From contig CALLLH010000020.1 of the NCBI GenBank assembly GCA_938082505.1, forward strand, positions 1 through 64,000: a DNA stretch of 64,000 bases, written 5' to 3'. Shown here piece after piece: positions 1 to 64,000 of the stretch. The position numbers and the translations under genes were made by a program. The DNA is from an uncultured Flavobacteriales bacterium (GTDB lineage Bacteria; Bacteroidota; Bacteroidia; Flavobacteriales_D; Sanyastnellaceae). Numbering within the stretch: the first letter of the stretch is position 1; each line of letters opens with the position of its first letter. The notes below the pieces were generated by a model. The model was not told the origin of the DNA. It ran no database searches and saw only the letters and a program-made list of their open reading frames with translations.

Positions 1-1698
1 CATGCTGAAGCTGCCGTTGTTGCCGCCCCACTCAGCCTGATTGCCGGCAGGATCCTGGAGGTACATCAACAGGTCGGAAGCCTGACTCGTCGGGCTCGCA
101 CTGTTGTCGAATGTCAGGGTGACATCCACACTGGCTGCGATGCCGTTTCCGGTGAAGCTGAAACCGGATCCGGCAAAGCCACCCGGAGCGAGGTTGATGG
201 TGCTGAGGGAGAGTGTGCCGGAAGCAGAAGGCTGCACGGTGCCGTTCGGACCGCACTCATAGCAGCCGTCAGGGAAGAGGCAGTCGCCGCTGCCCGTTGA
301 GGTGGCGTCGTAGTTGCAGGCTGCCGGATCGTTGCAGTCGGTGAGGGTCGAAATGGAGGCCTGGGTATCACAGCTGCCGATGCAGGAGGCCGCGGCAATC
401 GTGGGCTCCAGGGCATTGTCCTCCACGATGGTGTTGAACGTCATCGAAGCCGTGCCGCCGGTCTGTTGGCAGTAGCTCATGATGGTGCTCGATGTGTTCG
501 TGGGGTTGTTCGTGTATCCCGTGCAATCGCCTTCGAGGTCGGCACAGTTGTCGATGGGGCCTCCGGGCCAGCCGCACCAATGGGTGTGGTTCGCTCCGCA
601 GTTGTGCCCGACTTCGTGGGCCACGACGTAGGGGTTCCAGGTGAATGACGACAGGTCGTACGTCGTGGCTGAAGTCATGTTGCCCGAAACGCCACAGTTG
701 AAAGTACCGTTGCACAGTGTGCTCAGGTAGGCGATGCCGCCGGTTCCGATGTTGGTGCGCAGCGTGAAGAGGTGCTTCAGATCAACGGGGACAGCGGTGA
801 AATCCGGGTTGGATGCCCACTCATCGCGGAAGGCCGCAAGGATGCCGCTGCCGTCGTTTGTGACGGAGAGGTAGGGGTCGGGAGCGACCCAAACGTGCAC
901 AAGGCGGGCCTGCAGCGTCACGATTTCAGTGGCAGTGCTGTTGTCCAGAAGTTCGGCGCGGTAGATCTGGTCCACGGCGGAAAGGACGGCCAGCGCCCAG
1001 TCCACGGAAGTCTGCACATCGAAGCCGAGTGCCTGGTAGGTGAATTGGTCGATGTCGATGCCCATCTCGAGACAGGCCGGGTTCAGCATGGCGGACATCG
1101 CTGCGGGCTCACCTCCCGCGAGTTGCGTCTCGGCCACTTCATCCAAAGCGCAGGAAAAAGTCTGTTGGGACTTGGAATCCGCCAATTCGAAAATGGCATG
1201 CACCCCGCCCTCACTGCGGGGATTGATTTCGAATTGTTCGCCATCCTGCTGGAAGGAGGCGAGCACATGATCCGCCATCAGAATCAGCACACCGCTCTCT
1301 CCGGGGCTCACCAGCTCATAGGCTACAATCCCGCTTTCATGCTCGACCCCATGGTAGCCTGAATCGTCGGTGACGGTGACTTCGAAACCCTCCGAACGCA
1401 CATCGAATTGTTCGAGGTTGATCGATCGCATCGACCCATCCGGGAAGGGGAGGTTCAATGCGAGCTTGTCCGGACGCTCTTGCTTGAGTGATTCGAACTC
1501 CTCGGAATCCAGCATCAGACCCTTGCTGGACTCTGGCTGGACTGTGGGGACCAGTTGGCTCGACAGGATGCTTTCCTGGAAGAGGGTTCTGGGAAGAGTG
1601 GGGATCGGACCGCTTCCTTGGGGAAGTTGGGTTTGCCCGAAGGCGGAAACGGTAATGCACAGGAGGGTGAGGACCCAAGTGAGGCGTGACAGGCGCAT
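1..1698 (-). CDS. Secreted reprolysin-like zinc metalloprotease (C-terminus beyond window)
   Basis: The frame is open from the ATG at 1698 down to base 1, giving 566 visible residues with no stop, so the C-terminus lies outside the window. It begins with a signal peptide (residues 1-23, ending AFGQ). A propeptide-like stretch follows, then a catalytic domain with the full metzincin motif HEVGHNCGANH at 361-371 (zinc ligands H361, H365, H371; catalytic E362) and a Met-turn (TIMSYC, Met407). This matches reprolysin-like M12B peptidases. After it come a Cys-rich stretch related to the GCTDPxACNYD repeats of other giants in this window and the start of a beta-sandwich domain. The role is presumably extracellular protein digestion. 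The sorting tail is not visible. Confidence 0.88.
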   Translation of the reverse strand, partial: MRLSRLTWVLTLLCITVSAFGQTQLPQGSGPIPTLPRTLFQESILSSQLVPTVQPESSKGLMLDSEEFESLKQERPDKLALNLPFPDGSMRSINLEQFDVRSEGFEVTVTDDSGYHGVEHESGIVAYELVSPGESGVLILMADHVLASFQQDGEQFEINPRSEGGVHAIFELADSKSQQTFSCALDEVAETQLAGGEPAAMSAMLNPACLEMGIDIDQFTYQALGFDVQTSVDWALAVLSAVDQIYRAELLDNSTATEIVTLQARLVHVWVAPDPYLSVTNDGSGILAAFRDEWASNPDFTAVPVDLKHLFTLRTNIGTGGIAYLSTLCNGTFNCGVSGNMTSATTYDLSSFTWNPYVVAHEVGHNCGANHTHWCGWPGGPIDNCADLEGDCTGYTNNPTNTSSTIMSYCQQTGGTASMTFNTIVEDNALEPTIAAASCIGSCDTQASISTLTDCNDPAACNYDATSTGSGDCLFPDGCYECGPNGTVQPSASGTLSLSTINLAPGGFAGSGFSFTGNGIAASVDVTLTFDNSASPTSQASDLLMYLQDPAGNQAEWGGNNGSFSM

Positions 1699-1768
1699 GA
1701 TGAAATCGGTTAAGCAGACCACGGGAAAAACTCCCCAAAAGCCTTCTCAAATCTCTGAAAAACAATGA

Positions 1769-1792
1769 CTTTTCCCCTGAAGGGGATAAAAG
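1769..1792 (-). terminator. Hairpin, candidate terminator of the Sua5-like gene
   Basis: Inverted repeat CTTTT-CCCC / GGGG-AT-AAAAG with a TGAA loop and a 2-base bulge. It lies between the Sua5-like gene (stop at 1882) and the protease start at 1698, both on the minus strand. Read on the minus strand it is followed about 8 bases later by a run of five T. The surrounding gap (1699-1881) is otherwise AT-rich and should also hold the protease promoter; no other gene is seen there. Confidence 0.4.
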
Positions 1793-1881
1793 ACAGAGGA
1801 TTCCTACACGGAGTAATTAGGTCGACAAAGGATTACCACTCCCGATATAGGAAATAGGTGTATAAGTGCAAATTATACCGA

Positions 1882-2511
1882 TTATACGATGCCGTCGAGG
1901 GTGCCCAATCCGACCCGGACGACTTCCACATCGGTGCCCGTGCAATTGATGACTGTGGACGCCTGGATGTGACCCAATCCGCCCGCGACAACCGCGTCAA
2001 CGCGGGACGCATATTTTTCATGGACAAGCCCTGGGTCGGTTTGGTATTCTATGTCCTCATCATCGTGGTGCACGGAACTCACGAGAAGGGGGCAGCCGAG
2101 GGACTCGATGATGGCTTTGGGAATGGCATGGTCCGGAATGCGAATGCCTATTTCCTTTTTGGATTTCCGGAACAGACGCGTCACTTGGGCACCCGCATTC
2201 AGAATGAAGGTGAAGGGGCCGGGCAGGGCGCGCTTCATCAGCTTGAATATAGGCTGAGGGAGCGGGGCGACATACTGACTCACTTGACTCAAGTCCTTGC
2301 AGATCAGTGAGAAATTGGCCTCTGATGGTGTAAGGTCGCGCAGCCGCGCCATCTTCTCCAGCCCCTTGGATGATCCGAGCGCACAGGCGAAACTGTACAC
2401 GGAGTCCGTGGGGATGACGACGACGCCATCCCGTTTCAGAATCTGTACAACCTCTTGAATCTTGCGGGCTTCTGGTGTCTCCTGATGGATGTCGATGATC
2501 ATGTGCCTCAA
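1882..2511 (-). CDS. Sua5/YciO/YrdC-family threonylcarbamoyl-AMP synthase-like protein
   Basis: 209 residues, the usual length of single-domain YrdC/YciO proteins. The N-terminal part carries the family core GVVVIPTDSVYSFACA (about residues 29-44), followed by a LRDL segment and SLICKDLSQVSQYV. Family members bind ATP, threonine and bicarbonate to make threonylcarbamoyl-AMP for tRNA t6A37, but YciO-type members may do something else. The S/T-SAN motif of true Sua5 reads VSSVHHDD here, so the YciO-like subgroup typical of Bacteroidota is the better assignment. It lies 44 bases downstream of the TraR/DksA gene on the same strand, probably one transcript. Confidence 0.85.
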   Translation of the reverse strand: MRHMIIDIHQETPEARKIQEVVQILKRDGVVVIPTDSVYSFACALGSSKGLEKMARLRDLTPSEANFSLICKDLSQVSQYVAPLPQPIFKLMKRALPGPFTFILNAGAQVTRLFRKSKKEIGIRIPDHAIPKAIIESLGCPLLVSSVHHDDEDIEYQTDPGLVHEKYASRVDAVVAGGLGHIQASTVINCTGTDVEVVRVGLGTLDGIV

Positions 2512-2555
2512 GTTCCGAAAAACCAGTTGTCACTTCAGCAGGGATGGTCCATTTT

Positions 2556-2891
2556 TCATCCCGCGCATCCGACGCAGGTCAACGCACCCGGCATGAGCAT
2601 CAGTCGCCCGGTTGGAATGGACTGTCCACAGCGGGTGCAGAGTCCGAAACGGTCGTCTTCCATGCGCTGGAGGGCCCGGTCAAGTCCCGAGCGCTGTTTC
2701 TGGGCTTGACGCAGCGCGGCCTCATTCACCGATTTGTTGTTGATGGCATCCATCCGGCTCACCCTTCCGATGGCTTCGCTGGGCGGAATCGGCCTGGTCA
2801 GCTCACGGTATTCCTCGATCCGTTCATCCAGCTCTCGGGCCTTGCGGAGCAGGGCTTCCTTGATCTTCTCTTTCTCCTCGGATGAAAGCAT
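2556..2891 (-). CDS. TraR/DksA family C4 zinc-finger protein
   Basis: 111 residues. An N-terminal coiled-coil-like helix (residues 1-75, rich in E/K/R) is followed by a four-cysteine zinc finger at the C-terminus: CTRC, 17 residues, CVGC. This matches the DksA/TraR family, whose members enter the RNA polymerase secondary channel and modulate transcription, often with ppGpp. The protein is shorter than classical DksA (about 150 residues), and the acidic tip residues of the coiled coil are not the canonical DxxDxA, so the regulatory output is unclear. It is first of a minus-strand pair with the Sua5-like gene and divergent from the YHYH gene 26 bases away, so promoters must share that short gap or overlap the coding starts. 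Confidence 0.88.
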   Translation of the reverse strand: MLSSEEKEKIKEALLRKARELDERIEEYRELTRPIPPSEAIGRVSRMDAINNKSVNEAALRQAQKQRSGLDRALQRMEDDRFGLCTRCGQSIPTGRLMLMPGALTCVGCAG

Positions 2892-2917
2892 GTGGCAATT
2901 AAACCCATCTTTCCGGC

Positions 2918-4300
2918 ATGCGTCTCTTTTCCATGCGATTCTCTTTCCCGCTCTTGGCAGCGGCCGCCCTGTTGGGCCAGTCCTTCCTCATTTCTGCACA
3001 ACCGGAATTGGCATCCTGGCTGATCAACGAGGACGGCGCCACCGGTCAGTATTGGGGCGCGGGGCAACTCATCCAGATGCAGGATGAATGCGACGTGCAG
3101 CTCGTCCAGTACAGTGAGGACAATGTGTACGTTCAGGCCCATGGCATTCCCCGCTACGCCACCGCGCCTTTTCCGGATGGCAACCCTTCCATTCCCGCAG
3201 CGCAGGACTACCTTTTTCAGATTCCGCGCAATCCTCAGGAAGGCCCGACGGGAGGGACGACCACCGGATTGGGCCACACGGGTGTGCTGATCAACGGCGT
3301 TGTCATTTTCAATGCCCAGGACGCTTTCAGCTACAACAATCAAGGCATCTGGCACCAGAATGGCGGGTTCTTCGAGAATGATGGATTCGATTGTGCGAAG
3401 GGACATCCGGCCATGGGGCAATACCACCACCACCAGGTGCCTACCCGCTTTGATGACAGTCTGGAACCCACCAGCGATGTCTGCTCGGATTTTCCAAGCG
3501 ATGCCCTATTCACCTTGGATCCGGGACAACACAGTCCACTCATCGGATTCGCTTTCGATGGATACCCCATTTATGGGCCTTTCGGATTTGCAAGCGCCGA
3601 TGGATCGGGGGGTGTCGTGAGGATGGAGACAAGTTGGCAGCTGCGGGAAATCGAGGTGCGGCAGACCTTGTCCGACGGCACGGCACTCGCGCCCAACCAG
3701 TACGGCCCGGATGTCGGTGAATTGGTTACACCCGCCATCCCTCCCGGCGCCGCTCCCGTGGCCGCGGTGCTGGGGGCTTACATCGAGGACCACGAATACG
3801 TGGAAGGCTCCGGTCACCTCGATGAATTCAATGGTCGTGTTGCGGTAACACCAGAATATCCTGAGGGCACCTACGCCTATTATGCCACCGTGGACGAGGA
3901 CTACAATGCTCAGTATCCCTACTTTTTTCCGGCATATCGGGGTGTTGTGGAAACCGATAATTTCGGTGGGGGTTCTGGTCCGGGTGGCGGCGGTGGCACC
4001 AACGTGACCATCGATGAGGAGGTGCAGACCTGGACGGGCGGCGTGTCAGAAATGGTCGCCATTGCCGGGGGCGCCCCCTTCTTCGCCTATCCCAATCCGG
4101 CATCCCGCGGAGATGTTGTCCGATTCTCGGGTCGATTGCCGGACGGGGTGGTCGTCCACGATGCGGCGGGCAGAAAGGTGGATTGCTGGGGTGCGGCGAT
4201 GTTGCAGGCAGGAGTTTCGCTTCTTGGTTTGCCTCCGGGCATCTACTCCTGCCAGGCCTTGAAAGGCGGTCCTCGTATTTTGCTCGTGGTCGAACCCTGA
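2918..4300 (+). CDS. Secreted YHYH-domain protein with T9SS type A tail
   Basis: 460 residues. The N-terminus is a signal peptide (MRFSFPLLAAAALLG..., cleavage near ISAQ). An alternative ATG at 2933 would shorten it by five residues and fits the signal peptide equally well. The middle holds the YHYH-domain signatures, a QYHHHQVP segment and the downstream GYPIYGPFG motif. The function of the domain is unknown, though such proteins are exported. After a glycine-rich linker (about residues 350-362) the C-terminus has a T9SS type A sorting domain starting at the YPNPAS motif. It is followed after 8 bases by another T9SS protein, probably in the same operon. Confidence 0.9.
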   Translation: MRLFSMRFSFPLLAAAALLGQSFLISAQPELASWLINEDGATGQYWGAGQLIQMQDECDVQLVQYSEDNVYVQAHGIPRYATAPFPDGNPSIPAAQDYLFQIPRNPQEGPTGGTTTGLGHTGVLINGVVIFNAQDAFSYNNQGIWHQNGGFFENDGFDCAKGHPAMGQYHHHQVPTRFDDSLEPTSDVCSDFPSDALFTLDPGQHSPLIGFAFDGYPIYGPFGFASADGSGGVVRMETSWQLREIEVRQTLSDGTALAPNQYGPDVGELVTPAIPPGAAPVAAVLGAYIEDHEYVEGSGHLDEFNGRVAVTPEYPEGTYAYYATVDEDYNAQYPYFFPAYRGVVETDNFGGGSGPGGGGGTNVTIDEEVQTWTGGVSEMVAIAGGAPFFAYPNPASRGDVVRFSGRLPDGVVVHDAAGRKVDCWGAAMLQAGVSLLGLPPGIYSCQALKGGPRILLVVEP

Positions 4301-4308
4301 TTCCAGCG

Positions 4309-5925
4309 ATGTACAAGGTCCTGTTGCTTCTGACAGTCAGTATGTTCAGCCCTTTTTTGCAGGGCCAGTGGATTCTGGATGAAGACTGGAGCAGCGACGG
4401 CCGGAAAGCGGATGTTTCCGACCGTTGGGAAGTGCCGGTCGCGATAGATGCAGGCGCAAATGAGGCCATCATGGTTTCAGGGGCCTATGACGCCGATGGA
4501 GCAGTGGTGCCGAGGTGGCGGGGCTTCTCCTTGGGAGGGGGGCTCTCTTGGGAAGGGGAGGGCGACGAGGGTGAGAACCCCATCGATTTGACCGTTGCTA
4601 CCGGGCAGGACCGATGGTTCATGCTCAGCGAGGTGCCGGATCCTGAGGGGGACACCTTGGCGAGCGCGCTTCGCGTCAGGGCCTTTGATGGCGGCTCGGT
4701 CTTGGAGGAATGGGGCGAGGGTGGCGCAGTGGAAATGACCTTCGTGGGGCCCGTACAGCAGGGGGGCAGCATTCACGCCCGAAACGCAGATTCGCCGGTG
4801 CCGGATGCGCTATGGAATTGGCTGCTCATATCGGGTGCGGCATTCGACAGTTGCTGTGCCCATCAGGAATTGCCCGCACTTGCAGTGCTCAGTGCGTTTG
4901 ATGGAGCTTACCATCCGGAATTCGGTGAGGAGGGGCGCATCGTTCTGGATCCCGATGGATGGCAGGTGGAGGACAGTGTGCGTCACGAATTCAGCGGACG
5001 TTTCGAGAAGGCGCTTTTCGTTCCTTGGAACCTGCAGATGGGCGATCCTTATGATGTCGAGCATGTCCGCATCCTCGCGGGGGGGACCTATGCCCTGACT
5101 GGCGCATTTCGGCCTTTCCTCGCGATGTTCCGTTGGGACGGTTCGCTGGAGACTGAATTCGGAGAAGGTGGGGTCATGACCTGGTTCGAGGATGCCGGAC
5201 TCAACCACGGGGTCGTCGACCTGCGGCACCGTTGGCAGTGGCTCGGTCCCGATGAGGGGGTCGAGGTACTCGTGGGGGTGCCGGAGGGAGAGCCCACCCT
5301 CTCGGCGGGCACGATGTCGGTGGGTTGGGTGGGATTGTGGCCGGGTTCCACATCGGTGACATCGGGGATAGAGCCCGGATTGATCACGCAGGCGCAAGTC
5401 CGTTCCGTCGGGATTGCTGCTGGGTTCGGATGGAAACTGGAGGACGAAACCGTGGTGGTGGGTTCGGTCCAGGAAGGTGCCGGGTGGAACGACAATGCCC
5501 ATCCGGCCTGGTGGACAGGTCCGAATACGGCCTTTGGTGGCACCGGGGCCTACTGGACCCAGGATGCCGAGTATCCGAATCAGCGGGCCGGTGCCACACA
5601 CAGCGCGGGTGGCAGGCTCTACATCGGCTCAACCCTGCCAGGGACCAGCCCCGAGACGAGTTCGTGGTTGTTGTCTCGGTGGAGGGAGGATGCCTCGGCC
5701 CTGAGCGAGCCACTGGAAGCCCGCCGGTTGCCCTTTCCCAATCCGACGTCGGGCCTGTTGAGCTGGGAGGTGCCGAGCGGCCATGTCGAGTGCAGGGACG
5801 CGCTCGGTCGCCTGCTGGGTCGCTGGTCCCATCCGGGAGGGATGTTTTCCCTGACGGTTCCGGAGGGCGCAACCTGGATAGGAATGGAAGGACGCGGGTG
5901 GCACCCGATCCGCCGGGTTCGTTGA
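4309..5925 (+). CDS. Secreted delta-60-repeat-like protein with T9SS type A tail
   Basis: 538 residues from the ATG at 4309, chosen because a clean signal peptide follows (MYKVLLLLTVSMFSPFLQGQ); the frame is open further upstream but overlaps the YHYH gene. The body has repeats resembling delta-60/beta-propeller units, for example an FGEEGRIVLDPDGW segment and a second FGEGGVMTWF segment. The C-terminus carries the FPNPTSGLLSW start of a T9SS type A sorting domain. No catalytic motif is visible, so an adhesive or structural surface role is inferred. It is likely co-transcribed with the YHYH gene. Confidence 0.85.
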   Translation: MYKVLLLLTVSMFSPFLQGQWILDEDWSSDGRKADVSDRWEVPVAIDAGANEAIMVSGAYDADGAVVPRWRGFSLGGGLSWEGEGDEGENPIDLTVATGQDRWFMLSEVPDPEGDTLASALRVRAFDGGSVLEEWGEGGAVEMTFVGPVQQGGSIHARNADSPVPDALWNWLLISGAAFDSCCAHQELPALAVLSAFDGAYHPEFGEEGRIVLDPDGWQVEDSVRHEFSGRFEKALFVPWNLQMGDPYDVEHVRILAGGTYALTGAFRPFLAMFRWDGSLETEFGEGGVMTWFEDAGLNHGVVDLRHRWQWLGPDEGVEVLVGVPEGEPTLSAGTMSVGWVGLWPGSTSVTSGIEPGLITQAQVRSVGIAAGFGWKLEDETVVVGSVQEGAGWNDNAHPAWWTGPNTAFGGTGAYWTQDAEYPNQRAGATHSAGGRLYIGSTLPGTSPETSSWLLSRWREDASALSEPLEARRLPFPNPTSGLLSWEVPSGHVECRDALGRLLGRWSHPGGMFSLTVPEGATWIGMEGRGWHPIRRVR

Positions 5926-6023
5926 CCCTCATTCCACCGGTATACACCGTGGACAAACCCCGCAATGAAAATGTGGCGGTGCCGGGAGGGGCAGGCTAAT
6001 TTCGCCCCACGATTCCCACGACC

Positions 6024-6692
6024 ATGAAGTTTTTCATCGACACCGCCAACCTTGACCAGATCCGCGAAGCCGCCGCACTTGGCGTGCTCGATGGCGTGAC
6101 CACCAACCCCAGCCTGATGGCCAAGGAGGGCATCTCCGGGGACAGTGCCGTTCGGCAGCATTACGTGGACATCTGCAACATCGTCGACGGCGACGTGAGC
6201 GCAGAGGTGATCGGCACCAAATTCGAGGACATGGTCCGCGAAGGGGAGTCCTTGGCCGCCCTGCACGACAACATCGTGGTCAAGGTGCCGATGATCGAGG
6301 ACGGAGTGAAGGCCCTGCGCCATTTCTCCGACAAGGGCATCCGGACCAATTGCACACTGGTGTTCTCGGCGGGACAGGCATTGCTCGCCGCCAAGGCGGG
6401 TGCCGACTACGTGAGCCCCTTCATCGGCCGTCTCGACGACATCTCTGCCGATGGCCTCCAATTGATCCAGCAGATCAGGGGCATTTACGACAACTATCTC
6501 TTCAAGACCGAGATTCTCGCCGCTTCCGTGCGCCACACCATGCACATCGTGGAGTGCGCCCAAATCGGGGCCGATGTCATGACGGGACCGCTGAGTGCCA
6601 TCAAAGGCCTGCTCAAGCATCCGCTCACCGACAGCGGGCTCGAGCAGTTCCTCGCCGACCATGCCAGGGCGGCGGGAGCTGTCTCAGCCTGA
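6024..6692 (+). CDS. fsa: Short-type transaldolase / fructose-6-phosphate aldolase
   Basis: 222 residues, the size of the FSA/TalC subfamily rather than the ~315-residue TalB. It starts MKFFIDTANL, has the DGVTTNPSL motif (residues 23-31) and the Schiff-base lysine in NIVVKVPM (K87). The protein is cytoplasmic. Family members either transfer dihydroxyacetone units in the non-oxidative pentose phosphate pathway or cleave fructose 6-phosphate, and sequence inspection alone does not separate the two. It stands alone between two secreted-protein genes. A TAATTTCG element at 5997-6004, 20 bases before the ATG, may be its promoter -7 box. Confidence 0.93.
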   Translation: MKFFIDTANLDQIREAAALGVLDGVTTNPSLMAKEGISGDSAVRQHYVDICNIVDGDVSAEVIGTKFEDMVREGESLAALHDNIVVKVPMIEDGVKALRHFSDKGIRTNCTLVFSAGQALLAAKAGADYVSPFIGRLDDISADGLQLIQQIRGIYDNYLFKTEILAASVRHTMHIVECAQIGADVMTGPLSAIKGLLKHPLTDSGLEQFLADHARAAGAVSA

Positions 6693-6765
6693 TTCCAACA
6701 ACCACGACCGCACATTTTATCGAACCGTGCAACGCTTGCCGGTACGGCATGGTTTTCTTTGTGTC

Positions 6766-9315
6766 ATGCGTTTGGCTGTAGGGCTCCTGATGGGTGTGTT
6801 GTGTTGGGGATCCTTGGGCGCCCAACCTATTTGCAACGTGCTGGGCGATGCGGTCGAACTGGGAGGTGACTGCTATCAGATCACGGACGACACGCCTTGG
6901 CCTGGACCACCGACTCCCTTTCAGAATGGAGCGGTGTGGTTCACACAGTTTCTCGACCTGTCACAGTCCTTTTCCATTGAGGTAGAAGCGGGGCTTGGGG
7001 ACAATGACAGCGGTGCCGATGGCATCGTCATGGTGCTGCAGACTGCAGGCCCCAACGCAATCGGTGCCGGAGGAGCGGGCTTGGGGTTCGCTGGGTTCAC
7101 ACCGAGTTTCGGCGTGGAGATCGATACTTACTGGAATGCGAATGGGGCCAATGAACCCTATGATGACCTGACCGCGGATCACGTGGCTTTCCTCAGGGAC
7201 GGTGTCAATTTCCATGGACTGCCCTATTTCAACCTGGCGGGTCCTGTGCCCGCCCTGGCCAATTCAGGCAACATCGAAGACGGGGGGTTGCACCAGGTCA
7301 AATTGGAATGGGACGCCACCGCGCAAGTGGTCGATTTCTATTTCGATTGTGAACTGAGGTTGACGCTGAACATCGATCTGATCGGGGATATTTTCGGTGG
7401 CCAATCATCGGTGTGGTGGGGTTTCACGGGCGCCACGGGTGGTGAGGTCAATGAACAGTCGGTGTGCATCACCTCGGCCGCCATCGGACTGGTGCCCTTC
7501 CATGAAATCTGCGCGGGTGAGGAGGTTCAACTCGAATTGCAGTCCGCCCAGCCCGGGACGGTGTCATGGAGCCCAACCGAAGGCCTTTCCAATCCCGACA
7601 GCCCGAATCCATTGGCTTCCCCGGAAGTTACGACCACCTACACAGCGACCTGGACAAATGTGTGCGGCGAGGAATTGACAGCGCAGACGGACGTGGTGGT
7701 CAATCCCGTTCCCACATTGGATCTTCCGGACGAGGCTTCGTTTTGCCCTGGTGATGTCATTGAGCTCATAGTTGACGTCCCCCCGGGCGCGGCGCTGGAG
7801 TGGTCCGATGGTTCGGTTGGGGGCATCTGGGTCGGCAATGAGGTGGGCTGGCAATCCGTCGTGATCGAAGGAATCGGCGGGTGTTTGGCATCCGACAGCA
7901 CTTGGGTGGAGGCTTTGTCACCTGCGCCGGTTGAATTGCCCGTCGTTGGGCCACTTTGCGATGGTGAGGTTCAGGAGATTGAGTGGCCCTCCGGGACAGG
8001 GGGCTGGACCGTGGACGGCGTGTCAATGCCTTCTCCTTGGTTGGCCGGTCCCGGGGAGTATCTGTTGGAATGGTCCGATGATGCGACTGGCTGTCCCTCC
8101 GCCACTGCATACGGAATTGATGTGGTTTTGGTGGAGCCCGCTTCCTTGACCGGAGCGGTGGCGACCTGCAGTGGAGAAGGCGTGGTGCTGGACCTGGAGG
8201 CTGGCGTCGGTTCGGTGGTGGTATGGACACCGGCATCCGGGTTGGACGATGCAACGGCCATGCAGCCTGTGGCGACGCCTGATGCAAGCCTTTCGTACAC
8301 CGCGGAGATCACCGATGTCTGTGGCAATGTGACGGCGTTGACCACCGAAGTCAATGTGTTCGACGTTCCCGATCCGGGGCTGCCCGACACCTTGGCTTTC
8401 TGCCCGGGAAATACCGCCAGTCTGGAGGTGTTGCCCCTCCCGGGCGTGCCCCAGCCGCAATGGTCCGACGGCTCGGTCGGATGGAGCTGGAACGGCACCA
8501 CGGAGGGGTGGCAATCCGTGGTCGTGTCGCCACTGCCGCAATGCCCCGGATCCGACAGTACGTACATCATTCCCCAACTACCCTTGTCGCCCTCCTTCGA
8601 AGTGGACCCGCTCTGCCCGGGAGAGTTTGCCTTCATCCCTTGGCCCGAGGAGTGGACCGGTTGGGAGGTCGGAGGCGTTCTGGCCGATCCCACGGGGTTG
8701 ACGGTTACGACACCGGGCGTTTTCTTCCTTGTGGCCGAGGAGGTGGCAACGGGCTGCGATGTGGCGGGGTCGGTCGTTGTACCCAACGGAACGCTGCCTT
8801 CCATGGGGTTGCCGGATTACCTGGAATTCTGTGTGGACCAGCCCCTCATGCTGGATGCGGGCGTTCCCGATCCGGTATTCTGGAATGATGGTGCGAGCGG
8901 TGCCCTGAGAGACATCGACGGGCCGGGGGTCTATGTGGCGACCCACACGACCGAGTGTGGCTCAGTGGTGGATTCTGTTCTGGTGGTGGAGGTGCCTTGC
9001 GGATGTGCCGTTTTCGCCCCCTCCGCGTTCACGCCTGACGGGGACTTCATCAATGACGCCTGGCGTCCCTCCTTTGAATGCGAACCAGAAGAGTATCACC
9101 TCAAGATCTTCGACCGTTGGGGCGGCTTGGTCTGGCAGACTGAGAATCCTGAAGAATACTGGATCGGGGGGCACAGGGAGGATGGCCGTCCGCTGGAGCA
9201 GAAACTCTATTACGTACGGGACGGGATCTATGCGTTCCAGGTGACCTACCGTGATCCGACTTCCGCAGTTCGGAAAATCATACGGAAGACGGGTCACGTG
9301 ATGATCCTGCGTTGA
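6766..9315 (+). CDS. Surface adhesin: L-type lectin domain, Ig-like repeats, gliding-motility C-terminal domain
   Basis: 849 residues from the ATG at 6766, where the signal peptide starts (MRLAVGLLMGVLCWGSLGAQ); the frame continues upstream but overlaps the transaldolase. Residues about 20-240 resemble bacterial legume-like lectins (GADGIVMVLQ, FGVEIDTYWNANG, HQVKLEWD, VDFYFDC motifs). Then comes a tandemly duplicated stretch of Ig/PKD-like units, recognisable by two FCPG...WSDGSVG...GWQSVV blocks. The last ~95 residues are a CHU_C / T9SS type B domain (FAPSAFTPDGDFINDAW, FDRWGGLVW). Inferred role: a cell-surface glycan-binding adhesin exported through T9SS. Confidence 0.9.
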   Translation: MRLAVGLLMGVLCWGSLGAQPICNVLGDAVELGGDCYQITDDTPWPGPPTPFQNGAVWFTQFLDLSQSFSIEVEAGLGDNDSGADGIVMVLQTAGPNAIGAGGAGLGFAGFTPSFGVEIDTYWNANGANEPYDDLTADHVAFLRDGVNFHGLPYFNLAGPVPALANSGNIEDGGLHQVKLEWDATAQVVDFYFDCELRLTLNIDLIGDIFGGQSSVWWGFTGATGGEVNEQSVCITSAAIGLVPFHEICAGEEVQLELQSAQPGTVSWSPTEGLSNPDSPNPLASPEVTTTYTATWTNVCGEELTAQTDVVVNPVPTLDLPDEASFCPGDVIELIVDVPPGAALEWSDGSVGGIWVGNEVGWQSVVIEGIGGCLASDSTWVEALSPAPVELPVVGPLCDGEVQEIEWPSGTGGWTVDGVSMPSPWLAGPGEYLLEWSDDATGCPSATAYGIDVVLVEPASLTGAVATCSGEGVVLDLEAGVGSVVVWTPASGLDDATAMQPVATPDASLSYTAEITDVCGNVTALTTEVNVFDVPDPGLPDTLAFCPGNTASLEVLPLPGVPQPQWSDGSVGWSWNGTTEGWQSVVVSPLPQCPGSDSTYIIPQLPLSPSFEVDPLCPGEFAFIPWPEEWTGWEVGGVLADPTGLTVTTPGVFFLVAEEVATGCDVAGSVVVPNGTLPSMGLPDYLEFCVDQPLMLDAGVPDPVFWNDGASGALRDIDGPGVYVATHTTECGSVVDSVLVVEVPCGCAVFAPSAFTPDGDFINDAWRPSFECEPEEYHLKIFDRWGGLVWQTENPEEYWIGGHREDGRPLEQKLYYVRDGIYAFQVTYRDPTSAVRKIIRKTGHVMILR

Positions 9316-9460
9316 TTGGCACTGTTCACCAACGCGTTTGTGGAAAACTATGGGGGGCAGGACATATGAAAGGAAGAGATCGCGTCGTTGGACACCCGAA
9401 AGACTTGGGAGTTTTGCGCTTCCGAATCCTTCGACGATTCAACCTCGACCCGAACCCGCC

Positions 9461-10357
9461 ATGCGACCGCCACGCGTCCTGTCCATTCTCTCCCAATCCC
9501 TGAGGTTGGGGCTGATCCTGGTCGGACTTTGGGGTTGTTCCCTCATCGATCCGAACCAGGAGATTCCCCATTACATCATCGTTCCTGAAGTGCTGCTCGT
9601 ACCGAACGATGACCAGGGGACGGCCTCCAACAACATCACGGATTTGTGGGTGTACAGCATGACCGATGTCGTAGGCGTGTTTCCGCTGCCGTCCGTAGTG
9701 CCCATCCTGCCCATTGATCTGCAGGATGGCCCAGTGACACTGCTGGCTGGAATTCGCGAGAACGGCATCAGCAACAGCCGTGCACCGTATCCCTTCTACA
9801 CCACGGTCGAGTACGCTGCAACGGGTGAGCCGGGGTCCCGGGATACCCTGGTCCCCACCATTTCGCTCGTGGAGGGGGTGCGGCTGTTTCCCATTGAGGA
9901 TTTTGAGAACTCCAATGTTTTCAATTCCATGGTGGCAGGACCCGGGCTTGTTCGGACGGATGCTGAGGGCGCGGTATTCGAAGGGGAGAAATCGGGACGC
10001 ATGGAGGTGAATCCGGACAATCCGCTCATCAGGGTGAGGACCGTCGAACAGGAATATGGCCTCGCTTCGGGCGTGCCGGCATTCCTCGAGTTGGATTACC
10101 GTTGTGACCATTCCTTCGCGTTAGGGCTCTTCGGATACAGGGATGGGTTCGAGACCAAGCATTTGGCCCTGATCGTCAATCCGACCGAGACGATCGGAGG
10201 TGAAGTGGTGTGGAACAAACTCTATGTGGACCTCTCATCCGTCATCACGGCACAAGGTGTTGCCGACCACTTCGAAGTATACATCGAGTGCATTCTGGAG
10301 GGAGGCCGCGAATCCGGATCCGTCGGGCTGGACAACCTTCGGATATTGACCTATTGA
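9461..10357 (+). CDS. Outer-membrane/periplasmic lipoprotein of unknown function
   Basis: 298 residues from the ATG at 9461, chosen because it gives a compact lipoprotein signal (LILVGLWGCS, lipid-modified Cys near residue 24). The frame is open back to 9338. The body is predicted mostly beta (jelly-roll-like: DFENSNVF, a GRMEV segment, and a C-terminal SGSVGLDNLRILTY strand), as in carbohydrate-binding or lectin-like lipoproteins of Bacteroidota. No enzyme motif is seen. It ends two bases before the start of the sugar transferase gene, so the two are translationally coupled and probably act in the same surface-polysaccharide process (inference). The 145-base gap upstream (9316-9460) contains no obvious gene. 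Confidence 0.82.
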   Translation: MRPPRVLSILSQSLRLGLILVGLWGCSLIDPNQEIPHYIIVPEVLLVPNDDQGTASNNITDLWVYSMTDVVGVFPLPSVVPILPIDLQDGPVTLLAGIRENGISNSRAPYPFYTTVEYAATGEPGSRDTLVPTISLVEGVRLFPIEDFENSNVFNSMVAGPGLVRTDAEGAVFEGEKSGRMEVNPDNPLIRVRTVEQEYGLASGVPAFLELDYRCDHSFALGLFGYRDGFETKHLALIVNPTETIGGEVVWNKLYVDLSSVITAQGVADHFEVYIECILEGGRESGSVGLDNLRILTY

Positions 10358-10359
10358 GG

Positions 10360-11835
10360 ATGACAGCGGACCCACAAGCACAGGAGAACCAATCACGGCC
10401 CATCACCGCAGCTGATCGGAGATGGGCATCCGTCCAATACGTGGTGGGTGACCTCTTGGCCTCGGCAGTGGCCTGGACGACCCTGTACCTGTACCGTAAA
10501 AATGTGTTGGAATGGGCCCCGGCGTTCAGGGAGCAGTGGTTTCCGGAAGCCCTCCTGCAGGATGGGAATTTCCGGTACGGCCTCTTCTTCGTTCCGATGT
10601 TCTGGGTGGGGCTCTATGGGTTGGTCGGCATGCACGGTGCTCCATACAGGCGTTACCGTTCACAGGAAGTGGGCCAGGTGCTGTGGACCTCGCTGTTGGG
10701 TTCATTGACCTTGTTCTTCGTCCTCATCCTGGACGATGCGATCAGCAGCTACAAGCAGTACTACGAATCACTGATGGTGCTCTTCCTCGCACAGTCGGTG
10801 GCCGTCATCGCCGTGCGGTTTCCCCTGACTTCGAGGACGGTCATGCGCGTTCAGCGGGGAGAGTTGGCATTCAACACCCTCATCGTGGGATGCAATGAGG
10901 AGGCGGTCGCCATGGTCCGTGAAATCAGGGCCTTGCGCCGCAACCCGGGATTCCGTTTCGTGGGGTTCGTGCAGGTGGGACAGGAAGATTGCAAGTCCTT
11001 GGAGGGCATTCCCTGTCTCGGAAATACCGATCAATTGGTAGGATTGATCGAGGAGCATGGAATCGAGGAAGTGATCCTCGCCGTGCGGAGTTCGGAACAT
11101 GGGGAGCTGGAGACGATCATCAATCGGCTTGGGGGGACCGGAGTGGGCATCAAGATCATTCCCGATATCTATGATATCCTGAGTGGCCTGGTCCGCATGA
11201 AGAGCCTGTTTGGAGCGCCCCTGATTGCCATCCGGCAGGAGATCATGCCGTCCTGGCAGGTGGTGGTGAAAAGGGGGATGGATGTGGCCATCAGCATCAT
11301 CGCCCTCGTCCTGCTCGCCCCCATTTTCCTGTTGATTGCAGTGGCCGTGAAATGCTCTTCTCCGGGCCCGGTGTTCTTCCATCAGCAAAGGGTGGGGCGG
11401 CACGGTGAGCCGTTCTTCATCCACAAGTTCCGAACCATGGTGGTCGGAGCAGAGCGCAATGGCCCTCAACTCTCCAGTGATCACGATCCGCGGATCACGA
11501 CCATCGGTCGCGTCCTTCGAAAGTCCCGTTTGGATGAGCTGCCCCAATTCTACAATGTGCTCATCGGGGAAATGTCACTGGTGGGCCCCCGACCTGAACG
11601 CAGGCACTACATCGACCTGATCACCCAGGAGGCGTCCCATTACCACCACCTGCACAAGGTCAGGCCGGGCATCACCTCGTGGGGGCAGGTCAAGTATGGC
11701 TATGCGGAAAATGTGGAGCAGATGGTCCAGCGGCTGCGGTTTGACCTCATCTACCTCGAAAACATGTCGTTGGGACTTGACCTCAAGATCCTGGCCTACA
11801 CGGTCTGGATTGTCCTGCGCGGACGGGGCAAATGA
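10360..11835 (+). CDS. Exopolysaccharide polyprenyl-phosphate glycosyl-1-phosphate transferase (WcaJ/PglC-like)
   Basis: 491 residues. The N-terminal half has several membrane helices (about residues 25-170) and a Rossmann-like CoA-binding region (FNTLIVGCNEEA). The C-terminal half is the bacterial sugar transferase domain: VVKRGMDVAISIIALVLLAP, a PGPVFFHQQRVGRHG segment, FFIHKFRTM, RKSRLDELPQFYNVL and MSLVGPRPE. These enzymes move a sugar 1-phosphate from a nucleotide sugar onto undecaprenyl phosphate, the first membrane step of exopolysaccharide or capsule synthesis. The start is the ATG at 10360, three bases after the lipoprotein stop. No further polysaccharide genes follow here. Confidence 0.94.
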   Translation: MTADPQAQENQSRPITAADRRWASVQYVVGDLLASAVAWTTLYLYRKNVLEWAPAFREQWFPEALLQDGNFRYGLFFVPMFWVGLYGLVGMHGAPYRRYRSQEVGQVLWTSLLGSLTLFFVLILDDAISSYKQYYESLMVLFLAQSVAVIAVRFPLTSRTVMRVQRGELAFNTLIVGCNEEAVAMVREIRALRRNPGFRFVGFVQVGQEDCKSLEGIPCLGNTDQLVGLIEEHGIEEVILAVRSSEHGELETIINRLGGTGVGIKIIPDIYDILSGLVRMKSLFGAPLIAIRQEIMPSWQVVVKRGMDVAISIIALVLLAPIFLLIAVAVKCSSPGPVFFHQQRVGRHGEPFFIHKFRTMVVGAERNGPQLSSDHDPRITTIGRVLRKSRLDELPQFYNVLIGEMSLVGPRPERRHYIDLITQEASHYHHLHKVRPGITSWGQVKYGYAENVEQMVQRLRFDLIYLENMSLGLDLKILAYTVWIVLRGRGK

Positions 11836-11881
11836 TGGGCCCCGATTCGCTCGCGGGAAGGTCAAGGCGCTCATAATGAGT

Positions 11882-11889
11882 TAAATTGC
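11882..11889 (+). promoter_or_regulatory. Possible -7 promoter element
   Basis: TAAATTGC, one of several TAnnTTTG-like octamers close to start codons in this window, 7 bases before the OmpA-type start. No TTG is seen at the expected upstream distance. Confidence 0.3.
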
Positions 11890-11896
11890 AGGTGCC

Positions 11897-13018
11897 ATGT
11901 TGCACCGGTACACCAGAATCCCACTCCGCCTCAAAGCCTTGGGAGTTGTGGTCCTGATCGGTTTGACGCACGTCCATTTGGTGGGAGCGCAGACCGAGGC
12001 GGAGACGGCGCGCCGCTATGAACGGGTGGTCATGGAAGTCCTGACGGCACGGCTGGCATCGGAGGTGACCGTGGATCGGGGCAGGATTGCACTCAAAACG
12101 CCGGTCAATCGGACAATGAAAGAACTGACCGCCGTGGTCAGGGCGTCGGTGCCCTATTATCTCGAGGGTTCCATGGTGGAATTCAAGCGATTCAGGCCTC
12201 GGGTGAAGACCGCCCTTGCCGCCCTCGATGGGTGGGAGATTCCACCGGAGCCCCGCGGTTGGGAGGAGGGGGAGTGGACCTATTTCCAGGTGCAGGGGGC
12301 CGTGGAAGAGGTGTTGCTGCTCGTAGCGCTCGATATTGGGGTCTTCTCGAACCAGGCGCTGGCCGATGCCGTTCGCGTGCGGGATGAACTCGAGACGGAC
12401 TGGACCCGCATCCGGGGTGGCACCGATCCCATCGTGCCCAGTGCGCTTCCCGATTTCGGCACGTCGTCCACGGACACCAGCACCCTGGACGGTCTGGGGG
12501 ATGGGACATCGGGCAATTCGGATGACAGCCCGTCGGAGGTGGCGCGGGCACTGCGGGAATTGTCGGAGCGCATTGCCGCACTCGAACAGCGCTCGACGGC
12601 TTCAGTCCCATCCACTTCGGGAAGTTTCCCGCAAAGAGGGTTGGATGGGCAATGGCGGCCTTCAGGCGGGTGGCGTCCCTCAGGCCTTCCCGACCGTTTG
12701 CCGGAGCAGTTCACGCTGCAATTTCCGAGCGGAAGTGCAGCCTTGGGACTGAGCGCTGAATATGGCTTGAATACCCTGATTGAATGGATGGTGGCGCTGC
12801 CTACCCTGCGGGTGATGGTGACCGGCCACAGCGATGCCACCGGGTCAGAAAGGGCCAACATGGAGTTGAGCCGCCGCAGGGCACAGGTCGTGCGCTATTA
12901 TCTGCTCGAACGCGGCATGGAATCCGAGCGGGTCACCTCCGTCCATTTCGGGGAACAGCGTCCCGAATGGGGCATGGGGCTGGACAGGCGGGTGGAGATC
13001 CGCCTGATATTGGATTGA
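11897..13018 (+). CDS. OmpA-family protein
   Basis: 373 residues with a signal peptide (cleavage near VGAQ, residue ~31). Residues about 32-180 are a unique, partly charged region. A Ser/Thr/Gly-rich linker follows (residues 185-260). The C-terminal ~115 residues form an OmpA peptidoglycan-binding domain (FPSGSAALG, VTGHSDATGS, NMELSRRRAQVVRYYL). Family knowledge: such domains hold outer-membrane or periplasmic proteins to peptidoglycan. A DALEQ-like short coiled coil (ELSERIAALEQ) sits in the linker. It is followed 19 bases later by the FAH gene, functionally unrelated. Confidence 0.9.
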   Translation: MLHRYTRIPLRLKALGVVVLIGLTHVHLVGAQTEAETARRYERVVMEVLTARLASEVTVDRGRIALKTPVNRTMKELTAVVRASVPYYLEGSMVEFKRFRPRVKTALAALDGWEIPPEPRGWEEGEWTYFQVQGAVEEVLLLVALDIGVFSNQALADAVRVRDELETDWTRIRGGTDPIVPSALPDFGTSSTDTSTLDGLGDGTSGNSDDSPSEVARALRELSERIAALEQRSTASVPSTSGSFPQRGLDGQWRPSGGWRPSGLPDRLPEQFTLQFPSGSAALGLSAEYGLNTLIEWMVALPTLRVMVTGHSDATGSERANMELSRRRAQVVRYYLLERGMESERVTSVHFGEQRPEWGMGLDRRVEIRLILD

Positions 13019-13037
13019 TCCTCGCCACCTTTGCCAC

Positions 13038-13655
13038 ATGAAGATCGTCTGCATCGGCAGGAATTATGCCGACCACGCCATGGAGCTGGGCAATGCGGTT
13101 CCTTCCGAGCCCCTGTTTTTCTTCAAGCCTGAAAGCGCCATCCTGCACAAGGACCATCCGTTCGCCATCCCCGAGTGGACCTCGGATTGCCATTACGAAG
13201 TGGAACTCGTGGTTCGGATGGACCGCGCCGCAAAATGGATTGATCCCGGACATGCCGGGCGCTGCTACACCACCGTGGGACTCGGCATTGATTTCACGGC
13301 GCGTGACGTCCAACAGGAGTTGAAGTCATCGGGCAAACCGTGGGAAAAGGCCAAGGCCTTCGATGGGAGTGCGGTCCTCGGCAGGGAATGGGTGCCCCTT
13401 CACGAACTCGGGGGCGAAGTCCAGGATCTCGAATTCTCCCTGCTCAAGAATGGAGAGGTGGTGCAGGAAGGCCATACTGGGGACATGCTCTTTCCGGTCG
13501 ATGACCTGATTGCTCATGTTTCCCGATACAGCACATGGAAGACAGGTGACCTGCTGTTCACGGGCACGCCCGCTGGCGTGGGTCCCGTGAGGTCTGGGGA
13601 TCACCTCGAAGGACGGCTCGGCGGGCGCACCATGTTTGCCCTCGACGTGATCTGA
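13038..13655 (+). CDS. Fumarylacetoacetate hydrolase (FAH) family protein
   Basis: 205 residues, the size of the single-domain acylpyruvase/YcgM-like branch. It starts MKIVCIGRNYADHA and keeps the metal-binding acidic residues of the family (E54 and E56 in YEVELVV, D85 in GIDFTARD), plus the C-terminal TGTPAGVGPV motif. Members hydrolyse C-C bonds of acylpyruvates or decarboxylate oxaloacetate; the exact substrate cannot be read from sequence. It is cytoplasmic. It converges on clpB with only two bases between the stop codons. Confidence 0.93.
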   Translation: MKIVCIGRNYADHAMELGNAVPSEPLFFFKPESAILHKDHPFAIPEWTSDCHYEVELVVRMDRAAKWIDPGHAGRCYTTVGLGIDFTARDVQQELKSSGKPWEKAKAFDGSAVLGREWVPLHELGGEVQDLEFSLLKNGEVVQEGHTGDMLFPVDDLIAHVSRYSTWKTGDLLFTGTPAGVGPVRSGDHLEGRLGGRTMFALDVI

Positions 13656-13657
13656 GT

Positions 13658-16297
13658 TCAGCTCACCGCAAAGAGGGTTTCGTCCTCAATGGGTTGACGG
13701 AAGACCGCTTTTCCATCGAAGATGTCGAGCACGGTGGGTTGGGCCCGATCCAGGGTCTCCGCGAGCAGGGCCTTGGAAAGGGGATTCAGGACCGTCCGCT
13801 CGATCAGCCGTTTCACCGGCCGCGCTCCGTATTCGGCATCGTACCCCTGCTCGGTCAGCCAGTCGAGGGATTCAGGTGTGGCCTTGAGTTGGATACCCGC
13901 CTCCTCGAGTCGGTTCTTGAGCCGTCCCAGCTGCAACCGCACGATGGCGCGGGTATGCTCCATCTCCAAGGGGTGGAAGACCACGACTTCATCTACCCTG
14001 TTGATGAATTCGGGCCTGAGGAAACCGCGAAGGGCTTCCGTGGCCGCGGATCGGACACGGTGGGAACCCGCTTCATCTTCCATCGGCCTTCCCGCTTCCC
14101 TTGCGTCATTGAAAAGCCGGGCCAGGGCATCGGCTCCCGCGTTCGAAGTCATGATGATCAGGGTGTTGCGGAAATCGACAAGCCGGCCCTTGCTGTCGGT
14201 CAACCGGCCTTCATCCAACACCTGGAGCAGCGTGTTGAACACATCGGGGTGCGCCTTCTCGATCTCGTCGAGGAGGATGACGCTGTAAGGCCTGCGGCGG
14301 ACCGCTTCCGTCAGTTGCCCGCCTTCGTCATGCCCGATGTATCCCGGAGGGGCGCCCACCAGTCTGCTGACGGTATGGCGCTCCTGGAATTCGCCCATGT
14401 CCAGGCGGACCATGGCTTTTTCGTCGTCGAAGAGGAATGCGCTGAGGGCCTTGGCCAACTCGGTCTTGCCGACCCCGGTGGAGCCCATGAAAACGAAGCT
14501 TCCCATGGGCTTGTCGAGGTCCGCGAGCCCTGAGCGTGAGCGGCGCACGGCCTCGCTTACCGCCGTCACGGCCTCGGTCTGTCCGATGATGCGCAGCCCG
14601 AGTTCGTCTTCGAGTTCGAGGAGTTTTTCCCGGTCACCTTTGAGCATCCGCGACACGGGGATGCCGCTCCACAGGCTGACCACGGCGGCAATGCCTTCTG
14701 CATCGACCTCCTCCTTGACGAGCCGGGATTCTCCCTGCATTTCGAGGAGCTTGGATTTGGCGGCTTCGAGTGCGGTCTCACGTTCCCGGGTACGGCCATA
14801 CCGTATTTCCGCTACCCTGCCGAAGTCGCCTTCGCGCTCGGCGCGTTCTGCCTCGCCTTTCAGGTCTTCGAGCTCCGTCCGGAGGGACTGAACCCGATCG
14901 ATGACATCCCGTTCGGCATTCCACCGCGCCTGCAGGCTGTCGCGCTCCTCCCTCAGGTTGGCGAGGTTGATGTCGATCTCGGTGTTGCGCACCGGGTCAT
15001 CCTCTCCGGCGATGGCCGCCTTCTCTATTTCGAGCTGCATGATGCGGCGCTCGAGGTTGTCCAGTGCCTGTGGCTTGGAGTTCATCTCCAGCCTCAGACG
15101 GGATGCGGCTTCGTCCATCAGGTCGATGGCCTTGTCCGGTAGGAAGCGGTCGGGGAGGTATCGGGTCGACAGCTCCACGGCCCTGACGAGGGCTTCATCC
15201 CGGATTTCAACCTGATGGTGCACTTCGTATTTCTCTTTGATGCCCCTCAGGATGGCGAGGGCGCTCTCCCGGTCGGGCTCTTCTACCCGAACCTTCTGAA
15301 AGCGCCGCTCCAGCGCCTTGTCCTTTTCGAAGAACTTCTGGTACTCGGCCAGGGTGGTGGCTCCGATGGCGCGAAGTTCACCCCTTGCCAGGGCGGGCTT
15401 GAGGATGTTGGCCGCATCCATGGCCCCTTCACCACCACCTGCCCCCACCAGGGTGTGGATCTCATCGATGAAGAGCAGGATGCGCCCATCGCTGTCTGAT
15501 ACCTCGTGCACCACGGCTTTCAGTCGCTCCTCGAATTCGCCCTTGTACTTCGCGCCGGCCAACAGGGCCCCCATGTCCAGGCTGTGCACGGTCTTGTCCA
15601 GCAGGTTCTCGGGGACGTCTCCCGAAACGATGCGTTGGGCGATGCCTTCCGCAATGGCGGTTTTGCCCACTCCGGGCTCGCCGATCAGGATGGGGTTGTT
15701 CTTGGTTCGACGGGTGAGGATCTGGAGGACCCGGCGAATCTCCTCATCGCGCCCGATCACGGGGTCGAGTCGGCCATCCCGGGCTTGGGCGTTCAGGTTT
15801 CGGGCATACTTGGAAAGGGATTCCAGTGCATCCTCATGGCTGGCACTGTCGGCAGTGCGTCCTTTCCTCAGCGCGGCCGTGGCTTTTTCCAGTGCAGCCG
15901 CCTGGACACCGGCATCCTTGAGCAGCTGTGAAGCGGTGCTCTTGATTTTCAGAATCGCGGAGAGCAACCGGTCGAGTGCCACGTATTGGTCTCCGGCCTT
16001 GCGCGCGGATTCGACGGCACCGCGCAACACGCCTTGGGCCGATGGGGACCAGGGAATCTGTTCGGGACCCATTTCAAGGACAGGCAGTGAGTGGAGGCTT
16101 TTTTCGGCGGCCTGTTTCACGGCTTTCAATGGGACTTCCATGCTGTCAAGGAGACGGGCGGGCATCGGGTCCTCTCCATGCAACAAGGCGTGGAGCAGGT
16201 GGAGGGGGGCCACCTGGGTGTGACGGCGTTCCATGGCCAGCCCTTGGGCTGCCTGCAGCACGGACTGGGTTTTGAGGGTGAATGCGTGTTGTTCCAT
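13658..16297 (-). CDS. clpB: ATP-dependent disaggregase ClpB
   Basis: 879 residues, the normal ClpB length. Two Clp N repeats (1-145) precede AAA-1 with Walker A GEPGVGKT (206-213), pore-loop segment KYKGEFE (250-256) and Walker B LLFIDE (274-279). A full coiled-coil middle domain (about 400-530) distinguishes it from ClpA/ClpC. AAA-2 has Walker A GSTGVGKT (605-612), pore loop GYIG (652-655) and Walker B ILLDE (674-678). With DnaK it extracts polypeptides from aggregates after heat stress. It is divergent from aroK across 155 bases, which contain a perfect GTCGCT-N5-AGCGAC inverted repeat. Confidence 0.97.
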
Positions 16298-16319
16298 CGG
16301 TTGTTTGCGTGCGGATTGT

Positions 16320-16336
16320 GTCGCTTGCGCAGCGAC
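16320..16336. promoter_or_regulatory. Inverted repeat upstream of clpB
   Basis: Perfect 6-base arms GTCGCT and AGCGAC around TGCGC, 23-39 bases before the clpB start. It does not match the CIRCE consensus of HrcA. It could be an operator or a 5' leader hairpin. Confidence 0.3.
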
Positions 16337-16418
16337 AGCTTTCCAGCGAAATCGGTGCCAACAGGAGGGGGCGGTCCGGCGGGCGACATTTTGTCGGTCT
16401 ACAGGGGTTTTGAGTGAC

Positions 16419-16447
16419 TTTTTGTCAGAGCGACGGGTATACCTTTG
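16419..16447 (+). promoter_or_regulatory. Candidate Bacteroidota-type promoter of aroK
   Basis: TTTTTG at 16419-16424 and TACCTTTG at 16440-16447, which matches the -7 consensus TAnnTTTG exactly. The spacer of 15 bases is shorter than the usual 17-23. The element ends 5 bases before the ATG, implying a very short or absent leader. Confidence 0.45.
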
Positions 16448-16452
16448 CCTTC

Positions 16453-16998
16453 ATGACCGAGGACTGCATTTTCATCGTGGGCTACATGGGGGTGGGGAAA
16501 AGCTCGGGTGGGAGACGCCTGGCGCGCTCATTGGGGATGCCCTTTGCAGATACGGACATCACCTTGATGGAACAGACCGGCAAGGACGTGACCTCGTTGT
16601 TCGAAGAATGGGGTGAAGCCCGGTTCAGGGAGGAGGAGTCAAACGTCTTGAGGGGACTGGTCAAGGATGGCGTGGCCAAGGTCATCGCGACGGGTGGTGG
16701 GACCCCTTGCCATGCGGACAACATGGATTTCATGTTGGCTCAAGGCACCGTGTTGCACTTCCAGGTGTCCTTGGAATCGCTGGTCAGGCGACTGGGCGCC
16801 AAGCGCAAGCAAAGGCCTCTGATTGCCCATGTCCCGATCGATGAACTCGGGGAGTTCGTCCAACGGCACCTGGCCGAAAGAATGCCCGTGTATTCGCGGG
16901 CCCACATCACGGTGGATGCGGATTCCCTGGACGGAGCGCGCCTCGCTTTGGTGGGGCGAATGCTGCAACAGCCGCGGAAGGGAGGGCTCAATCCGTAA
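16453..16998 (+). CDS. aroK: Shikimate kinase
   Basis: 181 residues from the ATG at 16453, which gives the standard N-terminus MTEDCIFIVG; the open frame 13 codons longer is not needed. Walker A GYMGVGKS (10-17), the shikimate-binding DTD (33-35), the GGG loop (81-83) and the lid region RKQRPL (118-123) are present. It phosphorylates shikimate with ATP in aromatic amino-acid synthesis and is cytoplasmic. Its stop overlaps the 3' end of the convergent phosphoribosyltransferase gene by 11 bases. Confidence 0.95.
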   Translation: MTEDCIFIVGYMGVGKSSGGRRLARSLGMPFADTDITLMEQTGKDVTSLFEEWGEARFREEESNVLRGLVKDGVAKVIATGGGTPCHADNMDFMLAQGTVLHFQVSLESLVRRLGAKRKQRPLIAHVPIDELGEFVQRHLAERMPVYSRAHITVDADSLDGARLALVGRMLQQPRKGGLNP

Positions 16999-17536
16999 GC
17001 AACGCCGCGTCCGGTCCCGGTCCGCTCAGCTCGACCGCGATGTGGGACTTGAGGTTGGTGGACAGGCTCTGGCCCACATAGTCCGCACGCACCGGAAACC
17101 GGCGGTGGATCCTGTCCACCAGCACGCACGTACCCACGTGGTGGGGCCTGAAGGGGAGAATGAACGCCACGCCGTGAAGCAGGGTACGACCGCTGTTCAG
17201 GACGTCGTCCACGACGATGGTCACAGCGCCTCGAATGTTGGCGCCATCAAAGGGCCCGTTGTCAGTACTGACGAGCTCCATGGGGTGGTCCAACGGCGCG
17301 TCCTTGTCCATGCGGATGATGCAACTGTGCGTCTCCGCTTTCGAGATGCTCGAGAGTTCGTTGACGATGCGCCCTGCCAGCACGCGGCCCTGGCCCTCGA
17401 TGGCGGCCACGACAATCCGCCCGGCACCGTGGTGGTCCTCCAGGATCTGACGGGCGATGCGCTGGACGCATCGGTTGATGCGTTCGGCATCCAGAATGAC
17501 AGCCGTACCGGCCGAGGATGAAGAGGAAGCACTCAT
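16988..17536 (-). CDS. PyrR-like phosphoribosyltransferase
   Basis: 182 residues from the ATG at 17536. The PRPP-binding signature VVDDVLNSGRT (108-118) sits in a type I phosphoribosyltransferase fold of the PyrR size class. PyrR proteins bind pyr mRNA or act as uracil phosphoribosyltransferases; Bacteroidota homologues are usually annotated only by family, so the RNA-binding role is uncertain. The ATG overlaps the rlmD stop (ATGA, 4 bases), showing translational coupling. A longer frame reading upstream to 18100 is rejected because it lies inside rlmD. Confidence 0.85.
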   Translation of the reverse strand: MSASSSSSAGTAVILDAERINRCVQRIARQILEDHHGAGRIVVAAIEGQGRVLAGRIVNELSSISKAETHSCIIRMDKDAPLDHPMELVSTDNGPFDGANIRGAVTIVVDDVLNSGRTLLHGVAFILPFRPHHVGTCVLVDRIHRRFPVRADYVGQSLSTNLKSHIAVELSGPGPDAALLTD

Positions 17537-19044
17537 GGGATTGCAATTTCGTGGTTTCCCCGCGTCGTGGCAGCCGCCCGAGCATCGAATTCCAACAATG
17601 CCACGGCCTCGACATGCGCTGTGTGCGGGAATTGGTCCACCAGTTTGAAGCGCTTGAGGACGTAACCGGCTTCGCGGAGGGCGATCAGGTCGCGGGCCTG
17701 TGTGGCGGGGTTGCAACTCACGTAGACCAGCCTTTTGGCCTGAAGCCGGATCACCTTGCGCAGGGACTTGGGGCTGATTCCACTGCGGGGTGGATCCAGC
17801 ACGATGGTGCCGATGCGTCCGGCATACCCCGGATGTTCCAGCAGGAAGCGCCCCACATCCGCGGCGTGGAATTCCAGTCCTTGCACGCCGTTGCGTTCGG
17901 CGCTGCGGCGCGCGTCGATGATGGCCTCCTCGATGAGGTCGACCCCGACCACGCGGGTGCCGCCTTCTCTTGCGAGCAATTGTGCGATGGTGCCGGTCCC
18001 ACAGAACAGGTCCAGGGTCACGGGGTCGTTCGTTGCCACGCTGGGCATGGGGGCTTCGAAAGCATAGGCCATCACCTGCGCATACAGCCGTTCCGCGCAC
18101 TTTGGATTGGTCTGGAAGAAGCTCTTCATCCGGATTTCGAATGACAACCCATGGAGGGACTCCAGCACATGGTCCTCACCCAACACCAGGCGGGAAGACC
18201 CTTCGCGTGCTTCCACCCGCTCGCCGGTGTCGTCATTGAGGGTGTGGATGAATCCGGCCAGTCGAGGGCCCAGCTTTTCCTCGAGCCAGAGTCCGAAAGC
18301 CGGAACATCAAATGACTCCACTCCGGCGGATGTGGTCACGAGGTTGACCAGCAACCGGTCCTCCGCGAGGCTCTTGCGGACCACAAGGAATCGAAAAAAG
18401 CCTTCCCGACGGGGTGCATGCCAGGCCGGAAGTCCCGATGCCGCGCACCGCTGCCGGATTTCGGGCAACAAATTTTCGAAGTCGGCGTCGAACAGACCGC
18501 TGTCCCCTTCGAGATCTTCCACGGCCCACCACGTTCCCCGCGCCTTGAAACCCAGGTGGAATCCATCCCCGAAATCGGCATCGGGGTCTGCATCGGGTCC
18601 GCGTCCGATGGCAGCGAAGCTGTACTCCATTTTGTTGCGGTAGTGGAAGGCGGACGGAGAGTCCAGCCAGCCTTCATAGCGCGATTCGATGTCCGTGATC
18701 TCGCCGATTCGGCGGTACAGGTCGAGGGTTGTCCGTTCCTTGAACTTCCGTTGCTCCTCGAGGGGCAGTGTGATGTAGGGTGCTCCGGGAATCGCCTGGA
18801 AAGGCACGCCGACCTCTTCTGCGGACCGCTTCAGGATGGCGGTGATGCGCGCCTCGGCGTGCCTCCGTTTGCAGAGGGAAATTCGGGCCCTCACGCGCTG
18901 GCCGGCTATCGCGTTGGGGACGAACACGTTGAAGTCGCCTTCATCGGTAGGCACTTTGGCCAGGCCCTTTCCGCCTGATGCGACGTCGAGGATATCGAGT
19001 TCGAGGAGGGTGCCCTTGTGGAAGAGCCGCTGCTTGCGTGCCAA
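17533..19044 (-). CDS. rlmD: 23S rRNA (uracil-C5)-methyltransferase, RlmD/TrmA class, lacking the Fe-S cysteines
   Basis: 503 residues. An N-terminal TRAM domain (about 8-70) is followed by an RNA-recognition region and a C-terminal SAM methyltransferase with FFQTN (309-313), DLFCGTGT (345-352), VLDPPRSG (415-422) and the catalytic Cys in YVSCNP (C444). The reaction is C5 methylation of a uridine in 23S rRNA. Relatives carry a CxxxxxCxxC cluster after the TRAM domain. Here that stretch (about residues 80-100) has no cysteine, so the 4Fe-4S cluster is absent. It is upstream of and overlapping the PyrR-like gene. Confidence 0.9.
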   Translation of the reverse strand: MARKQRLFHKGTLLELDILDVASGGKGLAKVPTDEGDFNVFVPNAIAGQRVRARISLCKRRHAEARITAILKRSAEEVGVPFQAIPGAPYITLPLEEQRKFKERTTLDLYRRIGEITDIESRYEGWLDSPSAFHYRNKMEYSFAAIGRGPDADPDADFGDGFHLGFKARGTWWAVEDLEGDSGLFDADFENLLPEIRQRCAASGLPAWHAPRREGFFRFLVVRKSLAEDRLLVNLVTTSAGVESFDVPAFGLWLEEKLGPRLAGFIHTLNDDTGERVEAREGSSRLVLGEDHVLESLHGLSFEIRMKSFFQTNPKCAERLYAQVMAYAFEAPMPSVATNDPVTLDLFCGTGTIAQLLAREGGTRVVGVDLIEEAIIDARRSAERNGVQGLEFHAADVGRFLLEHPGYAGRIGTIVLDPPRSGISPKSLRKVIRLQAKRLVYVSCNPATQARDLIALREAGYVLKRFKLVDQFPHTAHVEAVALLEFDARAAATTRGNHEIAIP

Positions 19045-19114
19045 TGGAGGGGAGGTGATGAAAAACGGACCGGATGGGGCCCATTCGAGGCAAAAATAGG
19101 CCCCCGCTCCATGC

Positions 19115-19122
19115 TACCTTGC
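19115..19122 (+). promoter_or_regulatory. Possible -7 promoter element of the EEP gene
   Basis: TACCTTGC, four bases before the ATG at 19127, closely resembling TACCTTTG before aroK. No clear TTG lies at the expected -33 distance. Confidence 0.33.
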
Positions 19123-19126
19123 CGTC

Positions 19127-19975
19127 ATGATGAAGGGTGTGATTCGGTCGGTCGGCATGGTGTTGGCGGCCTGGCTCGTGATGACCGGAGAAGCTTGGAC
19201 ACAACATCCCGATGAGATGGCTGTGGTGACGTTCAACATCCGTTATGACAACCCGGGAGACCCGGTTACCTGGGACCAACGGAAGGACAAGGTCACCGGT
19301 TCGGTGGGCTATTTCGATATCATGGGGTTCCAGGAGGCGCTGGCACACCAGGTGGACGACCTCGTGGCCGCGTTGCCGGAGCACGACCATTATGGGGTCG
19401 GCCGGGACGACGGGCGCAGCGGCGGAGAGCATTGCCCCATCTTCTGGAGGCGATCGCGCTTCGACCTCCTGCATGCGGAAACCCAATGGTTGAGCTCGAC
19501 GCCCGAAGTGCCGGGGTCCATAGGGTGGGATGCTTCCCTTCCGCGGATCATGACCCTCGTGCTGTTGCACGACCGCCGCACCGGCAAGATCATCCGGGTG
19601 GTCAATGCCCACCTTTCCCACATTGGTGAAGAGGCCCGGGCACTGTCAGCGCGGATGATGGCCTTGCAATTCTCCATGAGCCGGGCCGATGTGGACCTGT
19701 TGCTGGGGGACTTGAATGCGGAACCGGGAAGTCCTCCGTTGGAAATCCTGGAAGGCGCGGGCCTTGAAGATGCCCATGACATCGCCACGAGGAAATGCCG
19801 GTCCGGCATAGGGACGTATACCGGATTTCCCACCATTGGACTGAGGGGTGCCCCGCGGATAGACCACATCCTGACGCGCGGTGCGGAAGTGGCCTGGTAC
19901 TGCACGGAGGAGCAGATCATCGACGGATTCTACATGTCGGATCACCTTCCAGTCTACATCGCCCTCATCCCATGA
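19127..19975 (+). CDS. Secreted endonuclease/exonuclease/phosphatase (EEP) family protein
   Basis: 282 residues with a signal peptide (cleavage near TQ, residue ~26). All EEP active-site elements are present: N37, E70 (FQE), N160-H162 (NAHL), D195-N197 (GDLN), D246-H247 (RIDHIL) and D272-H273 (SDH). The family covers DNases, sugar and lipid phosphatases and sphingomyelinases; the short signal-peptide form in Bacteroidota is commonly found near transport or nutrient genes. Its stop overlaps the transporter start (ATGA), implying coupled expression. A phosphate- or nucleic-acid-releasing role is inferred. Confidence 0.9.
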   Translation: MMKGVIRSVGMVLAAWLVMTGEAWTQHPDEMAVVTFNIRYDNPGDPVTWDQRKDKVTGSVGYFDIMGFQEALAHQVDDLVAALPEHDHYGVGRDDGRSGGEHCPIFWRRSRFDLLHAETQWLSSTPEVPGSIGWDASLPRIMTLVLLHDRRTGKIIRVVNAHLSHIGEEARALSARMMALQFSMSRADVDLLLGDLNAEPGSPPLEILEGAGLEDAHDIATRKCRSGIGTYTGFPTIGLRGAPRIDHILTRGAEVAWYCTEEQIIDGFYMSDHLPVYIALIP

Positions 19976-21423
19976 ACCTGAGGCAGGCCGTCGCCCTTTG
20001 GGGAGGTCCGGTGGGCTTTGCAGCAGCTTGTATTCTCCTGCCCTCGGGACCTGGGGTAAATGACGCCGCATTGGCGGGTACGGCATGGTGGATGCTCTGG
20101 TGGTGGCTGGGAGGTGCCGTGTCCATCGGACCGACAAGCTTGTTGCCGCTCGTCCTGTTCCCAACATTCGGCGTGCTCGATCTGGCCGCGGCGGCAGCGC
20201 CGTTCGGCTCCAGGTTCATCTGGCTGTTCCTCGGTGGATTCGTGCTGGCCCTGGCCCTGGAGCGCCACGGGTTGCATCGCCGGTTCGCCCTGCACCTGCT
20301 GCACCTGCTGGGCGGAGGCCCGAGACGCACCCTGTTCGGCTTCATGCTGGCCACCGCCCTCTTGAGCATGTGGATCTCGAATACGGCCACCACCCTGATG
20401 ATGCTGCCGATGGCCACTGCGGTCATTGGTCTGCTTGAAGAACGGGGGCGGCAGGTGTCGTGGGGAGGGGCACTCTTTCTCGGCATCGCCTATGGGGCCA
20501 ACACAGGGGGCATGGCCACCTTGGTGGGCACACCTCCGAATGCGGCACTCGCAGGAATTGCCTCAGACCGGTTTGGGCTGGACATCGGTTTCACGGAGTG
20601 GCTCGGCATCGGGCTTCCCATGGCCATGGTGCTCATGGGCTCCGTATTCCTGCTCTTGGTCCTGTTGCATCGGGTGCCCGCTTCGGGAGAGGGCGAAGCA
20701 GGACAGGTCATTCGAAGGGAGCGTGAGGCGCTGGGGCCGATGGGCACGGCTGAGCGCCGCGTGCTTCTGGTCTTTGTGACAACGGCCCTGCTGTGGATGT
20801 TGCGTTCGCCCATCAACATCTGGCTCGACGGATATTTTGCATTGAACGACACCTCGATTGCCGTCGCGGCGGCCATTGCATGCTTCGCCCTTTCTGCCGG
20901 CCGAGGGGGCAACGAAGAAAGAGAAGCGGGCGCCACCGGGGGGGCTGCCCGGTTGCTCGGCGCAGGAGATCTGTCGCGACTTCCGTGGGACATCCTGCTG
21001 TTGTTCGGCGGCGGACTCGCCCTGGCCAAGGGCTTCGAGGCTGCAGGATGGGCCGGCGCGGTGGCGGATGCCGCCGGGAATTGGGGTTTGTCTGGTGGCG
21101 CCATGCTGATCATCGTGACGGTCATGGGGCTGTTTGCCACTGAGCTTATGAGCAACCTCGCATTGACCTTGCTGCTCGTTCCCGTGGTCGGGGCGCTGGC
21201 GGCAGGCATGGGTATGCATCCGCTCTTCTTTGCCATACCCGTGACGTTGGCCTCGAGTTGTGCCTTCATGCTGCCCATGGCGACCCCTCCCAACGCCATC
21301 GTGTTTTCTTCCGGCAGGGTGAGCATGATGACCATGGCCCGAACGGGTTTCCTGCTGAACCTCGTGGCCTGCGCGCTCATCCTCATCATGTGGTGGTGGT
21401 GGGCCCCCGAGGCATGGCGCTGA
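19972..21423 (+). CDS. SLC13/DASS-family anion transporter
   Basis: 483 residues and about 11-12 hydrophobic segments. The two inverted halves show the DASS signatures: SNT (136-138) with GTPPNA (186-191) in the first, and the matching MATPPNA (436-442) in the second. The second SNT position reads SNL (394-396), which removes a threonine that contributes to a Na+ site in cotransporting members. The substrate may be a dicarboxylate, sulfate or phosphate; the sequence does not decide. Start is the ATG at 19972, overlapping the EEP stop. Confidence 0.88.
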   Translation: MNLRQAVALWGGPVGFAAACILLPSGPGVNDAALAGTAWWMLWWWLGGAVSIGPTSLLPLVLFPTFGVLDLAAAAAPFGSRFIWLFLGGFVLALALERHGLHRRFALHLLHLLGGGPRRTLFGFMLATALLSMWISNTATTLMMLPMATAVIGLLEERGRQVSWGGALFLGIAYGANTGGMATLVGTPPNAALAGIASDRFGLDIGFTEWLGIGLPMAMVLMGSVFLLLVLLHRVPASGEGEAGQVIRREREALGPMGTAERRVLLVFVTTALLWMLRSPINIWLDGYFALNDTSIAVAAAIACFALSAGRGGNEEREAGATGGAARLLGAGDLSRLPWDILLLFGGGLALAKGFEAAGWAGAVADAAGNWGLSGGAMLIIVTVMGLFATELMSNLALTLLLVPVVGALAAGMGMHPLFFAIPVTLASSCAFMLPMATPPNAIVFSSGRVSMMTMARTGFLLNLVACALILIMWWWWAPEAWR

Positions 21424-21431
21424 GCGCCCCC

Positions 21432-21462
21432 TTGGTATAACAGTCGATATAGGCTAAATTGG
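21432..21462 (+). promoter_or_regulatory. Candidate promoter of the 21.5-27.5 kb gene series
   Basis: TTG at 21432-21434, a 20-base spacer and TAAATTGG at 21455-21462. Spacing and composition fit the Bacteroidota TTG / TAnnTTTG pattern. A 7-base inverted repeat (AAATTGG at 21456-21462, CCAATTT at 21477-21483) overlaps the -7 box and reaches the TTG start codon, so it could act as an operator or leader hairpin. Confidence 0.45.
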
Positions 21463-21481
21463 AGTAGTCAAATCGACCAAT

Positions 21482-22162
21482 TTGTCAATCCAACGCCACC
21501 TGTACTGTTGTGCCGCCCTGGGCCTTTTCCTGATGGTGGCGGCCCCTTTCGCCCAGGGTCAGGGAACGTGGATGCCCGATTATGATGGGGACGGATTGAT
21601 TTCGACCCCTGACCTGACGGGCTTCCTCACAGCTTGGCAGATGCAGGTCGACTCGATCGTCAGGGGGAGCTGGGAAGTGCATTGCGACGCCGTCATGGAA
21701 GGCGAGGTCCCCTTGGACAGTGTGGAATTCAGGATTGCGGCCATCGACATCCAGTTGAGGGAGGACAGCCTGGGTGTGGAGCAATTGGATACGGCATGGG
21801 TGGACCAGAGCTGGATGGTGACCAACATTCCTGTAGAGCTCAACCATGTGCGGTTTTTTGCCCCCACCCCCTTTGTAACCGGCCAGATCAGCTATCACCC
21901 CGAGGATGACAGCTACATCTGGTACATGGAATTCAACGAGGCCTATTCGTTCACTCCGGAAGACAATCCACTGGCCGGACTGCAGGAAAATGGCTGGTTC
22001 CAGAATCTCTATGTGTTTGAGGAACTGGCGCCGTTCGGACAGTCCATCCTGTTGCCCTTTGGCCATGCCTGGTACCTCGGTCCGCGGTTCAGTGGCGTGG
22101 AGGACATGACCGAGACGTGGACCGTGCTGGACTTCTCCGTGCGGTTCCATGGCGCACCTTGA
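21482..22162 (+). CDS. Small secreted protein with one EF-hand/dockerin-like motif
   Basis: 226 residues from a TTG start at 21482; the next in-frame ATG (residue 18) would destroy the signal peptide, so TTG is preferred. After cleavage near FAQGQ comes one calcium-loop-like motif (DYDGDGLISTPDLTGFL, about 33-49), similar to the C-terminal tails of larger secreted proteins here but placed at the N-terminus. The rest is beta-rich with no recognised domain. It heads a tight series of exported proteins and overlaps the peroxidase gene by 14 bases if that gene starts at 22149. Confidence 0.75.
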   Translation: MSIQRHLYCCAALGLFLMVAAPFAQGQGTWMPDYDGDGLISTPDLTGFLTAWQMQVDSIVRGSWEVHCDAVMEGEVPLDSVEFRIAAIDIQLREDSLGVEQLDTAWVDQSWMVTNIPVELNHVRFFAPTPFVTGQISYHPEDDSYIWYMEFNEAYSFTPEDNPLAGLQENGWFQNLYVFEELAPFGQSILLPFGHAWYLGPRFSGVEDMTETWTVLDFSVRFHGAP

Positions 22163-23231
22163 GCCCGGGGCCGGGCAGATTCGTGATTCAGGTTGCACCT
22201 TTGGAAGGGTGTATCAAAGGTTGACATATGCTGTGGTCCTGGCGGGATGCTTGAGCGTCGTCGGTTGCCGTCCCGAACCACCGGAACGGATACCGCCCGA
22301 CCATTCTCTGGCGGATTTCCTGCAGATTCCCGAGGGGTGGGAGCCCCCGGTTTTTCCGGTGGACAATGGGTTCTCCGATGTGCGTTGGGCACTGGGGCGC
22401 GACCTCTTCTTCGACCCGCGCCTTTCCATCGATGGCAACGTCAGCTGCGCCACGTGCCACATTCCATCCCGTGCCTTCAGCGCTCCGGAAGCCGTGACAC
22501 CGGGGGCATTCGGGGCATTGGGCGAGCGCAATTCGGCCACATTGACCAACGCTGCGTACCAGCCTCATTTCATGTCTGAAGGCGGCGTACCCACCCTCGA
22601 GATGCAGGTTCTCGTGCCTTTGCAGGAGCCTTCGGAGATGGCGCACAACATCGTCACGGTCTGCGAGGAATTGGCCTCCGATTACACCATCCAAGCGAAT
22701 GCGGCCTATGGCCGGGAATTGGACCCCTTCGTGATGACCCGGGCCCTCGCCACCTTCCAGCGTTCCATGTTGAGCGGAGATGCACTCTGGGACCGGTGGC
22801 AGCAAGGCACAGCCACGGTGGGTCCCGCGGTGGAGCGCGGTGCCGGGTTGTTCTCATCGGAAGGCCTCGGTTGCGACCGGTGTCATGCACCGCCGATGTT
22901 CACCACCCACGGATTCGCCAACAACGGCTTGGATGTGGTTTCCATGGATCCTGGCCGGTGGCGGTTGACGGGGCTGCCGGAGGACAGTGGCGTGTTCAAG
23001 ATTCCCACCCTCCGGAACATCGGCTTCACCGCACCCTACATGCACGACGGCAGGTTTTTGAGTTTGCCTGAGGTACTGGACCACTACGCGACAGGGGGAG
23101 CGGGTCACCCCCACCAGGACAGCCTGTTGGAGGCCTTTACCCTGTCGGAGGGAGACAGGGCGGATCTGCTCGCCTTTCTCGGTGCATTGAATGACACCGC
23201 TTTTGTGGACGACGTCCGTTGGACCCCTTGA
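22149..23231 (+). CDS. Di-haem cytochrome c peroxidase family lipoprotein
   Basis: 360 residues. Two c-type haem sites are present, CATCH (100-104) and CDRCH (242-246), with the usual RNSATLTNAA and PTLRNIG segments of the MauG/CcpA family. These periplasmic proteins reduce hydrogen peroxide or oxidise protein substrates. The N-terminus has a hydrophobic segment ending in LAGC34 or VVGC40, a lipoprotein signal. A GTG at 22209 (codon 21) would give a more typical lipoprotein start and no overlap with the previous gene, so the first 20 residues are uncertain. The next gene starts about 22 bases after the stop. Confidence 0.88.
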   Translation: MAHLEPGAGQIRDSGCTFGRVYQRLTYAVVLAGCLSVVGCRPEPPERIPPDHSLADFLQIPEGWEPPVFPVDNGFSDVRWALGRDLFFDPRLSIDGNVSCATCHIPSRAFSAPEAVTPGAFGALGERNSATLTNAAYQPHFMSEGGVPTLEMQVLVPLQEPSEMAHNIVTVCEELASDYTIQANAAYGRELDPFVMTRALATFQRSMLSGDALWDRWQQGTATVGPAVERGAGLFSSEGLGCDRCHAPPMFTTHGFANNGLDVVSMDPGRWRLTGLPEDSGVFKIPTLRNIGFTAPYMHDGRFLSLPEVLDHYATGGAGHPHQDSLLEAFTLSEGDRADLLAFLGALNDTAFVDDVRWTP

Positions 23232-23253
23232 ACCGTTGTATTTTCATTCTGCC

Positions 23254-24879
23254 TTGAAGCGAACATCTTTCTTTTTCGGTGCCCTCTGTTGCGCCCTGAT
23301 GTGGATTCCCCTCACGGCGGTGTCCCAACCCGATGCACCCGAAGACTTGCAGCTGGAGCCCCTGCGGACCTGGATCAAGCAGAATTGGTACGACGGTCTC
23401 TTCACCGACTTGGGTTACAACCAGGCCCGCATCCAGATGTACGGTTTCGTGGATGCCTCGGCCGGTCAGATTGAATGCATCTACACAGGGTTCCAGCAGT
23501 CGAGCGGCTTTGTGACCTACCCGAATCCCATCAACGCCGAGCACCTCGTGCCCCAATCCTTCTATGGGGGGGTGAGTCCGATGAAATCCGACATCTGGTC
23601 CATTCGGCCCTGCCATGGATCGGCCAATTCGGCCCGGAGCAACAAGCCTTTCGGCGAGGTGTCCGATGGCAGCGCCCAATGGTATGGCATCGACGGGGCG
23701 GGCAACTATCTGAGCACGGGATCGACACCGTCCAATCCTGACGATTTCAGCGAAGGCTCAGGAAACCTCTGGGAACCCCGGGAAGAGTTCAAGGGCGACG
23801 TGGCGCGTGCCGTGTTCTATTTCTATACCATGTATCCCACGCAGGCCGGAGACCTCGCGACTGTGGGCGACCCTGCCATGTTGTATGCCTGGCACCTGGA
23901 CGACCCGGTCAGCCCGGTGGAGGTGACACGGAACAACCGCACGGAAACAGCGCAGGGCAACCGCAATCCTTATGTCGACCATCCCGATTGGGTCTACACG
24001 GCTTGGTTCTGGGAGCCTCCGACGGACATTCCGGGGTGTACCGTCCCTGCTGCGTGCAACTACGATGCGGAGGCGACGCTCAACGACGGCAGCTGCATCC
24101 TCATCGGGGGGGAGTGCAACGACGGGGATGCGACCACCTTCGACGATGTCTATACCGATTGCGGGCTCGTGAATTACGGTTGTTCGGGCACGCCTGCCCC
24201 GCCGACCACACCGGAGGGCCCCATCCTCTATCGCGCCTCTTTCCACACGGAGGGTGTGGGGTATGGCTATGACGGGGTGGTGGACAATGCGGCCGTGGCC
24301 GGGGAGACGGAGTGGTTCCTTTCTCCGGCTTCGGGCACCACCGCCATGTGGACGGAGGTCTTCCAGAACGACACGGCCATGACCGTGCGCGACACCGACG
24401 GTCTGGTCACGTGGATTTCGCGACCGGTGGAGGTGCAAGGGGTGACTGATCTGGCGATTTCGGCGGATTTCTCGGGGACGGGAGGCATGACGGGCCCCAC
24501 GGACTACCTCGAATTCGTGGTCCTGCTCGATGGACAGCCCCTGTTCATCGATGGGGTGACCGGGGATGGGACCGGTGCCGTCAACATGTTGTCGCTGCCG
24601 CAGGCTGGAACAATCGAACTGCAGGTCCAGATGCGCAACGACGGTGCAGGCGAGGTCTGGCGCCTCGACGAGCTCATCGTATTCGGGACGCCCCCAGAGC
24701 CGGAGGACTGTCCGACTGACCTCGATGGCGACGGCATCGTAGCCGTTGGGGATGTGCTGCTCCTGTTGGGACAGTTCGGTTGTCTTTCGGGATGCAGCGC
24801 CGACATCACGGGAGACGATGCCGTGACCACCGCCGACATGCTCGCTATCTTGGCGGAGTTCGGCAACGTGTGCTTTTGA
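23254..24879 (+). CDS. Secreted endonuclease I family nuclease with dockerin-like C-terminal tail
   Basis: 541 residues from a TTG at 23254, which gives a good signal peptide (MKRTSFFFGALCCALMWIPL); the frame is open back to 23191 inside the peroxidase gene. Residues about 35-265 match the EndA/NucM endonuclease I family, with the catalytic EHLVPQS (96-102), PMKSDIW and NSARSNKPFGEV. A GCTVPAACNYD Cys-rich repeat and a jelly-roll-like domain follow. The end is two EF-hand-like loops (CPTDLDGDGIVAV..., then DITGDDAVTTADML) closing at NVCF. It is predicted to cut extracellular DNA or RNA. No usual T9SS tail is present. A longer paralogue lies at 30513-33428. Confidence 0.9.
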   Translation: MKRTSFFFGALCCALMWIPLTAVSQPDAPEDLQLEPLRTWIKQNWYDGLFTDLGYNQARIQMYGFVDASAGQIECIYTGFQQSSGFVTYPNPINAEHLVPQSFYGGVSPMKSDIWSIRPCHGSANSARSNKPFGEVSDGSAQWYGIDGAGNYLSTGSTPSNPDDFSEGSGNLWEPREEFKGDVARAVFYFYTMYPTQAGDLATVGDPAMLYAWHLDDPVSPVEVTRNNRTETAQGNRNPYVDHPDWVYTAWFWEPPTDIPGCTVPAACNYDAEATLNDGSCILIGGECNDGDATTFDDVYTDCGLVNYGCSGTPAPPTTPEGPILYRASFHTEGVGYGYDGVVDNAAVAGETEWFLSPASGTTAMWTEVFQNDTAMTVRDTDGLVTWISRPVEVQGVTDLAISADFSGTGGMTGPTDYLEFVVLLDGQPLFIDGVTGDGTGAVNMLSLPQAGTIELQVQMRNDGAGEVWRLDELIVFGTPPEPEDCPTDLDGDGIVAVGDVLLLLGQFGCLSGCSADITGDDAVTTADMLAILAEFGNVCF

Positions 24880-24897
24880 TTGTCGTTCCAGAATCTG

Positions 24898-27480
24898 ATG
24901 AAGTCATTTCTTATTCCGGCATTGATTGCCGCCTCGTTTGCTGTTTCCGCACAAGTCCCCACGCCGGCTGAGTTTCTCGGGTACGAGCTGGGCGATCGTT
25001 TCACCCGGCACCACCGCGTTGTGGACTATGCCCAAGCATTGGCGGCGGGTTCCAATCGCGCCGTCTGGCAGCCCTATGGCTTGACCTCTGAATACCGCGA
25101 CCTCGGTTTGCTCGTGGTGACCTCCGAGGAGAACCACGGCCGGCTCGAGGCACTCCGCAAGGCCAACCTTGCCCGTACCGAAGGCAAGGGCCTTCCCGCG
25201 GATGATCCCGGTGTGGCATTCGTCTACCTCAGCTACAACGTCCACGGAAACGAGGCGGTGTGCACGGAGGCCGCATTGCGCACAATGCACGCCCTCGTCT
25301 CCGGCACGGACGCCAAGGGCAAGGATGTCGGTCAGTGGCTCGATAAGGCCGTCGTCATCATGGACCCCTGCGTCAATCCCGATGGCCGCGACCGCTATGT
25401 GGCCTTTCAGGACCGCACCTCCGGTCTGACGCCCGTGGCGGATCCGGGTACCGTGGAGCACGACGAACCCTGGCCGGGTGGCCGCAGCAACCACTACATG
25501 TTCGACATGAACCGCGATTGGGCGTGGCAAACGCAACAGGAGACCAAGGCCCGGGTCACGGCCTACCGCAGTTGGATGCCGCAGGTCCATGTCGATTTCC
25601 ACGAGCAGGGGGTCAATTCACCTTACTACTTCGCCCCCGCGGCGGAGCCCTACCACAAGATCATCAGCCCTTGGCAGCGAAAGTGCCAAGAGCACATCGG
25701 AGCCAACAACGCCCGCTGGTTCGACGCGCGCGGAGCCCTGTACTTCACCCGGGAGGTGTTCGATCTGTTCTACCCGGCCTACGGTGATACCTGGCCACTC
25801 TACAATGGCGCCATCGGCATGACCTATGAACAGGGTGGAAGCAGCCGCGCCGGTCGTGCGGTGCTGACGTCCCTCGGCGACACATTGACCTTGGCCTACC
25901 GCATCCTCAATCACCACGAGTCGGGGATGAGCACGGTGGAAGAGAGTGCGAACCGATCCGGTGAGCTGGTGCGCGAATTTGCGGACTATCACCGCCGCAA
26001 CGTGGAGGATCCCTACGGAGACCATGCGGGGTATGTCTTTCCGGCGGAACAGGATGCGGCCAAGATGAACGAGCTCTTCAGGCTCCTCGACGCGAACGGC
26101 ATTGCCTATGGAACCGCACCGGCCGCTGCGTCCGTCCAAGCGTATGACTACGGGTCGGGACGCACATCCAAGCGCACCGTGCGTGCAGGGGATCTGCTCA
26201 TTGATGCGCATCAGCCGCATGGGGGCATCCTCCAGGTGCTGATGGACCCCGATCCGGATCTGTCCGACAGCATGACCTACGACATCACGGCTTGGGCCCT
26301 GCCGCACGCCCTCGGGCTCGAGGCGTTCGCCCTGACCTCGCGACTGAAGCCGACCGGCGACTGGCCCACGGCGCCCGCGTCAGCTTCCATCACAGGTTCC
26401 CAAGGCCAGCGCCAGCCCTATGGTTGGGTGCTGTCCGGTGGGGGCGCGGATGCCATCCGCGGCCTCGCTTCGCTGCTCGCCGAGGGCGTGACGGTGCGCC
26501 GCGCAGACAGTGGCTTCTCCCTGGAGGGCCGGGTCTTCGATGCGGGTGATTTCGTCATCACCCGCCGCAACAACGAGACGATCGCCGACCTCGCAGGAGC
26601 GGTGGCGCGTGCGGCCGCCGCGGCCGGCACCACGGCTGCCGCCGTAGGCTCAGGCCGCGTGACGACCGGCTACGACTTCGGCAGCAGCCACTATGACGCC
26701 ATCCAAGCCCCGCGCATTGCGACGGTGTCCGGAGAGGGCGTCAGTTCGCTCAGCGCCGGAGAAATCTGGCACCACTTCGAGCACAACCTGCACTACCCCC
26801 TTCACCGGTTGGGCGCCATCGGTGACCTGGACCTCGACAACCTCGACGTGGTCATCCTGCCGAGCGGCTGGTACCGCATGGGGGATGAGGACCGCGATGA
26901 ATTGGCGGCCTGGGTGCGCGAGGGTGGACAGCTCGTTTCAGTAGGGGGCGCCTGCAGTGCATTTGCCGGTCAGGACGGCTGGGGATTGGAACGTTATGCC
27001 GATGGTGAACGCGCGGAGATCGAAGCCGAGGAGGAGAAGGTCCAGGAAGCAGCAGACGAGCGCGATGCGCACAGCCAGTCGGCCCAAGGCTTGGATCCCC
27101 TGCCATTTGCGGCCCAAGGACGGGACCGCCTCCGTTATGATCTGCCGGGGGCCATCTTCCGCGCCGCGGTGGACGACACGCACCCCTTGGCCGACGGCTA
27201 CGGTTCCGAATACATGACACTCCGCACGTCGGGCCGCCGCTTTGCCGCCCTCGATGGGGGCAATGTGGCCGTACTCCCTCCGGGCGACCAGGGCCGCCCC
27301 TTCAGCGGCCACGCTGGTGAGATGTCCATTCCGGCGCAGAAGGGATCCCTCGTGGCGGGCGTGCACAACATGGGCCGTGGCAGCGTCGTCTACCTCGTCG
27401 ACAACCCCCTCTTCAGGGCCTTTTGGAAGTCGGGGCACCGCTTCTTCGACAACGCCGTCTTCCTCGGCCCATCCATGTGA
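24898..27480 (+). CDS. Secreted M14-family zinc carboxypeptidase
   Basis: 860 residues from the ATG at 24898 (signal peptide MKSFLIPALIAASFAVSAQ); a TTG six codons earlier is also possible. The peptidase domain carries the zinc motif HGNE (H116, E119), DPCVNPDGR (156-164), MNRDW (204-208) and a distal zinc-ligand His in VHVDFHEQG (231 or 235). The large C-terminal part resembles the ThuA/glutamine-amidotransferase-like extension seen in many Bacteroidota M14 proteins. It has no visible T9SS tail and is probably periplasmic. It lies 18 bases after the nuclease gene, in the same series. Confidence 0.9.
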   Translation: MKSFLIPALIAASFAVSAQVPTPAEFLGYELGDRFTRHHRVVDYAQALAAGSNRAVWQPYGLTSEYRDLGLLVVTSEENHGRLEALRKANLARTEGKGLPADDPGVAFVYLSYNVHGNEAVCTEAALRTMHALVSGTDAKGKDVGQWLDKAVVIMDPCVNPDGRDRYVAFQDRTSGLTPVADPGTVEHDEPWPGGRSNHYMFDMNRDWAWQTQQETKARVTAYRSWMPQVHVDFHEQGVNSPYYFAPAAEPYHKIISPWQRKCQEHIGANNARWFDARGALYFTREVFDLFYPAYGDTWPLYNGAIGMTYEQGGSSRAGRAVLTSLGDTLTLAYRILNHHESGMSTVEESANRSGELVREFADYHRRNVEDPYGDHAGYVFPAEQDAAKMNELFRLLDANGIAYGTAPAAASVQAYDYGSGRTSKRTVRAGDLLIDAHQPHGGILQVLMDPDPDLSDSMTYDITAWALPHALGLEAFALTSRLKPTGDWPTAPASASITGSQGQRQPYGWVLSGGGADAIRGLASLLAEGVTVRRADSGFSLEGRVFDAGDFVITRRNNETIADLAGAVARAAAAAGTTAAAVGSGRVTTGYDFGSSHYDAIQAPRIATVSGEGVSSLSAGEIWHHFEHNLHYPLHRLGAIGDLDLDNLDVVILPSGWYRMGDEDRDELAAWVREGGQLVSVGGACSAFAGQDGWGLERYADGERAEIEAEEEKVQEAADERDAHSQSAQGLDPLPFAAQGRDRLRYDLPGAIFRAAVDDTHPLADGYGSEYMTLRTSGRRFAALDGGNVAVLPPGDQGRPFSGHAGEMSIPAQKGSLVAGVHNMGRGSVVYLVDNPLFRAFWKSGHRFFDNAVFLGPSM

Positions 27481-27550
27481 TTACACAAATTCGTGAGCGG
27501 CATGGATGTGATTCGTAGACGAATTATATTCAAGCATCTTTAATCACGGC

Positions 27551-30490
27551 ATGCTGCCTCACCATTGGAACCTCAGGTTGAACCGCCTCGGGATTGTACG
27601 TTTCATGCCACCCCATCATCGGATGAAGGTGGTGATGGGCGCTGCATGCCGCAATGGCCTGATGCGGATGGCAGGAGTTTTGCTGGGCATGGCGGTCATC
27701 GCCGGATCCGAAGCGCAACCCGTCTTCACACCGCTCAACAATACCGCGGGGTCATACCACCACAGCGGAGGGGTCATGGGCTTCGCGGATGTCGACAACA
27801 ACGGGTGGGATGACCTCATCATCCTCGATGACGGTCATGAAGTCGTGGTTCAATTCCAGGGCCCCCAAGGTTTCCACACCGTCGAGATGGGGTCACTGGG
27901 GAACGCGTCCCAATGGGGAGCGTGCGTCGGTGACATCGACAACAGCGGCAGCAAGGATCTGATTTCAGGGGGTGCTTATGATGGAGTGCACTTTCTGCGG
28001 ATGAACCCCGGTGGAGCCATGCCGGTCGAGGATCTGGACAACGGTTCGATGTTCATGCAGGGCTGCACCATGTCCGACATGGACGGAGATGGGGTGCTGG
28101 ACTTTTTCGCATGCCACGATGATGCGCTGAGCCGATTGTGGAGGGGCCAAACTTCAGGTATTCCGGTTCCTGACGCGGATTTGATGCCGTTGGCATCCTA
28201 TTCCTCGCCAGACTACCCCAACACGGACCACAGCGGAAACTATGGCGTCGTGACCGCCGATGTGAACGGCGACGGCCATACCGATGTCTACATCGCCAAG
28301 TGCCGCCAGCTCGTGGCGGACCCCTTTGACCCTCGGCGCATCAACCAACTGTGGATTTCTGACGGGAATGGTGGTTGGACGGAGGAGGCCGGGGAACGGG
28401 GCCTGATCCTGCACGAGCAGAGTTGGACGGCGGATTTCGGCGACATCGACAACGACGGCGACCTCGATGCGCTGGTGACCAACCACAGTGCGGCCATGGC
28501 CCTGTTGGAGAACGACGGTACGGGCCATTTCACGGACATCACGGCAGGGAGTGGGCTTGAAATCGTCGGCTTCTTCCTGCAGGCCAAGCTGGCCGATTTC
28601 GACAATGACGGATTTCTGGACCTCCTCACCTCGGGAGGTGGCAGTGCGCAGCATTTCCTGCTCGGCAATGGGGACGGGACTTTCGCGGCCGAGGGGTGGC
28701 CGTTCTCCCATCCTGACGACATGCTGGGGTTCGCCCTGGGCGACGTCGGTCGGGATGGAACACTGGACGTGTACGCCAGCTATGGTGGGGTGTATGTTTC
28801 CCCGGACCCGAGCAATCCCGATGTGTTGTACATCAATGAAGGCAGTGACCACCATTGGGTCGCATTCGACCTGCAGGGGGTGGAGGGCAACCTGGACGCA
28901 GTCGGTGCGAGGGTCAGCCTTTTCGGCCCTTGGGGCACGCAGGTGCGGGAAGTCAGGGCGGGAGAGAGCTATGGGATGACCTGCACGCATCATGCGCTGT
29001 TCGGCATCGGAGAGGCGACGGCCATCGACAGTGCCGTGGTCCGGTTTCCGGGCGGATTCACCCGTGTCCTCATCAATCCGGCGGTGGATGTCTATCACGA
29101 TGTGTTCGAGGCTCCATGCACCCTCGATCCCTTGGCCCTTCAGGTACTCGGGGACACCCTGCTGTGCCCGGGCTCGACATTGACCATCACCACGGGGCAG
29201 CCCGGTCTGTCCCATCAGTGGAACACGGGGGAATCCACCACGTCCATAGAGGTGCCGGAACCGGGGTATTACCGTGTGCTTTTGACGGATGCGGAGGGCT
29301 GCGCGGGCTTGTCCCTCCCATTGCGGGTGCAGAGGACGGATCAGCAGGAAGCGGGCATCACCGTGGCCGGCGAGCTCGAGGGCTGTGAAGGAAGGACCGT
29401 GATCCTGCGTCCGGATGTGACCGGAGATTGGCAATGGATGGATGGCACCCAGCAGGACAGCATCATCGTCACGGGTGCGGGGACCTACCACCTCAGCATG
29501 GTGGACGCATGCGGCGGCATCCACCATTCGGATACGCTTGAGGTCGTCTTCTTTGATATTCCTGAGGACCCGGAACTCGAGGACATCATCATCCCACTTC
29601 CCGATGCTGTAACCCTCTATGGCGGCGGCGGAAACTTGCAGTGGTTCGGAACCGCCACGGGTGAAGACCCGCTCATGATAGGGGGAACATTCGATACGCC
29701 CATCCTCGATACCACCACCACTTTCTGGGCGGAGGCCGTCATCACCCACGGATTGGACCAGGCTTCGGGAGGTGAGGAGGCGCCAGGGGATGGCGTGTTC
29801 TTCAACAACGAGGATTACTGGCTGAAGTTCGATGCCCATGAGGACGTCATCGTGGACTCCGTATTGGTCCTGGCCAATGGTGACGGGACCCGCACCATAG
29901 GTCTGGTGAATGACGCGGGATTGTTGCTCGACCAACGCTCCGTGGAGGTGCCGGACGGATTGTCCTACATCCAGTTGGCGCTGTTCGTCCCTGCGGGCTC
30001 CGGTTATGGATTGCGTTGCATCGGAGACAACCCCCAACTGTGGAGGGACGGCATCGGCTCAGGTCTTGCCTTTCCCTATGAGATGGGCGAACTGCTGACC
30101 ATCACGTCCAACAACCTGAACAACAACGCAAACAGCACGAACTACTACTATTACTTCTACGATTGGCACATCAGCAGCATTCCGACCGTTTGCCATTCTG
30201 GCAGGGTGGACATCACCGTCATCTCTTTGATTGAAGGGTGCACCTACCCTTCGGCCACCAACTTCGAGGTGGCCGCCACACACGAGAACGGGGGCTGTTA
30301 TTGGGTCGGTTGCATGGACCAGACCGCGATCAACTACCACCCCATCTTCACTGTGGCCGATGATGACAGTTGCGTGTACACCATGAATCCGCCGGGCTCT
30401 TGTCCGGCCGACCTCAATGCGGACGGACTGACCGGCAGCGCCGACCTGTTGATGTTCCTCACCGATTTCGGAGAGGCCTGCGCGGAGTGA
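27551..30490 (+). CDS. Secreted FG-GAP/VCBS repeat protein with ASPIC/UnbV domain and dockerin-like tail
   Basis: Up to 979 residues. In-frame ATGs at 27623 and 27662 are alternatives; the last gives the shortest signal peptide (MRMAGVLLGMAVIAGSEAQ). Residues ~60-430 contain FG-GAP/VCBS calcium-loop repeats (DVDNNGWDDL, DIDNSGSKDL, DMDGDGVLDF, DVNGDGHTDV, DIDNDGDLDA, DFDNDGFLDL). An ASPIC/UnbV segment follows (ARVSLFG...GIGEATAIDS), then Ig-like units and a jelly-roll region. The protein ends with a single EF-hand-like tail (CPADLNADGLTGSADLL) and a terminal CAE. Such beta-propellers often bind ligands or surfaces. A TATATTCA element at 27525-27532 may be the promoter -7 box. Confidence 0.86.
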   Translation: MLPHHWNLRLNRLGIVRFMPPHHRMKVVMGAACRNGLMRMAGVLLGMAVIAGSEAQPVFTPLNNTAGSYHHSGGVMGFADVDNNGWDDLIILDDGHEVVVQFQGPQGFHTVEMGSLGNASQWGACVGDIDNSGSKDLISGGAYDGVHFLRMNPGGAMPVEDLDNGSMFMQGCTMSDMDGDGVLDFFACHDDALSRLWRGQTSGIPVPDADLMPLASYSSPDYPNTDHSGNYGVVTADVNGDGHTDVYIAKCRQLVADPFDPRRINQLWISDGNGGWTEEAGERGLILHEQSWTADFGDIDNDGDLDALVTNHSAAMALLENDGTGHFTDITAGSGLEIVGFFLQAKLADFDNDGFLDLLTSGGGSAQHFLLGNGDGTFAAEGWPFSHPDDMLGFALGDVGRDGTLDVYASYGGVYVSPDPSNPDVLYINEGSDHHWVAFDLQGVEGNLDAVGARVSLFGPWGTQVREVRAGESYGMTCTHHALFGIGEATAIDSAVVRFPGGFTRVLINPAVDVYHDVFEAPCTLDPLALQVLGDTLLCPGSTLTITTGQPGLSHQWNTGESTTSIEVPEPGYYRVLLTDAEGCAGLSLPLRVQRTDQQEAGITVAGELEGCEGRTVILRPDVTGDWQWMDGTQQDSIIVTGAGTYHLSMVDACGGIHHSDTLEVVFFDIPEDPELEDIIIPLPDAVTLYGGGGNLQWFGTATGEDPLMIGGTFDTPILDTTTTFWAEAVITHGLDQASGGEEAPGDGVFFNNEDYWLKFDAHEDVIVDSVLVLANGDGTRTIGLVNDAGLLLDQRSVEVPDGLSYIQLALFVPAGSGYGLRCIGDNPQLWRDGIGSGLAFPYEMGELLTITSNNLNNNANSTNYYYYFYDWHISSIPTVCHSGRVDITVISLIEGCTYPSATNFEVAATHENGGCYWVGCMDQTAINYHPIFTVADDDSCVYTMNPPGSCPADLNADGLTGSADLLMFLTDFGEACAE

Positions 30491-30498
30491 CCAGGCCC

Positions 30499-30514
30499 GG
30501 CCCCGAAAGGGGTC
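30499..30514. terminator. Bidirectional hairpin between convergent genes
   Basis: GGCCCC-GAAA-GGGGTC, a stem capped by a GNRA-type GAAA tetraloop, in the 22-base gap between the FG-GAP gene and the convergent nuclease gene. It overlaps the nuclease stop codon. No T-run follows. Confidence 0.42.
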
Positions 30515-33428
30515 AGTTGCAGACGTTGCCGAAGGCGCCGAGGATGAGCAGTCCGTCGGCCACGTCCACGTCACCGTCTTCGTCGAGGTCTCCCAAACAG
30601 GTTCCGCTGCAACCGAATTGGGTCAGGACGGAGAGGATGTCTTCAATGTCGACCAGTCCACTTCCGTTGATGTCCTCCGCACAGCCGTTCTGGAAGACCA
30701 GGCTCAGTTCGGTGACCAAGACGGTCGTACCGTCGGGTTCGCGGTATTGCATGTTGCAATCCAGCACGGCTGTTCCATCCGTGGTCAATTGGGCGATCAT
30801 CACACGGCCTTGTGCATCGGGCGCCGTGCCGGAGACATCTCCGGGGATGGCCAGCCAGCTGCCTCCTGCAATGGCATCCGAGGTCAGGTCTCCTCCAGCC
30901 TCGAAACTGGCCAGGTCGAGGCCGACCGTCTGGATGTTGCCATCGTTGGGAGCGACACCGCCGATCGTCAGCCAGCTGTCATATTGAAGGGAGGGGAAGT
31001 CGCCGTACAACAACGCGTTGATGTCATTGGAAGTAGCCGCGCCCAAGACGTCCTGATACCAGGCCGTGGAAGTCGACAGGTCGATGGGGCTGTTGGCCGT
31101 TCCATAGATGGAGAGCAAATCGGCACCTGAATTGCTGAAGTTGGCGTAGACGCGCCAGGTGTTGAGTCCGGCTCCAGCGCCGCCTTCCGAGATGAGTTCG
31201 GCGGAGAGGCCAGTGAAGCTGCCTTGAACGTAAATGCAGCTGCCGTCATTGTCGGTTGCAGTCTCATCGTAGTTTGATGCATTGGGATCCGTGCAGCCGG
31301 CAACCTCATCCGTATCGCAGATGCCGTCCCCATCGCTGTCCGCTGAGCAGTCACCTCCACAGATGCCGAGGGCGTCGAGTTGGTTTCCATTGCAATCACA
31401 ATCTCCGGCCGGAATGTCGGCACACCCGCATTCGAAGATGGCGCCGGGGCCATTGCACACGCCACAGGCGTCAAGCTGTCCGACGCAGGGGTCGATATCG
31501 TCGCAGATGCCGTCGCTGTCGGCATCGGCGCTGCATGAACCACCGCAGACACCAAGGGCGTCGAGCTGGTTTCCATTGCAGTCACAATCCCCGGCAGGGA
31601 TTTCCGTGCAGCCACAGGCATAGATGGCTCCGGGGCCATTGCATACGCCGCAGATGTCGAGCTCACCCAGACATTCATCGATGTTATCGCAGATGCCGTC
31701 CCCATCGCTGTCCGCCGGGCAGTCACCGCCGCAAACACCGATGGCGTCAAGCTGGCTGCCGTTGCAATCGCAGTCTCCCGCAGGGATGTCCGAGCATCCG
31801 CATTCAAAGACCGCTCCGGGCCCACCGCAGATGCCGCAGGCATCGAGGGTGAGGCACTCGGTTGCGGAGGGGTCCGTGTAGTTGCACGCGGTCAGGTCCA
31901 CACAACCGTCCAGGTCGTCACAGAGTCCATCAAAATCGCTGTCCGTGCAATTGGGAACACCGATGAGCCGCACATCGTCAAAGGAGTGCACCTCTCCATT
32001 GGCATTGTTCGAGACGACCACACGCAAGCGGATGGTGCCGGCGTCCGGCAGAGAGAACTGGGGGGAATTGAGTTGATTGAAGTCGTCGCTATAGGTGGCC
32101 AGTACTTGGGCCGCCCCGTCTACAATCGCTTCGAATCGGATGAAGTCAGACGCCTCTGCATTGCCTGACTCCACGGCGAAGAAGGACGCCTGAAGTCCCG
32201 TGAAACCGCTGACGTCGATGATCCTGGAGGTCCAGGTGCATTCGAAGTCCAGATCCTTGCCTGAAAAGACCGTGTCGCCGTTCAGAACAGAGGTGTAGAA
32301 GTAATCCGTCGCGCCTCCGAAGGTGATGTCCCATTCGGTCTCCCCATTTGCGGTATTTGCCGAACCATTGTAGCCGTATCCCAGGTTGGTGAACCCTCCG
32401 AAAGTCTCTTCCCAGATGGTCTGGGGACCGCTGCCTTGACATCCGAAATTGGGAGCGGCACAGTCCGTGTAGACATCGCCGAGGGTAAAGGCATCCCCGT
32501 CATCACAGGGGGCACCCAGCAGGATGCAGGAGCCATCGTCTGCTGTGGCGGAGGCGTCATAGTTGCAGGCGGAAGCATTGGTGCATCCGGCTGCGGCCTC
32601 CGAGAAATACCATGCGCGGAAGACCAGGTTGGGATCGTCGATGTAGGGATTGCGGTTGCCTTGTGCCACCTCGATCCTGTCGTTGCGCTGCACCTCGAAG
32701 GCATTCACTGGATCCCCCAGGTGCCAGTCATAGAGGGTTTGAGGGTCACAGATGCCCGAGATGTCGCCCGCTTGGGTCGGATACATGGTGTAGAAGTAGA
32801 AGACCGCACGGGCGATGTCGCCCTTCTGGGATTCGCGGGGCTCCCAAACGCCATTGGACAACTCACTGAAATCGTCAGGATTGGTCGGAATGTTGCCGGT
32901 GCTGAAATAGTTGCCCTGGGCGTCGACGCCGTACCACTGGGCGGCGGCATCGTCCACTTCGCCATAGGGGTTGTTGGACCGCGCGGAGTTGGGCGACCCA
33001 TGGGAGGGCCTCAGGCTCCAGATGTCCGAGCGCATCGGGCTGATCGAACCGTAATAGCTCTGCGGCACGAGGTGCTCCGCATTGATGGGGTCCGGAAATG
33101 TGACAAAAGCGGCACTCTGCTCGAACCCCGTGTAAACGCATGCAATCTGTCCACCCGTTTCATCGACCGAACCATAGAGCTGTTCCCGGGCGGCGTTGTA
33201 GCCCAGGTCGGTGTGCAGGCCATCGAACCAGTTCTGCTTGAGCCACACCTTGAGCTCATCCAGGTTCAGGTCTGCAGGCGGGGTGGGGGGTACCAGCATG
33301 GAGCTGGCCTCGGAGGTCGCGGTTCCGCAATCGAGATCTTCGATTGGAACCATGGTCGGTCCATTCGCCCAGGCAGGCGAGCAGAACGGAAGTGTCAACA
33401 GGGCTGCGAGGAGGTAGAAGTTGCGCAT
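30513..33428 (-). CDS. Giant secreted endonuclease I with Cys-rich repeats and dockerin-like tail
   Basis: 971 residues from the ATG at 33428 (signal peptide MRNFYLLAALLTLPF). Endonuclease I domain at about 55-290 with EHLVPQS (118-124), PMRSDIW and NSARSNNPYGEV; it is closely similar to the 23254-24879 nuclease. Next come a GCTNASACNYD repeat, a jelly-roll-like domain, three copies of a Cys-rich plus DxDxDGxxD unit, a ~160-residue beta domain, and two EF-hand-like loops ending FGNVCN. It is predicted to be an extracellular nuclease, with the repeats as a calcium-stabilised stalk. It is downstream of the M43 giant on the same strand, 34 bases apart, probably co-transcribed. Confidence 0.9.
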   Translation of the reverse strand: MRNFYLLAALLTLPFCSPAWANGPTMVPIEDLDCGTATSEASSMLVPPTPPADLNLDELKVWLKQNWFDGLHTDLGYNAAREQLYGSVDETGGQIACVYTGFEQSAAFVTFPDPINAEHLVPQSYYGSISPMRSDIWSLRPSHGSPNSARSNNPYGEVDDAAAQWYGVDAQGNYFSTGNIPTNPDDFSELSNGVWEPRESQKGDIARAVFYFYTMYPTQAGDISGICDPQTLYDWHLGDPVNAFEVQRNDRIEVAQGNRNPYIDDPNLVFRAWYFSEAAAGCTNASACNYDASATADDGSCILLGAPCDDGDAFTLGDVYTDCAAPNFGCQGSGPQTIWEETFGGFTNLGYGYNGSANTANGETEWDITFGGATDYFYTSVLNGDTVFSGKDLDFECTWTSRIIDVSGFTGLQASFFAVESGNAEASDFIRFEAIVDGAAQVLATYSDDFNQLNSPQFSLPDAGTIRLRVVVSNNANGEVHSFDDVRLIGVPNCTDSDFDGLCDDLDGCVDLTACNYTDPSATECLTLDACGICGGPGAVFECGCSDIPAGDCDCNGSQLDAIGVCGGDCPADSDGDGICDNIDECLGELDICGVCNGPGAIYACGCTEIPAGDCDCNGNQLDALGVCGGSCSADADSDGICDDIDPCVGQLDACGVCNGPGAIFECGCADIPAGDCDCNGNQLDALGICGGDCSADSDGDGICDTDEVAGCTDPNASNYDETATDNDGSCIYVQGSFTGLSAELISEGGAGAGLNTWRVYANFSNSGADLLSIYGTANSPIDLSTSTAWYQDVLGAATSNDINALLYGDFPSLQYDSWLTIGGVAPNDGNIQTVGLDLASFEAGGDLTSDAIAGGSWLAIPGDVSGTAPDAQGRVMIAQLTTDGTAVLDCNMQYREPDGTTVLVTELSLVFQNGCAEDINGSGLVDIEDILSVLTQFGCSGTCLGDLDEDGDVDVADGLLILGAFGNVCN
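31305..31845 (-). repeat. Three-unit Cys-rich / TSP3-like coding repeat
   Basis: Three tandem units of about 59 codons inside the nuclease gene. Each has CGVCNGPGAIFECGC-like, IPAGDCDCNGNQLDA and DxDxDGICDxxD segments. Boundaries are approximate. Confidence 0.8.
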
Positions 33429-33462
33429 CTTGTGATCGTGATCTAGGCTCTGTGATTGGGTC

Positions 33463-36400
33463 TCAGAAGCAGGGCGTACTGAAAGCCCCCAGTACGTCCA
33501 GCACATCGGATACCCCGACAACACCATCCTGGTCGATGTCCCCGTTGCAGTTGGGGCCGACGCATCCGAAGCTGGCCAGCAGGATGAGAATGTCGTCCAC
33601 GGCGACGAGTCCGTCACCATTGATGTCTTCAGGGCAGTTGTTGGGGAAGACCAGGGTCAGATTGGTCGCTTGAGGGTTCGTGCCGTCGGAGGCCCGGTAT
33701 TGGATGTTGCAATTCAGCGTCACGACGCCATTCGTGGTGAATTGCCCGATGAGGACGCGGCCCTGCGCATCCGGGAAGGCAAGGGACTCCTGATCAGGGA
33801 AGACAAACCAGCTGCCCCCTGTGACCGGGTCGGAGTTCAGCGCACCGCCCACCTCGAAGGCACCATAGTCCAAACCAGCGGATTGGATGCTGGAGCTCGA
33901 GTTGTCCGGGGCACCGATGGTCACGAAGCTGTCCCATTCGAGGTTCGGGAAGCTTTCGAAAAGCAGCGGATTCAATCCTTCGGCCGTCGGACCACCCAAC
34001 GCATCCTGATAGAATGACGTCGTCGAGGTGATGGACAAAGGAGAAGAGGCCGTACCGTAAACCGAGACGAGCTGGTCGCTGGGGTTGGAGAATTGGGCAT
34101 AGACCCTGAACGTGTGCATGCCTGCTTCGAGGCTGTTCAGTTCATAAGCCTCGGCGATCAGGCCCTCGAATGAGGCCGGCAGATAGACACAGCTTCCATC
34201 GTTGTCGGTGGCCGAGCTGTCATAATTCTCTGCGAGCGGATCATCACAACCCGCGACCTCATCGGTGTCACAGACGCCATCCCCATCGACGTCGGAGGTG
34301 CAGGTTCCGCCGCAAACGCCGGCTGCGTCGAGTTGGTTTCCATCGCAGTCGCAATCGCCCACAGGGATGTCCGTGCAGCCGCATTCGAAGGTGGCACCCG
34401 GACCATTGCATACCCCACAGGCATCGATTGTTCCAACGCAGTCATCCACATCGTCACAGACGCCATCGGCATCGGCATCGGCCGAGCAATTGCCGCCACA
34501 GACGCCGAGGGCATCCAGTTGGTTGCCGTTGCAGTCGCAGTCGCCTGCCGGAATGTCTGCGCATCCGCAGTCGAAGATGGCACCCGGCCCATTGCAGATG
34601 CCGCATGCGTCCACCGTGCCGATGCAGCCATCCACATCGTCGCAGATGCCGTCGGCATCAGCGTCTGCCGTGCAGTCGCCTCCGCAAACACCGGCGGCGT
34701 CGAGTTGGTTGCCGTTGCAGTCGCAGTCTCCAGCGGGGATGTCAGAACACCCGCATTCGAAAATATCACCGGGGCCGTTGCACACCCCGCAGGCATCCAG
34801 TTGGCCTACGCAAGGGTCAATGTCATCGCATATGCCGTCGTTGTCCGCATCGGCGGCACAAGACCCGCCGCATACACCGAGGGCGTCCAACTGGTTGTTG
34901 TTGCAGTCACAATCTCCCGCGGGGATGTTCGCACAGCCACATTCGAAGATGGCCCCTGGGCCACCGCAGACACCACATTCGTCGTTGACCTGGCATGAAC
35001 CGTTGTCGTCCGTGGCGTCAGGATCGTAGTTGCATGCGGTAGCATTCGTACAACCGGCGATTTCCTCGTTGTCGCAAACGCCATCCCCGTCCACATCAGC
35101 GGTACAGGTTCCTCCGCAAATGCCGAGCGCGTCCTGTTGGTTGCCATTGCAATCGCAATCTCCCGGAGGAATTCCGGTGCAACCGCAGTCATAGATGTCA
35201 CCGGGGCCATTGCAGATGCCACAGGCGTCCACCGTTCCGATGCACGAATCCACATCGTCACAGATGCCGTCATTGTCCACATCCGCTGCGCAGGTTCCAC
35301 CGCAGACGCCGATCGCATCAAGCTGGTTGCCGTTGCAGTCGCAGTCTCCCGCAGGAATGCCAGAACAACCACAGTCGAATATGGCGCCCGGGCCGTTGCA
35401 TACGCCACACGCGTCGAGCTGTCCCACACAAGGATCTACATCGTCACAAATCCCATCGGCATCAGCATCGGCAGCACAATTACCATTGCACACGCCGATG
35501 GCATCGTACTGGCCTACACAGGGGTCAACATCATCGCAGATGCCATCGGAATCCGCGTCCGCCGCGCAGGTCCCGCCACAAATGCCCAGGGCGTCGAGCT
35601 GGTTTCCGTTGCAGTCGCAATCGCCCGCAGGAATGTCCGAACATCCGCACTCCAGGACAGCTCCCGGACCATTGCATACGCCACATTCATCGAGCTGTCC
35701 CACACACGGGTCGACGTCGTCACAGATACCGTCTGCATCCGCATCGGCCGTGCAGGCGCCCCCGCACACGCCGATGGCATCGAGCTGGTTTCCATCGCAG
35801 TCGCAATCGCCGGCAGGGATGTCGGTGCAGCCGCAGGCATAAACGGCCCCGGGGCCGTCACAAATGCCGCATGCATCATTGTACACACAGCCCGTCGCGG
35901 CGGGGTCATTGAAGTTGCAGGCCGTCAAATCCGAGCATGCGTCCACGTCATTGCAGATCCCATCACCATCGCTGTCGAGGCAATTCGGGACGCCATAGAC
36001 ATAGACATTGTCGAAGCCCATCCGCTCCCCGTTGGCATTTGTCAATGTCACGATCTGCACCTGCAGTTGTGAGCCATTCGGAATGCCGGTCAAGGGCAAC
36101 GTAGCGGAATTGAAATCATCCGAATACGTGGCCAGCACACTGGTGCTGCCATCGAGGATGTACTCAATGCGGATGAAGTCGGAGGCTTCCATTCTTCCAG
36201 ACTCCTCGAAGCTCGCGGTCACTTCGAGATCGGAGTAATCGCCGACGTCGATGATGCGGGAGGTCCAGACACATTCGGTATCCATGTCCACCCCTTCGAA
36301 TATGGTATCACCTGAGAGGACCGTCATGAAATAGTCCGTCGTATTGCCGAAGGTGATGCTCCATTCTGTTTCCGCCGCCGCTGTGTTGGTGCTGCCGTCG

Positions 36401-38592
36401 AAGCCGTAGTTGAGAAAGGGCTCGTCACCGAAAGTCTCCTTCCACAGGATCTGGGGGCCGACACCTTGGCAACCGAATCCGGGCAGGGCACAGTTCGTGA
36501 AAACATCGCCGAGGGTCAGGGCATTGCCATCATCACAGGCATCGCCCACGAAAATGCAAGAGCCGTCGTTGTCTGTTGCGGCCGCGTCATAGTTGCAAGC
36601 GCCGGGCTCATCACAACCGGGGATTTCCGCATTGTCGCAAACGCCATCCTGGTCCACATCAGCGGGGCAGTTGCCATTGCAGACACCCAGCGCGTCGTAT
36701 TGGCCGACACAATCATCCACATCATCGCAGATGCCATCCGCATCGGCATCGGCCGTGCAGTCTCCACCGCAAACGCCAAGCGCATCCTCTTCGCCTACAC
36801 AGGGGTCCACATCATCACAGATGCCATCGCCGTCCAAATCAGCAATGCAGCCCCCCCCACAGACGCCGATCGCGTCAAGTTGGTTCCCGAAACAGTCGCA
36901 GTCTCCAGCTGGAATGCCCGGCCCTCCGCAGACGCCGCATTCGTCGAGTTGGTTGCCGTTGCAATCACAATCTCCCGCGGGGATGTCTGAACAGCCACAC
37001 GCATAGATCGCGCCCAGACCACCGCAGACACCGCAAGCGTCCAGGACCGCGCAGCTTCCGTCATCGAGCGTGGCCGATGCATTGTAGTTGCAGGCTGCAG
37101 GGTCGGTGCAGCCGGGAATATCCGAAGGCTCGGCACAGAAATTAGTCTCGTCGGTGCTCGTGAATGACCCGCCCGAGGCAACCACTTCGCCGTTGACGGT
37201 CAAGGTGTAGCCACCGTTGCCGTATGCGCAGCACATGCCATCGCCGTAAGTGTCATTCACCGCAAGGGTGTAGCATCCGTAACAGAGCTGTTCCGTGGAA
37301 GTATAGGTCGTGTTGGCCCCGTATCCACCGCCGGACATGACCGTCGCACCGGTGGCGTCCGTCAGCGTCCAGGAGGTCTCACTGCCGTATTGGTCCGTCG
37401 TGAGCGACATCGTGAAGGTCTGGGGTCCTCCCGCTACGCAGCTGCCATCGTCCAGTGTCGCCGAGGCGTCATAATTGCAGGCAGTCTGATCGGTACATCC
37501 GTAACAACTGAAGTCGCATGAGCCATCCTCGTTGAGGGCGGAGGGGTCGAAGTTGCACGCCGTGTCATCGGTGCAACCGCAGCTGACCTCGCATGGAGGC
37601 GCGCACCCGGAAGAGGACAGCAGGCTCTCGCGGAATCCGCCCGGCTGGAATAGGGCCAGCATCCGGTCCGTCTGGCCTTGGGTGAACATCTTCAGGCAGG
37701 CGTCATCGCCATAATCCATGTAGTTGTCGACCATATCCGTCGTGCTGCAGCTCACGTGTCCGATGTCACAACCGTAGTTCGGCCCATCAGACAGTGGCGT
37801 GTCATTCACGAAATCATCGGCGGAACAATCACCATCGCCCCAGATGTGCCGCAAATTCAACCAATGTCCCACCTCGTGGGTGGCCGTGCGCCCGAGATCG
37901 AAGGGAGCGGTGGCCGCGCCCACGGTGCCCGTATAGCGGTAATCACAGACGACACCGTCGGTACTGGCACTGCCACCGGGGAATTGGGCGTATCCCAAGA
38001 TGCCCCCACCGATGTTGCACACCCAGAAATTCAGATAGTCTCCAGTGGGCCATGCGTCAGATCCCCCTGAGCTGGCGAATTTGACGGAATTGTTGGTTCC
38101 AAATGAACTGGTGGAGGTTGAAACGCGGAGAATGCCGTTCGTCGGATTCCCTTGGGGGTCGTAGGAGGCGAGACAGAATTCGATCTGGGTATCCGCTGCC
38201 TGCGGCCAGGTGTTGTCCTGGTCGCTGTTCAATCGGCGGAAGTCCGCATTGAGTACGTCGAGCTGCGACTGGACTTGTGCATCTGAAATGTTCTCTGTCG
38301 CATTGGCGTACACCACATGGAAGACCACCGGAATGGTCACCACTGCATTTTGATTGCTGGCCCGTTGCTGCGCCACAATGGGGGCCCAGGCTGCGGTGTG
38401 GTTTTCGATTTGCTGCTGGGCATCGGCGTACTTCTGCAGGCCCATCATCTGGATGTGCTGCTCGTGGGCATGGCAGGTCCGTTCCAAGGGGATCTGCGAT
38501 GCAGCATCGTCCGCATTGAAGGTGACGGATTGACCGAAAAATGAAGTGGAGGAGACAAGCAGAAATGCTAGGCTGGTGAACGTCTGGCGCAT
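33463..38592 (-). CDS. Giant secreted M43 metalloprotease with ten Cys-rich repeat units and dockerin-like tail
   Basis: 1709 residues with a signal peptide (ends SFFGQ). The pappalysin/cytophagalysin-type M43 domain has HEVGHWLNLRH (zinc ligands H239, H243, H249; E240) and a Met-turn NYMDY (M292). Then follow GCTDDTACNFD-type repeats, a beta domain (about 390-490), two Cys-rich units, a jelly-roll-like domain shared with the two nucleases, eight more Cys-rich/TSP3-like units, the ~160-residue beta domain, and two EF-hand-like loops ending STPCF. Inferred: a cell-surface protease held away from the cell on a long, disulfide- and calcium-stabilised stalk. Its paralogues are at 43040-46993 (N-terminal half) and 63227-64000 (C-terminal end). 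Confidence 0.92.
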   Translation of the reverse strand: MRQTFTSLAFLLVSSTSFFGQSVTFNADDAASQIPLERTCHAHEQHIQMMGLQKYADAQQQIENHTAAWAPIVAQQRASNQNAVVTIPVVFHVVYANATENISDAQVQSQLDVLNADFRRLNSDQDNTWPQAADTQIEFCLASYDPQGNPTNGILRVSTSTSSFGTNNSVKFASSGGSDAWPTGDYLNFWVCNIGGGILGYAQFPGGSASTDGVVCDYRYTGTVGAATAPFDLGRTATHEVGHWLNLRHIWGDGDCSADDFVNDTPLSDGPNYGCDIGHVSCSTTDMVDNYMDYGDDACLKMFTQGQTDRMLALFQPGGFRESLLSSSGCAPPCEVSCGCTDDTACNFDPSALNEDGSCDFSCYGCTDQTACNYDASATLDDGSCVAGGPQTFTMSLTTDQYGSETSWTLTDATGATVMSGGGYGANTTYTSTEQLCYGCYTLAVNDTYGDGMCCAYGNGGYTLTVNGEVVASGGSFTSTDETNFCAEPSDIPGCTDPAACNYNASATLDDGSCAVLDACGVCGGLGAIYACGCSDIPAGDCDCNGNQLDECGVCGGPGIPAGDCDCFGNQLDAIGVCGGGCIADLDGDGICDDVDPCVGEEDALGVCGGDCTADADADGICDDVDDCVGQYDALGVCNGNCPADVDQDGVCDNAEIPGCDEPGACNYDAAATDNDGSCIFVGDACDDGNALTLGDVFTNCALPGFGCQGVGPQILWKETFGDEPFLNYGFDGSTNTAAAETEWSITFGNTTDYFMTVLSGDTIFEGVDMDTECVWTSRIIDVGDYSDLEVTASFEESGRMEASDFIRIEYILDGSTSVLATYSDDFNSATLPLTGIPNGSQLQVQIVTLTNANGERMGFDNVYVYGVPNCLDSDGDGICNDVDACSDLTACNFNDPAATGCVYNDACGICDGPGAVYACGCTDIPAGDCDCDGNQLDAIGVCGGACTADADADGICDDVDPCVGQLDECGVCNGPGAVLECGCSDIPAGDCDCNGNQLDALGICGGTCAADADSDGICDDVDPCVGQYDAIGVCNGNCAADADADGICDDVDPCVGQLDACGVCNGPGAIFDCGCSGIPAGDCDCNGNQLDAIGVCGGTCAADVDNDGICDDVDSCIGTVDACGICNGPGDIYDCGCTGIPPGDCDCNGNQQDALGICGGTCTADVDGDGVCDNEEIAGCTNATACNYDPDATDDNGSCQVNDECGVCGGPGAIFECGCANIPAGDCDCNNNQLDALGVCGGSCAADADNDGICDDIDPCVGQLDACGVCNGPGDIFECGCSDIPAGDCDCNGNQLDAAGVCGGDCTADADADGICDDVDGCIGTVDACGICNGPGAIFDCGCADIPAGDCDCNGNQLDALGVCGGNCSADADADGVCDDVDDCVGTIDACGVCNGPGATFECGCTDIPVGDCDCDGNQLDAAGVCGGTCTSDVDGDGVCDTDEVAGCDDPLAENYDSSATDNDGSCVYLPASFEGLIAEAYELNSLEAGMHTFRVYAQFSNPSDQLVSVYGTASSPLSITSTTSFYQDALGGPTAEGLNPLLFESFPNLEWDSFVTIGAPDNSSSSIQSAGLDYGAFEVGGALNSDPVTGGSWFVFPDQESLAFPDAQGRVLIGQFTTNGVVTLNCNIQYRASDGTNPQATNLTLVFPNNCPEDINGDGLVAVDDILILLASFGCVGPNCNGDIDQDGVVGVSDVLDVLGAFSTPCF
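34262..35890 (-). repeat. Eight-unit Cys-rich / TSP3-like coding repeat array
   Basis: About eight tandem units of roughly 177-189 bases, each encoding GxCNGPGAxFxCGC, IPAGDCDCNGNQLDA, GVCGGxC and DADxDGICDDVDPCVG segments; one partial unit lacks the first half. DNA copies differ at many synonymous positions, so the array is old or kept diverged. Confidence 0.85.
36620..37045 (-). repeat. Two-unit Cys-rich / TSP3-like coding repeat
   Basis: Two further, more irregular units nearer the protease domain, separated from the main array by the jelly-roll-like domain. One unit is shortened to IPAGDCDCFGNQLDA. Confidence 0.75.
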
Positions 38593-38985
38593 GATGAAAG
38601 CGAATTCAGTGAGAAGATAATCAGGGCATTGTGGTATTGGAGATACAGGGGCATGAGATATGTCATTGTGTTTTGTAATCGACCTCGTATAATCTGCCGT
38701 CAGGATTATATACTGAGTAATTATTACGTATAATAAATAACAAAATATGTTTCAAAAACACTGACTCATAATGATTTGATGATTAAATGGAATAAACAGG
38801 CAGGTATAATCATTAGACTGATAATCGTCAATAACGAAATGAAATAGAAGAGCGCCATAAGGTGTAATGTCATCGACTAGATTTGATACACCAAGCCAAA
38901 CCAAATGCTTCACTGGTGCCTTCTTCTTGGGCCAATTATGGCTTGTGCGTTCCATAATGCACACACCCCACATGATCCTCCTTGG
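38593..38985. other. AT-rich intergenic island between divergent genes
   Basis: About 390 bases, much richer in A/T than the rest of the window, between the minus-strand M43 giant and the plus-strand small protein. It contains an inverted repeat TTATTA-CGTA-TAATAA (38721-38736), a GAGTAATTA 9-mer (38715-38723) also found upstream of the first protease (1811-1819), and a TTTTG / TATAATC pair (38671-38692) that could be a promoter. No convincing gene is seen in it. Confidence 0.6.
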
Positions 38986-39252
38986 TTGAGGGTGGAAGTG
39001 GCCATGGCAGAAGATGGTTTCATGTGCCCTTTCCTGACGCCGATGTTCATCGGCATCCTGGAAGACAAAGGAGCCGATTGGGTGGTCTGCCGGCCCCACG
39101 AAAGTGAAATTGAATTCTGCGTCCCCTTGGCCCTTGCCAAGAGTCAGGAGGGGTACACTGAATGGCTGACCCAATTGGGTTATCAGGCACACCAAGTGAC
39201 GTTCCTGCAATTCGATACGCTGGCCACCCAACCTGAAATACCTGCTCCGTGA
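38986..39252 (+). CDS. Small protein, possible ferredoxin-like (HMA-like) fold
   Basis: 88 residues from a TTG at 38986; the frame is open to an ATG at 38905, but that extension is AT-rich and has an odd composition, so it is probably leader. The pattern of strands and helices (RVEVAM, helix from CPFLTP, DWVVCRP, EIEFCVP, helix, HQVTFLQF) fits a beta-alpha-beta-beta-alpha-beta fold like copper chaperones, but the metal-binding CxxC is reduced to one Cys in CPFL. Its stop overlaps the GTG start of the next gene (GTGA), which supports this strand and translational coupling. Function unknown. Confidence 0.6.
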   Translation: MRVEVAMAEDGFMCPFLTPMFIGILEDKGADWVVCRPHESEIEFCVPLALAKSQEGYTEWLTQLGYQAHQVTFLQFDTLATQPEIPAP

Positions 39253-42191
39253 AGTCTGTGATTCCGCGCATCCTGATGATGGCGTGTGGGCTGTCATCCT
39301 TCGTGGGTTGGGGTCAGGATGGCCTCGAACAGACCTTTCTGCGGAGGTACAACCTGCAGAGCATGCAGGGGGGACTGGCCATCACGACGTCGCCTGATGG
39401 CGGTTTCATCGCCACGGGCCAGCACCAGAACAACGGAGGCGCTGGAGGGTGTGATGTCTATGTGTACAAAGTCGATGCCTGCGGCAACAGGGAATGGTTC
39501 AATCTCTACGGTGGACCGGAATCCGAAGGGGGCAAGAGCATTGAGCCCACCAACGATGGCGGATACATCATCGGCGGATCGAGGGCGACGTTGGTCGGAG
39601 TGGATGGCCTGGGAAACAACATCACCGAGGACCAGGGATTCATCATGAAAATTGCCGGTGACGGCTCCCTGCAATGGTACCATTACCTCGAGAATATGGC
39701 TTGGGTCTTCGATGTCCAACCGATGGCGATGGGCTACATCGCAGTCGGGCAGGCCTCCTCCAGGGCGGTGCTCGTTCGTTTGGATGATGCGGGCAATGTC
39801 ATGTGGGCGAAACGGTACCCCTCACTCAGCGAGAACGCCCTGACAGTCACCCCGTTGGACGATGGCGGTTTCTTTTTCGTGTCCAACCAGCCCATGAGCG
39901 GAAGGGATGTGGAGGTGGCCCGTTTGGACGCTACGGGCAACCCGATCTGGATGAGGAGTTACGGCGCCGGTTTCGGTGAAAATGAGCACATCGCTTGGGG
40001 TTGCAATGCCCTCGTGGATCAAGAGGAGGGTGTCGCTTATGTTCTGGCCCCGACGGTGACCGGAGGAATCGGGGGAGAGGACATCCTCCTGATGAAGCTC
40101 AACATTGCGGATGGATCGCCGGTATGGACCAGGGCCTTGGGCAGCGTTGAAGACGACCTCGGTCGGGACCTCATCTTCGTGCCAGGTGGGTTGGCCCTGT
40201 TGGGGAGTTCGAATGGATTCGGAGCGGCCATGAGCGACTATCCTGAGGTCCTCTCCCAAAGTTTGGAGGAGCATGACATCCTGCTCGCCAAGCTCAATAC
40301 TTCAGGCTACGTTCAATGGGCCCAAACCTATGGTGGCAATGAGCGTGACAAAGCGGTAGGTGTTCGCTTCGACCCGGAATTGGGCTACACCATATCAGCC
40401 TACACTTCATCCAGTGTGTTCGGAAACGTTGGGGGGTCAATGGATCCGCTGTTCATCAGAGCCGATTTGGAGGGGTCGGTCTCCTGTCAGAACGTGCCGG
40501 TCAGCCTCGTGTCCCTTCCGGTCGTGGTGTCCATCACTGACCTGACATCCTCCGAAGTCTTCCTTACGAATCCACTCTCCGGTCCGATCACGGTTTCTGA
40601 ATTTGAGCCGGAGGACGTCTACCAGTGCCAGGTCTGCTATAATGAGCCGATGTTCGAGGTGGACAATGCCCAACTCTGCCTTGGGGATACCATTGAAGTA
40701 GTGAATACTACGGAATTGGGCCTGCGGTGCCATCAATTCTGGGAAGTTCAGGGGGGCGGCATTGAATGGGAGGTGGTTCCGGGTACGGTCGACACTTTGC
40801 GCCTGGTGCCTTCTGAGACGGGGTCCTTGGACATCGTACTCTCTTCCATTTGCGGCAGTTCCCTCGTCTGGGAGGTGGAGGTTGAAGTGTTTGAGGTTCA
40901 GGCTGATGCCTTTGCGCCGTCGCCTTACAGCGGATATGAAGTGTCCTGTCCGGATGCGTCTGACGGGAGCATCACGGAGGGAGCATACGGTGGTTTCGTG
41001 GAAGGCGGGTCGTACAGCTGGCAGTGGCAAGCTTCGGATCAGACCTATGTGGATACGTCGGGCCTCCCCATCGGCTGGTACAAAGGGGTCGTGACGGACC
41101 TGATCGGTTGCACGGACACCATTGAAATCCTGCTGGAGGCGCCCACCGAGCTCAACATTCTGGCTACGGCCGTGTCCGACTACAATGGTTACCCCGTGCG
41201 TTGCGCAGATTCCGAGGATGGGGTCGTCTACCTGGATGCGAGTGGGGGAATTCCCAACTACGCCTTTCCAGCCGAGGAAGGGCTGACGACCAGCGATACC
41301 CTGGTCGGACTGGCCGCGGGCGAGAACGTCTTCACCGTGGTTGATGCGAACGGGTGTATTGCCCAGGACACGCTCTTCCTCGCTGCTCCTGAGCCTCCCT
41401 TGCTGATCCTCAGTGCCGAACCAGACACCTGCCTTTCCGGCGATGGAGCGCTTCGGGCCAGTTTTGCGGTCGACGTGCCTCCTGCCGCGGTCATCTGGCC
41501 CGATGGATTCGATGCGCCGGTTCCATTGACGGCTTTCTCCGAGGAACAGGTTGGACTGGACGCCGGCCTGTATGAAGTGGAGCTCCTGGACGGCAACGGA
41601 TGTCTCACCACCCTCGAAATCGAAGTCCCGGCGACCTATCCATCCGAGGTTTCCTTCCTCACGGGGCCAGCGGAAGTCTGTTTTCCCGGTGCGGACGTGC
41701 AGTTCGTGGATTTGACCGCAGATTCAGTCCAATCCAGGTTTTGGGCGTTCGGGGATGGCACCTACCGGAGCGGACCCGGAGGGGATGACAATGGCGCCGA
41801 GGAAGCCGCGCACACCTACCTCTCTCCGGGTAGCTTCGAAGTGGTCTTGACCGTGGTCAATGCCGATGGGTGCACGTCGGAAAGCGTCGAATACGTGGAG
41901 GTGATTGAAGGCATGACCGTGTATGTGCCTTCCGCCTTCACGCCGGACAACGACGGATTGAACGACGGTTTCGGACCGGTCATGACAGGGGTGGAGTCCT
42001 TCAACTTCTGGGTTTTCAATCGGTGGGGTGACCCTGTTTTTACGACCGATCGCGAGGATTGGTGGTGGAATGGAAGTCCCCGCAACGAGGGGCTGTCCCA
42101 CAAAACGGAGATGTTCTCCTGGCGCTTGGAGGCCCAGGGAAGCTGCGACGCCTTCAATATCTACACCGGCTCCGTCGTTTTATTGCGCTGA
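39249..42191 (+). CDS. Giant surface protein: beta-propeller-like N-terminus, SprB repeats, PKD, CHU_C (T9SS type B)
   Basis: 980 residues from a GTG start overlapping the previous stop. Signal peptide to about residue 23 (VGWGQ). Residues ~35-400 contain repeated blade-like motifs (SPDGGFIATGQ, TNDGGYIIGG, PLDDGGFFFVS, LDATGNPIWMRSYG), consistent with a beta-propeller. Two SprB-like repeats follow (VSCPDASDGSI, VRCADSEDGVVYLDASGG), then a PKD domain (FWAFGDGTY...HTYLSPGSFEVVLTV) and a CHU_C domain (VPSAFTPDNDGLNDGF, FNRWGDPVF). SprB repeats are known from the Flavobacterium gliding adhesin, so a motility or attachment role is inferred. Confidence 0.9.
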   Translation: MKSVIPRILMMACGLSSFVGWGQDGLEQTFLRRYNLQSMQGGLAITTSPDGGFIATGQHQNNGGAGGCDVYVYKVDACGNREWFNLYGGPESEGGKSIEPTNDGGYIIGGSRATLVGVDGLGNNITEDQGFIMKIAGDGSLQWYHYLENMAWVFDVQPMAMGYIAVGQASSRAVLVRLDDAGNVMWAKRYPSLSENALTVTPLDDGGFFFVSNQPMSGRDVEVARLDATGNPIWMRSYGAGFGENEHIAWGCNALVDQEEGVAYVLAPTVTGGIGGEDILLMKLNIADGSPVWTRALGSVEDDLGRDLIFVPGGLALLGSSNGFGAAMSDYPEVLSQSLEEHDILLAKLNTSGYVQWAQTYGGNERDKAVGVRFDPELGYTISAYTSSSVFGNVGGSMDPLFIRADLEGSVSCQNVPVSLVSLPVVVSITDLTSSEVFLTNPLSGPITVSEFEPEDVYQCQVCYNEPMFEVDNAQLCLGDTIEVVNTTELGLRCHQFWEVQGGGIEWEVVPGTVDTLRLVPSETGSLDIVLSSICGSSLVWEVEVEVFEVQADAFAPSPYSGYEVSCPDASDGSITEGAYGGFVEGGSYSWQWQASDQTYVDTSGLPIGWYKGVVTDLIGCTDTIEILLEAPTELNILATAVSDYNGYPVRCADSEDGVVYLDASGGIPNYAFPAEEGLTTSDTLVGLAAGENVFTVVDANGCIAQDTLFLAAPEPPLLILSAEPDTCLSGDGALRASFAVDVPPAAVIWPDGFDAPVPLTAFSEEQVGLDAGLYEVELLDGNGCLTTLEIEVPATYPSEVSFLTGPAEVCFPGADVQFVDLTADSVQSRFWAFGDGTYRSGPGGDDNGAEEAAHTYLSPGSFEVVLTVVNADGCTSESVEYVEVIEGMTVYVPSAFTPDNDGLNDGFGPVMTGVESFNFWVFNRWGDPVFTTDREDWWWNGSPRNEGLSHKTEMFSWRLEAQGSCDAFNIYTGSVVLLR

Positions 42192-42210
42192 AAGCTCAGT
42201 CTCGCCAAGC

Positions 42211-42243
42211 TTGGATTTTCTCATGTTGCTGTGCGTAGCTTGG
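42211..42243 (+). promoter_or_regulatory. Candidate promoter of the 42.2 kb lipoprotein gene
   Basis: TTG at 42211-42213, a 22-base spacer and TAGCTTGG at 42236-42243, 4 bases before the ATG. The spacing fits the Bacteroidota TTG / TAnnTTTG pattern. Confidence 0.42.
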
Positions 42244-42247
42244 CCGC

Positions 42248-43021
42248 ATGGTCAGACTTCGCTTCAAGGGTTTCATGTCAATCGTGTTGGGTGCGGTCCT
42301 CCTGCTGACGGGGTGCACCTCAGGAAAGCGTCTCGGCGAAGCCAAGGTGGAGCATCGCAGATACGGCCACGGCTGGCATGTGAATGTTCCGAACGGGGTT
42401 CGGAATGGCGCCGATGTCCAGCATGGGGACGTTTCGAATCCATCGGTGGGATTTCGATTGGAAGCGGAACGCGAAGGGGCAACCGTGTCCGGGGATTGGG
42501 AAGGGGTGCATGCCGATATCGCGGACATCGATCCCGCCGTCTTGCCTTCAACCCGGCTTCGGCCCTTGCTGACCGCCAGCCAAGGTCATGCCGAAGAGGT
42601 GCATGAAGGGCAGACCCTCGAATGGAATGCCCTTGAAGACTCCCATCGAACGCCTGCCTCGGCCTCAAAGGAGGGGTTGGAATCAGACGGGTCATTGCCC
42701 GAGGCCATCGGGGGAAGGCACCCCGATGCCGTTCCCGGTTTCATCCTGTCGCTGGGCTGGTTCTTCGGATTGATCGGAGCCAACGTGCTCGACTATCTGC
42801 AATCCGGCAGCCCCGGGATTGCCTTGGCGCTCGGTTTTGTGGCGAGTGGCATCGGGTATTTCACCTCAAGAAATTCCCACCGCATGTCCACCAAACACCC
42901 GGACCTGTACCCCCGAGGGGGATTGTCCAAGGCGGCCCGATGGGTGGCGGCTGCATTCCTCGCGCCCTTGTTGCTCTATGTCGTGCTCATCATCATCCTC
43001 CTCCTCACCTGGGGATTTTGA
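42248..43021 (+). CDS. Membrane lipoprotein of unknown function
   Basis: 257 residues. A lipoprotein signal ends in LLLTGC (Cys at residue 23). The middle is hydrophilic and without recognised domain. The C-terminal ~95 residues contain three hydrophobic segments (around GFILSLGWFFGLIGANVL, IALALGFVASGIGYF and a final LLLYVVLIIILLLTW), so the protein is probably also embedded in a membrane, which is unusual for an outer-membrane lipoprotein. The segment KVEHRRYGHGWHVNV after the Cys resembles short N-terminal motifs in other Bacteroidota membrane proteins. Transcribed alone; converges on the 43-47 kb protease. Confidence 0.78.
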   Translation: MVRLRFKGFMSIVLGAVLLLTGCTSGKRLGEAKVEHRRYGHGWHVNVPNGVRNGADVQHGDVSNPSVGFRLEAEREGATVSGDWEGVHADIADIDPAVLPSTRLRPLLTASQGHAEEVHEGQTLEWNALEDSHRTPASASKEGLESDGSLPEAIGGRHPDAVPGFILSLGWFFGLIGANVLDYLQSGSPGIALALGFVASGIGYFTSRNSHRMSTKHPDLYPRGGLSKAARWVAAAFLAPLLLYVVLIIILLLTWGF

Positions 43022-43024
43022 AGA

Positions 43025-43057
43025 GGCGATGAGCAAGGCTCATTCACATGAATCGCC
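43025..43057. terminator. Hairpin between convergent genes
   Basis: ATGAGC-AAG-GCTCAT (43029-43043) nested in an outer GGCGAT/ATCGCC pair (43025-43030, 43052-43057). It lies just after the lipoprotein stop and covers the stop of the convergent protease. Confidence 0.4.
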
Positions 43058-46000
43058 GAAGTTGGCGAGCATCTGAAGGATGTCGGTCACGCCCGTGATG
43101 CCGTCTTCGTCGAGGTCGGCCTGACAATCCCCTGCGCACCCGAAGTTGCCCAAGGAGACGAGTACATCACTGACGGTGATGATTCCGTCATTGTCGAAGT
43201 CACCCGGACAGAGGTTCGGATACGTGCAGGATCCGTCCTCATCGGTGGCATCGGGATTGTAGTTCTCCGCCGCAGGGTCCATGCAGCCGGGGATTTCAGC
43301 GTTGTCACAGATGCCGTCTTCGTCCACATCCGCTGGGCAATCACCACCACATACACCGAGGGCATCCTCCTCGAGGCATGAACTGTCGTCCACGGTGGCA
43401 TCTGCATCATAGTTGCAAGCGGTCTCATCCGTGCATCCGGGAATGTCTGGATTGAGGTTCGGACATACGTCATTCAGTGAGAAGGTGGCGTCATAGCTGA
43501 CCGCCTGTCCTCCTCCTGACCATCCATTGTAGAGGATGAAGCTCCAGGTTCCGCTCCCTGCAAGACTGGTGCCCGACAGGTCTACCGTAGCGGTGTACGT
43601 TCCATTGGTTCCCGTATTCCAGGTGCTGGGCCAGATGGAGGAGTAGAAGCCGAGGCTGTTGCAGCCCGCGGGAGAATCGTTGTAGCCTCCGAAGCTGACG
43701 CACAGTCCGTTGGGGTCGGTGATTCCCACGGCCATATCGGCAGGCCAGGCACCTCCACCACCACTGAAATTCAGGGTGACTTCGAAAGTGGAGGGGCTGG
43801 GGTTCGCCACCGCCACCGCCGTGAAGGCGGCGCTGGACTGGCCAGGCGACAAGGTGGCCGAGATGGCCCCGTCAAGCGAGCAGTCACAACCATAGTTGGG
43901 GTTGGGCGCGACGCAGGAACCGTCGTCGATGGTCGCATTCGGATCGTAGTTGCAGGCGGAGGCTTCCGTGCAACCGTAACAGCTGAAGTCGCAGGTTCCG
44001 TCGTCATTGGCGGCATTGGCGTCGTAGTTGCACGCCGTGGCGTCCGTACATCCGCAGGAAAACTCGCACGGAGGCACGATGTTCGGGCGAAGGACATACA
44101 GGCCCTCTTCGATGTGACTGACGATGACATTGCCCGATCCGAAGTAGGGATAGTTGCTCCAGGTGCCATTGAAGTTGGCCGAATTGCTCGCAGGGTAGAC
44201 ATCGAAGAAAGCGACCTCCTGCAGCTGCCCCTGGGCCACGTTGGCGAGGTCCAGGATCCGCAGCCCGGCGCGATAGTTGGACTGGTACACCAGTCCCTCG
44301 TGGGTGTAAAGGTTGTGGTCGATGGCCGCGGTCGCACCGAGGTGGGTGCCGATGAGGCTGACGTTGTTCAGGTCCTGCACGTCAAAGATGTAGGTACGGG
44401 TGTTCTGACCGCTGTTCTGCTCGTCGAGCTCATCGTTGACCAGCAGGTATTTGTGGTCCTCGGTGAGCCATCCCTGGTGGGTGTAGGACGAACCGGCATA
44501 TCCTGTGGAGCTCACCATTTGCGGATCCCCGGCATTGGTCACATCCACGATGGTGACGGTGTTCTCATTGAAACAGAAAGCGATCTCCTTGCCGCTGTAT
44601 TGCGCATCCGGACCGATGTAGTTCACGATCTGGGCATCGTGCGAGTAACCGTCTTCGGCGAAGCTTCCAATCAGCGTGGGGTTGAGTGGGTTGCTGATGT
44701 CGATGATGTTGAGTCCACCGGAGAAAGTGCTTGCCCCAATGGGGTATGCCCGTCCTGAAGCCTCGTTGATGGCGATGTTGTGGCAGTTCCCGAAGCCGCC
44801 GTAATGGGCGTCCGAAGAGAAGGTGGCGGGCGGGTTCGCCACATTCCTCAATTTGGTCAGATCGAAGACTTGCATGCCATGCCCTGAAGCTTCGGATACG
44901 ATGAAGGCATGGTCGGCATGGACCTTGATGTCCCTCCAGGAGGAATTCGAGGTGTGCGTGGGCAATTCACCGAGGAAGACCGGATTGACAGGGTCTGAAA
45001 TGTCGATGAAAGCCGTTCCCGTCGTCTTGCCCAGCAGGGCATACTCCTTGCCGTCCAAGGGGTCGGTCCAGCCCCAGATGTCATTCATCTCGCCGCCTCC
45101 GACAGCGGCGATGTTCATGTGGGCCATGAGGTCGACCTGATCGCAGGGATAAATGCCGGCAAACCCATTCACGCAGGGCTCGGCCGGTGGGACCGAGGGG
45201 TCACAGATGCCATCGCCGTCGACGTCGAAGGCACAATCGCCGTTGCACACGCCGAGCGCGTCAAGCTGCCCGACACAGTCGTCCACGTCGTCACAGATGC
45301 CGTCACCGTCCTCATCGGCCAAGCAGTTTCCACCGCAGACACCGAGGGCATCGAGCTGGGTTCCATTGCAATCGCAGTCGCCCGCTGGAATGTCCGTGCA
45401 CCCGCATTCAAGCACCTCACCGGGGCCTCCGCAGACGCCACAGGCATCAATCTCGGCACAGCTGCCATTGTCGACTTCAGCATTGGGGTCATAGTTGCAG
45501 GCTGTAGGATCCGTGCAGCCTTCGATGACAGAAGGTGTCGTGCAGAAATTGGTGACATCCGAAGTGGCGAAGGAGCCACCCGAAGCCACGACATTTCCGT
45601 CGACCGTGAAGGAATAGGAGCCATTGCCGAACCCGCAGCAGATGCCATCACCGAAACTGTCGTTGATGGTCAGCGTAAAGCAACCGGAACACAACTCCTC
45701 GGTGATGGTATAGCTGGTGTTGTTGGAGTATCCGCTACCAGACATGACCGTGGCCCCGCTTGCATCCACGAGGCTCCAGCTGGTCTCGCTGGCGTAGTTG
45801 TCAGTGAGCAGGGTCATCGTGAACGTCTGGGGACTTCCGGAAACACATGAGCCATCATCGATTGTGGCGTTGGCATCGTAATTGCAAGCGGTGGAAGAAG
45901 TGCACCCATAACAGCTGAAGTCACAGCTTCCGTCGTCATTGAGCGCGTTGGGGTCGAAGTTGCACGCCATATCGTCAATACAGCCGCAGGAGACCTCACA

Positions 46001-46993
46001 GGGCGGAGCACAGCCATTCGAGTTCAACAGGCTGGCGCGCGCACCGCCTGGGGCAAACAGCGCTTGCATTCGAACAGACTGTCCCGCTGTGAAGAGGTTC
46101 ATGCAGGCGTCATCCGAGTAGTCCATATAGTTCTGCACCATATCCTCCGTGCTGCAACTGACGTGACCGAGGGCACAACCAAAGTTGGAGGCGTCCGATT
46201 CTGGGGTGTCTGTGACAAAATCGTCCGATCCACAGGGGCCATCGCCCCAGATGTGGCGGAGGTTCAACCAGTGGCCGACTTCGTGGGTGGCCGTGCGGCC
46301 GAGGTTGTAGTTGCCTGCGCCAGGACCGTTGATCCCGACATAGGGGTAGCCGCATACGACACCGTCCGTATTGGCAGGGCCGCCTGGGAATTGGGCATAG
46401 CCGAGGATGCCGCCGCCCATGTTGCAAACCCAAAAATTCAGGTAATCCGAAGCTGGCCAAGCATCCGATCCGCCCTGGCTCGTGAATTTCATGGCATCAT
46501 TGGTGCTGAAGCTGCTGACGGTGGTTGGAACCCGAAGGATGCCATTGCTCGGATTGCCCTGAGGGTCGAAGGAGGCCAGACAGAACTCGATTTCCGTATC
46601 GGCCGCCTGTCCCCAGATGTTGTCCTGATCGCTGTTCAAGCGGCGAAAGTCATCGTTGAGGACCTGCATCTGTTCCAAGATCTCCGAGTCGGGGATGTTC
46701 TCGGTGCTGTTCGAATAGAGGACGTGGAACACCACCGGAATGGTGATCACAACGCTCTGGCCTGAAGCACGTTGTTGCTCGACGATGGGCGTCCATTGGG
46801 CCGTATGGTCCTCGACCCGCTGGTGGGCGTCCATGTACTTCTGCAAGCCCATCAATTCGATGTGCCTTTCATGGGCGGCACAGGTACGGTGCTCGGGGGC
46901 CATCACATTGGGAGAGCCATCCGTTAGCGAGGTCATCTGGGCTTGGGCAACACCGCAGATAAAACAGAACAAGGTGAAAATAGAAGTCTTCAT
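43040..46993 (-). CDS. Secreted M43 metalloprotease with choice-of-anchor B (LVIVD) region and dockerin-like tail
   Basis: 1317 residues, signal peptide ending AQAQ. The M43 domain (HEVGHWLNLRH, H237/H241/H247) is closely similar to that of the 33463-38592 giant. After shared GCxDxxACNxD repeats, a beta domain and one Cys-rich/TSP3-like unit, it has its own ~340-residue region with LVIVD-type repeats (AFIDISDPVNPVFLGELPTH, NIIDISNPLNPTLIGSF, TIVDVTNAGDPQMV, LRILDLANVAQ), i.e. the choice-of-anchor B family. A P-domain-like beta-sandwich (SATLSPGQSS..., DLSGTSLAGSGTW) follows, then the two EF-hand-like loops ending FGDSCE. Predicted surface protease with a different binding head from its paralogue. 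Confidence 0.9.
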   Translation of the reverse strand: MKTSIFTLFCFICGVAQAQMTSLTDGSPNVMAPEHRTCAAHERHIELMGLQKYMDAHQRVEDHTAQWTPIVEQQRASGQSVVITIPVVFHVLYSNSTENIPDSEILEQMQVLNDDFRRLNSDQDNIWGQAADTEIEFCLASFDPQGNPSNGILRVPTTVSSFSTNDAMKFTSQGGSDAWPASDYLNFWVCNMGGGILGYAQFPGGPANTDGVVCGYPYVGINGPGAGNYNLGRTATHEVGHWLNLRHIWGDGPCGSDDFVTDTPESDASNFGCALGHVSCSTEDMVQNYMDYSDDACMNLFTAGQSVRMQALFAPGGARASLLNSNGCAPPCEVSCGCIDDMACNFDPNALNDDGSCDFSCYGCTSSTACNYDANATIDDGSCVSGSPQTFTMTLLTDNYASETSWSLVDASGATVMSGSGYSNNTSYTITEELCSGCFTLTINDSFGDGICCGFGNGSYSFTVDGNVVASGGSFATSDVTNFCTTPSVIEGCTDPTACNYDPNAEVDNGSCAEIDACGVCGGPGEVLECGCTDIPAGDCDCNGTQLDALGVCGGNCLADEDGDGICDDVDDCVGQLDALGVCNGDCAFDVDGDGICDPSVPPAEPCVNGFAGIYPCDQVDLMAHMNIAAVGGGEMNDIWGWTDPLDGKEYALLGKTTGTAFIDISDPVNPVFLGELPTHTSNSSWRDIKVHADHAFIVSEASGHGMQVFDLTKLRNVANPPATFSSDAHYGGFGNCHNIAINEASGRAYPIGASTFSGGLNIIDISNPLNPTLIGSFAEDGYSHDAQIVNYIGPDAQYSGKEIAFCFNENTVTIVDVTNAGDPQMVSSTGYAGSSYTHQGWLTEDHKYLLVNDELDEQNSGQNTRTYIFDVQDLNNVSLIGTHLGATAAIDHNLYTHEGLVYQSNYRAGLRILDLANVAQGQLQEVAFFDVYPASNSANFNGTWSNYPYFGSGNVIVSHIEEGLYVLRPNIVPPCEFSCGCTDATACNYDANAANDDGTCDFSCYGCTEASACNYDPNATIDDGSCVAPNPNYGCDCSLDGAISATLSPGQSSAAFTAVAVANPSPSTFEVTLNFSGGGGAWPADMAVGITDPNGLCVSFGGYNDSPAGCNSLGFYSSIWPSTWNTGTNGTYTATVDLSGTSLAGSGTWSFILYNGWSGGGQAVSYDATFSLNDVCPNLNPDIPGCTDETACNYDADATVDDSSCLEEDALGVCGGDCPADVDEDGICDNAEIPGCMDPAAENYNPDATDEDGSCTYPNLCPGDFDNDGIITVSDVLVSLGNFGCAGDCQADLDEDGITGVTDILQMLANFGDSCE
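45205..45460 (-). repeat. Single Cys-rich / TSP3-like unit with extra DxDxDG half-units
   Basis: One IPAGDCDCNGTQLDA unit plus two DxDxDGICD half-units in the M43/LVIVD gene, the same repeat type as at 34262-35890. Boundaries approximate. Confidence 0.65.
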
Positions 46994-47136
46994 TCCATTG
47001 GTTTGGTCAACACAAACGTGCTATTGCCTGAATTTACAACCGATGTGGCCTGCTGGGCGAATGAGATTTGTCATCGTAAGGGGCTCTGTAACCTGTAAAC
47101 TCGAGCTGACGTACAAGCAGGGAAACCTGACTTGTC

Positions 47137-49884
47137 ATGATGCACTCAACCCATATTGGCAGCTTGCCTTTGCTGCTCCGCCTGCGAAAGGAACTGCCCT
47201 TCTTGTTTCTGTTGTTGTTGGCATGCGGTCACTTGGCGGGTCAGGACCCTTGCCCCCCTTTCGAACCCGGAGAATTCCGGACCCAGACGCAGGGTGGTTG
47301 GGGAGCAGACGAATGCTCTGGGGACAACCCGGCTTGTTACCTCTCCGCGACATTCGATGCAGCCTTTCCGGAAGGCTTGAAGATCGGATGTGAGGAAGGA
47401 AACCATTGGACCTTCAGCAGTGCGCCGGCCATTTCGGCTTTTCTCCCCCAGAGTGGACCGGCCGTGCTGCTGGGTTTCGATGCGGAAGACCCCACGGGTG
47501 CTGCCGGAGTGCTGTCGGGGCAGTTGGTGGCCGCAAAGCTGTCGCTGGCTTTCGACGCCGTGGACGAGGATTTCGGAGCATCAGCGGATGGTCTTGCCCA
47601 ATTGACCTTTTCGTCCGGCCCATTCGAGGAGTGGACGGTGGGCGCCGTCATCAGCATGGCCGACCTCATCATCGGAGGGTGCATTCCCTCCGCAGGGGGG
47701 CTCTCTGAGATCGTAGAGGCCCTGACCACGTTCAACGAGGCTTTCGTGGATGGTCAGTTGGTTTCCGGTGGTTTGAGCTGGCCCGGTTGTGAGGACGAGG
47801 ACGATGGTGGTGGAAATGGCGATGGAAATGGTGGAGGCGATGGAAATGGTGGAGGTGACGGAGAGGGCCCGGGCCCGGATGGCTGTGAGGGCATAGCCTG
47901 CATTTTCGAGGTGACCTGCCCGCCCGATGTCGGGTTGGGCTGTCTTGCCGATGCTGACACGGCTGCAGCTGTGAATGGTTGGCCGGAGGTGATGGTGGTC
48001 TGCTGTACGACCAGCACTGCAGAGGGACTCCTCGGTTGCGATACCCTGGTGCCGCTGTTGGACTGGAGTTGGAGCGACATTACCTTCGGAAGCTGCCCCA
48101 CGACAATCGTCCGGACTTTTTCCGCCCAACTCGCAGAAGCCGGATTGGATACCACATTGACCTGCAGCCAGACGCTGCTGCTCAATGACACGGTGGCTCC
48201 GGGCATCACCTGCCCACCCGACCTCACGTTGGAATGCGGTCAGGATGTCGACCCGATTGCCACGGGGTTTGCCACGGCAAGTGATGCCTGCGGAACGGTC
48301 GTCGTGACCTATGCCGATGCCCCCCTGACCGCGGAGGAAGGCATCCTCCGGATTTGGACGGCAACCGATGCCTGCGGAAATACGGCGTCATGCCAGCAGA
48401 CCATTGCCCTTCCCGATGCCACTGCGCCCATGTTGACCCTGACCTGTCCTCCGGATACGGCCCTGGCCCTCGAAGGGGATTGCACCGCGGATCTCCCCGT
48501 GGGACTCTTCGGGGAGGCTACGGCCACGGCCACGGATGCACTGGATGCCGCCCCCGTGGTGACGGTCACGTATGCAGACGCAGTGGATTTCCCTTGTTCG
48601 GGCCAAACCGTGATCATCCGGACCTGGACGGCCTCCGCGACGGATGCCTGCGGCAACCAGGTGATTGCGACATGCAATCAGACGATCACTTTTACCGATG
48701 CAGTGGCACCCCAGTTCGAGAACACCTGCGGAATTGCCAACGGGGACACCCTTCAGGTATGTTGTTCGCCTGACGGATCGATTGATCTGCCTCCTGTATG
48801 CCTGGTGACGCTTTCGGACAATTGCGGGGCCACCGTGATCTACGACGAGGTGCCCACGAGCGGCTACGCCCCTGCCCCGGGGGCGCAGCAGGCGTGTTCC
48901 GCCATGCAGCCTGAACCGTTCGAGAATGGGTTGACCTGCGAGGGCGATACCGCCCATGTACTGCGGCTGTTCTGTTTTCCCGGCACGGACGAGCAGGTGG
49001 CCTACTTCACCGCCATGGGGGTCGGCGAGGTGCAGATCTTCGATGAGACGACATGGACCCTCTCCTGGACGGTCATGGCGCTGGACAACCCCAATGCAGG
49101 ATTCGATCTGACGGCCACCTTCAACGAGGGCCTCGATTGGAACGGCTGGAACTCGAGGGGCATTCCTTCGGGCTTCAAGGGCGAATGTGTGGACCCCTCA
49201 CTCGCCCTTGGATGGATGTACTACATTCTGGCCGAGGGAACCCTGACCGGCTGGGGCGACTATGCCGGTTCTGAATTCACCCTGGCCCACCAGCCGGAGA
49301 GCAAGTTCTATGGAGCCCAGGTCGGGGAAGGGGCGAATCAGCACAACGCGCGCTATGGGTTCGGGAGCACATTGACCTACACGGGTTCGCTCGTGGTCGA
49401 AGGGACCACAGTGGCTGCGGATATCCAGTGCTGTGGAGACCTGCATGGGGAAATCGAGTGCTGCCAGCCCTTCACCATCACCCGGACCTATGCGGCTTCG
49501 GACTGTGCGGGCAATACCACGGTGTTCAGTTACGTCATCCAATCCTTGGGCGATGATTGTCCCGGATTGGAGGGCGGCACCGCGGACCGCACGACAGCGC
49601 TGCCCCAGGACCGCAGCGGCGCCATCGGAGTGACGGGCATGGCCCCGAATCCCGCTGGGGACGACGTCACCTTGAGGTTTGCAGTGGAGGAGCCGATGTC
49701 GGTGGATGCCGCGCTCCTCGACATGGCCGGTCAGGTGGTGTTGAATCTCGGAACGACCGATGCCGAGCCCGGAGTCGAGCACACGGTCCGATTCGACGTG
49801 GGCCGCTTGCCCGCAGGACTGTATCAATTGAGGTTGACCGCTCCGGACGAGTCCGCTTCGCGCAACCTGCTCGTGGTCCATTGA
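47137..49884 (+). CDS. Secreted HYR/Ig-like multidomain protein with T9SS type A tail
   Basis: 915 residues; a second ATG directly follows the first. Signal peptide to about GQD (residue 36). After a unique N-terminal domain comes an acidic glycine-rich linker (about 220-248), then several HYR-type beta domains (APGITCPPDLTLECG, DACGNTASCQQTIALPDATAP, DACGNQVIATCNQTITFTDAVAP). A unique beta domain follows (about 600-780). The C-terminus is a T9SS type A sorting domain starting at GMAPNPAGDDV. HYR domains are adhesion-type Ig folds. No enzyme signature is seen. Confidence 0.88.
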   Translation: MMHSTHIGSLPLLLRLRKELPFLFLLLLACGHLAGQDPCPPFEPGEFRTQTQGGWGADECSGDNPACYLSATFDAAFPEGLKIGCEEGNHWTFSSAPAISAFLPQSGPAVLLGFDAEDPTGAAGVLSGQLVAAKLSLAFDAVDEDFGASADGLAQLTFSSGPFEEWTVGAVISMADLIIGGCIPSAGGLSEIVEALTTFNEAFVDGQLVSGGLSWPGCEDEDDGGGNGDGNGGGDGNGGGDGEGPGPDGCEGIACIFEVTCPPDVGLGCLADADTAAAVNGWPEVMVVCCTTSTAEGLLGCDTLVPLLDWSWSDITFGSCPTTIVRTFSAQLAEAGLDTTLTCSQTLLLNDTVAPGITCPPDLTLECGQDVDPIATGFATASDACGTVVVTYADAPLTAEEGILRIWTATDACGNTASCQQTIALPDATAPMLTLTCPPDTALALEGDCTADLPVGLFGEATATATDALDAAPVVTVTYADAVDFPCSGQTVIIRTWTASATDACGNQVIATCNQTITFTDAVAPQFENTCGIANGDTLQVCCSPDGSIDLPPVCLVTLSDNCGATVIYDEVPTSGYAPAPGAQQACSAMQPEPFENGLTCEGDTAHVLRLFCFPGTDEQVAYFTAMGVGEVQIFDETTWTLSWTVMALDNPNAGFDLTATFNEGLDWNGWNSRGIPSGFKGECVDPSLALGWMYYILAEGTLTGWGDYAGSEFTLAHQPESKFYGAQVGEGANQHNARYGFGSTLTYTGSLVVEGTTVAADIQCCGDLHGEIECCQPFTITRTYAASDCAGNTTVFSYVIQSLGDDCPGLEGGTADRTTALPQDRSGAIGVTGMAPNPAGDDVTLRFAVEEPMSVDAALLDMAGQVVLNLGTTDAEPGVEHTVRFDVGRLPAGLYQLRLTAPDESASRNLLVVH
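47800..47870 (+). repeat. Short in-frame repeat encoding a GDGNGGG linker
   Basis: Four approximate copies of GATGGAAATGGTGGAGGC-like units inside the HYR gene, encoding a flexible acidic glycine linker. Such tracts often vary in length between strains. Confidence 0.7.
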
Positions 49885-49889
49885 CGCAA

Positions 49890-49903
49890 CACCCTTTTGG
49901 GTG
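49890..49903 (+). terminator. Short hairpin after the HYR gene
   Basis: CACCC-TTTT-GGGTG, six bases after the stop at 49884. Short stem without a following T-run; it may end the transcript before the efflux genes. Confidence 0.38.
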
Positions 49904-49964
49904 AACTTCGCGCAGGTCATTCCGGTCAAGACCATGTTGGTGCCCGGAATGGGACGACTGTGCC

Positions 49965-51086
49965 ATGATCAAGACTGTATTGAGGGCCCTCTCAGGCCTG
50001 GCCATACTGGCCGTTGGAATCTTTGCCATGAACGGGCTCATCGGGATGAAGGGCACCCCTCCCGTAAAGCCCCGCCCGGCGGTGGCCCGCACGGTCAAGG
50101 TCCAGCCTGCCCGGCCGGATACCGCGGTGCCGACCGTGGGCATTGAAGGGCGGGTCCAGTCCCTCCAGCGCATGACGGTCCTTTCCGAAGTCAGCGCCAT
50201 GTTGCCGGTGGGCGGCAAGGAATTCCGGGAGGGGGTCCGCTTCGCCAAAGGCGAGCCGATGATGCGCCTGGACGATGCCGAACCGCGGGCCAATCTCGTG
50301 GCACAACGCAGCCAATGGCTCCAGTTGCTGGCGGCCGCGTTGGCCGATCTGCAAGTCGATTTCCCCAGCCGGGCAGAAGTTTGGTCGGCCTACGTCCGTG
50401 AACTCGACGTCACCAAGCCGGTGGCCCTGCTGCCGGAGCCAGCGTCGGACCGCGAGCGGCTCTACCTCACGGGCCGCGGCATCATTTCCGGTTACCATGG
50501 CATCCGTGCGGTGGAGGAACAGCTTGAGAAATTCACCATCCGCGCACCCTTCGAAGGAGTGGTGACGGGGGTCGCCGTCCAACCGGGCTCCATGGTCCGG
50601 GTCGGACAGCCACTGGGCACCTTGGTCGGAACAGAGGACTTCGAGGTCAAGGCCGCCGTCCATGCCCGTCACCTCCCGAGGCTGGCGGTCGGCAACCCTG
50701 TGGTCTTGAGGAAGGAGGACGGCTCCGAGGTGGCAGCAGGCCGCGTGGCCCGAATCTCGGGAACGGTTGACCCCGCGACCCAATCCGCCAGCGTGTATTG
50801 CGAAGTCCGCGCCTCGGGGGACGAGGCGCTGCGCGATGGCCGTTTCTTGAGCGGTTCCGTATCCCTGGAGCCCTTGGTCGGCGTGTTGGACCTCGATGCC
50901 ACCCTCGTCAAGGACGGTGCGGTATTCGCCGCCAGCGATGGCCGGCTCGTGTCCCTGCCGGTCGAAGTGGTCCACCGGGATGCCGACCGTGTCCTGGTCA
51001 CAGGAGTGGAGCCTGGAACCCCTTTGCTGGCGGACCCCATATCGGGCGCCCATGAGGGGATGCTCGTTGAAGTCATCAACCGCTGA
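49965..51086 (+). CDS. RND efflux periplasmic adaptor (membrane fusion protein)
   Basis: 373 residues. An N-terminal membrane anchor (residues 5-27) without a lipobox Cys, then the adaptor architecture: first biotinyl-lipoyl half (LSEVSAMLPVGGKEFREGVRF), a short helical hairpin (about 105-185), the second half (FTIRAPFEGVVTGVAVQPG), a beta-barrel domain and a membrane-proximal domain. It links the inner-membrane pump to the outer-membrane channel. Nine bases separate it from the pump-channel fusion gene, so the two form an operon that encodes a complete tripartite system. Confidence 0.93.
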   Translation: MIKTVLRALSGLAILAVGIFAMNGLIGMKGTPPVKPRPAVARTVKVQPARPDTAVPTVGIEGRVQSLQRMTVLSEVSAMLPVGGKEFREGVRFAKGEPMMRLDDAEPRANLVAQRSQWLQLLAAALADLQVDFPSRAEVWSAYVRELDVTKPVALLPEPASDRERLYLTGRGIISGYHGIRAVEEQLEKFTIRAPFEGVVTGVAVQPGSMVRVGQPLGTLVGTEDFEVKAAVHARHLPRLAVGNPVVLRKEDGSEVAAGRVARISGTVDPATQSASVYCEVRASGDEALRDGRFLSGSVSLEPLVGVLDLDATLVKDGAVFAASDGRLVSLPVEVVHRDADRVLVTGVEPGTPLLADPISGAHEGMLVEVINR

Positions 51087-51095
51087 GGAAGAGAC

Positions 51096-54000
51096 ATGCG
51101 GTCGACCATCCAATTCTTCGTCAAGTACCACATCCTTGGAGACCTGCTCGTGTTTGCCTTGTTGGCGGCTGGTTGGGTCGGCATGGGGGGGATGAAAAGC
51201 AACTTCTTCCCCGTCACGGAATCCAAGACGATCGTGATTCAGGTGGTCTATCCCGGAGCCTCCCCGGCGGAGATCGAGGAGGGCATCGTGGCCAAGATCG
51301 AAGAGAACCTGCAGGGCATCGCAGGCCTGGATCAGGTGAAATCCGTCTGTTCGGAGAATGCGGGCAACATCACCGTTTCTGTGCTTGACGAGGACGAAAC
51401 CGATGAGATCCTCCAAGACGTCAAGAACGCAGTGGACAGGATCGCGTCCTTTCCTGTGGGCATGGAGCCCCCCACCGTATTCAAGCAGGAGGCCATCGGG
51501 GTGTCCATCACCTTTGCGTTGACGGGGGTGGAGGACCTCCGGGCGCTCAAGGCCGAGGCACGGCGCATCGAGCAGGACCTGCGGGCACTGGACGGAATCA
51601 GCCAGGTGTCCCTCAGCGGCTTTCCAGGGGAAGAAATCGAGGTCGCGCTCCGGGCGGACCGGCTCACCGAGCTGAACCTGACCATTGCAGAGGTCAGTGC
51701 GGCGATCAGGGCGGCCAACATCGAAACGACAGGGGGACGCCTCAAGACGGATCGGGAGGAGCTCGTCCTGCGCGGAAGGTTTCGCGGATATGATGCGGCG
51801 GCCCTCTCGGACATCGTATTGCGGGCCGACGCCGAAGGCGGATTCGTCCGGTTGTCTGATGTGGCGGATGTCCGGGACCGATGGGCCGACAACGACCCTT
51901 CGCGGAACTGGTTCAATGGGCGACCCGCAGTGGTCGTCACGGTCAACAACCTCACCACCGAGAGCATCCTCGAGGTGACGGACCTGGTCCGCGCCTACAT
52001 CGAAGCCTACAATGCCCAGGCCGATGAGGTGGGCACGGGACTCCGCATCGATGTGATCCGCGACAGTTCCGTGGTCCTGAACCAGCGGATCGACCTGCTC
52101 GTGAACAACGGTGTGGTGGGCTTCCTGCTGGTCGTCATCCTGCTGGCCTTGTTCCTCAACATCCGCCTGGCATTCTGGGTGGCCCTGGCCATCCCCGTCT
52201 CCTTTGCGGGCATGTTCATTTTTGCCGGGGCTGCGGGTGTGACCATCAATGTCATCAGCCTCTTCGGCATGATCCTCGTGATCGGCATCCTGGTCGACGA
52301 CGGCATAGTCATCGCCGAGAACATCTACCGGCATTACGAGATGGGCAAGGGCCGGATGGAGGCCACCATGGACGGCACCATGGAGGTGCTCCCGGCCGTG
52401 TTTGCCGCCATCGTCACCACCATGGTGGCCTTCGCTTCGTTCTTCTTCATCGAGGGCCGGCTCGGGGATTTCTTCGGAGACATGGCCTCCGTGATCATGC
52501 TGACATTGCTGTTCAGCCTCGTGGAGGGGGCGCTGATCCTTCCGGCCCACGTCGGCCATAGCAAGGCCTTGCGGCGGGATTTCAAGCCCAATGCAGTGGA
52601 GCGGGGCATGCGCAATTTCCTCGCGTTCCTACGGGACCGCCTGTATGCGCCTGTGCTCCGGTACTCATTGGACCAGCCTTGGGTCACCTTCAGTTCGATC
52701 GTGGCGCTGTTCCTGATCACCGTGCCCGGTCTGATCGGGAGCGGACTGGTCAAGACCACATTTTTCCCCTTCATCGAAGGGGACAACCTCACCGTCAACC
52801 TCAGCATGGTGAGCGGAACGCGGGACGCGCTGACGCGTTCTGAGCTGGACCGCATCGAGGATGTGATCTGGGAGGTCAATGCGGAGCTCGCAGCACAGCG
52901 GGAGGATGGTCTCGACATGATCCTGGCCGTGGACAAGCGGATCGGTCCCAATGCCCACACCGGGTCACTCAATGTCCAATTGCTGGACGGAGAGCGGCGC
53001 AACATGCGCTCCATGGACATCAGCGCCATGGTGCGGGAGCGGGTGGGCACCATCTATGGGGCAGAGAACCTCAGTTTTGCGGCCTTCTCACCGTTCGGGC
53101 GTCCCGTTTCGGTTTCTCTGCTGGGCAATGACCTCGGTGACCTTGACGCCGCCACGGCGGAGCTCAAGGCGGCCATGATGGAGCGCGAGGACCTGAAGGA
53201 CGTGATCGACAACAATCAAAAAGGCCTGAAGGAGCTCGAGATCGCACCCAAGCCCATGGCCTACCAGCTCGGATTGACGCGGGCCTCCCTGCTCGCCCAG
53301 ATCAGGGAGGGTTTTTTCGGCAGCGAGGTGCAGCGGCTGCAGCGCGGCCGCGATGAGGTCAGGGTCTGGGTTCGGCTGGACGAGCGCGACCGCCAGTCCA
53401 TCTCGGATCTGCAGCGCTTCCGTATCCGCACGCCCTCGGGGGGCTTGGTGCCCTTGGAAGAACTGGCCGATGTGGCATTGGTGAGCGGCATCACCGCCAT
53501 CAACCGACTTTACGGCGCCAGGGAGGTCCAGGTGAGTGCCGACCTTGCCGGGCCGGACGTCAGCGCCTCGGACGCGAATGCGGACATCAAGGCCAATGTG
53601 GTCCCGTCGGTGCTCGCCAGGTATCCTTCGATTCGGGCGAGCTACGAAGGACAGAACCGAGAACAGGCCAAATCCCAGAACAGCATCGCCGCCATCATGC
53701 CGCTCATTTTCGCATTGATGCTCCTGGTCGTCATCGTGGCGTTCCGCTCTCCGTTGCAAGCCTTTGCCGTGTTCGGACTCATCCCCTTCGGCATGGTCGG
53801 CATCAGCCTCGGGCACTGGATGCTCGGTGCGCAAATCAGCCTGTTCAGCATCCTCGGCCTCATCGCGTTGATCGGCATCCTGGTCAACGATGCACTCGTG
53901 TTCGTGGCGGCATTCAACAGCAACCTCAAGGCTGGTGATGACCTCCGCAAGGCAATCTGGGATGCGGGCATGAGCCGTTTCCGCCCCATCCTGTTGACCT

Positions 54001-55655
54001 CGGTGACCACGGTGGCAGGCCTCACGCCACTCATGCTCAACAAGAGTTTTCAGGCGCAGTTCCTCATTCCCATGGCGATTTCGGTGGCGTTCGGCCTCCT
54101 CTTCGTCACGGTCATCATCCTCATCCTGCTCCCCATCTATCTCTTGTGGATCAATCCATTGCACCGCTCGTGGGTGTGGGTTCAACGGGGCGATTGGCTC
54201 TCCCGCGAAGGGGCTGAGCCTGCTGTCCGCGAGGAGGAGGGATTCGAGGAAGAAGAACCTTCAGGCGGCGCACCTGCTGCCGGGGTATTGGGTGTCCTGC
54301 TGTTGGTCGGTGTGACCCTCTTCGCCCCGGGAAGCTTCTCGGCCCAATCCACGGGCGAAGGCCTTTCCAGGGAGCAGGCCATCGGCCTTGCATTGGAGCG
54401 CCATTATGGCATTCGAGTCGCCCGAAGCAATCAGGAAATTGCTGCCTTGGGCGATGATTGGGGCGCGGCCGGTGCATTGCCGCAGGTGGGGGTGTCGCTG
54501 GGCACGGGCACATCCGTGAATGACCAGACGGACAATCCCGGGACCTTCCTGCCCATTGCCACGCAAAGCCGATCGTTGGCGCCGGGAGCGCAAATGCAGT
54601 GGACGTTGTTCGATGGCATGGGCATGTTCGCCGCCAAGGACCGATTGGGGCTCGTGGCACTGCAGGCCGAGGGCAATGTGGAGCTCCTGGTCGAGGCCAC
54701 CGTGCAGGCCGTGATGAACGCCTATGATGCCATGCTCGTCCAGCAACAGGGGGTGGAGGTCCTGCGCTCAGCCCTCGATCTGACCCGGGAACGGCTGGAA
54801 CGCATCGAACGCGCGTCGGACATCGGCACGGCGGGCACCTTCGATCGGCTCCAGTTCGAGAATGCCCTCCTCAATGACAGCACGGCCCTGCTCCGCCAGC
54901 AGTCTGCGGTGCGCGCCGCCCGCCGCAATCTCAACCTGCTGCTCGTCCAATCCGAGGACGCAGAGTGGACCTTGACTTCACCGCTGGAGACCCCCTCCGC
55001 AGAGGGCGACCTCAGTGCGCTGAAGGCCGCGATGGCGGGCAACAACCAGGCTGTGCGGAATGCGGTGCTCTCCAAGGAGATCGCCGCCGCCGGTGTCCGG
55101 CAGGCCCGGGCGCGGCTCTACCCCGTGGTCGGGCTGACCGCCAATTGGGGCAACAGCCGTGGCGCTGTGGGCACGAATTCACTCATTCCCGATTCCGCCT
55201 TCTTCAATCCGTACCGCAACGGCGACATCTCCACGAATGTCACGAACTACGGTGCGACCCTGACGCTCAACTTCAATCTGTTCGGCGGCGGCGCCACCCG
55301 CCGTGCCATCCAGCAGGCCGAAATCCAAGTTGAAATGGCCGGGCTGGAACGCGACCGGCTCGAGGCCGAGGCCCACCATGCCCTCGCCCAGGCTTGGGAC
55401 CGCCGCAGCACGGCGGCCGCCATCCACGCCATGGCGGTTCAGCGGACGGGGAACGCCCGACTGGCGGCGGAAATCGGAGCCTCTCGCTACCGCGATGGCG
55501 TACTCAACGCCCTTGATTTCAGAGCCCTCGACGTGGCCGTTCTTCAAGCCGAGGCGGCTGAACTGGCCGCCAGTCAGGATTGGAGCGTGGCCCACTGGGA
55601 GGTGCTGCGCCTCATCGGCGGTCTCCGCGCAGGGGGCATCACGGACGCCCCCTGA
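51096..55655 (+). CDS. RND efflux pump fused to TolC-like outer-membrane channel
   Basis: 1519 residues in one frame. Residues 1 to ~1035 are an RND permease of the AcrB/HAE type: TM1 near 14-32, two large periplasmic loops, the proton-relay pair D401-D402 in GILVDDGIVIAENI, and the second-half motif GILVNDALVFVAAF. An acidic linker (about 1037-1058, EEE-rich) and a hydrophobic segment (1059-1077) with a signal-peptidase-like end (GSFSAQ, ~1084) follow. Residues ~1085-1519 are an outer-membrane factor with two OEP repeats (LSREQAIGLALERHYGIRVA; LNFNLFGGGATRRAIQQAE). Fused CusA/CzcA-TolC proteins are known in Bacteroidota; here the pump is of the multidrug-like branch (permease class by inspection). 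Confidence 0.93.
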   Translation: MRSTIQFFVKYHILGDLLVFALLAAGWVGMGGMKSNFFPVTESKTIVIQVVYPGASPAEIEEGIVAKIEENLQGIAGLDQVKSVCSENAGNITVSVLDEDETDEILQDVKNAVDRIASFPVGMEPPTVFKQEAIGVSITFALTGVEDLRALKAEARRIEQDLRALDGISQVSLSGFPGEEIEVALRADRLTELNLTIAEVSAAIRAANIETTGGRLKTDREELVLRGRFRGYDAAALSDIVLRADAEGGFVRLSDVADVRDRWADNDPSRNWFNGRPAVVVTVNNLTTESILEVTDLVRAYIEAYNAQADEVGTGLRIDVIRDSSVVLNQRIDLLVNNGVVGFLLVVILLALFLNIRLAFWVALAIPVSFAGMFIFAGAAGVTINVISLFGMILVIGILVDDGIVIAENIYRHYEMGKGRMEATMDGTMEVLPAVFAAIVTTMVAFASFFFIEGRLGDFFGDMASVIMLTLLFSLVEGALILPAHVGHSKALRRDFKPNAVERGMRNFLAFLRDRLYAPVLRYSLDQPWVTFSSIVALFLITVPGLIGSGLVKTTFFPFIEGDNLTVNLSMVSGTRDALTRSELDRIEDVIWEVNAELAAQREDGLDMILAVDKRIGPNAHTGSLNVQLLDGERRNMRSMDISAMVRERVGTIYGAENLSFAAFSPFGRPVSVSLLGNDLGDLDAATAELKAAMMEREDLKDVIDNNQKGLKELEIAPKPMAYQLGLTRASLLAQIREGFFGSEVQRLQRGRDEVRVWVRLDERDRQSISDLQRFRIRTPSGGLVPLEELADVALVSGITAINRLYGAREVQVSADLAGPDVSASDANADIKANVVPSVLARYPSIRASYEGQNREQAKSQNSIAAIMPLIFALMLLVVIVAFRSPLQAFAVFGLIPFGMVGISLGHWMLGAQISLFSILGLIALIGILVNDALVFVAAFNSNLKAGDDLRKAIWDAGMSRFRPILLTSVTTVAGLTPLMLNKSFQAQFLIPMAISVAFGLLFVTVIILILLPIYLLWINPLHRSWVWVQRGDWLSREGAEPAVREEEGFEEEEPSGGAPAAGVLGVLLLVGVTLFAPGSFSAQSTGEGLSREQAIGLALERHYGIRVARSNQEIAALGDDWGAAGALPQVGVSLGTGTSVNDQTDNPGTFLPIATQSRSLAPGAQMQWTLFDGMGMFAAKDRLGLVALQAEGNVELLVEATVQAVMNAYDAMLVQQQGVEVLRSALDLTRERLERIERASDIGTAGTFDRLQFENALLNDSTALLRQQSAVRAARRNLNLLLVQSEDAEWTLTSPLETPSAEGDLSALKAAMAGNNQAVRNAVLSKEIAAAGVRQARARLYPVVGLTANWGNSRGAVGTNSLIPDSAFFNPYRNGDISTNVTNYGATLTLNFNLFGGGATRRAIQQAEIQVEMAGLERDRLEAEAHHALAQAWDRRSTAAAIHAMAVQRTGNARLAAEIGASRYRDGVLNALDFRALDVAVLQAEAAELAASQDWSVAHWEVLRLIGGLRAGGITDAP
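55631..55653. terminator. Hairpin at the end of the efflux operon
   Basis: Perfect AGGGGGC / GCCCCCT arms around a 9-base loop, lying in the last codons of the fusion gene and touching its stop. The convergent DUF1028 gene ends 19 bases later. Confidence 0.35.
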
Positions 55656-55673
55656 CCCTGCAGAACGGGGCCC

Positions 55674-56714
55674 TCACTCGCGGTCGTCCTGCTGCGGTCG
55701 TTGGGTGTTGGGAGGGGCACTGGCCCCGCTGTATTGCATGGTCGAGATGAGGTTGCCGTCACCATCGCTGAGGCGCAGGAACAGCGTGCCCGCAGCCGGC
55801 AGCTGCCAGGTCGTCCACGGGCCGGACAGCGATACCGTTTCCAACAGGGCGCCAAGGACATCGAAGACGGCCATCTCCGCCGGGGTGGGACCGTCCCATT
55901 TGAGCAGGGCCTGCCCATCGTCCTGCCGGGTGATGAGCAGCGCACCGGCGCCCCCCTCGTCCTGAAGCCCGCTGGTGCCGTTCCACGCATCGAATTCGGC
56001 CTGCAGCACGTCGATGGGCTCCACACCGAAAGGCGTGATGGCGACGACGAGATCGAGCGTCAGGTCCTCCGGGTCATCGCCGGGATAGGCGACCCGCAGG
56101 AAGGCACTGCGGCTGCTCACACCCTCGTCGAGGCAACGGGTGTCGGCCCCGGCCACATTGGCTCCCTGCATGGCGGCCATGAGCTTTTCCGCGAGGGTCC
56201 CCTCGGTTTCCAGAAACCCCGCTTCCATCTGCGTCAGGATTTCCTCGCCCAGCAGGATGTTGCCCTGTATGGCGTAGTTGGGCCCGACGATGTGTCCCTT
56301 CCAATCCATGCAGTTGCTGCCCGTAAAGGCGGCCGCACGCGCCTCGCCCGAGACGAGGTCGGCCATGCCGTATTGCCGGATGGCGGGGTTGCCTTGGTTG
56401 TCATTGTCTTCGAGCCAGGCCATGAGCTCCTCGGGCGAGAGCCCATTGTTGATGACCTGGTCATGCGCGGCCCCCTGGTTGGCCGGAATCCAATAGCTCT
56501 GGGTATGGATGGCCCCGATGTCGGGCAGAACGTCGCTGATGATCACCGCGCCGCCGGCAATGTCGTCGTCGTCCAGGCAGGTGGCGCCCGCACTGCCGAC
56601 CTGTCCGGTGGCCACGTCGACCGCCACGATGCTGAAGGTATCCTGGGCCGCCGCCGAGAGGGTGCAAATCGACAGGGACAACAGGCATGCCGAGGAAAGG
56701 AGTACAATGCGCAT
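55674..56714 (-). CDS. Exported DUF1028 (Ntn-hydrolase-like) protein with T9SS type A tail
   Basis: 346 residues with a signal peptide (cleavage near SAAAQ). The DUF1028 domain starts directly after it (DTFSIVAVDVATGQVGSAGA) and runs to about residue 235, with the GPNYAIQGN motif; the family is placed among Ntn-hydrolases, and its substrate is not established. The last ~80 residues look like a degenerate T9SS type A sorting domain (LLKWDGPTPAEMAVFDVLG). Most DUF1028 proteins I know are not described as surface sorted, so this combination is unusual. Upstream TAACTTGA (56719-56726, minus) may be its -7 box. Confidence 0.85.
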   Translation of the reverse strand: MRIVLLSSACLLSLSICTLSAAAQDTFSIVAVDVATGQVGSAGATCLDDDDIAGGAVIISDVLPDIGAIHTQSYWIPANQGAAHDQVINNGLSPEELMAWLEDNDNQGNPAIRQYGMADLVSGEARAAAFTGSNCMDWKGHIVGPNYAIQGNILLGEEILTQMEAGFLETEGTLAEKLMAAMQGANVAGADTRCLDEGVSSRSAFLRVAYPGDDPEDLTLDLVVAITPFGVEPIDVLQAEFDAWNGTSGLQDEGGAGALLITRQDDGQALLKWDGPTPAEMAVFDVLGALLETVSLSGPWTTWQLPAAGTLFLRLSDGDGNLISTMQYSGASAPPNTQRPQQDDRE

Positions 56715-56804
56715 GGCCTCAAGTTAATCAGGGTGACAGCAAGCCGGAATCCTCCGACGAAACCTCCGTGGAAATGCCGCGTATAATGTGTCAAATAAAG
56801 ACCG

Positions 56805-57251
56805 ATGACACGCTTGAAGACCGTCTTGATGGCCGCGATCACCGCTTGGTTGCTGGCCGGATGCACCAAGGACCAGGTATTCTCGAATCCGAATACCGGG
56901 ACGATCCGTGAATTGGGATTCGAATGGAACACCGAATACTCGGCATGTCTAGCGTCGGATGACCTCGAGGAAAAGTGGTGTGGAACCGCACTTTGGCTCG
57001 ACGGGGAGCGCTTGGTGTTGGATTTGCCCTCGCCCGATCCCGCGACCATGCCCTCGGATGATGTGCTGACCAAAAAGTCGGTTGTGGCCCAGACGGTGCT
57101 CTATCGCTACATCCCGGTGAGTCAATCGGTCATCCTGTACCTCGAGCAAGGCGAGCTGACCCTCACCTGGAAGGACCATGGCCGCTGTTTCAAGGGGGAT
57201 GTGCTCGACGGCGATTTCCTGACCATCTGCCGCGGCGGAGCGGCTTCATGA
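56805..57251 (+). CDS. Small lipoprotein of unknown function
   Basis: 148 residues with a lipoprotein signal (AWLLAGC, Cys at residue 20). The mature part is mainly beta, with three further cysteines (around 48, 59 and 128) and a hydrophobic strand SQSVILYLEQGELTLTW. No family recognised. It ends 30 bases from the convergent metallophosphoesterase stop; a CTTCAT-GAC-ATGAAG hairpin (57244-57258) covers its stop codon. Confidence 0.75.
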   Translation: MTRLKTVLMAAITAWLLAGCTKDQVFSNPNTGTIRELGFEWNTEYSACLASDDLEEKWCGTALWLDGERLVLDLPSPDPATMPSDDVLTKKSVVAQTVLYRYIPVSQSVILYLEQGELTLTWKDHGRCFKGDVLDGDFLTICRGGAAS

Positions 57252-57280
57252 CATGAAGGTCCTCAGGTCGGGGAATGCAC

Positions 57281-59629
57281 TCACTCAGACACGACCCATT
57301 GTCCGCGGGCGACACGCCCGTGGCGGTCTGCCGCCATCAGGAAGAGGGTGCCCGATACGGGGTTCAACAATGTGAGTTGCCAGCCGTGTTCCGTCGGCAC
57401 GTCCTCCAACGCGACTTTGTTGCCCAGTGAATCCACCACCCGGAGCACATCCGGATTGAAGTCCACCGGCCAGACCACGATGACCGGACCCGGGCTGGGG
57501 TTGGGGTAGATTTCGAGGGGTTGCGCGTCAAGGATGCGGGGCGGTTGGACCGCCAAGGGCAGCCCGATACAATCTGTCGTGCTTCCCAACCGCAGGCTCA
57601 AGTCATCGAAATAGCAATCGTTGTCGGTCCCCGCGATGCGGGTGCCCTGAAGTTCGAGCCGCACCGTGCGGGTACCCGTGGGCAGCAGGCCCTCGATCTC
57701 GACCGGGGTCCACGTTGCGGTTGGCATTTCGAACCAACCGGTCTCACCGGTCTCGGTGTCGGCATCATCCAGGAATACCATCCGCATGGCGGGAATGTCG
57801 GCACCGCTCCAGTCGCTCATGTAAGCTTGGGCAAAGGCCACCTGCACACCGGTGTCGATGGAGTCCGTCCAAGCGCTGACGTCCACTTCCTGGTGCATCC
57901 GGGCGAGGTCGCTCTCGGTGCACAGTCCGCCCACGGCGAAATAGCGGTCGCCGGAATGGGGGTTGACCCCATTGCATTCACCTGCGGTCAGCGATTCCGC
58001 CACGCCTTCGGTGACGGTCCAGCCGTCCAGGCCTTCCTCGGCACCAGGATTGACCAGCAGGTTGTCACCTTGCAGCGATTCCGAGGTGAAAAAGGGCACG
58101 GGCGCCGTCCACGGGCTCCATTCCAGGGAACGGTCCCGGTAACGCACACGCCAGAACAGTGCGGCATTTTCAGGCAATCCCGGAATGGCTTCGGTGGTCA
58201 GCGATGCATCCACCTGCGTATCTTCATTGAAGTACACGTTGCGGTAGCGCTCCCATACATCCGCCAGAGGCGCGTTGAAGCCATTGATGTCCGCGGCCAC
58301 CTGCCATTGCGTCTCGCCGTGCTCGGCACCTGACGCTCCACCACCAAAGGCCGAGGCCGCCAACACGACGCACTCCGGCGGTTGCACTGTCCCCAGAGGG
58401 GCCACCGGGTCGGGTGGGGCCACCGGTTGGTCGGCCTTCATCACCACGAGGCTGTCCGTACAGACGTTGTCCAGCGTTTCGGCGTTGTCTCCTCGACTCA
58501 GCCGCTTCACGGTGAACCGGGGCTCGTCGCCTGCGACCACATCGACCGCGACGAACCCCCAGTCGTCGGTCGTGATCTCGAATTCGTCGTAGTCGAATTG
58601 CGGCCAGGCCCCCCAGTAGTCGATGGCACCGCCGGCGGTGGCCACATTGATCCACAGGTGTTTGTGGTCCTTGGATTGTCCACGCGAATAGCCGTGGGTG
58701 TGCCCGAAAAAGTGGATGCTCGGCTTGCCGCAAGCCCCGGTGAACGCCTCGAGCTGGGCGACGACCTCCCCGGTGAAATCAGCCTCGCCGGGGGTCCAGA
58801 GTTCCGATTTATGGGGGTGGTGAAGTTGGGCGAAAACAAAGTCGATGTGGTCCAGCGCGCAGGTGGCCTCGAGCACCCCTGCAAGCCAGCCGAGCTGCTC
58901 CGGGCCGTCGTATGGGCCGTTGGAGTCAAGACCCATGAAGCGGACGTTGCCGTAGTCCTTGTACCACCAATGCTCCTCATAGCCGGCCGTGCCGTTTTCC
59001 GGGAGGTGGAAGTACTGGAAATAGTAGGTGGAATTCACCTCGTGGTTGCCGAGTACGGGGTACAGCGGAACCTGGGCGAAGAGGTCGTGGGAGGGAGCGA
59101 AGAAATCGTTGGCCCATTGGCCGTAGTTGTTGCCGTTGACGACGAGGTCGCCCGGAATCAGCACGAGGGCAATCTCATCCGATGTCTCCCCCCCGAAATA
59201 GTCGAGCACCCCTTGGTGGACGACCTCATCGAACACGTCGGGATCCTCATTGCTCTTCTGCATGTCGCTCATCGCGACAAAAGAGAAGTCGCCCTCTGCC
59301 GTGTGCAGTGGAGGCGTGCGGAACCGGTAGGTCAGGGTGGATTCCGATCCGGCCGCGACCCGATAGAAGTAGGGGCTGTCCGGGGCGAGGCCGTCGATGA
59401 GGATGTCGTGGAGGAATCCTTCCGGCGTTACCGTTCCGGTGGATACGATCTCCGTCCCGAGGTTTTCGTCCGCACCCCATTCGAGGATGGCCGCGTCGGT
59501 GCCCACCGTCTCGAAGAGGACGCGGATCGCATCGGGTTCGGCGTCCTGGAGATAGGGGGCGACGAGCAGGGATTGCGCCGAAAGGCGGGCAGTCAGGGCC
59601 GCAGCGAGAGCGAACATGAGGAGGCGCAT
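57281..59629 (-). CDS. Secreted metallophosphoesterase (purple-acid-phosphatase-like) with T9SS type A tail
   Basis: 782 residues, signal peptide ending LSAQ (residue 19). An Fn3-like N-terminal domain (about 22-106) is followed by a calcineurin-type phosphoesterase domain with D122 (AMSDMQ), GD (160-161), GNHE (194-197), HHPH (270-273) and GHTH (309-312), i.e. all metal and phosphate ligands. A jelly-roll region (about 520-690) and a T9SS type A sorting domain (IYPNPSPGPVIVVW) complete it. Predicted to release phosphate from extracellular esters. It is divergent from the FISUMP gene across 46 bases, where TACCTTCG (minus) and TAAATTCA (plus) could be the two -7 boxes. Confidence 0.92.
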   Translation of the reverse strand: MRLLMFALAAALTARLSAQSLLVAPYLQDAEPDAIRVLFETVGTDAAILEWGADENLGTEIVSTGTVTPEGFLHDILIDGLAPDSPYFYRVAAGSESTLTYRFRTPPLHTAEGDFSFVAMSDMQKSNEDPDVFDEVVHQGVLDYFGGETSDEIALVLIPGDLVVNGNNYGQWANDFFAPSHDLFAQVPLYPVLGNHEVNSTYYFQYFHLPENGTAGYEEHWWYKDYGNVRFMGLDSNGPYDGPEQLGWLAGVLEATCALDHIDFVFAQLHHPHKSELWTPGEADFTGEVVAQLEAFTGACGKPSIHFFGHTHGYSRGQSKDHKHLWINVATAGGAIDYWGAWPQFDYDEFEITTDDWGFVAVDVVAGDEPRFTVKRLSRGDNAETLDNVCTDSLVVMKADQPVAPPDPVAPLGTVQPPECVVLAASAFGGGASGAEHGETQWQVAADINGFNAPLADVWERYRNVYFNEDTQVDASLTTEAIPGLPENAALFWRVRYRDRSLEWSPWTAPVPFFTSESLQGDNLLVNPGAEEGLDGWTVTEGVAESLTAGECNGVNPHSGDRYFAVGGLCTESDLARMHQEVDVSAWTDSIDTGVQVAFAQAYMSDWSGADIPAMRMVFLDDADTETGETGWFEMPTATWTPVEIEGLLPTGTRTVRLELQGTRIAGTDNDCYFDDLSLRLGSTTDCIGLPLAVQPPRILDAQPLEIYPNPSPGPVIVVWPVDFNPDVLRVVDSLGNKVALEDVPTEHGWQLTLLNPVSGTLFLMAADRHGRVARGQWVVSE

Positions 59630-59675
59630 GACCCGAAGGTATGAAGGTCAAGCAATTGGGAATTAAATTCAACCC

Positions 59676-60506
59676 ATGCAGTTCCGAACCCTCCTCATTT
59701 CAGTGGCCGCGGCGTGCATGGCCTCCTGTTCATCCAATGCTGTTCCTGCTGACGCGGACACCGCCGAGGCGTTGGCATCCGTTTCCGCCGGCGCGTTGCC
59801 CGCACGGGAAGGGGGACCTGGGTCGGCCGCTTTGCCTGAACAGGGGGCATCGCCAGACATGCCCTGCACCTCCGTTGTATTTGATGGGCACACCTATAAA
59901 GCCGTGCCGGTGGGCAACCGGTGTTGGTTTGCCGAGAACCTGAAGTCCTCCCGCTTCTCCAATGGGGACGAGATTCCCTACGGCCGCACGGACGAGGAAT
60001 GGCTGGCTGGCGCGGGCCAACCCCTGCATTGCATGTACAACCACTCGGAAGTGATGGCGGAACGGTACGGCAAGCTCTACAGTGGCCATGCGGTGGAGGA
60101 TGAACGTGGGCTGTGTCCTTCAGGTTGGCATGTGGCCACCGAGTTGGACTGGCAGGACCTCGAAAAGGCGGTGGGGGCCGATCCGGCCACCGTTGCCGAT
60201 CGCGGCAACCGGGATACGCAGGCATTGAAGCTGGGCCAGGTGGTGAAGTCCCGCGATGGTTGGGGGGCTGATGCAGCCGGAACCGACGACTTCGGGCTCG
60301 CCCTGACACCTGCCGGAACCCGCCTCAGCGATGCCCGGTTCATGTCTGCAGGCTCCGGTTCGACCTTCTGGACCTCGACGGCAGTCCCGGAGGTGGAGGA
60401 CGAGCCCAAGTTGTTCTTTCGGGGCCTGGGAAACCAGAATCCAGGCATCTTCAAGTCCACGTTCAGCAAAGTTGGCGGCTTTTCCGTGCGATGTGTGCGG
60501 GACTGA
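59676..60506 (+). CDS. FISUMP-domain lipoprotein
   Basis: 276 residues. Lipoprotein signal ending CMASCSS (Cys at 14 or 18), a low-complexity Ala/Gly/Pro region to about residue 60, then a Fib_succ_major (FISUMP) domain with NRCWFAENLKSSRFSNGDEI, YGKLYSGHAV, CPSGWHVATELDW and the C-terminal FSVRCVRD. FISUMP proteins are abundant surface proteins of Fibrobacteres and Bacteroidota; their function is unknown. It is followed after 36 bases by the DEAD-box helicase gene. Confidence 0.9.
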   Translation: MQFRTLLISVAAACMASCSSNAVPADADTAEALASVSAGALPAREGGPGSAALPEQGASPDMPCTSVVFDGHTYKAVPVGNRCWFAENLKSSRFSNGDEIPYGRTDEEWLAGAGQPLHCMYNHSEVMAERYGKLYSGHAVEDERGLCPSGWHVATELDWQDLEKAVGADPATVADRGNRDTQALKLGQVVKSRDGWGADAAGTDDFGLALTPAGTRLSDARFMSAGSGSTFWTSTAVPEVEDEPKLFFRGLGNQNPGIFKSTFSKVGGFSVRCVRD

Positions 60507-60542
60507 CGCCTGAAAAGGCAGACCTTCGCGCCAATTCCACGA

Positions 60543-62189
60543 TTGGTGCCCACTTTTTCTACCCTCGGCCTTTCGGCCCCCATTCTCGAAGCCATAGGCA
60601 AACTGGGCTACGAGACCCCGACTGAAATCCAGGAGAAGGCGATCCCGCACCTGCTCGGTGGGGACCGCGATTTCATTGGACTTGCCCAGACCGGTACGGG
60701 CAAGACAGCGGCTTTCGGCCTTCCGCTGCTCGATCTGCTCGATTCGGAGACCAATTGCGTGCAGGCCATCGTGTTGGCCCCGACGCGTGAACTCGGTCAG
60801 CAGATTGCCGAGCAGCTCGCCTTGTTCTCAGGGCAATTGAAGGGCATCAACACCCTGGCGGTGTATGGAGGGGCCAACATCGCCATGCAGATCAAGGCGC
60901 TCAAGAAAACGCGCCACGTGGTGATCGCCACGCCCGGTCGTCTGATTGACCTGATCAAGCGCAAGGCCTTGAGCCTCGAGCAGGTCCGCTATGTGGTGCT
61001 CGACGAGGCCGATGAGATGCTCAACATGGGGTTCAAGGAGGAGCTCGATACCATCTTGGGGTTCACCCCTGACGAAAAGCAGACCTGGCTCTTTTCCGCG
61101 ACGATGCCCAAGGAGATCCGGCGTCTGGTCAAGGACTATATGTCCGACCCCTTCGAGGTCAGGGTCGACCCCAAGACCGCGGTCAACAGCAACATCGACC
61201 ACCAGTTCGCGGTGGTGCATTTCAAGGACAAGGCCGAAGCCCTGACCCGCTTCATGGACCTCGATGCGGAGCTGTACGGTGTGGTGTTCTGCCGCACCAA
61301 GCGCGACACCCAGCAGCTCGCGGAAGAGCTGATCAAGCAAGGCTATCGTGCGGACGCCATCCACGGCGATCTGAGCCAGCACCAGCGGGACCGGGTGATG
61401 ATGCGGTTCAAGCGTCGGGAGTTGCAGGTCCTCATCGCCACTGATGTGGCCGCGCGGGGCATCGACGTCAACGATCTGACCCACGTCTTCCACCATGCGT
61501 TGCCCAACGATGCGGCTTACTACACCCACCGCTCAGGCCGCACGGCCCGGGCTGGAAAGAAGGGCATCTCCATGGCGCTCATCAGCCGGAAGGACCGTTA
61601 CAAAGTGATGACCCTGGCCAAGACGTTGGATGTGGAATTCACCCAGGTGGACGTGCCCCGTGCCGAAGACATCGTAGAGACCCGGATCCAGGATTGGGCG
61701 AGGGGATTGCTTTCTGAGGAAGGGGGGAAGAGGACACCGCCGGAACTCCTCGAACAGGTGGATTTGCTGTTGGGCCCCCTGACGAAGGAAGAGCTCATCG
61801 CCAAGTTGGTGGCCCGTGAATTGGCGCGCCTCAACCTGGGCAAGCGGGACGATCTCAACGACCGTGGAAGCCACGATGGCGGGGGCCATGGCCCCAAAAA
61901 GGAGTTCAGGAAAGGCGGGTACAACAAAGACTTCAAGGGAGGCTTCAAGAAAGGCGGATACAAGAAGCCGTTCAAGAAGGACTTCAAGAAGCGGGGCCCG
62001 GACGGCGATGGCTTCATCGAAGGCGGCGGCGAGGGCGGCCCCAAGCAAGGCGGATACAAGAAGCCTTTCACGAAGAAGGCGGGATTCAAGAAGGGCGGCA
62101 AGAAAGGCGGTTACAGCAGTGGTTTCGAGGAGGGTTTCTCCACCAAGTCCGGTGGGCAGCGCACGAAGCCGGGCGCCAAGAGGTATTGA
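60543..62189 (+). CDS. DEAD-box ATP-dependent RNA helicase with basic low-complexity tail
   Basis: 548 residues; starts at TTG 60543, or more likely GTG 60546 giving the usual N-terminus. Q motif around 22-30, Walker A AQTGTGKT (48-55), PTREL, DEAD (154-157), SAT (185-187), RGID and HRSGRTARAG (329-338) are all present. A RbpA/DbpA-like region follows. The last ~95 residues are rich in Lys, Gly, Phe and Tyr with recurring KKGGYKKPFKK units, an RNA-binding and phase-separation-prone type of tail common in Bacteroidota helicases. It probably acts in ribosome assembly or RNA decay. Confidence 0.95.
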   Translation: MVPTFSTLGLSAPILEAIGKLGYETPTEIQEKAIPHLLGGDRDFIGLAQTGTGKTAAFGLPLLDLLDSETNCVQAIVLAPTRELGQQIAEQLALFSGQLKGINTLAVYGGANIAMQIKALKKTRHVVIATPGRLIDLIKRKALSLEQVRYVVLDEADEMLNMGFKEELDTILGFTPDEKQTWLFSATMPKEIRRLVKDYMSDPFEVRVDPKTAVNSNIDHQFAVVHFKDKAEALTRFMDLDAELYGVVFCRTKRDTQQLAEELIKQGYRADAIHGDLSQHQRDRVMMRFKRRELQVLIATDVAARGIDVNDLTHVFHHALPNDAAYYTHRSGRTARAGKKGISMALISRKDRYKVMTLAKTLDVEFTQVDVPRAEDIVETRIQDWARGLLSEEGGKRTPPELLEQVDLLLGPLTKEELIAKLVARELARLNLGKRDDLNDRGSHDGGGHGPKKEFRKGGYNKDFKGGFKKGGYKKPFKKDFKKRGPDGDGFIEGGGEGGPKQGGYKKPFTKKAGFKKGGKKGGYSSGFEEGFSTKSGGQRTKPGAKRY

Positions 62190-62216
62190 CCCGGACACAA
62201 TAATCTGCAAGTGGGT

Positions 62217-62237
62217 GGGGTTGATTTTCAAAACCCC
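62217..62237 (+). terminator. Hairpin after the helicase gene
   Basis: GGGGTT and AACCCC arms around a 9-base loop, 28 bases after the helicase stop and just before the next start at 62243. No T-run; it could also lie in the leader of the next gene. Confidence 0.35.
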
Positions 62238-62242
62238 CTGCA

Positions 62243-63172
62243 ATGTTGATTTCACTTTTTCTGACCTTCTGCGCTCCCTGGAGTGCCGCTCCCGTATCTG
62301 ATGACCGCATGGCCATGGGCCGTGATCATGGCCCTTGTGCGTTTGTTCATGGGGCCATCGATGAACGCTCCGTGGCGGAGTTGGACTGTGTGGAGGCGAT
62401 TGGTCGGGGGTGGGGGTACAGCGCAGTGGACGGATTTGGCGACACCCTCTTATTGACCCTGACCAATCCCGGTCGCGATGCCCACATCCTTGTCGATGCG
62501 GGCACGGTCTTTTTCGGACCGGATGAGTACCAGCCGGCCGTCATCTCCGAGGACATCCTGGTCTTTGTTCCGTCGGGCGCCACGTTGGAGTTGGGGTGTC
62601 CTTCCGTCTGTGGGAAGGCCGATGCCATGGGGTCGGAATTCGGAGTGGTCTATGACCAGGGCGTCTCAAAGCTCGATCAACAGGCTTGTCGTATCCTCGA
62701 TCGTACCCGCAATGAGCTGGGCATGACCGATGCGGTGCTGCAGAACGTCGTGTGGGTCTACACCGATGGGCACGATTTTTCTTCGATCTACGTGGACGAA
62801 TCCGAACAGCAGGCCTTGATGGACATCCTGGCAGAAGAAGTTGAAGGGTTCGAGCGCCCGGGATATGCCGTCCGTTATCGCGAGTCGGGCCCGGAGGATG
62901 AGGGGCGGTTCACCGGGGAGGCCATGGAAGTCCGGTGTGAGTTCAGCCTCGATGTCGCCCGTGCGGAGCGGTGCCGCATCATCCTGATTGCCCCGGATGG
63001 CGTGACCAGCGAGATGCTCAGTGAATTCCATCTGCGCGCGGGCCACCAGGAGTTCAACTTGACCCTCGGTCTCGAGGGGTATCCCCCCGGGCAATATGCC
63101 GTGCAGCTCGAAAGTGAGCGCAGCGGCGCACCCCACTTCCGAAGGGACTTCACGCTGCAGGGCCGCTCCTGA
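62243..63172 (+). CDS. Secreted beta-rich protein of unknown function
   Basis: 309 residues with a short signal peptide (MLISLFLTFCAPWSAA). The N-terminal half has the pattern LLLTLTNPGRDAHILVDAGTVF ... VPSGATLELGCPSVC, like Ig-fold proteins in which a strand pair follows a P/G-rich turn, and a QNVVWVYTDG segment. The C-terminal part (about 210-309) looks like a second beta-sandwich. No catalytic motif recognised and no sorting tail, so it is probably periplasmic. It converges on the giant at the right edge. Confidence 0.75.
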   Translation: MLISLFLTFCAPWSAAPVSDDRMAMGRDHGPCAFVHGAIDERSVAELDCVEAIGRGWGYSAVDGFGDTLLLTLTNPGRDAHILVDAGTVFFGPDEYQPAVISEDILVFVPSGATLELGCPSVCGKADAMGSEFGVVYDQGVSKLDQQACRILDRTRNELGMTDAVLQNVVWVYTDGHDFSSIYVDESEQQALMDILAEEVEGFERPGYAVRYRESGPEDEGRFTGEAMEVRCEFSLDVARAERCRIILIAPDGVTSEMLSEFHLRAGHQEFNLTLGLEGYPPGQYAVQLESERSGAPHFRRDFTLQGRS

Positions 63173-63199
63173 CCCGGGAGGAGTCAGAGGAGCGGCCCT
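63159..63199. terminator. Strong bidirectional hairpin between convergent genes
   Basis: Arms AGGGCCGCTCCTGAC and GTCAGAGGAGCGGCCCT pair over 15 bases apart from a 2-base bulge. The left arm contains the stop codon of the 62243 gene; the convergent giant ends 28 bases further on. No T-run. Confidence 0.6.
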
Positions 63200-63226
63200 G
63201 TCGTTGTGCCGTCGCGTCGGTTGAAC

Positions 63227-64000
63227 TCAGCTGCAGGTGCTGCTGAATTGGCCGAGGAGATCGAGGATATCGGATACGCCGACGGTGCCATCCATATCGA
63301 TGTCGCCGGTGCAATCCACACCCTGGCATCCATAGTTCGCGAGGATGATCAGGATGTCCTCCACCGCAATGATGCCATCCTGGTTCAGGTCTTCCGGACA
63401 GTTGTTCGGGAACACGATGGTGAGTCCCGCAGCCTGGGGACTGGTTCCATCCGCCGCTCGGTATTGGATGTTGCAATCCAGCGTTACCGTTCCATCCGTC
63501 GTGAATTGACCGATCAGGACGCGGCCCTCGGCATCGGGGAAGGCCTGCGGATCCTGATTGGGAAGCACGAACCACGTTCCGCCCGCCACCGGATCGGAAG
63601 TCAAGCCTCCTCCGGATTCGAACGCCACGAAATCGAGACCGGCTGAATTGATGCCGATGCTGGAGTTGTCCGGAGCTCCAATGGTCACGAAGGTGTCCCA
63701 TTCCAGGTCGGCGAAAGTGGCAAAGAGCAACGGGTTGATGCCGTCTGCCGTCGGGCCACCCTGCGGATTCTGAACGAAGCTGGTCGAGGAGCTGATGGAG
63801 ATCGGGTGGCTCGCATTGCCGTAGACACTGACGAGCTGATCCGACGGGTTGTTGAAGAGGGCGTAGACCCGATACGTGTGGATTCCAGCACCCACGCTGT
63901 TCAGGGCGTAAGGCTCGGCCATGAGGCCGTTGAACGACGCAGGCGCATAGGTGCAGCTTCCATCGTTGTCGGTGGCCAAGGGGTCGTAGTTCTCTGCCAA
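63227..64000 (-). CDS. C-terminal end of a giant secreted protein (start beyond window)
   Basis: 258 codons visible, open at the right edge; the first visible codon is an ordinary internal Leu, not a start. It begins in a Cys-rich repeat (AENYDPLATDNDGSC), followed by the ~160-residue beta domain and two EF-hand-like loops (CPEDLNQDGIIAVEDIL; DIDMDGTVGVSDILDLL) ending SSTCS. It is closely similar, segment by segment, to the end of the 33463-38592 protease, so the missing part may also hold a protease or nuclease head. Confidence 0.9.
   Translation of the reverse strand: MAENYDPLATDNDGSCTYAPASFNGLMAEPYALNSVGAGIHTYRVYALFNNPSDQLVSVYGNASHPISISSSTSFVQNPQGGPTADGINPLLFATFADLEWDTFVTIGAPDNSSIGINSAGLDFVAFESGGGLTSDPVAGGTWFVLPNQDPQAFPDAEGRVLIGQFTTDGTVTLDCNIQYRAADGTSPQAAGLTIVFPNNCPEDLNQDGIIAVEDILIILANYGCQGVDCTGDIDMDGTVGVSDILDLLGQFSSTCS

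Follow-up and report, generated by a model that had tools for sequence, protein, structure and literature searches.

The window analysed here, a stretch of 64,000 nucleotides of contig CALLLH010000020.1 from an uncultured Flavobacteriales bacterium (assembly GCA_938082505.1), contains a single ATG-to-TGA frame of 1519 amino acids (51096–55655, forward strand) in which an RND permease, a joint and a complete two-repeat TolC-type outer-membrane channel follow one another. Judged from the sequences compared, this product is likely cut by a signal peptidase at the joint into a separate pump and a separate channel. On a wider scale, the RND–TolC fusions of the Bacteroidota as a whole are probably not tethered pumps but polyproteins with a Q-rule signal peptide that is cleaved by signal peptidase I (SPI); fusion would have arisen independently in at least four RND lineages, as a means of fixing the synthesis of pump and channel at 1:1.

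The permease part exceeded the gathering score of Pfam PF00873 (ACR_tran; 515.5 bits, residues 5–1015). The hydropathy profile displayed twelve permease peaks and a thirteenth at about residues 1059–1077 (peak 2.57), which was followed by GSFSAQ with Ala1083-Gln1084. The conserved motif ...AEPAVREE in the tail of the fused permease was the same as the conserved tail of split permeases. In the channel part, PF02321 was detected in two stretches from residue 1093 on (140.7 bits). In the AF2 model of residues 850–1519, a canonical TolC fold with two repeats began at about residue 1088 and contained the long helices H3 (69 residues) and H7 (68 residues), and Foldseek matched the predicted channel model to TolC (1ek9) with an E value of 2.5e-19; the two PF02321 repeats and the fold place this part among the TolC/OEP channels. 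A helix was also predicted at residues 1063–1075 within the thirteenth segment, but the model was good for the channel and poor for the joint (pLDDT <50), and is hence uninformative on the joint. The adaptor gene directly upstream scored 98.3 bits with TIGR01730 (cut-off 94.9), and the N-terminal membrane anchor of its product had no [AGS]Q site. At the level of genes, the adaptor, permease and channel of a tripartite efflux pump are encoded together; a function in efflux is predicted. The features are listed in Table 1.

Table 1. Features of the fused gene and the adjacent adaptor gene (window coordinates)
Feature	Coordinates	Strand	Evidence
RND periplasmic adaptor (membrane fusion protein), 373 aa	49965..51086	+	TIGR01730, HlyD_3
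Fused open reading frame, 1519 aa	51096..55655	+	Single frame; fused relatives
RND permease part, residues 1-1030, 12 transmembrane segments, Asp401-Asp402	51096..54185	+	Pfam ACR_tran, hydropathy, tree
Cytoplasmic C-terminal tail, residues 1031-1058	54186..54269	+	Conserved ...AEPAVREE, then hypervariable linker
Thirteenth hydrophobic segment, residues 1059-1077, putative h-region of internal signal peptide	54270..54326	+	Hydropathy, predicted helix
Predicted signal peptidase I site, Ala1083-Gln1084 (Q-rule)	54342..54347	+	Motif counts; PMC5837995
TolC-type outer-membrane channel, residues 1090-1519, two OEP repeats	54363..55655	+	PF02321, AF2, Foldseek

The first-pass annotation of this DNA, made from the sequence alone, had described one uninterrupted frame from an AcrB-type permease to a two-repeat channel, a proton-relay pair of aspartates (D401-D402) in the permease and a hydrophobic segment ending in GSFSAQ. 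The ATG-to-TGA frame and the Pfam domains agreed with the first of these, the aspartate pair was present and invariant across the fused relatives, and the segment coincided with the thirteenth hydropathy peak. The linker in front of the segment had been called acidic, which applied to the copy in the window and not to all of its relatives.

A search through related genomes and named genome contigs found the fusion in 14 genomes, and the joint was read through in frame in all of them. They comprised six genomes of the window's genus (the window included), four of a second genus (G018, G311, G316, and G318), two of a third genus (G322 and G325), the MAG G308, and the apparently mis-binned contig L060. 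Genome G009, one of the six from the window's genus, had an assembly break, and both of its contigs read through the joint. The uninterrupted permease–joint–channel frame is thus a conserved architecture. Measured between ...REE and LSRE, the joints of the window's clade were 36 to 63 residues long, always in frame, and identity was 30% in the joint, 85% in the permease and 71% in the channel. An assembly or sequencing error, in which a lost base joins two genes, is conceivable, since the stop and start codons of the split relatives overlap as ATGA and a single-base mistake could fuse them there. However, the 14 genomes were assembled independently, they remained in frame despite joints so variable in length and sequence, and the fused and split states tracked the tree; the chance that the fusion is such an error is therefore negligible. 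A frameshift separating two genes, which the earlier annotation had considered, is likewise contradicted by the 14 genomes.

The MAG G308 had two copies of the pump, one fused (79%) and one split (74%), on contigs 52 (L156) and 25; these were either paralogues by transfer or contamination, which was estimated at 2%. Contig L060 (NZGD01000304.1) is labelled Rhodopirellula sp. MED697 (Planctomycetota), and its fused pump was nested among the Flavobacteriales copies, so that the contig looks mis-binned. A split copy from the window's genus (L067/L022, G003 contig 409) grouped with the split copies of another genus, and is probably a mis-binned contig or the result of transfer. The genome of the window also possessed a second RND pump (G000 contig 5, 63780–69577) with a frame of 1159 aa, which was unfused, its channel being a separate frame of 475 aa just upstream.

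In most other family members with this pump, three neighbouring genes encoded the adaptor, the permease and the channel. These split Flavobacteriales operons belonged to the same RND lineage and comprised orthologous genes in an identical order, with identities of 63–74% in the family for the permease and ~34–46% for the channel. They differed in that the permease and the channel were separate genes, usually overlapping: seven of the nine split relatives had the channel ATG overlapping the permease TGA by 4 bp (ATGA), and the genes of the remaining two abutted. A small frame change suffices for fusion. Two state changes were needed in the permease tree and likewise in the channel tree. When the fused permeases were forced into a single clade (enlarged row set), the likelihood was 151 log units worse, with a p-AU of 8.6e-30. 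Since a single fused clade was rejected, the phylogenies indicate that at least two fusion events occurred in this lineage, one ahead of the split between the window's genus and its sister, the other in G322/G325. Two recent fusions in one family, beside sister species that are still split, offer a natural before-and-after comparison.

The permease had previously been regarded as AcrB-type and multidrug-like. It does carry the HAE-type Asp-Asp pair, but it scored far below the cut-offs of the HAE-1 models (TIGR00915, 288 bits vs. 940; NF033617, 436 vs. 1250) and also below that of the HME model (TIGR00914, 242 vs. 701). In a tree that contained AcrB, MdtC, CusA, Bacteroidota HAE-1 pumps and HME fusions, it formed a clade of its own (SH-aLRT 100) outside HAE-1 (AcrB, MdtC) and outside HME (CusA). 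The comparison with the HME and HAE branches, which had been proposed as a check, thus assigned the permease to neither HME nor HAE-1. The closest chains among the PDB sequence matches listed were generic RND efflux pumps, and "multidrug" as a substrate label is a guess. AcrB uses a lysine in TM10. Inspected by eye, TM10 of the window permease (53874–53940, about residues 927–948; ILVNDALVF) was apparently without lysine, which suggests that the proton relay may be altered in this clade.

The hydrophobic segment of the joint terminated in [A/G]Q in 14/14 fused genomes (read by eye). The same reading found a hydrophobic-[A/S/G]Q joint in all 42 other Bacteroidota RND–TolC fusions examined, which were HME (CusA/CzcA) proteins from many families, one HAE-1 protein (L048) and one protein of another RND class (L047). 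An automated count, in which [AGS]Q had to lie within 14 residues of a hydrophobic peak, gave 51/51 joints vs. 66/619 of the remaining hydrophobic peaks in these proteins; L059 and L047 were left unscored since no separate joint peak fell within the threshold and position limits, and by eye they read VEAQ and AKAQ. As a positive control, the motif occurred in 43/44 N-terminal signal peptides of split channels, and as a negative control in 0/45 N-terminal anchors of the partner adaptors, although all of these counts are of related sequences and hence non-independent. The adaptor anchors were the best negative control, as they come from the same operons, have the same orientation as the joint and are retained. 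The resemblance of the joint to a Bacteroidota signal peptide, noted in the first-pass annotation, was supported.

Glutamine at position +1 is the signal peptidase I rule of the Bacteroidetes; it was found in a mean of 71% of the SPI substrates per species, and 332 of 334 species had it in more than 48% of them (PMC5837995). Within the window, 13 of about 15 secreted non-lipoprotein signal peptides had Gln at +1. At the motif level, the joint corresponds to an SPI substrate, with a hydrophobic core, a small residue at −1 and Gln at +1. The residues before the hydrophobic segment of the window joint were acidic, whereas signal peptides usually have a basic n-region. The window site, SFSA before Q, had Phe at −3, which was less usual than in most relatives and also occurred in 2/43 signal peptides of split channels; a cut between Ser and Ala, one residue upstream of Ala1083-Gln1084, is a possible alternative. 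Taken together, the joint behaves like a signal peptide maintained by selection. The ancestral signal peptide may account for the motif in part, but passive retention of the motif is unlikely because the joint as a whole is only 30% identical.

The C-terminus of AcrB-type RND pumps is cytoplasmic. With the permease ending in the cytoplasm and the channel in the periplasm, a further passage of the chain through the inner membrane is required. Here, the earlier annotation had left two possibilities, a cleaved joint or a tether. An uncleaved product would be a single chain that kept the thirteenth segment as a lasting transmembrane helix, and its fusion would force a 3:3 assembly of the pump; the continuous chain, the equal numbers of subunits in the TolC and RND trimers and the adequate length of the hydrophobic segment are all consistent with it. 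However, the hydrophobic segment is separated from the first channel helix by only 9–13 residues, which span at most ~46 Å when fully stretched, and in G325 and L054/G316 the joint Gln is just 2 residues ahead of the channel domain. The periplasmic part of AcrB is 40 + 30 Å high, i.e., 70 Å, and the N-terminal helix H1 of the OMF lies within the equatorial domain, halfway along the 100-Å alpha-barrel (PMC8277102); on these values, at least ~120 Å would have to be bridged even without the adaptor. In a tip-to-tip pump bridged by the adaptor, the distance exceeds ~120 Å (PMC5404916). An uncut chain with so few residues thus seems incompatible with the known architecture, as given by E. coli and Pseudomonas structures, and it would require a type of pump architecture that no solved structure shows. 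It also leaves unexplained why [A/G]Q was kept in a segment that otherwise changed freely. We therefore consider a lasting tether improbable, and the motif conservation and the short linker strongly favour cleavage.

Under another explanation, the channel is additionally translated on its own from a start inside the joint, and the continuity of the frame is incidental. In some relatives, a Met does stand a little ahead of the hydrophobic segment (G018: MGPKLGTWASVG...; L058: GKAMSVLVI...). However, the start codon was not conserved among the relatives: the window offers only TTG or GTG, inside the hydrophobic segment, and other relatives were likewise without a suitably placed ATG. Moreover, read-through would yield the full-length chain regardless. 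An internal start was rejected for want of a conserved start codon, and its probability is very low, well under that of the tether.

Cleavage by signal peptidase I would fit the following course of events. In an ancestral adaptor–permease–channel operon, a small frame change would have joined the permease stop and the channel start at their ATGA overlap, and the ribosome would since have produced pump and channel as a single co-translated chain. The former signal peptide of the channel would have become an internal signal sequence, a thirteenth segment running from the cytoplasm to the periplasm, which would route the channel through Sec. Signal peptidase I would cut after Ala1083 and leave the channel with a new N-terminus, Gln1084, which is expected to be converted into pyroglutamate. 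The freed channel would then reach the outer membrane and form an ordinary TolC trimer, and the permease would be kept in the inner membrane with a short additional C-terminal helix. The outcome would be an ordinary tripartite pump with a pump:channel synthesis fixed at 1:1, and a gain from this fixed ratio is plausible. If the two parts are cut from each other, as the data indicate, a polyprotein strategy that is rare in bacteria would be widespread, with the exact residue of the cut predicted.

RND–TolC fusions as such are already known and are common in Bacteroidota genome annotation. A search of the literature outside subscription journals returned no work on RND–TolC fusion or its processing, the literature searched did not address whether the products stay joined, and the available part of the Chem Rev review described no such fusion. 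Within this literature, three points are new: a fusion in an RND clade outside HME and HAE-1; two separate recent origins from an overlapping operon; and evidence for a signal-peptidase-I grammar retained at the joints of the fusions examined, which cover several RND classes. The best-matching PDB chains listed included no fused chain of more than 1069 aa. Full-length fusions also turned up in a plasmid search, in which the 25 records listed with the best coverage were all from Bacteroidota.

The CusA/CzcA (HME-RND)–TolC fusions of Bacteroidota, of ~1440–1470 aa and annotated as CusA/CzcA family heavy metal efflux RND transporter, have the same layout as the window protein: a permease, a short cytoplasmic linker, a hydrophobic segment ending in [ASG]Q and a two-repeat TolC in one frame. 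A cleavable joint had been thought to set the window protein apart from them, which was not the case, as the same joint was present in all 42 other fusions examined. It is distinguished instead by its permease, which is not HME and belongs to a different clade, by its linker, which is acidic or neutral in the window's lineage and basic in CusA/CzcA–TolC, and by its origin, the fusion in this lineage having arisen separately, recently and twice. Another Flavobacteriales family contained an HAE-1 permease–TolC fusion with a ...SLQAQ joint (L048; G037 contig 102, 1509–5918, forward strand); it differed in its true HAE-1 permease (NF033617, 1092 bits) and represented a separate clade and a separate fusion. 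A further RND class was fused to TolC through a ...PAKAQ joint in L047 (G057 contig 3, 550–4938, reverse strand), the permease of which was neither HME nor clearly HAE-1. Outside the RND pumps, the fbcH gene of Bradyrhizobium encodes cytochrome b/c1 as a polyprotein, and its internal signal peptide was shown experimentally to be cut by signal peptidase. As in the window, one gene specifies two proteins, the first of which resides in the inner membrane and the second of which carries an internal signal peptide; the proteins themselves are unrelated, and the cleavage that is experimental in fbcH is predicted in the window protein.
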